DNA from: Pseudomonadota bacterium
GTDB lineage: Bacteria; Pseudomonadota; Gammaproteobacteria; Steroidobacterales; SZUA-146
NCBI GenBank assembly: GCA_039028935.1
Contig: JBCCHD010000028.1
Coordinates: 1 to 47,634 of the forward strand
Direction of reading: 5' to 3'
Length of the DNA stretch: 47,634 bases
Shown: one piece after another, positions 1-47,634 of the stretch
Layout: each line of letters begins with the position of its first letter
Numbering within the stretch: position 1 is the first letter of the stretch
Translations under genes and position numbers: made by a program
The notes under the pieces: model-generated
Seen by the model: the letters and a program-made list of their open reading frames with translations, nothing else
What the model was told of the DNA's origin: nothing
The model's database searches: none

Positions 1-340
1 CGGCCGAATACTCTGAAATTGAATAGCCCTCGGCAAACGTATTTGCGCGGTACGTCACGTCCGTCGTCGCCGCGACGCCGTTGTCGAATGCATAGGCGTT
101 ATTGCGCGGCGTGTCGGGTGTTGCCGGGCCTAGAACAAATTCCGCTTCAATAGCTGACTCTGAGGCCTGAAAGGCATTTTCGGTAAACTGCGTGTTACCG
201 GCTAATACAAGTTCAAGCGTAGCGGTTGACATGCCGCTGACGGCAAACACAGTAAGGATCAGCAACAGAATTAAGCCGACAACCAGCGCAGCCCCCTGTT
301 GTTTGCGTGGGCCGATAACGGAATGTTTAAGACGGTTCAT
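1..340 (-). CDS. pilX: PilX-like minor pilin assembly protein, second set, 3' end cut by window edge
   Basis: The reading frame opens at an ATG at 340 and runs off the left edge, giving 113 residues. It starts with a basic stretch, then QQGAALVVGLILLLILTVFA, the hydrophobic N-terminal helix typical of PilX, which lacks the GFxLIE prepilin signature of PilV and PilW. A run rich in Ala, Glu and Ser (FQASESAIEAEF) follows, as in the other PilX of this window at 7278. The gene starts 13 bases after the stop of the pilW copy upstream, with GGA ten bases before the ATG, so it is the third gene of a pilV-pilW-pilX unit. PilX proteins belong to the priming complex of the type IV pilus tip at the inner membrane. 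A pilY1 copy probably lies further left, but that is inference. Confidence 0.85.
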   Translation of the reverse strand, partial: MNRLKHSVIGPRKQQGAALVVGLILLLILTVFAVSGMSTATLELVLAGNTQFTENAFQASESAIEAEFVLGPATPDTPRNNAYAFDNGVAATTDVTYRANTFAEGYSISEYSA

Positions 341-353
341 GATTAGCGAGTCC

Positions 354-1334
354 TTACAGCAGTGTTTCTGCGCGACGGTTGCGCATTTCTATGGTTTTGG
401 TAACCAGCAGTCGGCGATAACGCGTGTCGAGCGCGTTGCCGGTGGCCGATGCGGTGAACGTTCGATCCGCATAGCGATACGTGACGTCCTCGTCATAACC
501 CTGCTCGATCTGTTCCGCGCGTACGCGTAACCAGATGCGCGCGACGAGAATTGTCTCTGGATCCACCACATCGTCAAAGTCGACGTACATATTGACCGAC
601 TGATCATTTGTCGTGTCTACGCCATACTGAATCTGCAAGTCCTCAATGCCGGGGATCACTTCTTCTTGAATAATGATTGGATTCACGCCATCGGTGCCCA
701 GATAGGAGCGGCGCAATGACGGGACGGTGTTGTCGTGGTCGGATGAATCCGACACCCAATAGGTGATGGCGGTCAGCTCGTTGTTGACCGCATCGGTGGC
801 GAAGCCCGTTGGCTGGTTGGGACCAGTGAACAACGTGCCGCTATTGGTTGTTGAACGGACATAAGTGACGCCGTTTCGAAGATCAACTTCGTCAACTGGG
901 GTGGACTGCGCATGACGAATGACCAATACGTCAGTGTTGGCCACGTAGTCGCCGTTGGGAATGCAAGTGCCACCGTACGGGTTGGCATTGTTGGCGCCCT
1001 CGATCGCCGTGTCGATATTGATGGACCAATTGTTTTCGCATTCACCTGCGCCGGCGGCCAACACGGACGGCGGATCGGTCGGCAATGCGGAGTCACCGAT
1101 TTGTCGCGAGTTATTGGTTAAACCCCAAAGATCGGCGGCCCGTACGTCGCGCTCAATGACTTGCAGTGCGTAGCGTGCGTTTTCCTGAAGACGCGCGGCC
1201 TGTTCGCTGACGATCAGTGCAGACTGACTCTGCGTATATACGCGAAGCGCGCCGGCGACCAAGAAGATGCCGATCACCATGGCGACCATGAGTTCGATTA
1301 AGTTGAAGCCGTGTTGGCGGGAAAGGTTCATCAT
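354..1334 (-). CDS. pilW: PilW-like type IV pilus minor pilin, second set
   Basis: A class III leader is clear: RQHG followed by FNLIELMVAMVIG, so prepilin peptidase would cut after the Gly. A long hydrophobic helix and a large globular domain of about 290 residues follow, the usual size for PilW. The stretch LQENARYALQVIERDVR matches the corresponding helix of the other PilW in this window (MQENARFALGVIEPDLE). The frame stays open upstream to 1397, overlapping pilV. I chose the ATG at 1334 because it lies just after the pilV stop at 1346, has AGG about ten bases upstream and gives a normal short leader; the adjacent ATG at 1331 is equally possible. PilW is a minor pilin of the pilus-initiating tip complex in the inner membrane and periplasm. 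Confidence 0.88.
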   Translation of the reverse strand: MMNLSRQHGFNLIELMVAMVIGIFLVAGALRVYTQSQSALIVSEQAARLQENARYALQVIERDVRAADLWGLTNNSRQIGDSALPTDPPSVLAAGAGECENNWSINIDTAIEGANNANPYGGTCIPNGDYVANTDVLVIRHAQSTPVDEVDLRNGVTYVRSTTNSGTLFTGPNQPTGFATDAVNNELTAITYWVSDSSDHDNTVPSLRRSYLGTDGVNPIIIQEEVIPGIEDLQIQYGVDTTNDQSVNMYVDFDDVVDPETILVARIWLRVRAEQIEQGYDEDVTYRYADRTFTASATGNALDTRYRRLLVTKTIEMRNRRAETLL

Positions 1335-1345
1335 AGTTCGTTGAC

Positions 1346-1846
1346 CTACAGTGCAAATGACAATTCGTATTCCTGCACGCGATCCTTTTCGGACCACTGA
1401 ACCAGAATTGTCATCGTCGTGGGATTGGTGGCGGCGTTGCGGGTGATCGAGCCTTGCGCATTCGCCAGTCCGGCTTTCTTGGCGTCGGTGGTGTCGGTAT
1501 TACCAAGGGCTGTTTTCCACTGCCACACATCGTAGGCCGCCATTTCTTGCGCTGTGCAATCCACGGCATTAATGCCTTGCGACGCCCCACATCGAATAGC
1601 GGGTGCCGCTGGCGCGTTCACTGCGTTGGTCACATAAAACTCTTCACCCGCGCGATTGACGCGAATGCGGTCGGCCATGTCGGCAGCAAGGTTAATGGCC
1701 TTGGTGCGGGCAAGCGCTGTATGACCAGACTTTAGGCTTTCAACATAAAGTGCGGCGATGCCGAGCATGCCGGTGGACAAGATGACGATAGTCACCAGTA
1801 CTTCAATGAGCGAGAAGCCACCTTGTTGTGTGTGTCGATGTGTCAC
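1346..1846 (-). CDS. pilV: PilV-like type IV pilus minor pilin, second set
   Basis: The 166-residue product begins with QQGG followed by FSLIEVLVTIVILSTGMLG, a textbook PilV prepilin segment (FSLIEVLV and the later GMLG). ADMADRIRVNR matches ADMADRIRANP in the PilV at 8803. The conserved YDVWQWK region near the C-terminus also matches FDIWLWK there. The start is a GTG at 1846 with GGA eight bases upstream; there is no better ATG. This is the first gene of the left-hand pilVWX unit and has a candidate promoter just upstream. Minor pilins of this kind prime pilus assembly and link to PilY1. The two PilV copies differ at most positions outside the signature, so this is an old duplication or a separate acquisition. 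Confidence 0.88.
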   Translation of the reverse strand: MTHRHTQQGGFSLIEVLVTIVILSTGMLGIAALYVESLKSGHTALARTKAINLAADMADRIRVNRAGEEFYVTNAVNAPAAPAIRCGASQGINAVDCTAQEMAAYDVWQWKTALGNTDTTDAKKAGLANAQGSITRNAATNPTTMTILVQWSEKDRVQEYELSFAL

Positions 1847-1879
1847 AGGTTTTTCCAGTCGTTAATAGCGATGCCCACC

Positions 1880-1907
1880 ATCTTACGCACTCTTAAAAGA
1901 CTGTCAG
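1880..1907 (-). promoter_or_regulatory. candidate sigma-70 promoter for the second pilVWX unit
   Basis: On the minus strand CTGACA (1907-1902) and TAAGAT (1885-1880) are separated by 16 bases. They match the -35 and -10 consensus at five and four of six positions. Transcription would begin near 1873, about 27 bases before the GTG of pilV. This was found by eye, with no scoring. Confidence 0.4.
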
Positions 1908-1959
1908 TGTGTTTTCGACAAACGGAAAGAAACGTGTGACAAGCGGACCGTATTGGTCG

Positions 1960-1985
1960 GTTTACGATTTGTTCACAACGTAAAC
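1960..1985. repeat. inverted repeat GTTTACG-N12-CGTAAAC upstream of second pilV
   Basis: Seven-base arms at 1960-1966 and 1979-1985 are perfectly complementary around a 12-base spacer. It sits about 115-140 bases upstream of the pilV GTG, a suitable place for an activator or repressor site. No regulator is assigned. Confidence 0.5.
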
Positions 1986-2011
1986 TGCGCAACGGTTCGA
2001 TGTTTATCCGA

Positions 2012-2032
2012 CATTATGCACAATGCATGATG
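2012..2032. repeat. near-palindrome around ATGCA-CAA-TGCAT
   Basis: Nine-base arms (2012-2020 and 2024-2032) pair with one mismatch around a 3-base centre. It lies in the same regulatory gap as the 1960-1985 repeat. It may be an operator, or chance in an AT-richer stretch. Confidence 0.35.
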
Positions 2033-2312
2033 TATTACGCTGCGATACGCCGCGAGTAAACTGTGAACCACGTCACGAGCGACGACCACAGTGGTGACGC
2101 GTACAGCAACTATCTGGACATGTGGAGACGTACAGGAAAAGAGCAGGAATAAACAAATGCAAGAATCTAACGAGCGTTACACAGTACGTTTCGCGAGATC
2201 TGGATCGTGCCACTCTGGACGTGCGGAGTGCGCGAAATGTTTAGTCCAAGGCGTAATGAACGAGCCGCGAAGTGCGACAGGCAAATGTGCGCGGTAGCAG
2301 CTTGCGCCAAAC

Positions 2313-2732
2313 TTAGTTCCAGCAGGCGTCCGTTGAGTCGCCGCTACCGCTGTCGCTAGCCGTGCGATTGCCACTGGCGTCGATCGAGAATGACGAGCAC
2401 TTCGTGTCGTTTTCTTGGGATTCACCGGCTTTTGGTGATGCGGTGGCGGTAAACGTGGTGACCAGGTCTGCACCGGCGTCGATGGTCAATGTGTACAAGC
2501 CTTCTTCAGTGCCATCAATATCAAGGTCGGTGAGATCGTCTGTGTAAGTGTTATTCGCGATATAAAACTTTTCTTGTTCGGCGGCCACACGCAGCAAGGC
2601 AGCAGTCGCGTCTGTGCGATGTGTGCGTTGGACGTGCTCGCGGTAACTTGGCAAGGCAATCGAGGTAACAATCGCAATAATGACCACCGTGATCATCAGC
2701 TCGATGAGAGAAAAACCGCCTTGTTTTCGCAT
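2313..2732 (-). CDS. pilE: type IV pilin PilE-like protein (second of two tandem copies)
   Basis: The 139-residue product has a very short leader, MRKQGG, followed by FSLIELMITVVIIAIVTSIA, the type IVa prepilin signature. The ATG at 2732 is the only sensible start. The stretch RTDATAALLRVAAEQEKFY is shared in pattern with the PilE-like gene at 2897 (RSDATTALLAVAAAQEKEY). Two cysteines near the C-terminus, at TKCSS and DACWN, form the expected disulfide-bonded D-region. In the PilE/ComP group such genes directly follow pilY1. They act as minor pilins joining the tip complex to the shaft, or as pilin-like subunits; the main PilA is usually encoded elsewhere. It lies 164 bases after the first pilE and is probably co-transcribed. 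Confidence 0.9.
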   Translation of the reverse strand: MRKQGGFSLIELMITVVIIAIVTSIALPSYREHVQRTHRTDATAALLRVAAEQEKFYIANNTYTDDLTDLDIDGTEEGLYTLTIDAGADLVTTFTATASPKAGESQENDTKCSSFSIDASGNRTASDSGSGDSTDACWN

Positions 2733-2848
2733 AGTGCCGTCTCTTGAATATATGTTAAATCTACGCTGGACACGTCGTGTGGCAGCGGACTACGGCAACG
2801 AGTATATCGGTGGGATTTATTGAGCAACCGTGAGAGATGTCACAGTTT

Positions 2849-2866
2849 TGTCGTCAAATGACGACA
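2849..2866. repeat. perfect inverted repeat between the two pilE genes
   Basis: TGTCGTCA and TGACGACA flank an AA centre, giving an 18-base palindrome in the 164-base gap between the two pilE-like genes. It would form an eight-pair hairpin in the transcript, but no T-run follows on either strand, so it does not look like an intrinsic terminator. An operator or an mRNA processing or stability element are the alternatives. Confidence 0.6.
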
Positions 2867-2896
2867 GTTAATCGAATTTAACCGGTCGAGTCGGCG

Positions 2897-3316
2897 TTAC
2901 CAACAGTCGTCGGTTGGGCCGCCGTCACTGTCTGTTGATCGTTTCGCTCCGGTTTGATCGATCGTGAAGATGACGCAATCCGCGTCGTTTTCTTGCGAAC
3001 CGTTAATGCGTGCTGTGGCGGTCGCTAGGAAGGTGTCGCCATCGTTATCGACCGCTAGCGTGAGCGTATACTCTTTCGATTCCGTTGTCAGAATACCAAG
3101 ATCCGCCAGGCTCGCGCTGTAGCGGTTACTTTTTAGGTATTCTTTTTCTTGAGCCGCCGCCACGGCGAGCAGCGCAGTCGTCGCGTCTGAGCGTTTGGCT
3201 TTCAGAGTACTTTTTAAATAACTGGGATAGCCGATGGCGATCAGCAGTCCCAAGATGATCACCACGATCATCAGTTCGATCAACGTGATGCCGCGCATAC
3301 GGTGTGAGCCAGCCAT
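2897..3316 (-). CDS. pilE: type IV pilin PilE-like protein (first of two tandem copies)
   Basis: The product carries MRG followed by ITLIELMIVVIILGLLIAIG, a prepilin signature with Ile rather than Phe at mature position 1. Two C-terminal cysteines (at ADCVI and DDCW) would close the D-loop. The start decision is clear: AAGGA touches the ATG at 3322 but lies six bases before the ATG at 3316, so 3316 is preferred and gives 139 residues. The pilY1 stop at 3326 is ten bases upstream, so the two are one operon. The protein should be processed by PilD at the inner membrane and join the pilus as a minor subunit. The tandem copy at 2313 is recognisably related but strongly diverged. Confidence 0.9.
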   Translation of the reverse strand: MAGSHRMRGITLIELMIVVIILGLLIAIGYPSYLKSTLKAKRSDATTALLAVAAAQEKEYLKSNRYSASLADLGILTTESKEYTLTLAVDNDGDTFLATATARINGSQENDADCVIFTIDQTGAKRSTDSDGGPTDDCW

Positions 3317-3325
3317 GGTCATTCC

Positions 3326-6300
3326 TTAAAATTCCACCCAGTACGTGCGAACGGGTTTGGAGGCCAAGCCCACGTTAAAGGCCTGCGTGCCCACTTGGGC
3401 GATGATATCGGCGGTTGTGGGTAACACCAGTAGCCCGTCGTCGGCCGGATCGCCTGGATTGATCGTACACCCTTCACAGTCGGGTTCAACAAACACCAAC
3501 CGTGGTTGAGGTGGGATGCCAGTCGGGCCGAGCTCGACACTGGCGATCGGTGGCGATGCGAGGGCGTCGTCATACAGCGCGGGTAGGCCGCTGAGTATGT
3601 CGATACCATAGAATCGTCCGAGTCCCGTGGCCGCCACGGGATCGCAACTCAGCGCCTGATTCTGAGGTGAATAGGTGGTAAAGAAAATGCGTCCTTCTGC
3701 AGTGACGGCAGAGGACAGCGATTTCTCACCGGCACCGGCATCCAAGCTCAAGAACCAACCACGTCCAAAACCGGTGGTGGCGTCGATGCTGGTAGACCCG
3801 TCCTGAATGCCATTGAGCGTCAGCGCAATCAAGTCGAGCTCGGTGGTGAGCAGGTCGGCATTCGCGTCGCCATATTCGGGATCGCCATTGGGTCCGAGCG
3901 CGGGCGAAAACACGTTGTCGTCGCGCAGCACGTAAAAGTTGTCGTTGATGGTGGTTTCTAGCGGGTGCGCCCGATAGCCAGAACCCAAACCAATCGCTAG
4001 AAAACTGCGCCCATCTTCTACGTAGCGTGACACGCTGGGTGCGGAGAAAAAGCGTCGCTCATTCGCACTGCCGTTGCCGCCCAAATCGGCAAGACGGCCG
4101 CCAGTGATCTGTGCATCGAGCGTGGTCTCATCGGGATTGATATCGAACCGCCATACTTGTGCGGCCATATCGCCGACGTACAAGCGGTCAACGTATCCGT
4201 CGTTGTCGGTGTCGATGATGCGCACATCCGATGGAATGCTGTGGGTCATCTCGCTCAATACGAGATCGGCACCTGTGCCGGTGCCGCCGGCACTCCAGAT
4301 CAGATCGCCGGTTTTCGCGTCGGCGATATAGACCGAGTTACCGATGGCGTCCGCACTGTTGGAGGAGTCTTGATTGGGGTCATAGCCGCCACCAAAGATC
4401 AGCACATCGCGCTCGGTGTTGCCGAGTTTGATTTTACCGACGCTGGCCGACGACCACGTTTGGCCGAGGTTACTGTAGCCGGTGCGGCCGTTATCTATGA
4501 CAAACTCCAAACTGGGGGACGCGCGGTCGGTCATGTCGAACGCGTAGTAGCTGCGACCACCGCGTCGCATGCCCGCATAGATCCACAGGCGTTCGCCACC
4601 TGACTCAACCACGAAATCACCGTCGTCGTTTTCAATCCAGAAGTTGATCGGCCCATCCATGCCGTACGTTTTATTGTCCACGGCGTTGTAGGCGGGCAGA
4701 TTGGCTTTGAGCTTGACTTGTTCCGGCAGCAGTTCTTTGGGAATAAACGCAAACTCTTCGAGGTCGTTCGTGGTGGCGGCACCCTGTGTCGGATCTATCG
4801 CGTGCAAATAGCCATCGTTTGAGCCGAACACCAGCAGCAGGTCATCTGGACCGCCATCAAAGTTGATGACCAGTGGTTGACTGTGCAGTGGATCGCCGAG
4901 CGTACGCCGGGACATGCCGTCCGCATCTAAGCCGGCCGTGAAGTCGATCAGCTGCAGCAGTTCATCGCCCGTCGGCATACCGGGCAGTGCGCCGATCGCG
5001 TCGACATTATCGCGACTGATGCGGTTGTCGTCAGCGCTCAGATTTTTATTGGTGGTCAAGTTCGAGTAAATTTTTCGGTCGGCCGATAAGCGTTCGGCCA
5101 CGCCCCCTTCGGCCACCTCCGAGCCATCCGGTGTGTTGCTCCAGATGCTTCTGGCTGCGTCGCGAAACAGACCGGTGCCGGGATCTACGGCGGGATTGCC
5201 GTCGGCATCGAGTATCTGAATGTCTCCACCGGTGGTTGTGCGGCCAATTTTGTACGCCTTGAGGTTACCATCCCAATGCGGTTCACCCGACGGCGACGGC
5301 TGATAGAGCGTGAAGTACAAGGTGTCGCGATTGGTGAATCGGTTGAGCGTATTGACCGATACGGCGGGAGCCGTAAACGTGGCAACGCTGCCCTGAATGC
5401 CGTTCACACCAAAAATGTCATCAAACGCAGTACGCAGCTGCTCGCGGTTGTTCGCCAAAAAATAGCCGGGTGTGTCGGGCTCATCTATGCCGTCGTCGCT
5501 GGTGTCCACCTGTGCCGTCGTCGCGTTTTGCAGCAGCGTCGAGTCGGTGAAAAAGCCGATGATGAAGGTCTCGACCGACTGGGTGCCGGAGAATCCGGAT
5601 CCTGTCGCGAGGTCTGCCGTACTCATGAACTGCGTCATTTCATCTAGACAACTTCCGTCCGCGCAGCCACCGGTGAGTGCAGCGATATCGGCATCGGCTT
5701 CAAAGTCACCATTCGGCAAACCGTCGGTCAGCAGAATCATATAGTTGCGCTGACACGCCGCGACGATGGGCGATTTGTATTGCCCGCCGTCTAGCGCCTC
5801 GGCCACCGATGTGGACGGGGTGGTCGATAACCCAAATCGCGGCGTGCCGCCGGCGTGATAGAGATACGACTCATAGATGGTTTCAGCAAGTGGTGTACTA
5901 CTGGAGGCCGACAGCGCCTGAATTTTATTAATCAGGTTGGCATTGCCGCTGGCGATGTCGGTGGTCGGTGCCAATACCATGCCGCCACCACCGTTCGCCG
6001 AGAAGCGCATCAAGCCAAGGCGCAGACCGTCATTATTGGCCAACGAGCGCTCGGACAAAGCGACCACCAGATCGGTGGCGACCTCCTGCACAATCTCGAG
6101 ACGCGTGAGCACCACCGCATCGCTGTTTTGTTCGCGCTCATAAATCCAATTGAGATAGTTTGGCGTGAAGAAAGTGTAGCGTGTGCTGGTTTGGGCCCAA
6201 TTGATTAGCTGCGGATCATTCGGATCGGCCGACCAAGGAAACGGTTCGGTGGTGCCGTCTGTGGGCAGTGAATCCAGATTGATGGGAAAAGTGCCGTCAC

Positions 6301-6847
6301 CGACGCCGTCACCGTGTATGCCGTAGTCGGCGAGACACTCCGTGCGGTCATCCTGCCCCCCTTCGTCAAGGTCGTCCTCATCGGCGGGAAACAATAGGCC
6401 CCACGTGCCGCCTTCACCCTCGAGTCGAAATTGCGCAATACGGTCGGTGTAACGTCCCGCGCTTACGAGCGACGACTGTCCGCTCTGGCAGACGAACGAG
6501 CGCGTTTCAATCCACTGGTTGGTGTCGACTTCACTGGCGTCGAGAAAATCGATGGAGTCGAGTGGTGTGACCGTGTAGAACAGACGAAGCGGGAAGCCGA
6601 ACGCCTCGTGCACATCAAACGGGCCCGTGTAGTCGACCGTGCTGTCGTAGGGTGCCACTGTGCTGTCGAGAAACACTTCGGAGGCCATGCTGCCCGAGGT
6701 GTCGATGACCAGCGTGACGTTGGGGCCGGCAAAGTCCTGCACTTGCCCGACCAGTGTTTCGATGTCAGATGCGTGAGCGGGTGCACAGAGCGCGGCACCG
6801 TACAGTAGGCTGGCAAGACAGGTCGTGTAAAAAGAATTCGTTTTCAT
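3326..6847 (-). CDS. pilY1: PilY1 type IV pilus tip adhesin / assembly factor
   Basis: The product has 1173 residues, typical for PilY1. A signal peptide of about 26 residues ends in PAHA. A von Willebrand A-like domain follows, whose MIDAS motif DTSGS sits at residues 49-53. The C-terminal half is the PilY1 beta-propeller, with repeats such as LLLVFGSNDGYLHAID, WIYAGMRRGGRSYYAFD and VYIADAKTGDLIW. A calcium-loop motif DTDNDGYVD lies near residue 877, within the segment that regulates pilus extension and retraction in Pseudomonas. PilY1 acts at the pilus tip or outer surface, in adhesion, surface sensing and pilus priming with the minor pilins. It lies between a small CxxC protein and pilE in the same operon. 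The start ATG at 6847 gives a clean signal peptide. Confidence 0.95.
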   Translation of the reverse strand: MKTNSFYTTCLASLLYGAALCAPAHASDIETLVGQVQDFAGPNVTLVIDTSGSMASEVFLDSTVAPYDSTVDYTGPFDVHEAFGFPLRLFYTVTPLDSIDFLDASEVDTNQWIETRSFVCQSGQSSLVSAGRYTDRIAQFRLEGEGGTWGLLFPADEDDLDEGGQDDRTECLADYGIHGDGVGDGTFPINLDSLPTDGTTEPFPWSADPNDPQLINWAQTSTRYTFFTPNYLNWIYEREQNSDAVVLTRLEIVQEVATDLVVALSERSLANNDGLRLGLMRFSANGGGGMVLAPTTDIASGNANLINKIQALSASSSTPLAETIYESYLYHAGGTPRFGLSTTPSTSVAEALDGGQYKSPIVAACQRNYMILLTDGLPNGDFEADADIAALTGGCADGSCLDEMTQFMSTADLATGSGFSGTQSVETFIIGFFTDSTLLQNATTAQVDTSDDGIDEPDTPGYFLANNREQLRTAFDDIFGVNGIQGSVATFTAPAVSVNTLNRFTNRDTLYFTLYQPSPSGEPHWDGNLKAYKIGRTTTGGDIQILDADGNPAVDPGTGLFRDAARSIWSNTPDGSEVAEGGVAERLSADRKIYSNLTTNKNLSADDNRISRDNVDAIGALPGMPTGDELLQLIDFTAGLDADGMSRRTLGDPLHSQPLVINFDGGPDDLLLVFGSNDGYLHAIDPTQGAATTNDLEEFAFIPKELLPEQVKLKANLPAYNAVDNKTYGMDGPINFWIENDDGDFVVESGGERLWIYAGMRRGGRSYYAFDMTDRASPSLEFVIDNGRTGYSNLGQTWSSASVGKIKLGNTERDVLIFGGGYDPNQDSSNSADAIGNSVYIADAKTGDLIWSAGGTGTGADLVLSEMTHSIPSDVRIIDTDNDGYVDRLYVGDMAAQVWRFDINPDETTLDAQITGGRLADLGGNGSANERRFFSAPSVSRYVEDGRSFLAIGLGSGYRAHPLETTINDNFYVLRDDNVFSPALGPNGDPEYGDANADLLTTELDLIALTLNGIQDGSTSIDATTGFGRGWFLSLDAGAGEKSLSSAVTAEGRIFFTTYSPQNQALSCDPVAATGLGRFYGIDILSGLPALYDDALASPPIASVELGPTGIPPQPRLVFVEPDCEGCTINPGDPADDGLLVLPTTADIIAQVGTQAFNVGLASKPVRTYWVEF

Positions 6848-6887
6848 AAGGCTTCAATATTTGATGAGGAGTCGTCAGGACAAGCGA

Positions 6888-7223
6888 TCAGTCGGCTGGC
6901 CAAAAGGTGACACGCGTGACGTAGCGCGAGTCAGGATCAAAGATGAGCGTGGCGCCACGATTGATGAGCGCTTCGGCGGCTTTGGCGGTGATAGGCTGTT
7001 TACCATCAAAAAAACGTGTTTGAGCCCGAAAGGTCACGCCTTGTGTCGCGCAAAAATCGCAGCGCTTGATGTATATAAGTCCGCCCGTGGTCGGGGCAGT
7101 ACCAAACTCCACACGTTCAAGCTCCGCCGAGTGTTCTTTGATGTCCATCAGCTGTGCGGATGTAGGCACCGAGCTGAAAAACAGCGCGGCAATGATCAAG
7201 CTGAAAAAGCGTTTTGTGTTCAT
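6888..7223 (-). CDS. small secreted protein of unknown function in the pilus cluster, CxxC motif
   Basis: I do not recognise this family. From the ATG at 7223, which has TGGAA about eight bases upstream, the product has 111 residues; the frame reaches back to 7256 but without a ribosome site. It begins MNTKRFFSLIIAALFFSS and a signal peptidase site follows at about TSAQ, so it is exported. The mature part contains a single CDFC motif, which could form a disulfide or bind metal, then a mixed alpha/beta C-terminus (ALINRGATLIFDPDSRYV). It lies between pilX and pilY1 in the operon. A small PilY2 follows pilY1 in Pseudomonas, but I see no basis to call this PilY2. A periplasmic helper for PilY1 or the minor pilins is a reasonable guess. 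Confidence 0.75.
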   Translation of the reverse strand: MNTKRFFSLIIAALFFSSVPTSAQLMDIKEHSAELERVEFGTAPTTGGLIYIKRCDFCATQGVTFRAQTRFFDGKQPITAKAAEALINRGATLIFDPDSRYVTRVTFWPAD

Positions 7224-7277
7224 GCGTGTATTCCAGTAAAGCGTTAACAAGTTCATCGGTAACGACGCGGCGTAAAA

Positions 7278-7763
7278 TTAGTTCGGCACTTGAATATAAA
7301 AACCCATGTTTTGATTTTGAGTGCCGCCGCGGCCGGAGGTGCCGATGGCGTTCATTTGAAAATGCTGATACGTGCAGCCGTCAGGGCTGCCGAATTCGCT
7401 GTTTAATGAGCAGCCGCTGCCTGGCAGTTTGTCTCGCAGTATCGTGGTCACTGTGGTCGACGCGGTGCTGATGCCATCATTTAAGTAATCGAATTCCAGT
7501 GGGTCACGAACCTGTTCATTGATGAGCACGGACCCGTCCATGTTGAAGGGTGCTGTGCTGGTCAGCGCCTGCATGAGCGCGGATTCAGCCGCCTGCGCGG
7601 CAATGTCTTCTTGCTTGACGTTGTCCGCCATGCGCAAGCTCAAAGTCGACTGGGTCATCGACGACAGCGACAGCAGCGTGAGCACCGTGAGCAAAATAAG
7701 ACCCATCAGCAACGCGGCACCGCGTTGGCGAGAAAGGTGTGTCGGAATAGTTCGATTCATCAT
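7278..7763 (-). CDS. pilX: PilX-like minor pilin assembly protein, first set
   Basis: The product of 161 residues begins MMNRTIPTHLSRQRG and then AALLMGLILLTVLTLLSLSS, the PilX N-terminal helix. The pattern DIAAQAAESALMQAL matches the PilX domain and the partial copy at the left edge. The frame is open to 7913, inside pilW, but the double ATG at 7763/7760 lies 35 bases after the pilW stop and gives the normal leader, so I chose 7763; its ribosome site is weak. A cysteine pair (SGCSLN and DGCTYQ) is present in the C-terminal part. PilX works with PilV, PilW, FimU and PilY1 in the complex that starts pilus assembly in the inner membrane. Confidence 0.88.
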   Translation of the reverse strand: MMNRTIPTHLSRQRGAALLMGLILLTVLTLLSLSSMTQSTLSLRMADNVKQEDIAAQAAESALMQALTSTAPFNMDGSVLINEQVRDPLEFDYLNDGISTASTTVTTILRDKLPGSGCSLNSEFGSPDGCTYQHFQMNAIGTSGRGGTQNQNMGFYIQVPN

Positions 7764-7797
7764 GAGTTGGCTCGGTAAGTCTTCGCAAAGACGAGGA

Positions 7798-8784
7798 TTA
7801 ATGTAAGTTTCGGAAAAAGACGGTGCGCGACGCGACAATCCGTCGGAAGTTGTCGTTGAACGGGCCGACGACTTTATCGCCCAACTGGTATTCAATATCG
7901 TCGAAATGATCAATCTCCGGATTCTCCGACCGCATTAATAGCCACACACGCATGGAGCGCACCATCGTGTTGGGCGCCGTGAGGTTTTCGATGTCGCTGA
8001 CGTAAGCTGCGACGCCGCCGCGCGTGCCCGCCACGTTAACGGGTCCGATGCCATATTGAATCTGCATATCCTGCACGCCCGTGGTGATTTCCGTGTCGAC
8101 CATGGTGGGTGTACCACCTTGTTCGACCAGCTGAACGCGTCGTAGCGATGGGTAGTTGTCGGTGCCGTTGGCGCCGGCGAGTGAATACGGGCTCACATAG
8201 TAAGCGTTGGCCACCAGCGCATAGTTGAGCGAGGAGGCGGGCAGTGATGTCGGTTCGTTATTGCCAAGAAAGACCTCGCTGCGCGGTGCTTCGCTTGAGC
8301 GCAGATAAAACTGTCCGGCTTGCAGCGCGTTGGCGGGCAACCCTTGCACACGGCGGACGGCGAAAATATCCGTGTCGGTCGTGAATCGATTCGGTATGCA
8401 GGCCCAGTCTGACCAACCCGCTTCGACATCATTAAAACCCGAGACATGCTCGTCGAATTGCACCACCCAGTTTTCCGCGCAGTCGTTGGCGATGCCGCCA
8501 AGTGGCGTACCGGTGGCTTCGCGATCGTTCGCGCTTCCTCGAATGGCCGAGGCATCATTGTGTTGTCCCCAATAGCCGGCAAGTTCGAGATCGGGCTCGA
8601 TCACGCCCAGCGCGAAGCGCGCGTTTTCTTGCATAAGCGTAAAGTTGTCGTTAGTCGCGTAGGCAGCGCGGCCGTTGGTGTACACCACAAATGTGCCGAG
8701 GACCAAAATCAGGCCGATCGCCATCGCCACCATCAGTTCGATGAGCGTCAGGCCAGATTGCTGTGAATGGGTATGCTGAGTCAT
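7798..8784 (-). CDS. pilW: PilW-like type IV pilus minor pilin, first set
   Basis: The 328-residue product has the leader MTQHTHSQQSG followed by LTLIELMVAMAIGLILVLG. The residue after the cleavage Gly is Leu rather than Phe. Most of the length is a globular domain of PilW type with the helix MQENARFALGVIEPDLE after the N-terminal rod. AGGA lies seven bases before the ATG at 8784. It follows pilV by 18 bases and precedes pilX by 34. It is the counterpart of the gene at 354 and the two have the same domain layout. Confidence 0.9.
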   Translation of the reverse strand: MTQHTHSQQSGLTLIELMVAMAIGLILVLGTFVVYTNGRAAYATNDNFTLMQENARFALGVIEPDLELAGYWGQHNDASAIRGSANDREATGTPLGGIANDCAENWVVQFDEHVSGFNDVEAGWSDWACIPNRFTTDTDIFAVRRVQGLPANALQAGQFYLRSSEAPRSEVFLGNNEPTSLPASSLNYALVANAYYVSPYSLAGANGTDNYPSLRRVQLVEQGGTPTMVDTEITTGVQDMQIQYGIGPVNVAGTRGGVAAYVSDIENLTAPNTMVRSMRVWLLMRSENPEIDHFDDIEYQLGDKVVGPFNDNFRRIVASRTVFFRNLH

Positions 8785-8802
8785 GACAATTCCTAGGACG
8801 CG

Positions 8803-9324
8803 CTAGTTGTTAATCACAACCTGATACGCACGCGGTTCGCCGCGTTCGGTATAATTTAGCGTAACCGTGTACGTCGTGGTGGCAACAGCGCCGGCCGGCA
8901 GCAGCACCTCGATGGATCCTTCCCCGCCGGGCAGTCCGGCATCTGAGGCGATCGCTTCTTTCCACAGCCAGATATCAAATGCCGCGAGCTCGGCGGTGGT
9001 ACACGTGGTGTTAGCGGGCATCGGTGCGTTCGGCAAGTCGGCACACTGCGGCTGAGGTTGGTCACCGGCGCCACCGAGTCCGGCCACGTAGCTCAACCCG
9101 CCATTTGGGTTCGCGCGAATGCGGTCAGCCATGTCGCTCGCCGCCAGAATCGCGTTGGTGCTGATGCGCGCGGACTGGCTAAACTGCAGGCCTTTGACTT
9201 GCAAGGTCAGCACGCCGAGCATCCCGACAGACAACACGACCAAGGCGACCAGCACCTCGATCAGTGAAAATCCACGCGAATATCGGCGGTGTTTATAAGG
9301 AATGTGGTATCGAGATGTTTTCAT
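8803..9324 (-). CDS. pilV: PilV-like type IV pilus minor pilin, first set
   Basis: From the ATG at 9324 the product has 173 residues: a basic leader ending RYSRG, then FSLIEVLVALVVLSVGMLG, diagnostic for PilV. AAAGG stands eight bases before this ATG; the frame extends to 9360, inside the upstream gene, without a better site. ASDMADRIRANPNGG and FDIWLWKEAIA match the second PilV at 1346. The start is 20 bases after the upstream fimT-like stop, so it is in the same operon. It is a periplasm-facing minor pilin of the initiation complex. Confidence 0.9.
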   Translation of the reverse strand: MKTSRYHIPYKHRRYSRGFSLIEVLVALVVLSVGMLGVLTLQVKGLQFSQSARISTNAILAASDMADRIRANPNGGLSYVAGLGGAGDQPQPQCADLPNAPMPANTTCTTAELAAFDIWLWKEAIASDAGLPGGEGSIEVLLPAGAVATTTYTVTLNYTERGEPRAYQVVINN

Positions 9325-9344
9325 ATTTAAGACCTTTAGCGGGC

Positions 9345-9929
9345 TTAGCTCGTGGCACACGACGGTGCCGCTACGCCAAAATCATTGCGGTTTAACACGC
9401 GAGGGCGGCCATTATTCGACAAGCTCAAAACACGCGAGTAGCGGTCGTCGCCATCGGCGCCGCAAAAGACAATAAAGCGGGCGTCACCACCGACCACCGG
9501 TAACGCGGCAAAACCGGTCGGTAGGTAGGTGATGTTCTCCTCGACGTCGTCGTCGGCGATCACCGTTAACCCGCCCTTAAGCGAGTTCTGCGTCTGCACA
9601 ATCTGATCGCCGGTACCATATGTGCCGTCGCCGTCGTTGTCGGCAAACACAATCCAGCCGTCGGTCCAGTCTCCGCCGGTGCACGATTCATTGCCGGCGT
9701 TCATCGCGTTGTTGGACGTACACATAATGACAGGGGTGCCGCGCTTGCTGGCCTCGGATCGACTGATGTGCATGGCGGTCACGAGCAGATTGACCGCGCT
9801 GGTCAACTGGCCGTTCTTATATTGGTTGATGAACGATGGCACGCCGAATCCAATGAGCACGCCGGCTACTGAAATGGTGACCAATAGTTCTAACAATGTC
9901 AGACCGCGTTGATGACTGCCCATACCCAT
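9345..9929 (-). CDS. GspH/FimT-family minor pseudopilin (second fimT-like gene)
   Basis: After the leader MGMGSHQRG comes LTLLELLVTISVAGVLIGFG, a prepilin signature with the LTLLELL variant common in FimT and FimU. The GspH/FimT domain follows: SEASKRGTPVIMC, DWTDGWIVFADNDGDG, and a C-terminal FSLSNNGRPR-like stretch (LSLSNNGRPRVLN). The frame is open to 10079, but the ATG at 9929 is chosen because it gives a short leader and the upstream part looks non-coding; ATG 9923 is an alternative and neither has a strong ribosome site. The product has about 194 residues. FimT-like pilins take part in the tip complex, and some bind DNA for natural uptake; binding is not shown here. Confidence 0.87.
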   Translation of the reverse strand: MGMGSHQRGLTLLELLVTISVAGVLIGFGVPSFINQYKNGQLTSAVNLLVTAMHISRSEASKRGTPVIMCTSNNAMNAGNESCTGGDWTDGWIVFADNDGDGTYGTGDQIVQTQNSLKGGLTVIADDDVEENITYLPTGFAALPVVGGDARFIVFCGADGDDRYSRVLSLSNNGRPRVLNRNDFGVAAPSCATS

Positions 9930-10130
9930 TTTTTGCCCGTAGCCCTGGTTTGCGACATAACGAGTATACGGGGCAAAAGTGTGACCGGCGTCACAAATTC
10001 CGACGAACGGGCGGTTTTGACTGACAAACGGTATTACATAATTCCATGTTTTCGCTGGCTTTTTCACCATAAGCGGCATCGCGGCGCGTTATGTCATACC
10101 GTGCCTCCTTGTCGGCGCGGTGTCACCAAC

Positions 10131-10751
10131 TCAGGTGCCAACGCATTCGATAACGCTGCCGTCGGCCTGGCGGGTGGCCGTTCGGGGCCGGCCGTTGTAA
10201 CTCACGATCACCGCTTTGGGTGTGGCGGCGTCCCGGGCGCAAAACACGACCGTGCCGTTGGTGGCTCGCTTGTTGTTGGGGCGAAAGCGAAATGCGCGGC
10301 GGTTCGATTGCGGTACGAGTGATACCTCGTTCATCGTTTGCACAACCTCCAGTTGTGGTGAGTCGAGCGGCGCTTCGTGCTGGTCCGGCGATCGCATAAC
10401 GAGCCAGCCTCGGGACCAGTCGCCGTCCAGGTCGCAATACGGACCGTCCGCCTTTGGGCAAACGATTGCGTGCGTACGTTGGGTAATCGCGATGGATCGA
10501 GCCAGCAGTACGCTGGTCACAAAACGATTGACCGCCGCTGACTGTCGGCCGTTGGCGAGCACTGTCGACCAAGAGGGTAGCGCGTATGTCAGCAAAAGAG
10601 TGCCCACCGCGAGTGTGACGAGCAGTTCAAGCAGGGTGAGTCCGCGCTCTCCGACGAGCGCACATCGACTGTGTGGCGTTACTGTGTTGTGTTGACAGGC
10701 GGCTGCAGATCGGTGTGGGCAGTGAGCCGATGAGTGTTTATGCACGTTCAT
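10131..10751 (-). CDS. GspH/FimT-family minor pseudopilin (first gene of the minor-pilin operon)
   Basis: The 206-residue product has an unusually long leader of about 36 residues ending GERG, then LTLLELLVTLAVGTLLLTYA. The domain shows the FimT/GspH hallmarks: AITQRTHAIVC, DWSRGWLVM, and a closing strand AVIVSYNGRPRTA. The ATG at 10751 is the only upstream ATG and has no clear ribosome site, so a nearer start may be used. Together with the gene at 9345 this makes two fimT-like genes in tandem; in Pseudomonas fimT and fimU hold the same positions. The gene opens the minus-strand pilus operon and is divergent from the glycine oxidase gene. Confidence 0.85.
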   Translation of the reverse strand: MNVHKHSSAHCPHRSAAACQHNTVTPHSRCALVGERGLTLLELLVTLAVGTLLLTYALPSWSTVLANGRQSAAVNRFVTSVLLARSIAITQRTHAIVCPKADGPYCDLDGDWSRGWLVMRSPDQHEAPLDSPQLEVVQTMNEVSLVPQSNRRAFRFRPNNKRATNGTVVFCARDAATPKAVIVSYNGRPRTATRQADGSVIECVGT

Positions 10752-10813
10752 TGATTTGAGTCACATTGCGGCAACCGAAGACGCCACTAACGGGCGGGTG
10801 TCGATTAACGCTA

Positions 10814-10836
10814 TGTCACCAAGCACCGAAGTGACA
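10814..10836. repeat. inverted repeat TGTCAC-N11-GTGACA in the fimT/thiO divergent promoter region
   Basis: Two perfect six-base arms at 10814-10819 and 10831-10836 lie in the 180-base gap between the divergent fimT-like and oxidase genes. The position, 60-85 bases upstream of the pilus operon, suits a regulator site. The arm length is modest, so chance is not excluded. Confidence 0.4.
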
Positions 10837-10931
10837 GCGGTAAAATGGGCGAATGTCATCCATTTCTCTCGACATGATACGATCCGCTTCATTTTCAATC
10901 CGTGCTTGAACTGAACGAGTAGGCGAACACA

Positions 10932-12011
10932 TTGAGTAACCTTCGCATTGTGGTGATTGGCGGTGGCGTCATCGGGCTCGCGTCGGCCTGGGAACTGGCG
11001 GCACGTGGCCATGCGGTGAGGGTCTTTGATAAAGGCCCGATCGGACAAGGTGCCTCGCGCGCAGCGGGTGGCATCGTCTCGCCATTGCGACCTTGGCAAG
11101 CGCACACCGTGGTGGATCGACTCGCGGCCAGCAGCCGCGCGTTATACGGTGATTTTGTGAAACGGCTGATCGATCAATCGGGCGTCGATCCGCAGTATCG
11201 ACAGAGCGGCATGGTAGTGGTCGGCGATACGCACAAACACGCCGCGCAAGAGTGGGCACTCAACACCGGGCGCGACCTTAAATGGCTCGATCGAGCAGGC
11301 TTGACCAAACTCGTGCCGGACATTGGCCGGGTGCGGGAGGGGGTTTATCTTGATGACATTTATCAAGTGCGCAACCCGTTGCTCATCACCGCATTGGAAC
11401 GCGCCTGCATCAAGTTGGGCGTCGAGTTGCGCCCTAACGAAGCAGTCGACACCCTACTTAAACAGGGTCTAAACGTCACGGGCGTGCGCACAAAAAACGC
11501 GGAAATTTGCGCAGACCTCGTGGTGATTGCCGCGGGCGCCTGGAGCGACGGATTGTGTTCGGCGCTGCACGCTCGACTCAACGTCACGCCCGTGCGTGGA
11601 CAGATGATTTGGTATCAAGATAGCCCCGAGCGGGCCGGTCGACCGATCGTCGATGACGGGGAGCATTATATTGTCACGCGTCGAGATGGCGTCACCTTGG
11701 TGGGTAGCACCGTTGAAAACGTTGGATTCGATCAAGGAATTACTGATAAAGCACTGATTAGACTGAAAAACAAAGCGAAGAATCTGATCCCAGGGTTAGG
11801 CGAGCTGACGCCGCTGGGTCAATGGTCTGGCTTACGGCCGGGACGTGCGCACGGCATCCCGCTCATCGGCGCGTACCCGGGCCTCGATGGGCTTTTTCTC
11901 AACACCGGGCATTTTCGCAACGGCATCACACTCGCGCCGGCGTCCGTGCAGATGCTGGCAGACCGGGTGGAAGGGGTTTCCGACGCCGAAATGGGCGTGT
12001 CGTCGCTCTAA
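10932..12011 (+). CDS. thiO: ThiO-like glycine oxidase (FAD-dependent DAO family)
   Basis: The 359-residue product begins with a dinucleotide-binding motif, VVIGGGVIGLASAWELA, then the FAD contact EAxG-like GPIGQGASRAAGGIVSP. A C-terminal segment GHFRNGITLAPAS is characteristic of ThiO rather than of DadA or sarcosine oxidase. Glycine oxidase makes iminoglycine (dehydroglycine) from glycine with oxygen, for the thiazole half of thiamine; it is cytosolic. The start is a TTG at 10932 with AGG eight bases upstream; no ATG lies nearby in frame. No thiG or thiS is in the window, so the thiamine role comes from the family only. A broader amine or imino-acid oxidase role remains possible. The fur-like gene follows after 59 bases and may share the transcript. 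Confidence 0.82.
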   Translation: MSNLRIVVIGGGVIGLASAWELAARGHAVRVFDKGPIGQGASRAAGGIVSPLRPWQAHTVVDRLAASSRALYGDFVKRLIDQSGVDPQYRQSGMVVVGDTHKHAAQEWALNTGRDLKWLDRAGLTKLVPDIGRVREGVYLDDIYQVRNPLLITALERACIKLGVELRPNEAVDTLLKQGLNVTGVRTKNAEICADLVVIAAGAWSDGLCSALHARLNVTPVRGQMIWYQDSPERAGRPIVDDGEHYIVTRRDGVTLVGSTVENVGFDQGITDKALIRLKNKAKNLIPGLGELTPLGQWSGLRPGRAHGIPLIGAYPGLDGLFLNTGHFRNGITLAPASVQMLADRVEGVSDAEMGVSSL

Positions 12012-12070
12012 TTCTGAGAATTTTCCGTAATTTGATACACTTTTGGTGAGTCAAGTGGGGGGCGAACTCT

Positions 12071-12472
12071 ATGATTCGTGAAGAAGTTGTGAAACTTCTG
12101 GGGCGCAATGGTATTACCATAACGCCTCAGCGTATTGATGTAGCCGAGGTGCTATTTGCACGTCCGCAGCATGTTTCTGCCGAGCAGATCATCGATCAGC
12201 TCCGGATTCAGGGCAAATCGGTCTCCAAAGCCACGGTGTACAACACACTAAACCGCTTTGTTTCCAAAGGCATTGCCAAAATCGTCAACGTCAATCCCGA
12301 GCGGGCGTTCTACGATTCGGTAACGACTCACCACCATCACTTCTATAACGAAGACAGCGGCGACATCATCGACATCCCCGAACACGATATCGTGCTCGAA
12401 AATCTCCCGAACATTCCAGAAGGCACGGAACTGTCGGCGGTCGAAGTCGTGATCAAAATCCGCAACCGCTAA
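12071..12472 (+). CDS. Fur-family transcriptional regulator lacking CXXC zinc sites
   Basis: The 133-residue product has the Fur winged-helix domain in its first 80 residues: TPQRIDVAEVLF, then the recognition helix region SVSKATVYNTLNRFVSKG. The dimerisation part begins with the His cluster THHHHFYNEDSGDIIDI. In Fur, PerR and Zur this His run is followed by CxxC, but here Asn, Glu and Asp stand in place of cysteines and the product contains no cysteine at all. This resembles Irr and related short Fur proteins, which lack the structural zinc site. A strong GGGGGG ribosome site precedes the ATG at 12071. It may respond to haem, iron or peroxide; the sequence does not decide which. Target genes are unknown. 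Confidence 0.88.
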   Translation: MIREEVVKLLGRNGITITPQRIDVAEVLFARPQHVSAEQIIDQLRIQGKSVSKATVYNTLNRFVSKGIAKIVNVNPERAFYDSVTTHHHHFYNEDSGDIIDIPEHDIVLENLPNIPEGTELSAVEVVIKIRNR

Positions 12473-12530
12473 TAGCGCTGCCCATCCCTTTAGTACCGCG
12501 CGACTAAAGCGTGCGTAAGCCTGCTCGCCA

Positions 12531-12559
12531 TTGCGGCCGAGCCACACATTTCATATACT
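12531..12559 (+). promoter_or_regulatory. sigma-70 promoter for tRNA-Thr
   Basis: TTGCGG at 12531-12536 and TATACT at 12554-12559 are separated by exactly 17 bases. The -10 matches five of six consensus bases. The GC-rich stretch GCCGCGC right after it is the discriminator expected for a stable-RNA promoter under stringent control. The tRNA begins 19 bases after the -10. Confidence 0.7.
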
Positions 12560-12577
12560 GCCGCGCTCCATCCGGAT

Positions 12578-12653
<76 letters not shown>

Positions 12654-12829
12654 TTTTCCAATTTCGAACAAAAAACCTAAAGCAGTCTTATGACGCTTCT
12701 TCCTTTCACTTGGTGGCGGGATGCGATCGGCGTGCGTTTATCGTTCGCGCGGTCACGGGGGCTATGTTTGGAGATCGGTAGTTAAGATTGACCTCCGCAG
12801 CGAAGGATTACTGCTTTGATCGAGGGTGA

Positions 12830-14392
12830 TTACTGACTCGCTAAAAAAAGCTGGTACACCGGATTGTCAGATTCATCCCAAAACGCGTAGCCGAGCTTAT
12901 CTAAGTGCGAATTAAATTCGTCTAGATCGTTTTCCGACACCTGAATCCCACACAGCACGCGGCCAAAGTCAGAGCCGTGGTTTCGATAATGAAACAAGCT
13001 GATGTTCCATTGCGTACCAACGGCCTGTAAGAAATCACGCAGCGCCCCGCGTCGTTCGGGAAACTCAAAGCGGAATAATCGTTCGTTCGTAAGACCCGGC
13101 GCGCTACCGCCGACCAAATGCCGGAGATGTAGCTTGGCAACTTGATTGTCCGTGAGATCGATCACCGTGTAGTTTGCGTCGCTTAGCTGCTTTGTGATGC
13201 GTTGTTTTTCGGCGTTACCGCCGGTCAAACGTAGACCCACAAAAATATGCGCGCGCTTTTGATTGTCAAAGCGGTAATTAAACTCTGTCACGTCGCGATC
13301 GCCAATGGCTTCGCAAAACGTAAGGAAGCTGCCCGGGGTTTCTGGAATTTCAACCGCGAGCAGCGCTTCGGTTTGTGCGCCAATGTTGGCGCGCTCAGTG
13401 ACGTGCAAGAGGCGGTCGAAATTCATATTGGCGCCGCTGTTGATCGCAATCAGCGTTTTGTTTTTTATTGTGTTGTCGGCGATATACCGTTTAAGTCCCG
13501 CTAAGCTAATGGCGCCCGCCGGTTCGGCGAGCACGCGCGTTTCTAAAAAGAGATCTTTAATGGCGGCGCACATTTCATCGGTGCTCACCTGCACCATGCC
13601 ATCGAGATGGGCTTGGCACAGCGCGAAGGTGAGGTCGCCCACGCGACGCACGGCCACGCCGTCGGCAAAGGTACCAACGCGTTCGAGCGTGGGCGGTGCG
13701 CCGGCTTCAAGAGCTGCGGTCATACTGGCCGCGTCCATCGGTTCCACACCAATGACTTTGGTCTTGGGCGAACGCGCTTTGATTACTGCGGCCATGCCGG
13801 CGGCTAAGCCGCCGCCGCCGACGGGCACAAAAACGATATCCGCCGTTCGGCCGCTCGTTGCTAATTCATCGAGCACTTCGGTGGCCACGGTGCTTTGGCC
13901 TGCGATGACATGTGCATCATCGAATGGATGCACGAACGTTAGGCCACGCGTATCGGCAAGTTCGCGCGCATGTGCGCTGGCGTCGTCAAACGACGCGCCG
14001 TGAATCACCACCTCCGCGCCGAGTGCTTTGACCGCGTCAATTTTGATCGCAGGTGTGGTGTCGGGCATCACAATCACGGCGGGTAGATTGAGTTCGCGCG
14101 CCGCCAGCGACACGCCCTGGGCGTGATTGCCCGCCGAGGCACACAGCACACCCTTGGGCGGTTGGGTCTCCAGCAGGTGCTGCAGTTTGTTGTACGCGCC
14201 GCGCAGTTTAAATGAAAAGATCGATTGCAGGTCTTCACGCTTGATAAAAATGCGGTTGTGGAGCTCGGCGCTTAAGCGTGGTGCCGGATCGAGCGGCGTA
14301 CGGCGGGCGAGCGTATAGATGCGCTCCGCGGCTTTGGCATTCAGCGCGAGCAGATCGTTAGCTTGCAGTGTGCTTTTGGAAACCGCGCTCAT
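12830..14392 (-). CDS. ilvA: threonine ammonia-lyase, biosynthetic (IlvA)
   Basis: This enzyme deaminates threonine to 2-oxobutanoate, the first step of isoleucine synthesis, in the cytosol with pyridoxal phosphate. The PLP lysine lies in SFKLRGAYNK (Lys62), the phosphate-binding loop is VGGGGLAAG, and ASAGNHAQGV is the fold-type II substrate loop. The C-terminal 190 residues hold two ACT-like regulatory domains (PETPGSFLTFCEAIG and PERRGALRDFLQAVG), so it is the long, isoleucine-inhibited form of about 520 residues. The frame opens with a TTG at 14398, but the ATG at 14392 is preferred. It lies 110 bases after ilvN on the same strand and has its own candidate promoter. Threonine also links it to the adjacent tRNA-Thr, by coincidence only. 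Confidence 0.96.
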   Translation of the reverse strand: MSAVSKSTLQANDLLALNAKAAERIYTLARRTPLDPAPRLSAELHNRIFIKREDLQSIFSFKLRGAYNKLQHLLETQPPKGVLCASAGNHAQGVSLAARELNLPAVIVMPDTTPAIKIDAVKALGAEVVIHGASFDDASAHARELADTRGLTFVHPFDDAHVIAGQSTVATEVLDELATSGRTADIVFVPVGGGGLAAGMAAVIKARSPKTKVIGVEPMDAASMTAALEAGAPPTLERVGTFADGVAVRRVGDLTFALCQAHLDGMVQVSTDEMCAAIKDLFLETRVLAEPAGAISLAGLKRYIADNTIKNKTLIAINSGANMNFDRLLHVTERANIGAQTEALLAVEIPETPGSFLTFCEAIGDRDVTEFNYRFDNQKRAHIFVGLRLTGGNAEKQRITKQLSDANYTVIDLTDNQVAKLHLRHLVGGSAPGLTNERLFRFEFPERRGALRDFLQAVGTQWNISLFHYRNHGSDFGRVLCGIQVSENDLDEFNSHLDKLGYAFWDESDNPVYQLFLASQ

Positions 14393-14410
14393 GATCAAGT
14401 CATCGAGTTT

Positions 14411-14438
14411 TATATAGTCATTCGCTGAGTGCGATCAA
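14411..14438 (-). promoter_or_regulatory. candidate promoter for ilvA
   Basis: On the minus strand TTGATC (14438-14433) and TATATA (14416-14411) are 16 bases apart, and an overlapping TATAAA gives 18. The start of transcription would be near 14404, leaving a leader of only about a dozen bases before the ATG at 14392. ilvA could therefore be expressed separately from ilvN. Confidence 0.4.
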
Positions 14439-14502
14439 TGCTGACACGCTCAGTTGTAAAGACTCGAGCGATGTCAGGAACGCGGCCCATGGTTCAATTT
14501 CG

Positions 14503-14997
14503 CTAGTGATCGAGATTGAGCGTGCCGCGGCGCATGGCCATCGAGCCGCTGCGCACCACCGTGAGGATCTCGCCAAACGACGCAAAGCGTTCGATGCAGG
14601 CGTCCATCAGTCGGTTTGGCGTGGTGACTTCGACGGTGAACGCGTGGCGGTCTTCGTCGAGGATGGTCGCGTTGAGCTCACCGACATATTGTTGAATCGA
14701 GTTCTCGATGCCTTTGCGCAGTTTGAGTTTGATGAGCACCAGTTCGCGCTGAAAGTAGTCATCGCCCGTGAAGTTATTCAAATCCACCACGTTCACGAGC
14801 TTGAGCAGCTGATTGCAAATCTGCTGCACGACCTCATCCGAACCCGACGTAACCAGCGTCAATCGCGAGATCGTCTGATCCTGAGTCGGTGCGACATGCA
14901 GCGAATCGATGTTGTAGCCACGCGAAGAAAAGAGTCCGGCCACCCGGGTGAGGGCGCCCGCTTCGTTTTGCAGTAGGATGGAGATAGTGTGTTTCAT
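14503..14997 (-). CDS. ilvH: acetolactate synthase small (regulatory) subunit
   Basis: The 164-residue product has the IlvH/IlvN layout. An N-terminal ACT domain (ISILLQNEAGALTRVAGLFS, then SRGYNIDSLHV) is followed by a second alpha/beta domain. The stretches RLTLVTSG, QLLKLVNVVDL and ELVLIKL are typical. It binds valine and restores activity and feedback control to the large subunit, forming the acetolactate synthase of branched-chain amino-acid synthesis. The ATG at 14997 has no visible Shine-Dalgarno, but the sequence around it reads ATGA, overlapping the stop of a 15-codon open frame upstream. It is unusual that it is divergent from the large subunit gene at 15162 rather than downstream of it; it is followed by ilvA instead. 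Confidence 0.95.
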   Translation of the reverse strand: MKHTISILLQNEAGALTRVAGLFSSRGYNIDSLHVAPTQDQTISRLTLVTSGSDEVVQQICNQLLKLVNVVDLNNFTGDDYFQRELVLIKLKLRKGIENSIQQYVGELNATILDEDRHAFTVEVTTPNRLMDACIERFASFGEILTVVRSGSMAMRRGTLNLDH

Positions 14998-15041
14998 AGG
15001 AAACTATTGAAATGATTCGTCACTACGGTAAAAGGAGTCAT
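14994..15041 (-). other. possible 15-codon leader frame overlapping the ilvH start
   Basis: An ATG at 15041 opens MTPFTVVTNHFNSFL, whose TGA overlaps the ATG of ilvH in the order ATGA. ilvH has no ribosome site of its own, so reinitiation after this small frame is conceivable. The little peptide has three Thr, two Val and one Leu, not a convincing attenuator run, and its own ribosome site is not evident. The overlap is what can be seen; the role is a guess. Confidence 0.25.
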
Positions 15042-15161
15042 GAATGGTGCATTGCATCGACGTAGACTAATCGAGGGGTTAGCCGCGCGCAAGCACTGAA
15101 TGCGGCATAAAAATGCCGACAAACCCGGCGAGGGATTCGCCACACACTGTGAGTCAGGCGA

Positions 15162-17018
15162 ATGCGAAACGATCATCAACTCAAACTGGACCAGGCCCAT
15201 CCGCGGGCGGGCGACGAACTCACCGGCGCTGAGATGCTCGTGCAGATTCTCGCCGATGAGGGCGTCGACACGGTGTTTGGCTACAGCGGCGGTGCGATCT
15301 TGCCTACGTTTGACGCGATCTTTCGCTACAACTTTGATAACGAAACGACCGACGGTACGCCGGCGATGAACCTGGTGGTGCCCGCCAACGAGCAGGGCGC
15401 GGCGTTTATGGCTGCCGGCTACGCGCGCGCGAGCGGTAAGGTCGGCGTGTCGCTGGTGACGTCCGGTCCGGGCGCGACCAACACCGTAACACCCGTGCGC
15501 GATTGCATGGCCGACTCCACGCCCATCGTGGTGATTTGCGGTCAGGTGCCCACCGGCGCCATTGGCACGGATGCGTTTCAAGAAGCACCGATCAGCAGCA
15601 TTATGGGGCCGGCGTGTAAGCACGTGTTCTTGGTCACCGACCCAACCGAACTGGAGGCCACGGTGCGCACGGCGTTTGAAATCGCGCGCACGGGACGGCC
15701 GGGTCCCGTCGTCATCGACATTCCAAAAGACGTGCAAAACTGGTCGGGCGCCTTTACCGGCACTGGCCTCTTACCGATTCCGGGTTATCGACAGCGCATG
15801 GCGCGACTGGCTGAAAACCGTTTGGATGAAGCCGGTGCCGAGCGCTTTGTCGAGCTTTTCGCCCAAGCGAAAAAGCCGTTGATCTACGCCGGGGGTGGCG
15901 TTGTTAATGCCGATGCTTCGGACTTACTGCGCGAGCTGTCCGATCGATTTTCGATTCCGGTGGTGACCACGCTCATGGGCATTGGCGCGGCCGATACGAC
16001 TCAAGAATTGTCGCTACACATGCTGGGCATGCACGGCACCGCGTTTGCCAACTATGCGGTGGAGGAGTGTGATTTTCTGATTGCCGTTGGTGCTCGGTTT
16101 GATGATCGTGTCGCCGGTGTGCCCGATAAGTTTGCGCCGCGCGCGAAGCACATTGCGCATTTTGATATCGACGCCACGGAAATTAGTAAGGTGGTGAGCG
16201 CCGACTGGTATCACGTGGGGTCGCTCCACGACAGCGTGCGCAAAGTGATCGATGCCTTAGCGGTCGCCACACTGCCGGATCTGAGCGATTGGCTGGGTGA
16301 GATTGGCAAGCTTAAGCGTGATTTTGCACTGGATTATAATCGCGATAGCGAGTCGATTCAGCCCTACTATGTGATCGAAGAAATCAATCGTCTCACCAAA
16401 GGCGAAGCGATTATCTCCACCGGCGTAGGTCAGCATCAAATGTGGGCGGCGCAGTACTTTGATTTTCGACATCCGCGTTTATGGCTCACCTCCGGCAGTA
16501 TGGGCACCATGGGTTTTGGTTTGCCTGCCGCCATCGGTGCGCAGTTTGCGTGCCCGTCGCGCCTGGTGATCGATATTGATGGTGATGGCAGCATGCGCAT
16601 GAACTTTGGCGAACTCGAAACCGTCACCACGTATGAGCTGCCGGTCAAAGTGGTGGTGCTCAATAATTTCGGTGATGGCATGGTGCAACAGTGGCAGCGT
16701 CTGTTCTTTAAAGGGCGGATGTCCGCGAGCGACAAATCGCTGCACAAGAAAAATTTCGTTAAAGCCGCCGAAGCCGATGGCTTTGTGTTTGCCAAGCGCC
16801 TCGATCAAAAAGCCGATGTGCCGGCAGTGGTTAAAGAATTCATCGAGTTTGACGGTCCGGCCTTTTTGGAAGTGATCATTGATCGCGACGCGGAGGTCTA
16901 TCCGATGGTAGGGCCGGGTCAGTCTTACGATCAGATGATCACAGGGCCCTACATCAAGTCGCGTAGCGACGAGCCGCCACCGGCCGACATGGATCCCAAT
17001 ACGACCGAGATGTTCTAA
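15162..17018 (+). CDS. ilvB: acetolactate synthase large (catalytic) subunit
   Basis: The enzyme condenses pyruvate with pyruvate or 2-oxobutanoate, using thiamine diphosphate, to start valine, leucine and isoleucine synthesis. It has 618 residues: an N-terminal PYR domain (GYSGGAILPTFDAI, catalytic Glu in ANEQGAA, TSGPGATNTVT), a central domain and a PP domain with the ThDP motif GDGSMRMNFGEL to NNF. Compared with familiar IlvB/IlvI it has an extra segment of about 16 residues (RYNFDNETTDGTPAMN) before the catalytic Glu, and Ser replaces Pro in the usual GYPGG. A C-terminal extension rich in Pro and Asp follows. The ATG at 15162 has AGGCGA immediately upstream, a tight spacing. The gene is divergent from ilvH across 164 bases. 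Confidence 0.95.
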   Translation: MRNDHQLKLDQAHPRAGDELTGAEMLVQILADEGVDTVFGYSGGAILPTFDAIFRYNFDNETTDGTPAMNLVVPANEQGAAFMAAGYARASGKVGVSLVTSGPGATNTVTPVRDCMADSTPIVVICGQVPTGAIGTDAFQEAPISSIMGPACKHVFLVTDPTELEATVRTAFEIARTGRPGPVVIDIPKDVQNWSGAFTGTGLLPIPGYRQRMARLAENRLDEAGAERFVELFAQAKKPLIYAGGGVVNADASDLLRELSDRFSIPVVTTLMGIGAADTTQELSLHMLGMHGTAFANYAVEECDFLIAVGARFDDRVAGVPDKFAPRAKHIAHFDIDATEISKVVSADWYHVGSLHDSVRKVIDALAVATLPDLSDWLGEIGKLKRDFALDYNRDSESIQPYYVIEEINRLTKGEAIISTGVGQHQMWAAQYFDFRHPRLWLTSGSMGTMGFGLPAAIGAQFACPSRLVIDIDGDGSMRMNFGELETVTTYELPVKVVVLNNFGDGMVQQWQRLFFKGRMSASDKSLHKKNFVKAAEADGFVFAKRLDQKADVPAVVKEFIEFDGPAFLEVIIDRDAEVYPMVGPGQSYDQMITGPYIKSRSDEPPPADMDPNTTEMF

Positions 17019-17351
17019 GTCAAATCAATCGGTTTGAACTGATTGCACGACGTTCTTCGCGGCCAAAACTGCGCAAGTTGGCGCGCCGGTTTGCGTCCGG
17101 TCGCGGGCCGCACGTCTCCTCTCCCAAACACCGCTCAGCGGCTGCTCTGGCTCCTGTTCACAAATGAGTTGTTCTGACTCATATCGTGCGTTTCTCTCGA
17201 TTGTTTGCGTCGGTTTTTGCCGCTCGAGACAATCGCACACCGAATTCGCCTCTGCCTTATGGTGACTGACTTGATTCAGTGCGAACCCCTGCCTAACCTA
17301 TCGGTATAACAAAATGTGCTGATGACGCATTAACAAAACTCGGGGAACGCA
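17019..17351. other. 333-base intergenic region after ilvB
   Basis: No gene is visible. Just after ilvB, a nine-pair hairpin with one G-T wobble (17026-17045, CAATCGGTT against AACTGATTG) lacks a T-run, so termination is doubtful. TATAAC at 17305-17310 could be a -10 for the next gene, but no good -35 stands 16-18 bases before it. GGGGA lies shortly before the ATG at 17352. Confidence 0.5.
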
Positions 17352-18998
17352 ATGCTCAATGGAATAGCCCGCTGGCTCTGTGGGTGGCTCGCTGTTGCGG
17401 TGTGTGGGGTCGCGGCGGTCGCGCAGTCGGGTCTGCCCGCACGTCCAATCAATCTCACCTGTGTCGCACCCGCGGCGGCGGCCGTAGGATTTACGCTTGA
17501 AAAAACCATCGTGTCGGCGGAGACGCGTGGCGCTGCGGCTGCCTCGCGCGACAACGGCGTGTTGTATCGAGGCATCGCGCTGCCGGCGTTTCACCAACAC
17601 TACGTCTACCTTCAAGACAACGCGCTTAAAGTCGACTCGCGTTTCGGTCATGGGTCGGCCACGTTGGATGTCGACATCGCGTTGCCCGAGGGAAGCGCGC
17701 TCACCGAAGGGGTCGATAGTGAGCTGTATATTATTGATCCACAGGGACAGGCCTGGCAGCTTAAGCAAGAGCCGTTGACGGCGGGTGGAGCGGCCACGTT
17801 GCTGTCCGAGACCGGTTGTTTTGATCCGGCGGATCCCTCGATTCCGGCGCCGGGACTGATTGAATATTCGCCTTCCGCTCCATTGTGGTCAGACAACGCC
17901 GCCAAACGGCGCTGGATTGCGATGCCCGATTGGCAGACGAGCGGCACGCAGATCAGCATTCTGCCCGACGGCGATTTTGATTTTCCAAACGGCACGGTGC
18001 TGGTGAAGGAATTTCGATTGGGCAACACGATTGTCGAAACCCGTTTGTTTGTGCGCGATTTGACCGGCGACTGGACGGGCTACTCCTACGAGTGGAACGC
18101 CGAACAAACCGACGCGACCTTGTTGAGCACCACAAAAACAATCACGATCAACGGCCAAGAGTGGACCTATCCCGCGCCCGCCGAGTGTTTGGTCTGTCAC
18201 GGTGCGGCGGCCAACCGCAGTCTGGGTTTGGAAACCGCCCAACTCAATCACGCCATCACCTATTCGGCGACGGGCATTTCGGCCAACCAGCTCACCACAC
18301 TGGTCAGTATCGGGTTGATCGACCCGAGCATCGGCGACGTGTCGTTGCTCTACGCCTTGCCGTTTTATGATGATGTGGGCGCGCCTGTCGATGAGCGCGC
18401 GCGCGGATACCTACACAGTAATTGTTCTAATTGCCACCGCCCTGGTGGTCTGGGTGTAGGGCCAATGAACTTTTTGTATCAGCTTGACGGGAGTGCGATC
18501 GGCTCGAATGACGTGGATCCGTGGCGCGGCAACCTTGGGGTGCCGGGCGCAAAGATTTTGCTCCGCGGTGCACCTGAGCTGTCGGTTATCTCGTTGCGCA
18601 TGAAGGCGCTCGATTTTACTCGTATGCCCTTAATCGGTTCAGCCATTATCGATGTGCAGGGCACAACGCTTATCGACGATTGGATTGAATCAGGGCTTGG
18701 CTTTGGGATCGGTGATGCCGATGGCGATAACAAGGCCGACGACCTCGATAACTGCTCGGCGGTGGCGAACTCGACACAAATCGACGCGGATGGAGATGGC
18801 TATGGCAACGCGTGCGATCCGGATCTTAACAACGACAACATCGTCAACTTTCTGGATTTGGCGTTATTCAGCAACGTGTTCTTAACCAACGATGCCGTTG
18901 CCGACTTTAATGGTGACGGGGTAGTCAATTTTGTCGATCTGTCGATACTCGCGGGCTTCATCTTTATGGCGCCCGGCCCAAGCGGTCTCAATCCCTAA
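17352..18998 (+). CDS. secreted diheme c-type cytochrome (SO2930-like) with TSP3/dockerin-like tail
   Basis: The 548-residue product starts with a signal peptide ending near AVAQ. The core resembles the SO2930/HNE_0200 family of diheme cytochromes, with LIEYSPSAPLWSDNAAKRRW and two haem sites, CLVCH (Cys279, His283) and CSNCH (Cys358, His362). From about residue 455 a calcium-binding tail follows: TSP3-type repeats (DADGDNKADDLDNC, DADGDGYGNACDPD), then two dockerin-like EF motifs (NNDNIVNFLDL, NGDGVVNFVDL), ending in APGPSGLNP. The cytochrome core acts outside the inner membrane; its redox partner is unknown. The tail probably mediates calcium-dependent folding or surface retention. The same tail occurs on the convergent protease and on the protein at 46218. 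GGGGA precedes the ATG. Confidence 0.85.
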   Translation: MLNGIARWLCGWLAVAVCGVAAVAQSGLPARPINLTCVAPAAAAVGFTLEKTIVSAETRGAAAASRDNGVLYRGIALPAFHQHYVYLQDNALKVDSRFGHGSATLDVDIALPEGSALTEGVDSELYIIDPQGQAWQLKQEPLTAGGAATLLSETGCFDPADPSIPAPGLIEYSPSAPLWSDNAAKRRWIAMPDWQTSGTQISILPDGDFDFPNGTVLVKEFRLGNTIVETRLFVRDLTGDWTGYSYEWNAEQTDATLLSTTKTITINGQEWTYPAPAECLVCHGAAANRSLGLETAQLNHAITYSATGISANQLTTLVSIGLIDPSIGDVSLLYALPFYDDVGAPVDERARGYLHSNCSNCHRPGGLGVGPMNFLYQLDGSAIGSNDVDPWRGNLGVPGAKILLRGAPELSVISLRMKALDFTRMPLIGSAIIDVQGTTLIDDWIESGLGFGIGDADGDNKADDLDNCSAVANSTQIDADGDGYGNACDPDLNNDNIVNFLDLALFSNVFLTNDAVADFNGDGVVNFVDLSILAGFIFMAPGPSGLNP

Positions 18999-19031
18999 CG
19001 TTGGTCGAATTTTTCCTGCGCAGTTCGGCAC

Positions 19032-19072
19032 AAAAAACGCCACGCCGCCAATCTAGCGACGTGGCGTTTTTT
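19032..19072. terminator. bidirectional intrinsic terminator
   Basis: AAAAAACGCCACG (19032-19044) pairs with CGTGGCGTTTTTT (19060-19072) around a 15-base loop. The A-run and T-run at the ends make it work in both directions. It lies between the convergent cytochrome and protease genes, 34 bases after the first and 24 after the second. Confidence 0.9.
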
Positions 19073-19095
19073 TAGCCGCGCTAAACGCGCAGCGA

Positions 19096-21456
19096 TTATT
19101 CCACTAAGCCACTGGGTCCGGGTGGACTCAGGAAGTAGGTGGAGACAATCGCAAAGTCGAGGAAGTTCACTGCGCCGTCTCCGTTCAGATCGGCCAGCGT
19201 GTCGGTGGTGTTAAACACCGCCGAGAACTGCGCAACATCGGCAAAGTTGACCACGTTGTCGTTGTTAAAGTCGGGGTCACAGATGTTGCCGTAACCGTCG
19301 CCATCGACATCGGTCTGATCGGCGTTAGCCACCAACGTACAGTTATCGGCCGAGTCATTCACGCCGTCGCCGTCGGCATCAGCGACACCAAACACATCGC
19401 AGACAAAGCCATTGTCCCCTAGGACAAATACGTCATCCACGGCCCACCACCACTCGTATGACGCATTGTAGTACCGCAAGCGCACTTGAAAATCGAACGC
19501 GCGATAGGCGGTAATGTCGAGACTCACAACGCCTGAGGCATCGCCACCCGAGAAATTGGCGATGGTCACCCACTGACCATTGGTGGCGGTTGAGCGCACA
19601 TCCACATCGGCCTGCTCATCTTGACCGCCGGTGTACCAATTAAAGTCATGCGTAAACTGCAGCCGTACGTTTTGCAGTTGAGCCGTGTCGATCACGGGGC
19701 TAACCAATTCCTCTTCTTGCGTTGAGCCGGTGCCCGCCGCGTCTGAGTCGATGATCATGTAAGGCGCGATCAGCGGTAAGGTTCGGCCACCGGGGTTGGT
19801 GTCGGTCCAGGTAGCGGCCGCGCCACCGCCTGAGCCACCATCGATCACCGACCAGGCACCCGCACCCGCATCAAAGCCGCTGTTATAGATCTCAATATCG
19901 GGCACGTCGCCGAGCGGCAAGCTCACCGTGTTGAGCACATCCTCAAATGTGCCGCCACCGGTAGACGATAGGGCGGTTAGATCAAAGCTTATGGTGTTGC
20001 CGCACATCGCGTCGGTGGGGATGGTGATGGTAATCGGGGCGCTGACGGCGCTTGAGCCGGCGTCCACATTGCCAAACGACAACGCGGAGTCGTCGATCAC
20101 AATCGCATCGGTCACCGCTGCATTGAGTCCGATTTGGGCGACGACGTCCGCCGCATTTTGTGAGCACGACGCATTGCGGACCTGTACGGTAAACTGCCAG
20201 CTCTCACCGGGTTCGATAATGGTGTCGCCGTTACCAATCACTTCGACCGGATCGCTGGCGCCGGTAAACTCAAGCGACAGACTGTCGGTGCACAGGAACG
20301 GCTCTATCAGTGGCGCGATGTCGGTCATCAGCATACCGCGGTTGCCCACGCCCGGTGTGGTACAGCCACCGCAGTGGTGTAGCGCGACCAGCTTGTTGTC
20401 CGACGCACGATAAATTGCCGAACCCGAGCTGCCGCCCTCGGTATCGAGCGTGTTGTAGTAGCGTAGCACCGTGCCGTCGACTTCCACGTCGGTACCACTG
20501 CCTTGGGTGATTTCAAGCGGGCGCCCATCAGGGTGCTGCAGGATATAAATTTCCTCGCCCGATGTAAGCGGCGTGGTGTCAATGTCAGCATAGCCAAAGG
20601 TGGCGGCAGGATCGCCTTCAACAGTGGTGAGTGCAAAGTCAAGATCGCCTGGCGCGGCATCGCAATTGATGAAGGGCTCACTCGCCAGCATTTCGTCGCA
20701 GCGGAAGCCCTGCCAGTCGGTGGTGGTTGGGGCGCCAATGTTGCATCCCGTGCGATAGAAGTTGAAGACATACTCAGTCCCATCGCACTGCAACTGGCTG
20801 CCCACGCAGTGCTGGTTGGTCAGCACCACGTTGTTGGGCGACACATTTGAGCCCGAGCAAAAGAGGGCGGTGTTGGCATTGCCGCCTACGGACATGACCC
20901 CGACCGCGGCCTGAGCGTTTGCCCATTTGCCCGCGTCGTTCTGTATGCACACCGCATCGTCGAATTCTTCGGGCGAACAAATGCTGCGGCTGTCGCTTTC
21001 GATTGCGGGCTTAAACATATCGGCCGAGCCGATGATGAGCCGGTCGATGCCAAACGGCATTTTGTCGTAGGGCGAGTGATACTCAAATCGCAGCGTCATG
21101 CCCTCACCCTGCGAGGACAGCGCCCAAAAGTTGATGCGTGACTTGGGTCCTTGGCCGGTGAGCGTTTCCACGACTCGCCCCCGGTCATTGATAATGTGCA
21201 GCGCATCGCCAGGCCGCAGATTCATGTTGTGAATGTGCGCTTTGATAAAGCTCGCACCTGGGTGCGCAATGCTGCGCGTCCATACCCATTTGTCGCCCTG
21301 GCGGCTGGCTTTGGACAAGTCCGCGTCCAGCGCATACTCGATCGCATTACCGACCACAGAACGTTCCACTTCAGGCTGTGGTTTGGCGGCATTTACCGTC
21401 AGGCTATAGGTCAAAAAAAAGACGAGCGCGACAGCGCCTCTACGTGTGTTGGTCAT
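19096..21456 (-). CDS. secreted trypsin-like serine protease with TSP3/dockerin-like tail
   Basis: From the ATG at 21456, seven bases after a strong AGGGGGA site, the product has 786 residues. The frame runs open to 21780, but that part has no signal peptide. A signal peptide ends near VNAA, a propeptide-like region follows, then a chymotrypsin-fold domain with His216 in TNQHC, Asp273 in DLDFAL and Ser344 in GGSSGSAIY, all in the right order. Next come a CARDB-like strand-rich segment (EPGESWQFTVQVRNASC) and a jelly-roll-like domain (RLQFTHDFNWYTGGQDE to YEWWWAVDDVFVLG). TSP3 repeats, two dockerin-like EF motifs and PPGPSGLVE close the protein. It should be an extracellular or surface peptidase with a V8/lysyl-endopeptidase-like triad; specificity is not evident. 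Confidence 0.88.
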   Translation of the reverse strand: MTNTRRGAVALVFFLTYSLTVNAAKPQPEVERSVVGNAIEYALDADLSKASRQGDKWVWTRSIAHPGASFIKAHIHNMNLRPGDALHIINDRGRVVETLTGQGPKSRINFWALSSQGEGMTLRFEYHSPYDKMPFGIDRLIIGSADMFKPAIESDSRSICSPEEFDDAVCIQNDAGKWANAQAAVGVMSVGGNANTALFCSGSNVSPNNVVLTNQHCVGSQLQCDGTEYVFNFYRTGCNIGAPTTTDWQGFRCDEMLASEPFINCDAAPGDLDFALTTVEGDPAATFGYADIDTTPLTSGEEIYILQHPDGRPLEITQGSGTDVEVDGTVLRYYNTLDTEGGSSGSAIYRASDNKLVALHHCGGCTTPGVGNRGMLMTDIAPLIEPFLCTDSLSLEFTGASDPVEVIGNGDTIIEPGESWQFTVQVRNASCSQNAADVVAQIGLNAAVTDAIVIDDSALSFGNVDAGSSAVSAPITITIPTDAMCGNTISFDLTALSSTGGGTFEDVLNTVSLPLGDVPDIEIYNSGFDAGAGAWSVIDGGSGGGAAATWTDTNPGGRTLPLIAPYMIIDSDAAGTGSTQEEELVSPVIDTAQLQNVRLQFTHDFNWYTGGQDEQADVDVRSTATNGQWVTIANFSGGDASGVVSLDITAYRAFDFQVRLRYYNASYEWWWAVDDVFVLGDNGFVCDVFGVADADGDGVNDSADNCTLVANADQTDVDGDGYGNICDPDFNNDNVVNFADVAQFSAVFNTTDTLADLNGDGAVNFLDFAIVSTYFLSPPGPSGLVE

Positions 21457-21942
21457 AGTTCCCCCTGTTGTACGGCGCCCGGTTGTCATGTTGCGAGCCG
21501 TGCTTCTTCCCGAGCGTGGACTCGTGCTGGTGGCCGCCATGTCGGCCCAGCCAGCGGTTAGGTAAGCGCCGATGTTTGGGTCAACATAACGCGCCGCGAA
21601 GCAGAACGCAAAGTGACCAAATCTCATGGCCTGGAGTAGGCAAATCGCTGAATTGCCACTGAAAACTCGATTGACCATGCCTGTTTCGCCAGCCCACGGA
21701 CGATTGTGTGACGCAGTTGGGAGCCATCGATGACCGATGCTGGCACGATGGTGGGGGGCCAGTCTGACCATTCCATTCATGGCCGTCGCGGAATCATATT
21801 AAATTACAGATAGTTCGCACCATCTGTTAATATGATTTCTGGGGGTAGCAAACCGTATTTCAGCGCAGCGGGCGGCGATTGTCCACTGTGCCCAGTGGGT
21901 GGTGCTCGACACACGGCGCCAAAATAGGAAAAGCCAACAAGA
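21457..21942. other. 486-base divergent intergenic region
   Basis: This lies between the divergent protease and GGDEF-EAL genes. The frames within it have no ribosome sites and no motifs. The part next to the protease is GC-rich and shows only its ribosome site. The part next to the GGDEF-EAL gene turns AT-rich and holds the inverted repeat at 21792-21837. TATGAT at 21831-21836 could be a -10, but no matching -35 is seen. Confidence 0.5.
21792..21837. repeat. 46-base AT-rich nested inverted repeat upstream of the c-di-GMP gene
   Basis: Outer arms AATCATATTAA (21792-21802) and TTAATATGATT (21827-21837) are perfectly complementary. Inner arms ACAGAT (21806-21811) and ATCTGT (21822-21827) are also perfect. 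Allowing a four-base bulge, about 16 base pairs can form around a 10-base loop. It lies 106 bases before the ATG of the GGDEF-EAL gene, in a locally AT-rich patch. No T-run follows, so it is not a plain terminator; an operator or a small miniature element is more likely. Confidence 0.7.
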
Positions 21943-24588
21943 ATGACGAATAAACCATTGATGATTGCCGGCATGGACGTCTTGTACACCAAGATCGCCG
22001 TTGATTTTCAAAACGTCACCGATGACAGCTGGGATGAAACCGTCACCGCCTGTCTGACCCGACTGTGCGAAACCTCGCGCGTCGACTCCGTGTTTTTGGC
22101 TTTGTATTCCGATCAGGCCGACAGTCTGTCAGAGCTCTATGTGGCCACGCGCGAAGGCGCCGCGATTCAACCTCAAACATTAAAAGGACAAACGCTGAGC
22201 GATGAGTCGATGCTCATCAACGGCCTGGGTCATCTGCGTCTGTCCGAAATCGTGAGCAGCACGCACCCGCCTGAACACCGCGAAGCGGATTGTCGCTGGT
22301 TAGCGGAGGCCGGTATCGAGTCGATCATCATGATCGGGCTGAGTGTTCAGCAGCAGCCGCGCGGCTTCTTGGCATTTGCCACCGAAAACACGTCGCACGG
22401 CTGGGATGCCAGTTTTCATCTGCTGTTGAAATTGATGGGTAGCAGCATTGCGTCGGGTATGGAGCGCATGTATGCCGAAGGCTTGTTGCGCAATGAGCAA
22501 GAGCGCACTGAGCTTGCGCTGTTTAGCGCGAACGACGGTATCTGGGACTTCGATGTCGCCACCAATAAGGTGTATTTCTCGCCACGGTGGAAGCGCATGC
22601 TGGGCTACGACGAAGATGAATTCGAAGAGTCGATGCCCGACTGGACGAGCCTCGTGCACCCGGACGATTTGGCGCGCGTGCAGTCTTCGCTTCGCGATCA
22701 CCTCGACGGACGTACCGAACTGTTTGAGAGCATTCACCGCATGCGTCACCGCAGCGGCGAGTGGCGTTGGTTGTTGAGTCGCGCCAAAGCCAAACCCGAT
22801 CATAACGGCCGTCTTAAGCGGCTGGTGGGCGTTGAACTCGACGTGACCGAACGCAAGCTGTACGAAGAAGCGTTGTTTCGCGAAAAGGAAAGTGCACAGA
22901 TTACCCTGCAGTCGATCGGGGACGGGGTTATCACCACCGACGCCGATTGCATAGTCGAATATTTGAATCCGGTGGCCGAAGAGCTGACAGGCTGGAAACT
23001 CGAAGATGCGTCCGGCCGACCCGTTGACGATATTTTCCGTGGTTTCCACGAAGAGACGTGCGAGCCACTAGAGAATCCACTGGCGGTATCGATTCGGCGC
23101 AAGCGCTCGATTAAATCGATTCGCCCCACGTTGTTGATTCGTCGCGACGGCAATGAGCTATACATCGAAAGCAATGCCGCGCCGATTCGCGATGGCCGCG
23201 GCAATTTCTCGGGTGGCGTGCTCGTGTTCCACGATGTGAGTGAATCGCGCGAGCTCAACCGACGCCTTAGTTATCACGCCAGTCACGATATTCTCACCGG
23301 TCTGGTGAATCGCCGGGAATTCGAAAGTCGGCTGGAGCGCGCATTGCGAAGCGCAAAAGCCGGCGAAACCGAATACGCTCTGTGTTATTTCGATCTCGAC
23401 CAGTTCAAGATGGTCAACGACTCGTGCGGCCACACGGCCGGTGACACGTTGCTCGGACAGCTGGGTTCGCTGCTGAAATCCAAAATACGCTGGCGCGATA
23501 CGTTGGCGCGTTTGGGCGGCGACGAGTTTGGCCTATTGCTCGAGAGCTGTTCGCTCGACGAGGCGCTACAAACGGCTGAAGAGTTGCGCGAGGCGATCGA
23601 AGAATTCAAATTCATGTGGGATGAGCGCACGTTCCGGTTAGGGGTGAGCATTGGCGTAGTGCCGATCACCAACGACAACGAGGACATCACGAGCATCCTT
23701 ACGGCGGCGGACAGCGCCTGTGCGTCGGCCAAGGAGGCCGGACGTAATCGCATTCACTGTTTCCAAGAAAACGACATCGAGCTCATGCGTCGTCGACGCG
23801 AAATGCAGTGGGCGGCGCGCATCAATAACGCGCTTGAAGAGGATCGATTCGAACTTTATCGTCAGCTCATCCGACCCTTGTCCTCCAGCGAAGAGGGGTT
23901 GCACTACGAAATCTTGTTGCGCATGCGCGATGAAAACGGTGCGGTGGTCACACCCGATGTGTTCATCTCGGCGGCGGAACGCTACAGCATTACACCGAAC
24001 ATCGATCGGTGGGTGATTGAGAACACCTTGCGTTGGCTAATTTCCGAAGCCGATGAGCGCGAGCGCCTGACCCTGTGCTCGATCAACTTGTCGGGCCAGT
24101 CGCTCGGTGACGACAAGTTCTTGCCGTTTGTGATTGATCAGTTTCGTACCAGCGGCATTGACGCCACCAAGATTTGTTTTGAAATTACCGAAACGGCCGC
24201 GATCGCCAGTTATTCGCAGGCCAGCCGGTTTATCAACTCGCTCAAAGAACTCGGCTGTCAGTTCGCGCTCGACGACTTTGGCACGGGTATGTCGTCATTC
24301 GGCTATCTCAAACACTTCCCAGTCGATTATCTGAAAATCGACGGCAGTTTTGTCAAAGAAATCTTGCGCGATCCCATCGATCGCGAGATGGTTCGCTCCA
24401 TCAATGAAATCGGCCATCTCACCGGCAAGAAAACCATTGCGGAATTTGCCGAGAATGACGAAATCATTAACGTGCTGCAGGAAATGAAGGTCGACTACGC
24501 ACAGGGCTACGGCGTGTCCGTGCCCAAGCGCGTGAAAGAGCCGATCTCCGAGCTCGATCCCGAAGATATCTTTGTCGAGCCGACCTAA
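21943..24588 (+). CDS. GAF-PAS-PAS-GGDEF-EAL cyclic-di-GMP signalling protein
   Basis: The 881-residue protein has no membrane segment. An N-terminal GAF-like domain (about 8-175) is followed by two PAS domains (about 190-305 and 318-440; NDGIWDFDVATNKVYFSPRW and SIGDGVITTDADCIVEYLNP). A GGDEF domain has an intact motif GGDEF at 525-529 and an RxxD inhibitory site (Arg516, Asp519). The EAL domain starts with EIL at 656 and keeps INLSGQSL, FEITET, DDFGTG (from 777), LKIDG and YAQGY. Both halves therefore keep their key residues, so diguanylate cyclase and phosphodiesterase activity are both possible, set by cytosolic sensing. The nearby pilus genes make motility or attachment a natural target, by inference. 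The ATG at 21943 has AGGAAAAG a little far upstream; ATGs at 21961 and 21973 are alternatives. Confidence 0.93.
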   Translation: MTNKPLMIAGMDVLYTKIAVDFQNVTDDSWDETVTACLTRLCETSRVDSVFLALYSDQADSLSELYVATREGAAIQPQTLKGQTLSDESMLINGLGHLRLSEIVSSTHPPEHREADCRWLAEAGIESIIMIGLSVQQQPRGFLAFATENTSHGWDASFHLLLKLMGSSIASGMERMYAEGLLRNEQERTELALFSANDGIWDFDVATNKVYFSPRWKRMLGYDEDEFEESMPDWTSLVHPDDLARVQSSLRDHLDGRTELFESIHRMRHRSGEWRWLLSRAKAKPDHNGRLKRLVGVELDVTERKLYEEALFREKESAQITLQSIGDGVITTDADCIVEYLNPVAEELTGWKLEDASGRPVDDIFRGFHEETCEPLENPLAVSIRRKRSIKSIRPTLLIRRDGNELYIESNAAPIRDGRGNFSGGVLVFHDVSESRELNRRLSYHASHDILTGLVNRREFESRLERALRSAKAGETEYALCYFDLDQFKMVNDSCGHTAGDTLLGQLGSLLKSKIRWRDTLARLGGDEFGLLLESCSLDEALQTAEELREAIEEFKFMWDERTFRLGVSIGVVPITNDNEDITSILTAADSACASAKEAGRNRIHCFQENDIELMRRRREMQWAARINNALEEDRFELYRQLIRPLSSSEEGLHYEILLRMRDENGAVVTPDVFISAAERYSITPNIDRWVIENTLRWLISEADERERLTLCSINLSGQSLGDDKFLPFVIDQFRTSGIDATKICFEITETAAIASYSQASRFINSLKELGCQFALDDFGTGMSSFGYLKHFPVDYLKIDGSFVKEILRDPIDREMVRSINEIGHLTGKKTIAEFAENDEIINVLQEMKVDYAQGYGVSVPKRVKEPISELDPEDIFVEPT

Positions 24589-24594
24589 GCGTTA

Positions 24595-27045
24595 TTAGCC
24601 CGCTTGCGCGACCGTGTGCGGTTCGCGGTGCGAGATCGCGCTGTCTTGTGGGAACTGATCCACACCGATCACCGCATTGATCAGTTCATGCGCTTCGCGC
24701 ACGCTCTGTTCTTCGATATCCGATATCACACCTTCGGCCACTGCCTCTTTGAGAATCTCATCGAAGTTATACGGTCGCACGCGCTTTTTGATCGCACCGT
24801 AAATGCGTCGTTCGATCGGTTCCGCCGCAATTACTTTGCCCAGCGCCACTTCGAGCAACCCTTGTGCATCATTCACGTCCTGGTTGAGGTACATGCCGGC
24901 GGTGAGACGATCGCGCGTTGCAGACGGGCTCAGCAAGAGCTTCGACACCCGATGCCCGATGCCGTCGGACGGGCGGCGATACGTACGGCCGAGTGGCAGA
25001 ACCAGACGACGCAGAATCTTACCCACGATCGGAATGGGGAAGTTGTACAGCACGCCTTCTAGCGCGTCCTGCATGTGATAGAGCGAATCGCGCATCGCCC
25101 AGTTGACGAGCGGCAGGTCGGCGGAAGGGCGTCCGTCTTCATCAAATTTTTTCAGCACCGCCGAGGCCATGTAAAGATGACTCAAGACATCCCCCAACCG
25201 GCCGGATAATTTTTCTTTGCGTTTCATCTTGCCGCCGAGAATGAGCATGGTGACGTCCGCGACAAATGCATAGGCCGAACTCATGCGGGAGAGCTGGCGG
25301 TAGTAGTGGCTGGTGGCGCCCGCTTTGGGTGTGCGCACAAACAACGAACCGGTGATGCCCATCACGAACGCGCGTACGGCGTTGCTGATGGTAAAGCCCA
25401 CGTGCCCAAAAAACGCTTTATCAAAGTCGATTAACCCGCGGTGCATGTCGTCGTCGGCAACCGCTTTCATCTCATCGAGAATGTGCGGATGGCAACGAAT
25501 AGCGCCCTGGCCAAAGATAATCATGGTGCGAGTCAGAATATTCGCGCCTTCGACGGTAATGGCGACGGGTACGGCGCGGTAGACCGACCCCAGGTAGTTA
25601 CTCGGGCCCATACAGATGCCCTTGCCGCCATGGACATCCATCGCGTCGTTGATCACCTGACGCATACCTTCGGTGTTGTGGTACTTCAAAATAGCCGATA
25701 GCACCGAGGGCTTTTCACCCAGATCAAGCGCAACCGCCGTGAAAATGCGCGCAGCGTCCATACGGTAGGTAATGCCGCCGATGCGGGCGAGTGCTTCTTC
25801 TACGCCCTCAAACTTGCCGATCGGTAATTTGAACTGACGACGAATACGCGAGTAGGCGCCAGTGAGTCGTGAGGCCGCCTTGCCGGCCGCGGTGCCCAAG
25901 GCGGGTAGCGAGATGGCACGGCCGACTGACAAGCAGTCGGTCAGCATGAGCCAGCCGTCGCCGATTCGCTCTTGTCCACCGATCACCCATTCCATGGGTA
26001 CAAACACGTCTTCGCCCATGTTGGGGCCGTTTTGGAAAGCGGCGCCGACTTTGTGGCGATCGCCGATGGTGACGCCGGCGGTGTCGGTGGGGATCAGTGC
26101 GCACGTAATGCCAAGATCGGCGTCACCGCCGAGCAGACCGTCGGGGTCTTCGGCTTTGAAGGCCAGACCCAGCACGGTGCAGATGGGGCCAAGCGTGATG
26201 TAACGTTTTTTCCAATTGGTGCGAAAACCGAGCACCGTCTTACCATTGTATTCCCCTTCGCAGACAACGCCGGTGTCGGGAATGCCGCCAGCATCGGAAC
26301 CCGCGTGGGGACCGGTGAGGCCAAACGCCGGAATTTCGATGCCTTTTGCTAGGCGAGGCAAATAATAGTGGCGCTGCGACTCGGTGCCGTAGTGCAAGAG
26401 CAGTTCACCTGGACCCAATGAGTTCGGCACCATAACGGTGACGGCAGCGGGGCCGCAGCGCGTGGAGATTTTCATCACCACTTCGGTTTGGGCGCGCGCT
26501 GAAAACTCGAGGCCGCCGTATTCTTTGGGAATGATCATGCCAAGGAAGCCCTGGTCTTTGATAAACGACCACACCTCAGGCGGCAGGTCGTTGGCTTCGC
26601 CGATTTCCCAGTCATCAAGCATGGCGCACAGTTGTTCCACGGGGCCGTCGAGAAAATCTTGTTCTTCTTTTGAGAGTGTGGCGGCGGGGTAGGCCAGCAT
26701 CTTGTTCCAGTCAGGGCGGCCACTAAACAGATCTTTTTCCCACCACACGGTGCCCGCGTCAATCGCCGTTTGTTCGGTTTCGGACATCGCTGGCAGCACA
26801 GAGCGGTACCACTTATAGATGCGTGTGCTGAACACCTGGCGCCGAATACCGGTGTGCGCGAAGGGGATAAAGAGCGCGGCAAGCACGATCCACGACAACA
26901 GCGAAAAGTCGCTACTGGTGAGCTGCTTGAGCAGTAACACGCCGGCGGCGCCCACCGCCCAGACCTTGATTGATTGGTTGGTGTAGGCAAGCGCGATAAA
27001 AACAAGAAGCGCGATGAGGCTGAAAGTCAGAAGCGACACAGGCAT
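24595..27045 (-). CDS. fadE: acyl-CoA dehydrogenase FadE
   Basis: The product of about 816 residues matches the length of E. coli FadE (814). It starts with membrane-associated hydrophobic helices (LLTFSLIALLVFIALAY, LLSWIVLAALFIPFAH). The acyl-CoA dehydrogenase core follows, with the FAD/substrate segment FGLTGPHAGSDAGG, MGEDVFVPMEWVIG and DVHGGKGICMGPSNYLG. A FadE-specific C-terminal domain ends the protein. It catalyses the first step of fatty-acid beta-oxidation at the inner membrane. Start choice is uncertain: the frame opens with GTG at 27087; the ATG at 27045 has GAGGA directly against it; a GTG at 27039 has the same GAGGA at an ideal six bases. It converges with the GGDEF-EAL gene with six bases between them, and nadC lies upstream. 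Confidence 0.94.
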   Translation of the reverse strand: MPVSLLTFSLIALLVFIALAYTNQSIKVWAVGAAGVLLLKQLTSSDFSLLSWIVLAALFIPFAHTGIRRQVFSTRIYKWYRSVLPAMSETEQTAIDAGTVWWEKDLFSGRPDWNKMLAYPAATLSKEEQDFLDGPVEQLCAMLDDWEIGEANDLPPEVWSFIKDQGFLGMIIPKEYGGLEFSARAQTEVVMKISTRCGPAAVTVMVPNSLGPGELLLHYGTESQRHYYLPRLAKGIEIPAFGLTGPHAGSDAGGIPDTGVVCEGEYNGKTVLGFRTNWKKRYITLGPICTVLGLAFKAEDPDGLLGGDADLGITCALIPTDTAGVTIGDRHKVGAAFQNGPNMGEDVFVPMEWVIGGQERIGDGWLMLTDCLSVGRAISLPALGTAAGKAASRLTGAYSRIRRQFKLPIGKFEGVEEALARIGGITYRMDAARIFTAVALDLGEKPSVLSAILKYHNTEGMRQVINDAMDVHGGKGICMGPSNYLGSVYRAVPVAITVEGANILTRTMIIFGQGAIRCHPHILDEMKAVADDDMHRGLIDFDKAFFGHVGFTISNAVRAFVMGITGSLFVRTPKAGATSHYYRQLSRMSSAYAFVADVTMLILGGKMKRKEKLSGRLGDVLSHLYMASAVLKKFDEDGRPSADLPLVNWAMRDSLYHMQDALEGVLYNFPIPIVGKILRRLVLPLGRTYRRPSDGIGHRVSKLLLSPSATRDRLTAGMYLNQDVNDAQGLLEVALGKVIAAEPIERRIYGAIKKRVRPYNFDEILKEAVAEGVISDIEEQSVREAHELINAVIGVDQFPQDSAISHREPHTVAQAG

Positions 27046-27236
27046 TCCTCGGGTCGGGAGCCGGCGACTTCGGCCGGACAGTGGCACACGTGCGAAGGCG
27101 GGGCTTCGCGCTCGGACGTTGCAATAGAGCGACGTTTAGGTCTCTGAGTCTACTACGAACGCTGCAAAGCAACAAACGCCTTTGGTGGGCAAAGGGTTAT
27201 GTCTAAAGGAGGGTAAGGCTTTGTATTTGATAACTT

Positions 27237-28085
27237 TTACTGCTCAAAACGCATCGATAGGTCGAGTGCCTGAACATGCTTGGTCAGCGCGCCGACGGAG
27301 ATAAAGTCCACCCCGGTCTTGGCGATCATTCGGAGCCGATCGATTTCGACGTTGCCGGACACTTCGAGTTTCGGCCGATCCAGACCCAGAAACTCGGCCT
27401 TGGCCACCGCCTTTTTCATTTGCTGTATCGAAAAGTTGTCGAGCATGATGACGTCCGGATGGGCGTTTAGGGCGACTTCGAACTGATCGAGGTTTTCCAC
27501 TTCGATTTCCAAAAGCAGGTCGGGCGACAACTCGCGCGCCTTACGGATCGCCTGCTCGATGCCGCCACACGCCATGATGTGGTTTTCTTTGATCAGTATC
27601 GCATCGTAGAGGCCGATCCGGTGGTTGCGGCCGCCCGCCGTGTGGACCGCGTATTTTTGCGCCATGCGCAGTCCGGGCAGGGTTTTGCGTGTGTCGAGCA
27701 CCTGGCAATCGGTGCCGCGCAGCTCATGCGCGTAACGCGCCGTGACGCTGGCGGTGCCCGACAGGGTCTGTAAAAAGTTGAGCGCGGTGCGCTCGCCGGT
27801 CAAAATCGGCCGCGCCGGTCCCTTAATTCGGCAGAGCAAACTGTCGGCCAAAATCGCACTGCCTTCTTCGGCGGACCAAGTCACGTCGATTTGCTCGTCC
27901 AGCTGGGCAAACACCTCATCAAACCACGGACGTCCGCAGACGACGCCCGGCTCACGTGAGATGACACGCGCATAGACCATAGCATCCTCCGGCACCAGAC
28001 TGGCGGTCGCATCGCCCGTGTGTACATCTTCTTCTAGGGCGCGAGCCACCGTGGGCGCAACCGTGTCCTGCCAATCGATACTCAT
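27237..28085 (-). CDS. nadC: nicotinate-nucleotide diphosphorylase (quinolinate phosphoribosyltransferase)
   Basis: NadC converts quinolinate and PRPP to nicotinate mononucleotide, carbon dioxide and pyrophosphate in NAD synthesis. The 282-residue length fits. Motifs include EDVHTGDAT, GERTALNFLQTLSGTAS, DTRKTLPGLR, AVHTAGGRNHRIGLYDAILI with KENH, EIEVENLDQ, DNFS and LEVSGNV. GAGGAAGG lies a few bases before the ATG at 28085. A minus-strand TATACT (28117-28112) could be the -10; no strong -35 is seen. The gene stands alone: fadE is 191 bases downstream on the same strand and the DUF1289 gene is divergent. Confidence 0.97.
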   Translation of the reverse strand: MSIDWQDTVAPTVARALEEDVHTGDATASLVPEDAMVYARVISREPGVVCGRPWFDEVFAQLDEQIDVTWSAEEGSAILADSLLCRIKGPARPILTGERTALNFLQTLSGTASVTARYAHELRGTDCQVLDTRKTLPGLRMAQKYAVHTAGGRNHRIGLYDAILIKENHIMACGGIEQAIRKARELSPDLLLEIEVENLDQFEVALNAHPDVIMLDNFSIQQMKKAVAKAEFLGLDRPKLEVSGNVEIDRLRMIAKTGVDFISVGALTKHVQALDLSMRFEQ

Positions 28086-28308
28086 GGCCTTCCTCGAGTC
28101 AAAGAGTGCGTAGTATACGGATTGTGGTTGGCGGGAAACAGGCCCGATCTTTGACGCTTTTTGCAGAACCCGCGTCGGGCTGTTGGCGACCCGACCACCG
28201 GTGCCTTGCTAGACTGTCACTTGGTCGCTCGAGCGGTCGCCCGGATTGCCATCGAACCATCGGCACCCGGCATTGTCCATCCCCCAGAACCATAAGGAAC
28301 GGTTTGTT

Positions 28309-28503
28309 TTGAAAAATCCCAGCTTAGAGTCGCCCTGCGTCGGGGTCTGTCAACTCGACGAAAACAATGTGTGTACGGGCTGCTTGCGCACGCTGTCTGA
28401 GATATCCTTGTGGTCCCGGTTGTCGTCACTTCAACGAAAAGCCGTGTTGCTCGAGATTCGCAAACGCGAAGCTGAGCTGAACAAGGTGGGCACCAGCAGC
28501 TAG
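28309..28503 (+). CDS. DUF1289-family small cysteine-rich protein
   Basis: The 64-residue product has the DUF1289 pattern SPCVGVCQLDENNVCTGC, then a Trp and basic helix (SLWSRLSSLQRKAVLLEI). Four cysteines spaced CxxxC and CxxC probably bind a metal; no function is established for the family. The start is taken as the TTG at 28309, with AAGGA ten bases upstream; the open frame reaches a TTG at 28246 without a ribosome site and with no family similarity. It is divergent from nadC and 66 bases before the BON lipoprotein gene, on the same strand. Confidence 0.8.
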   Translation: MKNPSLESPCVGVCQLDENNVCTGCLRTLSEISLWSRLSSLQRKAVLLEIRKREAELNKVGTSS

Positions 28504-28569
28504 CCATACGGGCTGCGTCGTCCGCCGGACATCCGCGTCGCGTAGGCGGCGCCTCTGGAGGACAAGATC

Positions 28570-28938
28570 ATGCGTTCACGAATTGCTCTGTTACTTCTTT
28601 TGTCGGCCGGCTTGGTGGGCCTAAGCGGGTGTGCCGCCCTACTGATCGGTGGGGCCGCTGCGGGCGGCTACGCCGTGGGCAAGGACGAACGGCCCGCCAA
28701 ACAAATTCTGGATGACGGCACGATCACCGCCTCCATCAAAACGCGCTTTGCCGCCGACAAGTATGTGAGCGCTCTGGCCATCGATATCGACACGTACGAC
28801 GGCGTTGTGACGCTCAATGGTACGGTCGGCTCCTACGTGGAACAGCAGCGTGCCGAAGACATTGCCCGCGACATCGTCGGGGTGAAATCGGTGGTCAACA
28901 AACTTGTGTTACGCCGTGCTCCGGACGACGACGGGTAA
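28570..28938 (+). CDS. BON-domain outer-membrane lipoprotein
   Basis: The 122-residue product has a lipoprotein signal ending LSGC, then a Gly/Ala-rich stretch and one BON domain (ITASIKTRFAADKYVSA, then VVTLNGTVGS and VVNKLVL). BON domains bind membranes; proteins such as OsmY and DolP (YraP), which have two, help with envelope integrity, so a periplasmic-face envelope role is likely. This one has a single BON. A strong GGAGGA site lies upstream of the ATG at 28570. The gene is followed by grxD on the same strand. Confidence 0.9.
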   Translation: MRSRIALLLLLSAGLVGLSGCAALLIGGAAAGGYAVGKDERPAKQILDDGTITASIKTRFAADKYVSALAIDIDTYDGVVTLNGTVGSYVEQQRAEDIARDIVGVKSVVNKLVLRRAPDDDG

Positions 28939-29014
28939 TGGTGTTCGCGGTTGAATCGCCGCCGTTTCGTCCCCATCTTTTCTTCTCTGAACACGATCAC
29001 AGACAGGTATGACT

Positions 29015-29344
29015 ATGACCACCGAACTCAATGAGCGGATTGAAAAACAACTGAACAGCAATCCAATTTTGCTGTACATGAAAGGCACGCCAGACTTTCC
29101 CCAGTGCGGGTTTTCGGCGCAGGCAGTCGCCGCGCTCAAGCAGGTCGATGCGGATTTTTCTTACGTGAACATTTTTGAAGACCCCGATATTCGCGAAGGA
29201 CTTAAAGTGTATTCCAATTGGCCCACGTTCCCGCAGCTATACATTAACGGTGAACTGATGGGCGGCTGCGATATCGTGATCGAGATGTACAAGAGCGGCG
29301 AACTCAAAAGCGCGGTGGACGACGCGCTCGGTCGCGGCGAGTAG
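29015..29344 (+). CDS. grxD: monothiol glutaredoxin, Grx4 family
   Basis: The product of 109 residues carries the monothiol active site CGFS (in DFPQCGFSAQ) and the family signatures LYMKGTP, SNWPTFPQLYI and GELMGGCDI. Such glutaredoxins bind a [2Fe-2S] cluster with glutathione, often with BolA, and deliver or sense Fe-S clusters in the cytosol. CAGG lies one base before the ATG at 29009 but seven before the ATG at 29015, so 29015 is the better start. It is convergent with rnt; the 144 bases between show no clear terminator. Confidence 0.96.
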   Translation: MTTELNERIEKQLNSNPILLYMKGTPDFPQCGFSAQAVAALKQVDADFSYVNIFEDPDIREGLKVYSNWPTFPQLYINGELMGGCDIVIEMYKSGELKSAVDDALGRGE

Positions 29345-29488
29345 TCGTCATCTTCTAATAATCGTCGTCCTCTGTTTTTCTGAGACGGCATCGACTTGCG
29401 CTGAGCGGCGCTCACCTCACGGTTTGCTAGTGGGTGACGGGTGCTCGGACAACGTGTGTTGACTGTGCGGTGTGTGCAGACCTTGCCA

Positions 29489-30133
29489 TTAGTCGGGCGA
29501 CAGGTGTCGCCGCGAGGCGTATACCGGCTGAAAGCGATTGACAATGTCGCAAAATAGATCGGCAGTCTGCTCAGCATCATACGCCGCGCTGTGCGCTTCG
29601 GTGCTGTCCCACTCTTTGCCGCTCGCTTTCACCGCGCGTGCCAGCACCGTTTGACCGAACGCGACGCCGGCCAGCGTGGCGGTATCAAAACTGCTAAAGG
29701 GGTGGAACGGATTGCGTTTGATTTCCGTGCGCGCCACGGCGGCATTCAAAAAATTCAAATCAAATGCGGAATTATGGCCCACTAATATAGCGCGCGTGCA
29801 CAGGTTGTCGCGCAGTTGTTGCCGAACTTCGCGAAACACCCGCTGCAGCGCGTCTTTTTCATTAATCGCCGGTCGCAGCGGATGATGGGGGTCGATGCCG
29901 TTCACTTCCAGTGATGCGGGATTGAGGTTTGCGCCCTCGAACGGCTTGATGTGAAAACGAATCGTCTCACCGCGAGTAATTTGGTCATCGGCGTCTAAAT
30001 GAACAAACACGGCCGCAATTTCCAGGAGCGCATCGGTGTGATGGTCGAAGCCACCAGTCTCGACATCGATAACGACTGGCAAGAAGCCACGGAAGCGATC
30101 TTTGAGTGGTGGGTGGGCGAGATCTTCGTTCAT
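29489..30133 (-). CDS. rnt: ribonuclease T
   Basis: RNase T trims the 3' ends of tRNAs and other stable RNAs and the CCA end. The 214-residue product is a DEDDh exonuclease: Asp and Glu in [10 protein letters not shown], Asp in [11 protein letters not shown], His and Asp in [12 protein letters not shown]. The aromatic-rich central stretch [14 protein letters not shown] is typical of Rnt. Its ATG at 30133 overlaps the TGA of pyrC in the order ATGA, so translation is coupled to pyrC. This pairing of pyrC with rnt is found in several gammaproteobacteria. Confidence 0.96.
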
Positions 30134-31176
30134 AGGTGCGCTGTTCGAAGGGTCCAGTTTATTGACCCGCCCGCTCGGAAAGGGATGAGCCGATCGTCGC
30201 CGATGGCGTAGTCATCGGGCACCTGCCATGCGGTGCGTTCGAGTGTAATGGTATCAGTATTAACCGCGAGTCCGTAAAACTGGGGACCGTGCAAACTGGC
30301 GAATCCCTCCAGTTTGTCCAGCGCATCCGCCTGCTCAAACACCTCAGCGTACAACTCGATGCCGGCGTGCGCAGAATAAATGCCCGCACAGCCACAAGAT
30401 GATTCTTTTGCCTGTTGTGAGTGGGGCGCGCTATCGGTGCCGAGAAAGAAACTCGGGTCGCCGCTGATCGCTGCCTCGACGAGTCGTTCGCGATGACTCT
30501 CGCGTTTCAGTATCGGTAGGCAATAGTGGTGCGGACGCAATCCCCCTTGAAACATCGCGGAGCGGTTGAGCAACAGGTGCTGAGGGGTCAGCGTGCCGCC
30601 CACGTTGGTGCCGCTATTGGCAACAAAGTCGGCGCCTTGTCGTGTGGTGATGTGCTCGAGGACGAGTTTGAGGGTCGGCAGGCGGCGGAGAAGTGGTTCG
30701 AGGATCGTATCGATGAATACCGTTTCACGATCAAACGTGTCGACATCGGGATCGGTGACTTCACCATGAATAAGAAGGGGCAGTTGGTATTCGGCCATCG
30801 CTTCAAGTGCCGCCATGCACGCACTGATATCGTGCACGCCGTGAGCCGAATTGGTGGTGGCGCCTGCGGGGTACCACTTGATGCCGATCACGCGCTCGTC
30901 GCGACTGGCGTCAATCACCGTTTGCCGATCGGTGGTGGGCGTCAGGTACAGCGCCATGAGTGGTGTGAATGGATGGGCGTCGGGTAGCGCCGCGCGAATG
31001 CGCGCGTGATAGTCGCCGGCCATCGCGACCGTGGTCACGGGCGGGACGAGGTTTGGCATGATCACCGCCCGGCCAAACCGTTCGGCTGTGTGCGGCACTA
31101 CGCTGCGCATGGCATCGCCGTCGCGCAGATGCAAATGCCAATCGTCGGGTCGAATAATGGTCAGTGTGTCAGACAC
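30130..31176 (-). CDS. pyrC: dihydroorotase
   Basis: PyrC interconverts carbamoyl aspartate and dihydroorotate in pyrimidine synthesis. The HxH zinc ligands are in [10 protein letters not shown], the carboxylated Lys in [13 protein letters not shown], and later metal residues in LLIHGEV, LEHITT and [14 protein letters not shown], all as in the class II (E. coli-like) enzymes of about 348 residues. The frame opens with TTG at 31188, but the GTG at 31176 stands six bases after GGAG and starts at [12 protein letters not shown], so 31176 is preferred. The aminopeptidase gene ends 21 bases upstream, so the three may form one operon. Confidence 0.96.
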
Positions 31177-31197
31177 AAAGCACTCCAATCGTTCACG

Positions 31198-32703
31198 TCA
31201 GGCTTTGCCGTTCAGTACGGCATGGGCCTGCTGTTCGATAAGAAAATGAGTAGTAAAGCGCACGCCAAAACCTGTGGTGTCGGTGCCGACGTGGGCGAGG
31301 CCTCCTTTTTTGTTGCCCGCCGATAAGTCGACGTGCACCCAGGGCACACCGCGCGCAATAAATCGATTCAGAAAACGCGCCGCGGCGATGTGATCACCTT
31401 TACCGCTTATCGGGCACTGCACCACATCGGCGTATTTCGAGTCGAGCAACTCATCGTAGTCGCTGGCCATCGGGAATGGCCAGGTGCGTTCGCCACTCGA
31501 TTCGCCGGCCGCGATGAGCGTGGCGTTGAGCGCCTCGCGATTGGCGAATGCGCCGGAGTAGCGTTCGGTGAGCGCGTTCACGCAGGCGCCCGTGAGCGTC
31601 GCAAAATCGATCAGGAGTTCGGGTTTTTGAGCCGAAGCAAAATGCAGTGTGTCGCACAGCGCCATACGGCCCTCCGCATCGGAGTGCATGACCTCGATGG
31701 TGGTGCCGTTTGCTGCGGTAATAACCTCAGTTGGCGTGTGTGCCTCACCATCAATACGGTTTTCGGTGATTGCCAGCCAGCATTCGAGTGTGCGATCGGG
31801 TTCGATGGCGCAGAGCGCCAAAAAACTCCCAAGTGCGACCGAACTGCCTTGCATATCCTCGTGCATGCCTTGCATGCCCGCCGCGCTTTTGACATTGATG
31901 CCGCCGGTGTCGAAGCACACGCCTTTGCCCACCAGTGAAACCCAGGGTCGGGTGTCCGCCCCGGCGCGTCGAAGACACACAATGCCAGCCGAACCATGCG
32001 GATTGCCCTGTGCGACCGCCAAAAACGCATTGGCGCCCATACGCTTTAGTTGAGCCTGGTCATAGACCGTGATGGCCAGATTGTCTTTTTTGGCCAGCTC
32101 ACGACACGCGTCGATGTAGTTTGCGGCGTTGAGGACGTTGGGCGGCAGCGCGGCGAGTACGCGCGCGATGTTGTTACCGTTCGCCTCGGCTTTCAGACGG
32201 TGCGTGTCGAGGCTTGGGCACACGTAGACGTCCAGATACCGCAACCGGCGCGCCGCCGGCTTTTGCCGTTTAAAACTCGTGAGCGCACACACATGGGCGT
32301 GGCCGGCGGCGGCGACGGCCTCAGCAAAACGCTGACGCGTGTCGTCGGATTTGTCGTTGCAGACAACCGCAATGCGTTTGGGATTAAGTGGGGCCAGCGC
32401 GGCAAACAGTTTGCGGGCGACGGACAGGCACTCGAACATCGATGGATTCGGTGAAAACGACGCGTAGGTCAGGCCGGGCGAGGTGTTTGTGCCGGGACTG
32501 GTGGCGTAGTCCACCGCGTTGCCCGTCGCGCTGCGCAAATGCCGGACAATCGCGTCGAATGGCCGACGTTCGAGCAGTTGCTGCCGTTTCGATTTGGGTT
32601 CGATCAAGAACACGTGATCTGCGGTTTTTAGCTGCATTGCAGTAGGGCGACCGGCGTCATTACGCACGATAAGTTTTGTTGCGTTTGGAAGTAACTGGCG
32701 CAC
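31198..32703 (-). CDS. M17-family leucyl aminopeptidase
   Basis: The 501-residue product is a cytosolic two-metal aminopeptidase. The catalytic domain keeps the ligand Lys and Asp in LVGKGVCFDTGG, Asp in MHEDMQGSS, and Asp-Glu in DAEGRM with the catalytic Arg. Several surrounding residues differ from classic PepA: FDSGG is FDTGG, DMCGAA is DMQGSS and NTDAEGRL is HSDAEGRM. The N-terminal domain shows little similarity to PepA, as in the PepB-like branch. The GTG at 32703 has AAGGA six bases upstream; the first ATG would be at 32637. Enzymes of this family release N-terminal residues from peptides; substrate choice is not predicted. It is divergent from aceE. Confidence 0.92.
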   Translation of the reverse strand: MRQLLPNATKLIVRNDAGRPTAMQLKTADHVFLIEPKSKRQQLLERRPFDAIVRHLRSATGNAVDYATSPGTNTSPGLTYASFSPNPSMFECLSVARKLFAALAPLNPKRIAVVCNDKSDDTRQRFAEAVAAAGHAHVCALTSFKRQKPAARRLRYLDVYVCPSLDTHRLKAEANGNNIARVLAALPPNVLNAANYIDACRELAKKDNLAITVYDQAQLKRMGANAFLAVAQGNPHGSAGIVCLRRAGADTRPWVSLVGKGVCFDTGGINVKSAAGMQGMHEDMQGSSVALGSFLALCAIEPDRTLECWLAITENRIDGEAHTPTEVITAANGTTIEVMHSDAEGRMALCDTLHFASAQKPELLIDFATLTGACVNALTERYSGAFANREALNATLIAAGESSGERTWPFPMASDYDELLDSKYADVVQCPISGKGDHIAAARFLNRFIARGVPWVHVDLSAGNKKGGLAHVGTDTTGFGVRFTTHFLIEQQAHAVLNGKA

Positions 32704-32711
32704 GTTAATCC

Positions 32712-32740
32712 TTGACCTAATTTGTTGAATTCTGGATTAT
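32712..32740 (+). promoter_or_regulatory. candidate promoter for the aceE-aceF-lpdA operon
   Basis: TTGACC (32712-32717) and GATTAT (32735-32740) are 17 bases apart and match the consensus at five and four of six positions. This leaves a leader of about 90 bases before the aceE ATG at 32839. Two direct copies of CTGGCGC (32751-32757 and 32761-32767) lie just after it and could be part of a regulator site. No PdhR-like palindrome is seen. Confidence 0.5.
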
Positions 32741-32741
32741 A
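32736..32741 (-). promoter_or_regulatory. consensus -10 for the divergent aminopeptidase gene
   Basis: On the minus strand the sequence is TATAAT, a perfect -10, about 32 bases before the GTG at 32703. Its -35 region is poor. It physically overlaps the -10 of the aceE promoter on the other strand, so the two transcripts may compete for polymerase. Confidence 0.45.
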
Positions 32742-32838
32742 CAGATTGTTCTGGCGCCGTCTGGCGCTTTATTCGAAACGCCTTTTTCGCTTGTCATTTC
32801 GCCGGTGTCCAGGCACTGGGACGAAGGGATCTTTTTTT

Positions 32839-35502
32839 ATGCGCGACGGTAAATCCAACCCCGATGTTGATCCGGCTGAAACCCGAGATTGGCTCGAGTC
32901 GATCGATTCGGTTTTGAAAGTTCACGGCCCCGAGCGGGCGCACTTTCTCATCGACCACCTGGTTGACCACACGCGACGCTCGGGGGCGTATTTGCCGTTT
33001 ACGCCAAATACCGCGTATCTCAACACCCTGCCGGTGGGCCAAGAGCCCGTCTATCCCGGCGACATAGCCATTGAGAAACGCATTCTGGCCTATCTGCGCT
33101 GGAACGCCATGGCGATGGTGGTGCACGCCAACAAGCTCAGTTCTGAGTACGGCGGCCATATCGCGAGCTACGCCTCATCCGCCGTCCTGTATGAAGTGGG
33201 CTTCAATCATTTTTGGCGCGCCCGAACGAAAGACTTTTTGGGCGACATGGTGTTTATTCAAGGTCACGTATCGCCAGGTATTTATGCGCGCGCTTTTCTA
33301 GAAGGTCGTCTTGAAGAAGAGGATCTATTGCGGTTCCGCCAAGAAGTGGGCGGGGGCGGTCTATCGTCCTATCCGCACCCGTGGCTGATGCCCAATTTTT
33401 GGCAGTTCCCCACGGTGTCCATGGGACTGGGCCCGATGATGGCCATCTACCAAGCGCGATTCATGCGCTACATGCAAAACCGAGATTTGCTCAAGTTTCA
33501 GGATCGTAAGATCTGGTGCTTCCTCGGCGATGGTGAAATGGATGAGCCCGAGAGCCTCGGCGCCATTACCATGCCGGTGCGTGAAAAACTCGACAATCTG
33601 ATTTTTGTCGTGAACTGCAACCTGCAGCGTCTCGACGGTCCGGTGCGCGGTAACGGCAAGATTATTCAGGAGCTCGAGGCCGCGTTTACGGGTGCGGGCT
33701 GGAACGTGATCAAAGTGGTGTGGGGGTCGCGCTGGGATCCCTTGCTGGCCAAAGACCACAAGGGCCTGTTGCGCAAACGCATGGAAGAGGCCGTGGACGG
33801 TGAGTATCAGAATTTCAAAGCGAAGGGCGGTGCCTACACGCGTGAACACTTCTTTGGCAAATACCCGGAGCTCAAAGCCATGGTGGCCAACATGTCCGAC
33901 GAAGACATTTGGCGACTGAATCGCGGTGGGCACGATATGCAAAAAGTGTATGCCGCCTACGCCGAAGCCATAAAACCCACCGGTCGACCCACTGTGATTT
34001 TGGCCAAAACGGTCAAAGGGTTCGGTATGGGGAGCGCCGGCGAAGGGCAGAACATCACGCATCAGAAGAAAAAACTCGACGAGCAGGCGCTGCGCGATTT
34101 TCGCGATCGTTTCAATATTCCGGTGAGCGATAAAGACCTGCTTGAAGTCCCTTTTTGCAAACCGCCCAAAGACAGCGACGAGATGAAATACCTCAAGTCG
34201 CATCGTGAGCGGCTTGGCGGTTCGCTGCCGGCGCGCACCACATCCGCACCGTCGCTGGAAGTGCCGGCACTGTCGGATTTCGATGTGCAGTTAAAAGGAA
34301 CCGGCGAGCGCGAAGCATCTACCACCATGGCCATGGTGCGAATTGTCACACAGCTCATAAAAGACAAGAACATCGGCAAGCATATTGTACCGATCGTGCC
34401 GGATGAAGCCCGCACCTTCGGCATGGAAGGCATGTTTCGTCAGGTGGGTATTTACTCGTCGATGGGGCAGCTCTACACACCGCAAGACGCCGACCAGCTC
34501 ATGTATTACCGTGAAGACAAGAAAGGTCAGATTCTTCAAGAGGGCATCAACGAGGCCGGCGCCACGTGTTCTTGGATCGCGGCAGGCACCTCCTATTCCA
34601 ACCATGGCGTGAGCGCGATTCCGTTTTATCTTTTCTATTCGATGTTCGGTTTCCAGCGTGTCGGTGATTTTATGTGGGCGGCTGCGGATATGCAGGCGCG
34701 TGGTTTCTATATCGGCGGTACAGCCGGGCGCACCACGCTCGCCGGGGAAGGATTGCAACACCAAGACGGACACAGTCTGGTGCTCGCGTCCACTATCCCT
34801 AACTGTCTCGCCTACGATCCGGCTTATGCCTATGAGCTTGCTGTGATTGTGCAGGACGGTCTGCGGCGCATGCACCAAGAGCAGGAGAACGTGTTCTATT
34901 ACCTCACGTGCATGAACGAAAACTATCTGCATCCGGCGATGCCTGACGGTGTCGAAGAGGGCATTCTGCGGGGCATGTACCGTCTACGCGAGGGCAGCAA
35001 AGGTAAACTGCGAGTGCAGCTTTTCGGCTCAGGCACGATCTTGCGCGAAGTGCTGGCCGCCAGCGATTTGCTGGCTGATGAGTTTGATCTGCCGTCGGAC
35101 GTATGGAGTGTCACCAGCTACACCGAGTTGCGTCGCGATGGCGCGGAGAAAGACCGCTGGAACATGCTCCATCCCGGCAGCACCCCGCGCAAACCGTATG
35201 TTGCCGAATGCCTGGACGGTCTCAATGGGCCCTTTATTGCCGCCAGCGACTACATGAAAATTGTGCCGGATCAAATCCGCAATTGGGTGCCCGGGCGATA
35301 TTGTGTGCTGGGCACCGATGGGTTTGGTCGAAGCGACGGCCGGGCCGCCTTGCGCCGTCACTTCGAAGTCGACCGCTACTACATTGCGGTGAGTGCACTC
35401 AACGCGTTGGCTGAGGAGGGCGCAATCGGGGCCGACAAGGTCAAGGAAGCCATCCGAAAATTTGGTGTGGATGTGAGTAAACCCAACCCGAGTTCGGTGT
35501 AG
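32839..35502 (+). CDS. aceE: pyruvate dehydrogenase E1 component (homodimeric)
   Basis: AceE decarboxylates pyruvate with thiamine diphosphate and transfers the acetyl group to the E2 lipoyl arm. From the ATG at 32839 the product has 887 residues, the same length as E. coli AceE. The open frame reaches back to 32722, but that part is basic and unlike the family, and AAGGGA stands nine bases before 32839. The ThDP motif runs from GDGEMDEPES to NCNLQRLDGPV; other signatures are GHVSPGIYARAFLEGR and ILQEGINEAGATCSW. It is the first gene of a three-gene operon, nine bases before aceF. Confidence 0.98.
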   Translation: MRDGKSNPDVDPAETRDWLESIDSVLKVHGPERAHFLIDHLVDHTRRSGAYLPFTPNTAYLNTLPVGQEPVYPGDIAIEKRILAYLRWNAMAMVVHANKLSSEYGGHIASYASSAVLYEVGFNHFWRARTKDFLGDMVFIQGHVSPGIYARAFLEGRLEEEDLLRFRQEVGGGGLSSYPHPWLMPNFWQFPTVSMGLGPMMAIYQARFMRYMQNRDLLKFQDRKIWCFLGDGEMDEPESLGAITMPVREKLDNLIFVVNCNLQRLDGPVRGNGKIIQELEAAFTGAGWNVIKVVWGSRWDPLLAKDHKGLLRKRMEEAVDGEYQNFKAKGGAYTREHFFGKYPELKAMVANMSDEDIWRLNRGGHDMQKVYAAYAEAIKPTGRPTVILAKTVKGFGMGSAGEGQNITHQKKKLDEQALRDFRDRFNIPVSDKDLLEVPFCKPPKDSDEMKYLKSHRERLGGSLPARTTSAPSLEVPALSDFDVQLKGTGEREASTTMAMVRIVTQLIKDKNIGKHIVPIVPDEARTFGMEGMFRQVGIYSSMGQLYTPQDADQLMYYREDKKGQILQEGINEAGATCSWIAAGTSYSNHGVSAIPFYLFYSMFGFQRVGDFMWAAADMQARGFYIGGTAGRTTLAGEGLQHQDGHSLVLASTIPNCLAYDPAYAYELAVIVQDGLRRMHQEQENVFYYLTCMNENYLHPAMPDGVEEGILRGMYRLREGSKGKLRVQLFGSGTILREVLAASDLLADEFDLPSDVWSVTSYTELRRDGAEKDRWNMLHPGSTPRKPYVAECLDGLNGPFIAASDYMKIVPDQIRNWVPGRYCVLGTDGFGRSDGRAALRRHFEVDRYYIAVSALNALAEEGAIGADKVKEAIRKFGVDVSKPNPSSV

Positions 35503-35511
35503 GAGAGCCTT

Positions 35512-37119
35512 GTGAGTGATCGCATCGAAGTACGCGTACCCGATTTGGGCGATTTCAGTGATGTCGAAGTCATCGAGGTATTGGTCGAACCGGGTCAAAC
35601 GGTGGACGCCGAAGAGGGCCTTATTACACTCGAGACCGATAAAGCGGCGATGGATGTGCCGTCGCCTCACGCGGGCAAGGTGCTTGAGCTTACCGTAGCG
35701 CTGGGTGATACGGTGTCTGAGGGGCACGTGATACTCACGCTTGAAGTAGCGGCCAGTGCCGACGCGGTCGACACCGCCACGGACGACGCGCAGGCGGATG
35801 AGGCCATTTCGAATGTGGCCGCGTCGGCGGAACCGTCTTTGGTCAATGTGGCGGTACCCAACCTGGGCGATTTCGACGATGTCGAAGTCATCGAGGTGCT
35901 CATGAAAGCGGGCGATCGGGTCGACGTGGATACGCCTCTGCTCACGCTGGAAACCGATAAGGCAACGATGGATGTGCCTTCCGAGGTTAGTGGCACCATC
36001 GAGTCGGTGTCGGTTTCGGTCGGCGATCGCGTGTCGGCGGGCGCGGTCGTGGCGACCTGCCTGGCGGACGCAGCGGCGCAATCACCCGCCGCGCCGGCAA
36101 TCGACGCGACGCCGGCACCCACTCCCGCGCCCGCACCAACAGCGGCTACGTCCAGCCCGCCCGCGCCTGCGACCGGCGCCGCGCCGGCCGCGTTACCCCC
36201 GATCAGTGAAGCGACCTTTAAACTCGCGCACGCCAGTCCTGCCGTGCGGAAGTTTGCCCGTGAACTGGGCGTTGACCTTGGTAGAGTGACCGGGTCCGGT
36301 GTGAAGTCGCGCATCAGCAAAGACGACGTTAAAGCGTTCGTCAAGTCGGTGATGATGGGCGGGTCGGCCTCGGTGGGATCGGCGTTGCCCGAACTGCCGT
36401 CTGTGGATCACGCAAAATTTGGCGACATCACGTTAGAGCCACTGTCGCGTATCCAGAAAATCTCGGGGCCTCGCCTGCACGCCAGCTGGGTCAATATTCC
36501 GCACGTAACGCAAAACGATCTCGGTGACTTCACCGCGACTGAGGCGCGCCGCAAAGAAATGAAAGCCGCCGCCGCCGACCAGGATATCAAGCTCACCCCA
36601 TTGGCATTTGTGGTGCGCGCTTGTGTGATTGGGCTGACCGAATTTCCATTGTTTAATGCATCGCTGTCCGATGACGGTAAAGCGATGGTCATGAAGGACT
36701 ACATCAATATTGGCTTTGCTGCCGACACGCCAAACGGACTCATGGTGCCGGTGATTCACAACGCCGAGTCACTCGGTGTTCTCGAGATTGCGAAGGCGCT
36801 GGGTGAACTCTCGTTGAAAGCGCGGGAAGGCAAGCTTAAGGCTACCGACATGCAAGGCGGTACGTTCACCGTGTCGAGTTTGGGTGGTATCGGTGGAACC
36901 TCGTTCACGCCCATTATTAACCCGCCGGAAGTGGCGATACTCGGCGTTTCGCGCTCGGCCATGCAGCCGGTGTACATCGACGGTCAATTTGAGCCGCGAC
37001 TGATGCTGCCGCTGTCGCTGTCTTATGATCACCGCGTGATCGATGGGGCAAGCGCCGCCCGATTTACCGCGCGCTTGGCCGCGTTAGTCGGTGATATCGA
37101 CGCACTGGTGTCCGCATGA
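35512..37119 (+). CDS. aceF: dihydrolipoamide acetyltransferase (PDH E2), two lipoyl domains
   Basis: This is the 535-residue core of the pyruvate dehydrogenase complex. Two lipoyl domains (about 3-77 and 105-180) carry the lipoylated Lys in ETDKAAMDVP and ETDKATMDVP. A Pro/Ala-rich linker (about 190-230) follows, then a peripheral-subunit-binding domain (SPAVRKFARELGVDL). The acetyltransferase domain closes with SYDHRVIDGA, holding the catalytic His and Asp. The start is a GTG at 35512 after AGGAGAG. Its stop overlaps the start of lpdA by four bases. Confidence 0.97.
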   Translation: MSDRIEVRVPDLGDFSDVEVIEVLVEPGQTVDAEEGLITLETDKAAMDVPSPHAGKVLELTVALGDTVSEGHVILTLEVAASADAVDTATDDAQADEAISNVAASAEPSLVNVAVPNLGDFDDVEVIEVLMKAGDRVDVDTPLLTLETDKATMDVPSEVSGTIESVSVSVGDRVSAGAVVATCLADAAAQSPAAPAIDATPAPTPAPAPTAATSSPPAPATGAAPAALPPISEATFKLAHASPAVRKFARELGVDLGRVTGSGVKSRISKDDVKAFVKSVMMGGSASVGSALPELPSVDHAKFGDITLEPLSRIQKISGPRLHASWVNIPHVTQNDLGDFTATEARRKEMKAAAADQDIKLTPLAFVVRACVIGLTEFPLFNASLSDDGKAMVMKDYINIGFAADTPNGLMVPVIHNAESLGVLEIAKALGELSLKAREGKLKATDMQGGTFTVSSLGGIGGTSFTPIINPPEVAILGVSRSAMQPVYIDGQFEPRLMLPLSLSYDHRVIDGASAARFTARLAALVGDIDALVSA

Positions 37120-38849
37120 GCGAACCCACCATCATTCAGGTGCCCGAACTTGGCGACTTCGACGAAGTGGAAATCATCGACGTTCTGGTTCGACCGGGCG
37201 ATCAAGTTCACAAAGAAGATGCGCTGGTCACACTGGAAACGGACAAAGCGGCCATGGACGTGCCGTCGCCGTTTACCGGGCGGTTGATCGAGGTCAGTGT
37301 CAAAACAGGCGATAAGGTCTCGACTGGCGACACCATTGCGCTCATTGCCGTATCGGTGGATGAGGAGCAGGCGCCGCCTGTCGATGAACCCACACTCACG
37401 TTGCCCGGGGCGCCCGAGGGCAGCACCTACACCGGTCAAGTGGACAACAAATGTGAGCTACTTGTGCTCGGTGCGGGTGTGGCCGGCTATACGGCCGCTT
37501 TTCGCGCCGCCGATCTTGGCATGGACGTCACACTGGTTGAACGCTGGCCATCCTTGGGCGGAGTGTGTCTCAATGTTGGCTGCATCCCATCGAAAGCGCT
37601 GCTGCACGCCGCCAAAGTCATCGATGATGCCGCGGCAATGGCCCATCACGGCATCACGTTTGGCGCGCCGAAGGTTGATACCGAAAAACTGGTGAGCTGG
37701 AAAAACTCGGTAATCGGTAAACTCACACAAGGTCTTTCGGGGTTGGCAAAGCGACGCAAGGTGCGTGTCGCTCCCGGAGTTGGCACGTTTTTGTCGAGCC
37801 ATCACATCGAAGTGACCAATTCAGGTGGTAGCGAAGTCATCGCCTTTGAGCAATGTGTCATTGCCGCGGGGAGTGAGCCGGTTAGCTTGCCGTTTATTCC
37901 CGACGATCCGCGTGTGATTGATTCCACCGGGGCGCTTGAGCTCGAAGAGTTACCCAAACGCCTGTTAGTTATCGGGGGCGGTATTATTGGGCTTGAGATG
38001 GCGGCGGTGTATTCCTCGCTCGGTGTTCAAATTTCGGTGGTAGAACTGACCGATCAGCTCATACCGGGTTGTGATGCGGACTTAGTTAAACCTTTGCATC
38101 AGCGCATTAAGAAGCGCTACGAAAACATTTGGCTCAACACCAAAGTGACGCTCGTCGAGAGCAAGTTGGACGGAATGGAGGTCACCTTCGAGCGCGATGG
38201 TGAACGCTATGTCGACACCTTTGGGCGTGTGCTGGTGGCCGTCGGTCGACGTCCAAACGGTGCGCTTATTGGTGCCGAAAACGCGGGTGTCACAGTGGAT
38301 AATCGCGGCTTTATCCCATCGGATCAGCACATGAAAACCAACGTACCGCACATTTACTCCATCGGTGACGTGCGCGGTAATCCCATGCTTGCCCACAAGG
38401 GCAGTCATGAAGGCAAGGTGGCGGCCGAGTGTGCACACGGCCTCAAACGGGCCTTCGATGCGCGCGTTATTCCCTCGGTCGCCTACACCGACCCTGAAGT
38501 CGCGTGGGTAGGGCTGACGGAAACGGACGCGCGCAACAACAACGTGCCGTATGAAAAAGGAACCTTTCCTTGGGCGGCTAGCGGTCGCGCGTTAGCGCTT
38601 GGTGTTGATAGTGGCCTGACCAAGTTGCTGTTTGATCCTGATACGCATCGCGTCATTGGCATGGGGGCAGTCGGTCCACACGCCGGTGACCTGGTGGCCG
38701 AAGCGGCGCTGGCCATCGAAATGGGCTGCGATGCCGAAGACATCGGACTCACTATCCATGCGCACCCAACGTTATCCGAGACAGTGGCGATGGCGGCCGA
38801 GATGTTTGACGGCTCCATCACCGATTTGATCGCGCCCAAGAAGCGTTAG
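37116..38849 (+). CDS. lpdA: dihydrolipoamide dehydrogenase with N-terminal lipoyl domain (PDH E3)
   Basis: E3 reoxidises the lipoyl arms of E2 with FAD and NAD. The 577-residue protein is longer than the usual 475 because residues 1-80 form a lipoyl domain with ETDKAAMDVP, closely like those of AceF. The FAD motif is LVLGAGVAGYTAAFRAADLG, the redox disulfide CLNVGC, the NAD motif VIGGGIIGLEMAAVYSSLG and the C-terminal catalytic His-Glu region HAHPTLSE. The ATG overlaps the aceF TGA (ATGA), so the two are translationally coupled. E3 proteins with a lipoyl domain are known in some bacteria, such as Neisseria and Ralstonia. Confidence 0.97.
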   Translation: MSEPTIIQVPELGDFDEVEIIDVLVRPGDQVHKEDALVTLETDKAAMDVPSPFTGRLIEVSVKTGDKVSTGDTIALIAVSVDEEQAPPVDEPTLTLPGAPEGSTYTGQVDNKCELLVLGAGVAGYTAAFRAADLGMDVTLVERWPSLGGVCLNVGCIPSKALLHAAKVIDDAAAMAHHGITFGAPKVDTEKLVSWKNSVIGKLTQGLSGLAKRRKVRVAPGVGTFLSSHHIEVTNSGGSEVIAFEQCVIAAGSEPVSLPFIPDDPRVIDSTGALELEELPKRLLVIGGGIIGLEMAAVYSSLGVQISVVELTDQLIPGCDADLVKPLHQRIKKRYENIWLNTKVTLVESKLDGMEVTFERDGERYVDTFGRVLVAVGRRPNGALIGAENAGVTVDNRGFIPSDQHMKTNVPHIYSIGDVRGNPMLAHKGSHEGKVAAECAHGLKRAFDARVIPSVAYTDPEVAWVGLTETDARNNNVPYEKGTFPWAASGRALALGVDSGLTKLLFDPDTHRVIGMGAVGPHAGDLVAEAALAIEMGCDAEDIGLTIHAHPTLSETVAMAAEMFDGSITDLIAPKKR

Positions 38850-38901
38850 CGCGCGTTAACGCCAACACTCGCGTGGTGTGGGTGATGGGATGGAGGTAAC
38901 T

Positions 38902-40617
38902 ATGCATCGACACGCCTATCGGCGTCTGTTCGCTCTCGTCCTGATGAGCGCCATGTTGGCGGGCTGTCAGGTGTCAACGTCACCCCGCTCGGACCACGCA
39001 TCGCTTGTTGCCGAACCAGCGCGCACCGCTGCGGTCGCCATGCCGGATGAGTACGGTGCGCGAGTGAGCGAAGCCATTTTGCGTCAGGGCGGAAATGCGG
39101 TGGATGCCGCGATTGCTGCGGCGTTTGCGCTCGCCGTCACCTATCCCGAAGCGGGCAACATCGGCGGCGGTGGTTTCATGCTCATCCACATCGATGGACG
39201 CAATCACTTTTTGGATTACCGCGAAAAAGCCCCGGGTCACGCGTCGCGCGATATGTACCTGGACGCACAAGGGGAGGTGATAGAAAACGCCAGCCTCATC
39301 GGTAATCGTGCTGCTGCGGTGCCGGGGACCGTCGCTGGTTTATACGAGGCACACACCCGCTTTGGAACGATGCCCTGGGATGCATTGATCGATCCTGCCA
39401 TTGAGCTTGCCGAGAACGGTTTTGTGATGCCTGAATCGCTGGCTGAGTCCATCGCCGACATGCGCGAGTGGCTGGGCGATCAAACCAATTTTTTTGATTA
39501 TTTCGGAGAGGCCAGCGCAGGCGAACGGTTTCGACAGCCCGAGCTTGCTCAGACACTTCGGCGAATTGCGAAGTGGGGGCCCGATGGCTTCTATCAGGGG
39601 GTGGTGGCCCAACAACTGGTCGACGCATTGCAACCCAATGGACTCATTTCACTCGAGGATCTTGCGGCCTACGAGGCCGTATGGCGTCAACCGTTGATCG
39701 CCGAGTGGCGTGGTTACACACTCGTGTCCGCACCCCCGCCGAGTTCCGGTGGCTTTGCGGTCGTGCAGTTGCTAAAAATGAAAGATGCCTTGGCGCATGA
39801 GTTTGAGGGCAAGGCGCACAACTCAGCGCCGTACGTGCACTTAGTCGCTGAAATGGAAAAGCGCGTGTTTGCGGATCGCGCTGAGTATCTTGGTGATCCA
39901 GACTTTGTCGATGTGCCAATCGATGCATTGATCGATGACGAGTACATTCAAGCGCGCGCGCACGATGTCAATCCGCGTGCGATCTCCCGTCTGGCCGCGG
40001 TGCCGCCGGGGTTTGAGTCGGCGGACACCACGCACTTCTCAATTGTCGATGGGGACGGTAATGCCGTGGCCAACACGTATACGATTAATTGGCATTTTGG
40101 CAGCGGTGTTGTCGTCGAAGGCGGCGGATTTTTACTGAACAACGAAATGGATGATTTTAGTGTTAAGCCAGGTGTGCCAAACGTGTATGGGGTCGTCGGC
40201 AATTCGGCCAATGCCATCGCGCCACATAAACGCAGTCTGTCTTCCATGTCGCCAACGATGCTGTTGCAAAATGGCGAGGTTGATTTAGTGGTGGGTACGC
40301 CCGGTGGCTCGACTATTTTCACCTCTGTGTTTCAGGTTATTGTGAATGTGCTCGACTTCAATATGACCCCGCAGCAGGCGGTGGACGCGAGCCGTTTTCA
40401 TCATCAACTTCTGCCGCCGGACCTCGTGACGTACAGTCCTAGCCGGCCGCTGCGGCCCGACGTGCAGTCGAGTCTGAGCAAAAGCGGTTATCGCACTGAG
40501 CCGCATAGCTGGGAGTTTGGCGATCTGCAGTTAATCGTTCGAGACGGCGAGACACTGATTCCGGCGTCGGATGCCAGGCAGCGTGGCGTGTCGCGCGTGA
40601 TTGCCTTACCTCGATAG
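38902..40617 (+). CDS. ggt: gamma-glutamyltransferase, predicted lipoprotein
   Basis: The enzyme cleaves gamma-glutamyl bonds such as that of glutathione and can transfer the glutamyl group. It is made as a precursor that cuts itself before a Thr; the expected site is in ESADTTHFSIVD. Other signatures are GGNAVDAAIAAAFALAVTYP, GNIGGGGFM, PPSSGG and SMSPTM. From the ATG at 38902, with GGAGGT just upstream, it has 571 residues and a lipobox LAGC (Cys22), so it would be anchored facing the periplasm or outer membrane; most Ggt proteins are soluble in the periplasm. It follows lpdA by 52 bases and precedes a second lipoprotein hydrolase by nine. Confidence 0.93.
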   Translation: MHRHAYRRLFALVLMSAMLAGCQVSTSPRSDHASLVAEPARTAAVAMPDEYGARVSEAILRQGGNAVDAAIAAAFALAVTYPEAGNIGGGGFMLIHIDGRNHFLDYREKAPGHASRDMYLDAQGEVIENASLIGNRAAAVPGTVAGLYEAHTRFGTMPWDALIDPAIELAENGFVMPESLAESIADMREWLGDQTNFFDYFGEASAGERFRQPELAQTLRRIAKWGPDGFYQGVVAQQLVDALQPNGLISLEDLAAYEAVWRQPLIAEWRGYTLVSAPPPSSGGFAVVQLLKMKDALAHEFEGKAHNSAPYVHLVAEMEKRVFADRAEYLGDPDFVDVPIDALIDDEYIQARAHDVNPRAISRLAAVPPGFESADTTHFSIVDGDGNAVANTYTINWHFGSGVVVEGGGFLLNNEMDDFSVKPGVPNVYGVVGNSANAIAPHKRSLSSMSPTMLLQNGEVDLVVGTPGGSTIFTSVFQVIVNVLDFNMTPQQAVDASRFHHQLLPPDLVTYSPSRPLRPDVQSSLSKSGYRTEPHSWEFGDLQLIVRDGETLIPASDARQRGVSRVIALPR

Positions 40618-40626
40618 GTGCGGTCG

Positions 40627-42024
40627 ATGACGTCAAGCCGATTGCGTAGCCCGTGGATGTTTCTTGCGCTCATCCTTACGCTCTGTGGCTGTGCGGGGTC
40701 GCCCAATCGCCCCGATCTTGCCCGACTCTACGCGCATCAAGCCGACGATTCGGCCATCGTACCCGTAGTGCTGATTCACGGCATGCTCGGCGCCCGCCTG
40801 TATAACCATGACACGCAAAATGAAATCTGGCCAGGCTCGCTGCGCCGCTTACTCTTTGACGATTATCGGGCGTTAGAGCTCGACATCAGCCAGCGCGATG
40901 CGGTGTTGGTGCCGTCATCCTTAACCCCTTCCGGCATTACCGATGGGGCGGGCGGCCGCGATTTTTATGGCCGCATCATCAAAGTGTTAAGCGGTGCGGG
41001 CGGTTATGACATAACTGAAATCGGCACTCCAGCGAACGGCAATCGTCGCCGCTTGTATGTGTTCGACTACGATTGGCGTCAAGATAATGTGTACAACGTA
41101 CGACGATTGCACGCATTCATCGAAGCGATTCGCCGCGATCACAACGCCGAAGATCTGAAAGTGGATGTAGTCGCGCACAGTATGGGCGGACTCATCACGC
41201 GTTACTATGCGCGATATGGCACTCAAGATGTGTTGGATGACAACGCGTTTCCGGTCAATCTGGAAGGCGCAAGTCGATTGCGTCGCGTGGTGTTGTTAGG
41301 CACGCCAAACTTTGGCTCGGTGCTGGCGGCGGATATTCTCGACAAGGGAATGCGTGTCGGTTTTGGTACGATCGCGCCCGAAGTTGTCGCCACCTTTCCA
41401 AGTGCCTATCAAGTGTTGCCACACGCTTTGCACGCGTGGTTGCTCGATATGCAAGGCGAAGCGCTGTCGCACGATATTTTCGATGTTGAATTTTGGCGCG
41501 ATCACCAGCTGTCGATTTTCCACCCAAAAGTGCGCCAACGCATTGTCGAGGCAGCGGCCTCACCGGCGCAAGGGCGTGCTCGTTTTGAGGCGTTTGAAGC
41601 ATTTTTCGATCGCAGTTTGGAACGTGCTCGGCGCTTCACGTGGTCGTTGACCGTCACCCTTGATCAAGTGCCGATTCGTTACGGGGTGTTTGGTGGTGAT
41701 TGCGCGCTGACGCCCACCCGTATGGTGTTGGAGCCAGTCGACGAGCATCACCACTTACGCCTGGAGCCCAAAGACATTAAACACAAACAACCCGGCATCG
41801 ACTATGAGCGGCGCATGCTCGAGCCGGGCGACGGTACGGTGAGTAAAGCCTCACTGTTGGCTAGGCAGAGTAGCGATCCGACCATTGCGCGGCATCGTTA
41901 CAGCTTCTTTCCGCTGGGTTACGCGTTCTTTCTTTGCGAAGACCATCAAACCCTCACAGGCAACATCAGTTTTCAAGATAATTTGCTCAATGCGCTGTTG
42001 TCTGCCGACCACAATCAATATTGA
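40627..42024 (+). CDS. LCAT-like alpha/beta-hydrolase lipoprotein
   Basis: The 465-residue product begins with a lipoprotein signal ending LCGC (Cys22). It then shows an alpha/beta-hydrolase fold: oxyanion region VVLIHGMLGARL, nucleophile Ser in VAHSMGGLITRYYARYG, and PNFGSVLA. The late DGTVSK segment is like the acid-residue region of the lecithin:cholesterol acyltransferase family, and a His follows in ARHRYS. It is probably a phospholipase or acyltransferase acting at the cell envelope; the substrate is not evident. The frame opens with a GTG at 40618, but AGG lies about eight bases before the ATG at 40627, which is preferred. It is co-transcribed with ggt. Confidence 0.82.
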   Translation: MTSSRLRSPWMFLALILTLCGCAGSPNRPDLARLYAHQADDSAIVPVVLIHGMLGARLYNHDTQNEIWPGSLRRLLFDDYRALELDISQRDAVLVPSSLTPSGITDGAGGRDFYGRIIKVLSGAGGYDITEIGTPANGNRRRLYVFDYDWRQDNVYNVRRLHAFIEAIRRDHNAEDLKVDVVAHSMGGLITRYYARYGTQDVLDDNAFPVNLEGASRLRRVVLLGTPNFGSVLAADILDKGMRVGFGTIAPEVVATFPSAYQVLPHALHAWLLDMQGEALSHDIFDVEFWRDHQLSIFHPKVRQRIVEAAASPAQGRARFEAFEAFFDRSLERARRFTWSLTVTLDQVPIRYGVFGGDCALTPTRMVLEPVDEHHHLRLEPKDIKHKQPGIDYERRMLEPGDGTVSKASLLARQSSDPTIARHRYSFFPLGYAFFLCEDHQTLTGNISFQDNLLNALLSADHNQY

Positions 42025-42099
42025 ACTGCCGGTGCGAACGACGCTCTAAATGAGTGGTATGAACGGTTTCGATACAGGCATGATGCTATTTGACTGAGA

Positions 42100-42118
42100 T
42101 TTCGGGTAATCCCCGAAA
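42100..42118. repeat. small hairpin after the LCAT-like gene
   Basis: TTTCGGG and CCCGAAA pair perfectly around TAATC. No T-run follows on the plus strand, so it is a weak candidate as terminator. A perfect -35 hexamer TTGACA at 42168-42173 follows, but no good -10 stands 16-18 bases after it; the protease gene promoter may be here. Confidence 0.4.
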
Positions 42119-42226
42119 AAACAGGATTTTGTATCGCGTGTTTTGTGATTGGTTCCTTTGTGAAGTCTTGACAAAACGCTTATGGTCTGTGGAATTAACG
42201 TGACATAAAAACGGATGGATTGGTTT

Positions 42227-44941
42227 ATGCGAACACTCGCCATTAGGCTGTTTCTCTTTTCCGCGCTGGCGCTCGCGCTCATGTCGCCGGCATCCGCGGT
42301 GGAGCGCGTTGCCTCGGAGGCTCGCTATGTCGAGGAGCCGCTCAGTTTTCGCCAAGCGCTCGATTTTCGCTCGGAGTCCCCGCTGTCGCTGACACGGCTT
42401 GATCAACAGAAGCTTGTTGCGGAGGATGCGCAGCGTGCTCAAGCCGGGCAGCCGGTGCGTGTTGCTGTGAAACGAAACGTTCCGGTTCTTGACCGATCTC
42501 AAGGCCGATGGACACAGGTAGACGAGACGTCGATCTGGCGACTGGAAGTGAATGCGGGGGACGCTCAGTGGCTGAGCTTTGCCTTTGAGAACGTGTTTTT
42601 GCCCCCGGGTGCAGCGCTCTTTGTCTACAGCGATGATCATCGTCAACTGCTTGGTCCGTACACCGAAGCCGACAACAAGTCGCACAAGAAACTTTGGACC
42701 GCCATGATCGAAGGGCAATCGGCGGTGATTGAAATTAACGTGCCCACTCGTATGAAACCCTTTTTGACGTTTGATCTTAAGAGTGTCAATCATGGTTACC
42801 GCGATTTGAAATCGCTGAGTACACCCAAAGCGGGCGCGTGCAACATTGATGTTGTGTGTCCGCAAGGGGATGATTGGCGCGATCAGATTCGATCGGTTGC
42901 GCGCTACATCTTCGATAGCCAAGGCGGCACGTTTACCTGCACGGGCAATATGGTCAACAACGCAACTGGCGATCGCAAGCCGTATTTTTTAACGGCCAGC
43001 CACTGTGTGTCGACAGCAGCCGAAGTGCAGTCCATGGTGCTGTTTTGGAATTTCGAAAAATCAATGTGCGGCGGACCCAACGACGGTTCTCAAGCGCAGA
43101 GTCAGAGCGGCGCGACACTGTTGGCCACGATCGGTAGTTTGGATGGTCCAGAGCCACGGTTTGATATGACACTGGTCGAACTGGATACGACGCCGCCGGA
43201 TTCGTTCAATGTTCGTTGGACCGGTTGGGACACCACGGACACCACGCCGAGTTCAGGCGTGAGTATTCACCATCCCGACGGTACAGAAAAACGCATTAGC
43301 GTTGACTCAGGTCCAATCATTAACACCAATTTTGGTTCCACCGCGCCCAATCCCAATAGCGTGCATATTATGATCGCGGCTTGGGACGAGGGCACAACAG
43401 AGGGTGGCTCATCCGGCTCTGGTTTTTGGAACCAAGACCAGCGTCTGGTTGGGGTGCTGTCTGGTGGTGGTGCGTCGTGTGACACGCCGGACGCACCCGA
43501 TTTTTATGCCCATCTCGCGTCACATTACGATGTGGGCACAACGTCAGCGACGCGGCTGAAAGCGTGGCTCGATCCGGATGATACGGGCATCACGCTAGTA
43601 GATGGTGTCGACGCATGTGACCCACCGACGGTCTCGTTCTCCATTAATCCCAATCCGGCGCAGGCCAATGAACTTGTCACCTTCACATCCACCGTGTCGG
43701 GCACGGGACCGTTCACCTATGCCTGGGATTTCGATGGGGACGATGTGGTGGACAGCACACTGCCTTCGCCAACACACACCTATACCAGCGCCTACGTGGG
43801 CAATGTGACCCTCGAGGTGACGGCAACCCAAACCTGCACCGCGAGCAGCTCGCGCAGCATTATTGCGTTTCCACCAGGCGGCAATAGCCCACCAGAAGCC
43901 GTCGCCACCATCACATCGGCCACGGCCGATGAACGAACGACGGTGCAACTTGACGCATCCGGCAGTAGCGATCCGAACGGCGATGCACTGACTTATTCCT
44001 GGCGGCAGTCTGCGGGGCCGAATGCGACCATCGCAAACAGCTCGGCGGCGGTCACAAACGTCACGCTGCCCGACATTACGGGAGATACCTCGGCGACATT
44101 TGAAGTGACGGTCACCGACGTGTTTGGTGCGTCGGACATCGCGACGGTCACGGTCAGTATTGTGAATGTGAATCGCGCGCCAACGGCTACCGTCTCGCAG
44201 GTGGTGCTGTCAGCCAACGAGGGCGCGTCGGTCATGCTCAACGCGGTTGCCAGCAGTGATCCCGATGGCGACGCCGTAACGTTTGCCTGGAGCCAGACCG
44301 CCGGCCTGGCCGTAACGCTCAACAATCCGACGTCAGCCACCGCCTCGTTCACGGCGCCTGAGGTCTCGGCGGCCACCAGTCTGACTTTCAGCGTGACCGT
44401 TACCGATCCGGGTGGGCTGTCCGATTCGGCCAGTATGAGCGTGACGGTTAACGATACAACACCACCACCCAGTAGTGGCGGCGGCGGTGGCGGCGGTGGC
44501 GCCGCGGGAATGTTTGGGTTGTTGCTCGTGTTGTTTGCTGCCGTGCGTCGCCACAGGCGATGGTCACCGCTTGTGGCCGGTGTCGCGCTCGTTTCACTCG
44601 GCGCCTGCAGTACACCGGACACGAACTACGACGAAGTGCCTACCGGGGTGTCGGTGCAGTCTGCCGACGCTGGCGACGTCCTGACGCTGACCCTGCGAGA
44701 CGGTCGCAAGCAGACCGCGCGAATCACGGACGCACAGACCGTGCGCGCGATAGCGACCGCGTTTAATGAACGAGAGCGCCGCTACGAAAAAATTAAACCA
44801 CTGTTTGAATACGAACTCGAAATGGACATGGATGGCCAAACGCAAACCTGGCTAGTCAGTCCCAAAGGCTATGTTCAGCAAGCCGGATCCTATGAGTTAT
44901 ACCGAGTCGACATGGCGACATTGGCCCCGCACATGCGCTAA
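42227..44941 (+). CDS. secreted lysyl-endopeptidase-like protease with PKD domains, GlyGly-CTERM-like segment and C-terminal lipoprotein-like extension
   Basis: From the ATG at 42227 (GGAT seven bases upstream; an ATG at 42215 is possible) the product has 904 residues. A signal peptide ends SPASA; a propeptide follows. The protease domain has His259 in TASHC, Asp313 in RFDMTLVEL and Ser396 in GGSSGSGFW, like the Achromobacter lysyl endopeptidase family. Then come a PKD domain (PFTYAWDFDGDDVVDS) and two cadherin/PKD-like repeats (DASGSSDPNGDALTYSW, VASSDPDGDAVTFAW). Eight Gly (751-758), a hydrophobic helix and RRHRR form a GlyGly-CTERM-like signal, normally the end of such proteins. Here the frame continues through LVSLGACSTP, a lipobox with Cys794, into a domain of about 110 residues I do not recognise. 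Confidence 0.88.
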   Translation: MRTLAIRLFLFSALALALMSPASAVERVASEARYVEEPLSFRQALDFRSESPLSLTRLDQQKLVAEDAQRAQAGQPVRVAVKRNVPVLDRSQGRWTQVDETSIWRLEVNAGDAQWLSFAFENVFLPPGAALFVYSDDHRQLLGPYTEADNKSHKKLWTAMIEGQSAVIEINVPTRMKPFLTFDLKSVNHGYRDLKSLSTPKAGACNIDVVCPQGDDWRDQIRSVARYIFDSQGGTFTCTGNMVNNATGDRKPYFLTASHCVSTAAEVQSMVLFWNFEKSMCGGPNDGSQAQSQSGATLLATIGSLDGPEPRFDMTLVELDTTPPDSFNVRWTGWDTTDTTPSSGVSIHHPDGTEKRISVDSGPIINTNFGSTAPNPNSVHIMIAAWDEGTTEGGSSGSGFWNQDQRLVGVLSGGGASCDTPDAPDFYAHLASHYDVGTTSATRLKAWLDPDDTGITLVDGVDACDPPTVSFSINPNPAQANELVTFTSTVSGTGPFTYAWDFDGDDVVDSTLPSPTHTYTSAYVGNVTLEVTATQTCTASSSRSIIAFPPGGNSPPEAVATITSATADERTTVQLDASGSSDPNGDALTYSWRQSAGPNATIANSSAAVTNVTLPDITGDTSATFEVTVTDVFGASDIATVTVSIVNVNRAPTATVSQVVLSANEGASVMLNAVASSDPDGDAVTFAWSQTAGLAVTLNNPTSATASFTAPEVSAATSLTFSVTVTDPGGLSDSASMSVTVNDTTPPPSSGGGGGGGGAAGMFGLLLVLFAAVRRHRRWSPLVAGVALVSLGACSTPDTNYDEVPTGVSVQSADAGDVLTLTLRDGRKQTARITDAQTVRAIATAFNERERRYEKIKPLFEYELEMDMDGQTQTWLVSPKGYVQQAGSYELYRVDMATLAPHMR

Positions 44942-45034
44942 GGGCATCGCGCTCACGAGGCGCGGGAACCTGCTCCCCTGTGTCGATGTCTTAACTAACG
45001 TCATCAAGACACGACACACTATTTGGGGGGAAAT

Positions 45035-45991
45035 ATGAATCGACTCGCACACAGTGCCGCCTTGCTGCTGTGTTGTTCGCTCGTCGCCTGCGCGACCGCG
45101 AACAACGCACCGACGGCTAGCAACGAGATCGCCCAAGTTGGCGATCAACTCGCCGACCAGGCGCAAGCCGCCTATACGGCCGAAGATTGGCCCACCACCG
45201 CGCGGCTGTATACGCAGCTCACGCAATCCGACCCCACCAACGTGCGCTATTGGTATCGATTGGCCGTGGCGCAACGTTACATAGGCCAACTCACTGACGC
45301 GCTCGACTCACTTCAACAGGGCGTGAATCATGGCCTGCCCGTTTCCTACGCCGATTACGAACGCGCCAAAGTCGCGGCAACCCAAGGGCAGGCCGACAAC
45401 GCGATCCGCTTATTGCGCTCGGCGGCGGCAGCGGGTTTGTCGGGTCAACAGCGTGTGCTCGACAACGAGCAGCTTGCCGCTTTGGTCGGTACGGCCGGAT
45501 TTGATGATGTCCTAGACCAACTCGAGGCGAATGCCAATCCGTGTCGCGCTGGCGAGTTTCGGCATTTCGATTTTTGGCTTGGCACCTGGGATGTGGCCGA
45601 CGCAAACGGCACTCCAATGGGTCGTAACACAATTTCATCGAAAGAAAACGGCTGCCTTATTCTTGAAGAGTGGCAAAGTGCGTCCGGCGGCACCGGCATG
45701 AGCATGAACTACTACGACGTTGTGTCGAGCGAATGGACGCAGGTGTGGGTGAGTCCGGGTCTTCAGTTGCGGATCACCGGTGGTCTTATTGAGGGTTCGA
45801 TGGTGCTCGAGGGTGTGGCACACACGTTGCAGCAAGGTCTCACTCGCCCGTTTCGTGGCACGTGGACGAAGCTCGAGGATGGACGTGTGCGCCAGTTTTT
45901 TGAACAGCAGGATGCCGCCGGCAACTGGACGCCTTGGTTCGAGGGGTTCTATACAAAACGCGCAACGGCCACCGAAAAAAATGACGGATAG
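45035..45991 (+). CDS. lipoprotein with TPR-like region and DUF1579-like domain
   Basis: The ATG at 45035 follows a strong GGGGGG site; a TTG at 45023 also opens the frame but is ignored. The 318-residue product has a lipobox ending LVAC (Cys19). Residues of about 40-160 form helical TPR-like pairs (AYTAEDWPTTARLYTQLTQ, YWYRLAVAQRYIGQLTDAL). The last 145 residues begin FRHFDFWLGTWDV, a hallmark of DUF1579-type beta domains seen in many secreted or periplasmic proteins of unknown role. No catalytic residues are evident. It follows the protease gene by 93 bases, possibly with its own promoter. Confidence 0.8.
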   Translation: MNRLAHSAALLLCCSLVACATANNAPTASNEIAQVGDQLADQAQAAYTAEDWPTTARLYTQLTQSDPTNVRYWYRLAVAQRYIGQLTDALDSLQQGVNHGLPVSYADYERAKVAATQGQADNAIRLLRSAAAAGLSGQQRVLDNEQLAALVGTAGFDDVLDQLEANANPCRAGEFRHFDFWLGTWDVADANGTPMGRNTISSKENGCLILEEWQSASGGTGMSMNYYDVVSSEWTQVWVSPGLQLRITGGLIEGSMVLEGVAHTLQQGLTRPFRGTWTKLEDGRVRQFFEQQDAAGNWTPWFEGFYTKRATATEKNDG

Positions 45992-46217
45992 ACGCGTCGG
46001 CGACGCGTGGTGATCACGCAACGCACCATTACCGCAAATGCCTTTAATTAGGCACTGGCTGCGCGAGCGGGGCTCCGTTTAGTCCGTTCTACTCGCTGTT
46101 CGGCGTATCGCCGGTTTCGGCGTCACCCTCGCTTTGTGATTATACTGTCGTGGAAAGAAAGGATGCGGGCCAATTGCCAACGTATCCGATTACGACATTC
46201 TCATTTGGGAGGGAAGC

Positions 46218-47021
46218 ATGCAAAGACGCACAACAATAGGATTTTGTTTGGCTATGTTGCTGACACTGTCAGCGCAGGCCGCCGAACTCAGCTATTCAGG
46301 TGAAGTGACCGATGTAACGGGCGCGTTCGTCGCGTTAACGCCGGTCGGAACGGAAGTGGGTGGACCGATTGAAGTCGATGATGCCGCGTTGGCAGCCGGC
46401 AGCATCGGCATTGCTGATATCACGAGCATCAACGTCAACGTGGGCGGCTTTTGTTTTGCCACGGGTGGTGGCGATTGCGGTGGAGTGGGCGCACCTGTGC
46501 CGATCACGAGTATCGACAGCGCGGCGATTACTGGTACCTCCGGTATACTCGGTGGTTCCTTTTCGGTGACGGCGTTTTCACCGACGTTTATGGTGTCGAT
46601 TCCGATCGAATTTGATCTGGACAACGGCAGTTTTTCCGCGGATGGCGATGCGCTCGGAACGGTCGCCGGCATTGGTATGCTCGAAGCGGCTGCGCCTCCG
46701 GCTGATACGGACGCCGATGGTGTGGGTGACTTAACCGACAACTGCACGTTAGTGCCGAACCCCGACCAAATCGACACCAACGGTGATGGTATTGGCAATC
46801 GCTGTGACGCCGATGTCAACAATGACTGCATTATCAATTTCATCGACATTTCGATGTTTACGCCACGTTTTAATACAGCGACTGGTGATCCAGGTTATGA
46901 TCCGGATTACGATATTGACAGCAGCGGCTCGCTGAACTTTGTCGATTATATTGCCTACACCAGCAACTTTCAGATGACGCCTGGGCCAAGCGCCACGCCG
47001 TGTGGTGTGCCGTCTCAGTAG
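46218..47021 (+). CDS. secreted protein with TSP3/dockerin-like tail, N-terminal domain unknown
   Basis: The ATG at 46218 follows GGGAGGGAAG. The 267-residue product has a signal peptide ending SAQA. An N-terminal domain of about 140 residues is rich in Gly, Val, Thr and Ser with a single cysteine pair (GGFCFATGGGDC), and reads like a beta-sandwich; I do not recognise it. From about residue 163 the TSP3 repeats (DTDADGVGDLTDNC, DTNGDGIGNRCDAD) and two dockerin-like motifs (NNDCIINFIDI, SSGSLNFVDY) follow, ending PGPSATPCGVPSQ. The tail is shared with the proteins at 17352 and 19096, though its last part differs. A weak TATACT at 46141-46146 could be a -10. A strong terminator follows. Confidence 0.82.
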   Translation: MQRRTTIGFCLAMLLTLSAQAAELSYSGEVTDVTGAFVALTPVGTEVGGPIEVDDAALAAGSIGIADITSINVNVGGFCFATGGGDCGGVGAPVPITSIDSAAITGTSGILGGSFSVTAFSPTFMVSIPIEFDLDNGSFSADGDALGTVAGIGMLEAAAPPADTDADGVGDLTDNCTLVPNPDQIDTNGDGIGNRCDADVNNDCIINFIDISMFTPRFNTATGDPGYDPDYDIDSSGSLNFVDYIAYTSNFQMTPGPSATPCGVPSQ

Positions 47022-47040
47022 TAAGGCGCTACAACGAAAA

Positions 47041-47070
47041 AGCCCCGCTCGCGAGCGGGGCTTTTTTTTT
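47041..47070 (+). terminator. intrinsic terminator
   Basis: AGCCCCGCTCG and CGAGCGGGGCT form a perfect 22-base palindrome (47041-47062), an 8-11 pair stem, followed by an uninterrupted T-run to 47070. It lies 19 bases after the stop of the TSP3 protein and could work for the truncated DoxX gene from the other side too, since an A-run precedes it. Confidence 0.95.
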
Positions 47071-47120
47071 GCTTCTCATCAACCCGTAGGGGTGATGTGC
47101 TGGACGTGAATAGCAACGCC

Positions 47121-47354
47121 TCAGTCAAAGTACTTTTTGAGCAGGTGATCGAGACTCAGTTTACCCGCGCCGCCGAAGAGCAACGGCAAGAACATAATCA
47201 GATAAAGCAGCGGCAGCTTGTAGTTGCCTGAGCCATTCTTATTGCTAATCGCATAGCCTTCCCAGAATTCGGACAGCGAGGAATAGCTCTCGGGCCAATG
47301 CACGGCCATAGCCGCGACGATGGTCAGAATAATAAGCGTGGCGCTTGCTGGAAA
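47121..47354 (-). pseudogene. DoxX-family membrane protein, 5' part missing
   Basis: The frame keeps two membrane segments, ATLIILTIVAAMAVHW and PLLYLIMFLPLLFGG, and ends GAGKLSLDHLLKKYFD, the usual C-terminus of DoxX proteins. The first ATG in frame is at 47309, inside what should be a membrane helix; the homologous frame continues upstream to about 47354 and meets a stop at 47363-47361. The first half of a normal 130-150 residue DoxX, with the start, is absent. Beyond that the base composition changes. The simplest reading is a gene cut by insertion or rearrangement; an assembly junction is the alternative. Confidence 0.65.
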
Positions 47355-47634
47355 GGAATTTCACATTTTCAACTATCGTGAAGCTATGATACGCCACCTT
47401 CCTCTCGCTCCGCTCGCTCACGGTGGCAATAAGAATCGTTCACGAAATAGAATCTCTAAATAACGCGATCATGTCCGAAACTTTCTGTTATCACAATCAC
47501 GGAAATTTTTCAAATCACGCCATCACGCTATTACTTTTCTTATATCCAGCCATGGCGCAAGTAAAAGGGAGGCTCCTAAATGCCGCCACGTCAAATCAGC
47601 GAGTAGCGGAAAAAAGGGGAGCGGTGTAAAAAAG
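47355..47634. other. AT-richer terminal segment of different character, possible mobile-element or assembly junction
   Basis: This 280-base stretch is AT-richer than nearly all the rest, and has a stem GCCACC/GGTGGC (47393-47398 with 47422-47427) around a pyrimidine-rich loop. The AT-rich part is 47431-47570. Near 47565 a GGGAGG site precedes a short ATG frame of eight codons. A 68-residue frame at 47423-47629 has no recognisable similarity. I cannot name an element; terminal repeats, if any, would lie outside the window. Confidence 0.35.

Follow-up and report, generated by a model that had tools for sequence, protein, structure and literature searches.

The window, by which we mean the whole 47,634-nt stretch of DNA analysed here, contains an open reading frame whose translation runs as one chain for 904 residues without an internal stop (Table 1). 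Behind a putative signal peptide the frame encodes an S1-type serine protease, which scored above the cut-offs of both Pfam models (PF00089, 32.6 bits against 20.6; PF13365, 33.3 bits against 27.6) and in which TASHC, DMTLVE and GGSSGSG were read by eye as the triad motifs. After a series of PKD and Ig-like repeats come a glycine-rich motif, a hydrophobic helix and a basic cluster, so that by sequence and hydropathy all three elements of a GlyGly-CTERM tail are present. The chain does not end there. It continues into a second signal (residues 774-794) that closes on Cys794 (codon 44606-44608, with Ser at +2), and the stop codon is reached at 44939-44941, 110 residues beyond Cys794 and 126 beyond RRHRR. 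An earlier note on this DNA had described such a run, eight glycines, a helix and RRHRR leading without a stop into LGAC and about 110 further residues, and the window sequence bears it out. The same note had pointed to a GTG at 44543 as a start lacking a ribosome site, and we likewise found no Shine-Dalgarno-like match at this codon.

Table 1. Features of the 904-residue reading frame; the sister is a genome of the same genus, compared below.
Feature	Position	Strand	Basis or remark
Single open reading frame, 904 aa	42227..44941	+	ATG at 42227; alternative in-frame ATG at 42215
Putative N-terminal signal peptide MRTLAIRLFLFSALALALMSPASA	42227..42298	+	Judged by eye
Trypsin-like serine protease domain	42929..43522	+	Pfam PF00089, PF13365
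PKD / Ig-like repeats	43622..44449	+	Pfam PF18911, PF22352, PF17963 above cut-off
Eight Gly codons, start of GlyGly-CTERM-like tail	44477..44500	+	Sequence; GGGGGG in the sister
First hydrophobic helix AAGMFGLLLVLFAAV	44501..44545	+	Best 11-residue hydropathy 2.9
In-frame GTG, possible lone lipoprotein start	44543..44545	+	No SD-like match; aligned sister codon is a non-start
Basic loop RRHRRWSP	44546..44569	+	4 K/R, 0 D/E; RRHRR at 44546-44560, then WSP
Second hydrophobic stretch LVAGVALVSLGA with lipobox SLGA/C	44570..44608	+	Lipobox pattern match
Predicted mature lipoprotein part from Cys794: linker and small alpha/beta domain	44606..44938	+	Sister homologue; two-sequence model

The family model TIGR03501 (GlyGly_CTERM, 22 positions, cut-off 15.5 bits) did not report the window tail at E values up to 10, and the extreme C-terminal position typical of that family is found neither in the window, where 126 residues follow RRHRR, nor in the sister. 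The sister tail does exceed this cut-off, at 17.6 bits in one search and 19.2 bits in another. Longer models with a GlyGly tail at their end align on the window, among them the SVAGG model at 23.6 bits (whole-protein cut-off 150). The rhombosortase-dependent M36 model gives a partial match at residues 649-777, far below its whole-protein cut-off, within which the last position of the model is reached; the window protein continues beyond it. Because TIGR03501 leaves the tail unreported and the longer models only align, we use the wording GlyGly-CTERM-like for the window. The MYXO-CTERM model (TIGR03901) gave 19.2 bits against a cut-off of 20, and the glycine motif has no Cys. The earlier note had proposed looking for a rhombosortase; the window's own genome has one TIGR03902 match above cut-off (143.5 bits against 84), at C26:34814-35269, while all 14 control genomes searched alongside it gave weak matches, none above cut-off.

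The second signal has the basic n-region, the hydrophobic stretch and the lipobox with Cys expected of a lipoprotein, the lipobox pattern being that of PROSITE. It departs from the usual lipoprotein in its position, since it lies inside the precursor and not at its N-terminus. The loop RRHRRWSP may serve both as the end of the sorting tag and as the n-region of this second signal. By the Lol rule the +2 residue bears on the outer-membrane sorting of lipoproteins, and Ser at +2 suggests such sorting for the putative lipoprotein. The NCBIfam family NF058595 (invert_tail), a lipo-invert putative C-terminal anchoring domain, resembles the window protein by what its name implies and by a weak alignment over both helices. 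We rejected it as a family (13.7 bits against a cut-off of 37); it had no match above cut-off in 198 class genomes, and weak background matches occurred in 107 of the 198 and in 11 of the 14 controls.

The same open frame in a sister genome

The sister locus lies on contig QIGP01000247.1, a Gammaproteobacteria MAG, and is ~60% identical. Homologues of window positions 32716-44938 occur in order on the sister stretch, bar one interval. Here too the gene is one open frame, with GGGGGG, a helix, RRTRR, a hydrophobic stretch containing VVAGC and LLFAC, and a homologous tail. The two proteins are identical at 200 of 261 positions in the protease, 15 of 27 in the Gly-helix-basic stretch, 10 of 16 in the second signal and 42 of 89 in the tail domain. 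For the junction together with the lipoprotein part, pN was 0.37 and pS 0.74-0.76; the resulting pN/pS is 0.49, compared with 0.19 for the protease, and since pS is saturated these ratios indicate constraint and not a precise rate. Judged by this comparison, the junction and the lipoprotein part are both constrained. Because a syntenic locus retains both frame and layout, the layout is more than chance.

These comparisons also dispose of two concerns raised by the earlier note. A suspected indel in the glycine run is excluded by the sister, whose run of six codons draws differently on the Gly codons and likewise keeps the frame. An accidental loss of the stop between two genes, or a sequencing error, is refuted by the same continuous frame in the sister, and similar frames are open in other genomes. 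We therefore ruled out a lost stop or a frameshift in the Gly run as an explanation for the window.

Homologues of the window tail were found in the window's own genome and the sister alone (2/296 and 2/396 in the order searches), and a scan of genome contigs for two short conserved tail peptides recovered the sister alone. A further genome of the genus (G002, 84% complete) matched neither tail nor protease. The exact pairing of this protease with this lipoprotein thus rests on two sequences. Relatives of the protease beyond the genus were found at E 1e-10 in 11 of the 396 genomes of the order; such a lipoprotein was absent from the examined stretches of these relatives, and several of the loci are cut short within the protein. 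L028 and L029, both distant relatives of the protease, have a Gly-rich tail followed by a stop, without a lipoprotein.

A model of the tail domain, built from the two sequences, had a mean pLDDT of 74.9. The best VIA results for its fold were Z 8.3 (4q0y), 6.9 (4r7r, a putative lipoprotein) and 6.3 (2mct); the model resembles small clostridial lipoprotein-like folds at middling Z values. A Foldseek search with this model returned no match at E 0.001 or better. The tail domain was also considered as a protease inhibitor, and this was rejected as too weak, chains of the Streptomyces subtilisin inhibitor type reaching only Z 3.0-3.5.

Run-on frames in the genome, order and class

TIGR03501 gave six matches at E up to 1 in the window's genome, five of them above cut-off; among 14 control genomes five had a match and one a match above cut-off. 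Four of the six end 1-8 residues past the match. The other two run on: C20, above cut-off, has 641 residues from the Gly motif onward, which include a signal-like stretch and then OMP_b-brl and OmpA domains, and C30, just below cut-off at 14.8 bits, continues into LALGLSAAAMA and then an OmpA-type barrel. Together with the window ORF, three of the seven GlyGly-type proteins seen in this genome therefore run on. The C30 barrel also has weak relatives (36% and 32%) that are encoded in frames of only 191 and 201 aa; barrels of this type therefore occur unfused as well.

We then counted run-on frames in other genomes of the order, using a TIGR03501 list of at least 150 rows (in this search one of 14 control genomes was above cut-off). 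Ranks 1-92 were taken in sequence, minus rank 74 (the fused sister) and rank 86 (L005, from the window's own genome, which stops), and 6 of these 90 run on. A further 20 matches, picked by hand from ranks 93-150, added 3 that run on and 1 truncated at the edge of its contig; this part leans toward long frames and is biased. In all, 9 of 110 matches run on (L060, L078, L085, L089, L116, L120, L140, L143, L146). Of the others, 1 is the truncated match and 100 reach a stop within 46 residues (median 8), the count beginning 20 residues into the match. A class survey of 70 matches comprised 30 given loci and, from the listed rows that had no locus, the first 40, minus the own genome and a repeat (L127), and includes one repeat from the order (L181, the same as L083) and a probable false positive (L183, PAP2-like by eye). 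Two of the 70 (L163, L218) run on, both into barrels, and the remainder stop within 58 residues.

Behind the tail, all 11 run-on frames of the order and class surveys encode a hydrophobic stretch resembling a signal and then a protein of exported type. In the downstream halves Pfam recognized OmpA-type barrels, TonB-dependent receptors and RHS repeats; L120, whose contig ends early, was placed with the barrels by BLASTP (as L158) outside the Pfam scan, and the barrel of L085 ends early. One family of OmpA-type barrels was present in 8 of 206 order genomes, including the query's own, and all eight members are fused behind a GlyGly-type tail in frames of 1079-3106 residues. In total we collected 21 run-on ORFs from eight family-level groups within the class (f1, f5, f6, f10, f15, f16, f23, f82), and every one has a GlyGly-type tail, a basic loop, a second signal and an exported-type protein. 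As these 21 were chosen because they run on, no rate can be derived from them. One of the fused ORFs (L140/L155) comes from a genome assembled as one contig (G047), an argument against an error of draft assembly. The search for the joined architecture in related genomes that the earlier note had called for thus returned the same gene in the sister and a recurring layout beyond it.

The anatomy of the junction is also shared. In 21 of 21 ORFs the loop between the two helices contains 2-8 K/R and no D/E. Cytoplasmic turns of membrane proteins are basic by the positive-inside rule, and the loop is what this rule leads one to expect of a cytoplasmic turn. An A-x-A-like motif lies behind the second helix in all 19 non-lipoprotein junctions, although the pattern is permissive and matches both lipoprotein cases too; the lipobox pattern matches both lipoprotein junctions, with a lipobox-like match also in one barrel case (L233). 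A start codon usable for an independent signal peptide (ATG, GTG or TTG with a basic residue past the first helix core) is available at 15 junctions and absent from 6, the sister among them. Shine-Dalgarno-like matches of at least 5 bases were found at 3 of 21 junctions, versus 10 of 43 long ORFs at the same loci; with so few of the long ORFs matching, we dropped the absence of a Shine-Dalgarno sequence as an argument.

Single-linkage clustering by BLASTP separates the downstream halves into four unrelated groups (lipoprotein, barrels, TonB-dependent receptors, RHS) and the upstream halves into three, the latter linked in part probably via shared repeats; the joint thus probably arose more than once. 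Among the 100 unfused matches, 42 have an ORF of at least 80 aa starting -25 to +100 bases from the stop. A hydrophobic N-terminus is present in nine of these 42 neighbours, among them two nearly identical ones and at least one that looks more like a membrane protein. By eye, several neighbours carry lipoboxes, and one overlaps its GlyGly gene by four bases. The neighbours were called mechanically and serve as a rough control; on that footing, proteins of exported type appear to be a minority beside unfused tails and the rule among fusions, which would not be expected of random fusion. The comparison suggests a route from adjacent genes through overlapping genes to one chain.

A probable polyprotein with two sorting signals

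We consider it likely, with a probability of roughly 0.7, that ORF 42227-44941 encodes a polyprotein with two back-to-back sorting signals that is cut twice. The N-terminal signal peptide would direct the protease with its PKD repeats into the Sec pathway. The glycine run together with the first helix would then act as a GlyGly-CTERM tail and stop in the inner membrane, leaving RRHRR in the cytoplasm, where the basic cluster would double as the n-region of an internal signal peptide. The chain would thereby enter the membrane a second time, forming a hairpin, and its tail domain would be exported. A rhombosortase cut near the glycines would send the protease to the cell surface, and Lgt and LspA acting on the lipobox would set the lipoprotein free as a product of its own. 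At the equivalent site in the relatives, signal peptidase I would free a barrel of the outer membrane, a TonB-dependent receptor or a protein with RHS repeats. Such a chain might benefit the cell by a fixed 1:1 supply of two envelope partners. What was observed is the continuous frame, its conservation and recurrence, the basic loop, the cleavage motifs and the rhombosortase gene; from these we infer the two cuts, the attachment of lipid, the membrane topology and the advantage to the cell. The suggestion of the earlier note that one polypeptide is cut twice is thus favoured by the sister frame and by the recurrence, with the cleavage itself standing as the inferred part. Counted against it are that the window tail was not reported by TIGR03501, a short model that also exceeds its cut-off in one of 14 control genomes, that the tag is known from C-termini and that 15 of 21 junctions offer a start codon. 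On the same side stand the restriction of the exact pair to two sequences, the stop behind the Gly-rich tail in L028 and L029, and the unfused relatives of the C30 barrel.

These start codons could point to nested genes in the same frame, in which translation begun internally, for instance at GTG 44543, supplies the functional lipoprotein or barrel while the full-length run-on is tolerated. Initiation at this GTG would yield a textbook lipoprotein signal. However, the aligned sister codon is a non-start, and the 6 of 21 junctions that lack any such start mean that independent initiation cannot be the general explanation; moreover, with no stop in between, the full chain would be made anyway and would need disposal. 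We regard this arrangement as unlikely. It is also improbable, in our judgement, that the chain is left without a second cut; the second stretch would then be one more membrane helix, and the protein would sit in the inner membrane as a hairpin flanked by two periplasmic domains. Two helices joined by a basic loop would fit a stable hairpin equally, but a lipobox is present in both species and A-x-A-like motifs in the other 19 ORFs, and the downstream barrels and receptors must reach the outer membrane. An outer-membrane barrel or receptor cannot remain joined to two inner-membrane helices, and at least one cut is therefore needed in those relatives.

We give almost no weight to an artefact or recent decay in which a missed frameshift or lost stop fused two ordinary genes. 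Most of the genomes are in many contigs, and GlyGly genes are often closely trailed by another ORF, as the 42 of 100 unfused matches illustrate. Against this stand the same frame, open in the sister at ~60% identity, which refutes it for the window, the fusion of all eight members of one barrel family and the fused ORF in a one-contig genome.

Relation to described systems

Cleavage of a polyprotein at an internal signal sequence is familiar from FbcH, the cytochrome b/c1 precursor of Bradyrhizobium, which, unlike the window protein, belongs to a respiratory complex and has no sorting tag. Work by Abdul Halim from 2017 reportedly describes a Haloferax Tat substrate, processed by ArtA, that has a non-terminal tripartite tag; like the window protein it would carry its tag away from the C-terminus, but the archaeal enzyme differs from the one considered here.

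GlyGly-CTERM has been described at the extreme C-terminus (PMC3237569), and VesB of Vibrio cholerae is cut by rhombosortase, joined to a glycerophosphoethanolamine-containing group and localised to the surface via type II secretion (PMC6219818). The window shares with these systems the Gly motif, helix and basic cluster, a serine protease, as VesB is, and a genomic rhombosortase (PMC3237569, PMC6219818, PMC11389362, PMC13393428), but in the available text of these sources the tag is the end of the protein, whereas the window protein extends 126 residues past RRHRR. In MXAN_5598 of Myxococcus xanthus an internal MYXO-CTERM is followed by an outer-membrane barrel and an OmpA domain; its N-terminal part is proposed to be processed and anchored, and the authors suggest a fusion of two genes and note that MYXO-CTERM motifs are internal in rare cases (PMC11980579). 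Like the window protein, MXAN_5598 is a large surface protein with an internal C-terminal-type sorting tag, and it continues into a barrel and OmpA domain as our barrel relatives do. It differs in its tag and enzyme (myxosortase) and, in the text available, is one named gene, with no lipobox or TonB-dependent receptor version. TraA-TraB of myxobacteria likewise combines a sorted surface protein and an OmpA-domain partner in one pathway, but as two genes overlapping by four bases and not as one chain (PMC3325183).

The earlier note knew of no description of such a design, but MXAN_5598 is a precedent in print (PMC11980579), and the design is therefore not wholly unknown. The GlyGly-CTERM and lipobox versions of such an internal-tag fusion were not found in the literature searched, a body of work that mostly excludes subscription papers. 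To that extent, what appears to be new is the use of a GlyGly-CTERM tag, the joining to a lipobox, a receptor or an RHS protein, and the spread across groups.

Beyond the window, we think it on balance probable that gammaproteobacterial envelope polyproteins are recurrent, with one hairpin acting as both the stop-transfer of a rhombosortase tag and the internal signal peptide of the next protein, giving surface-anchored and outer-membrane or lipid-anchored products at 1:1 with at least four unrelated partners. A tag regarded as the end of a protein can also be placed internally. If such tags also work inside polyproteins, present substrate lists would be incomplete, and downstream barrels, receptors and lipoproteins would at present be read as parts of giant proteins. 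The layout makes it testable whether rhombosortase needs a free C-terminus and whether a signal peptidase can cut at a signal placed behind a membrane helix. If the reading is true, the fusions would also name likely partners of surface proteins.

Gene content and a shared domain

Between the same flanks, a gamma-glutamyltranspeptidase-like gene and most of a lipase-like gene, both names assigned by eye, are present in the window (38878-42024) and absent from the syntenic sister stretch of the same genus (L013, 6066-6352), where only ~35 C-terminal residues of the lipase remain, at 94% identity. By eye, an N-terminal domain with the motif GAFVALTP..G...GGPI is common to three proteins of the window's genome, and these differ in their ends.

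Proteins sharing the GAFVALTP..G...GGPI domain (L034, a further locus of the same genome; ends assigned by eye)
Stretch	Coordinates	End
Window	46218-47021	dockerin-like
L034	about 3637-4100	GlyGly tail + barrel
L034	9848-10426	PEP-CTERM-like tail

Fused and overlapping genes elsewhere

In one fused gene (L156, G191:C244), the frame of a GlyGly-tailed protein stays open past the tail: another signal-like stretch comes next, and then ~1500 residues that include RHS repeats. At L040 (G017:C6), an unfused GlyGly-CTERM gene overlaps the next gene, which encodes a signal peptide, by four bases; in this the pair resembles traA/traB of myxobacteria, for which a four-base overlap is likewise reported (PMC3325183).

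Candidate surface partners

In four other fused genes (L149, L150, L151 and L157), the upstream halves are giant repeat proteins with bacterial TSP3, Big_9, cadherin-like or Ig-like domains, followed by OmpA-type barrels or TonB-dependent receptors (all Pfam). We consider each repeat protein and its barrel or receptor to be a candidate surface partner pair.
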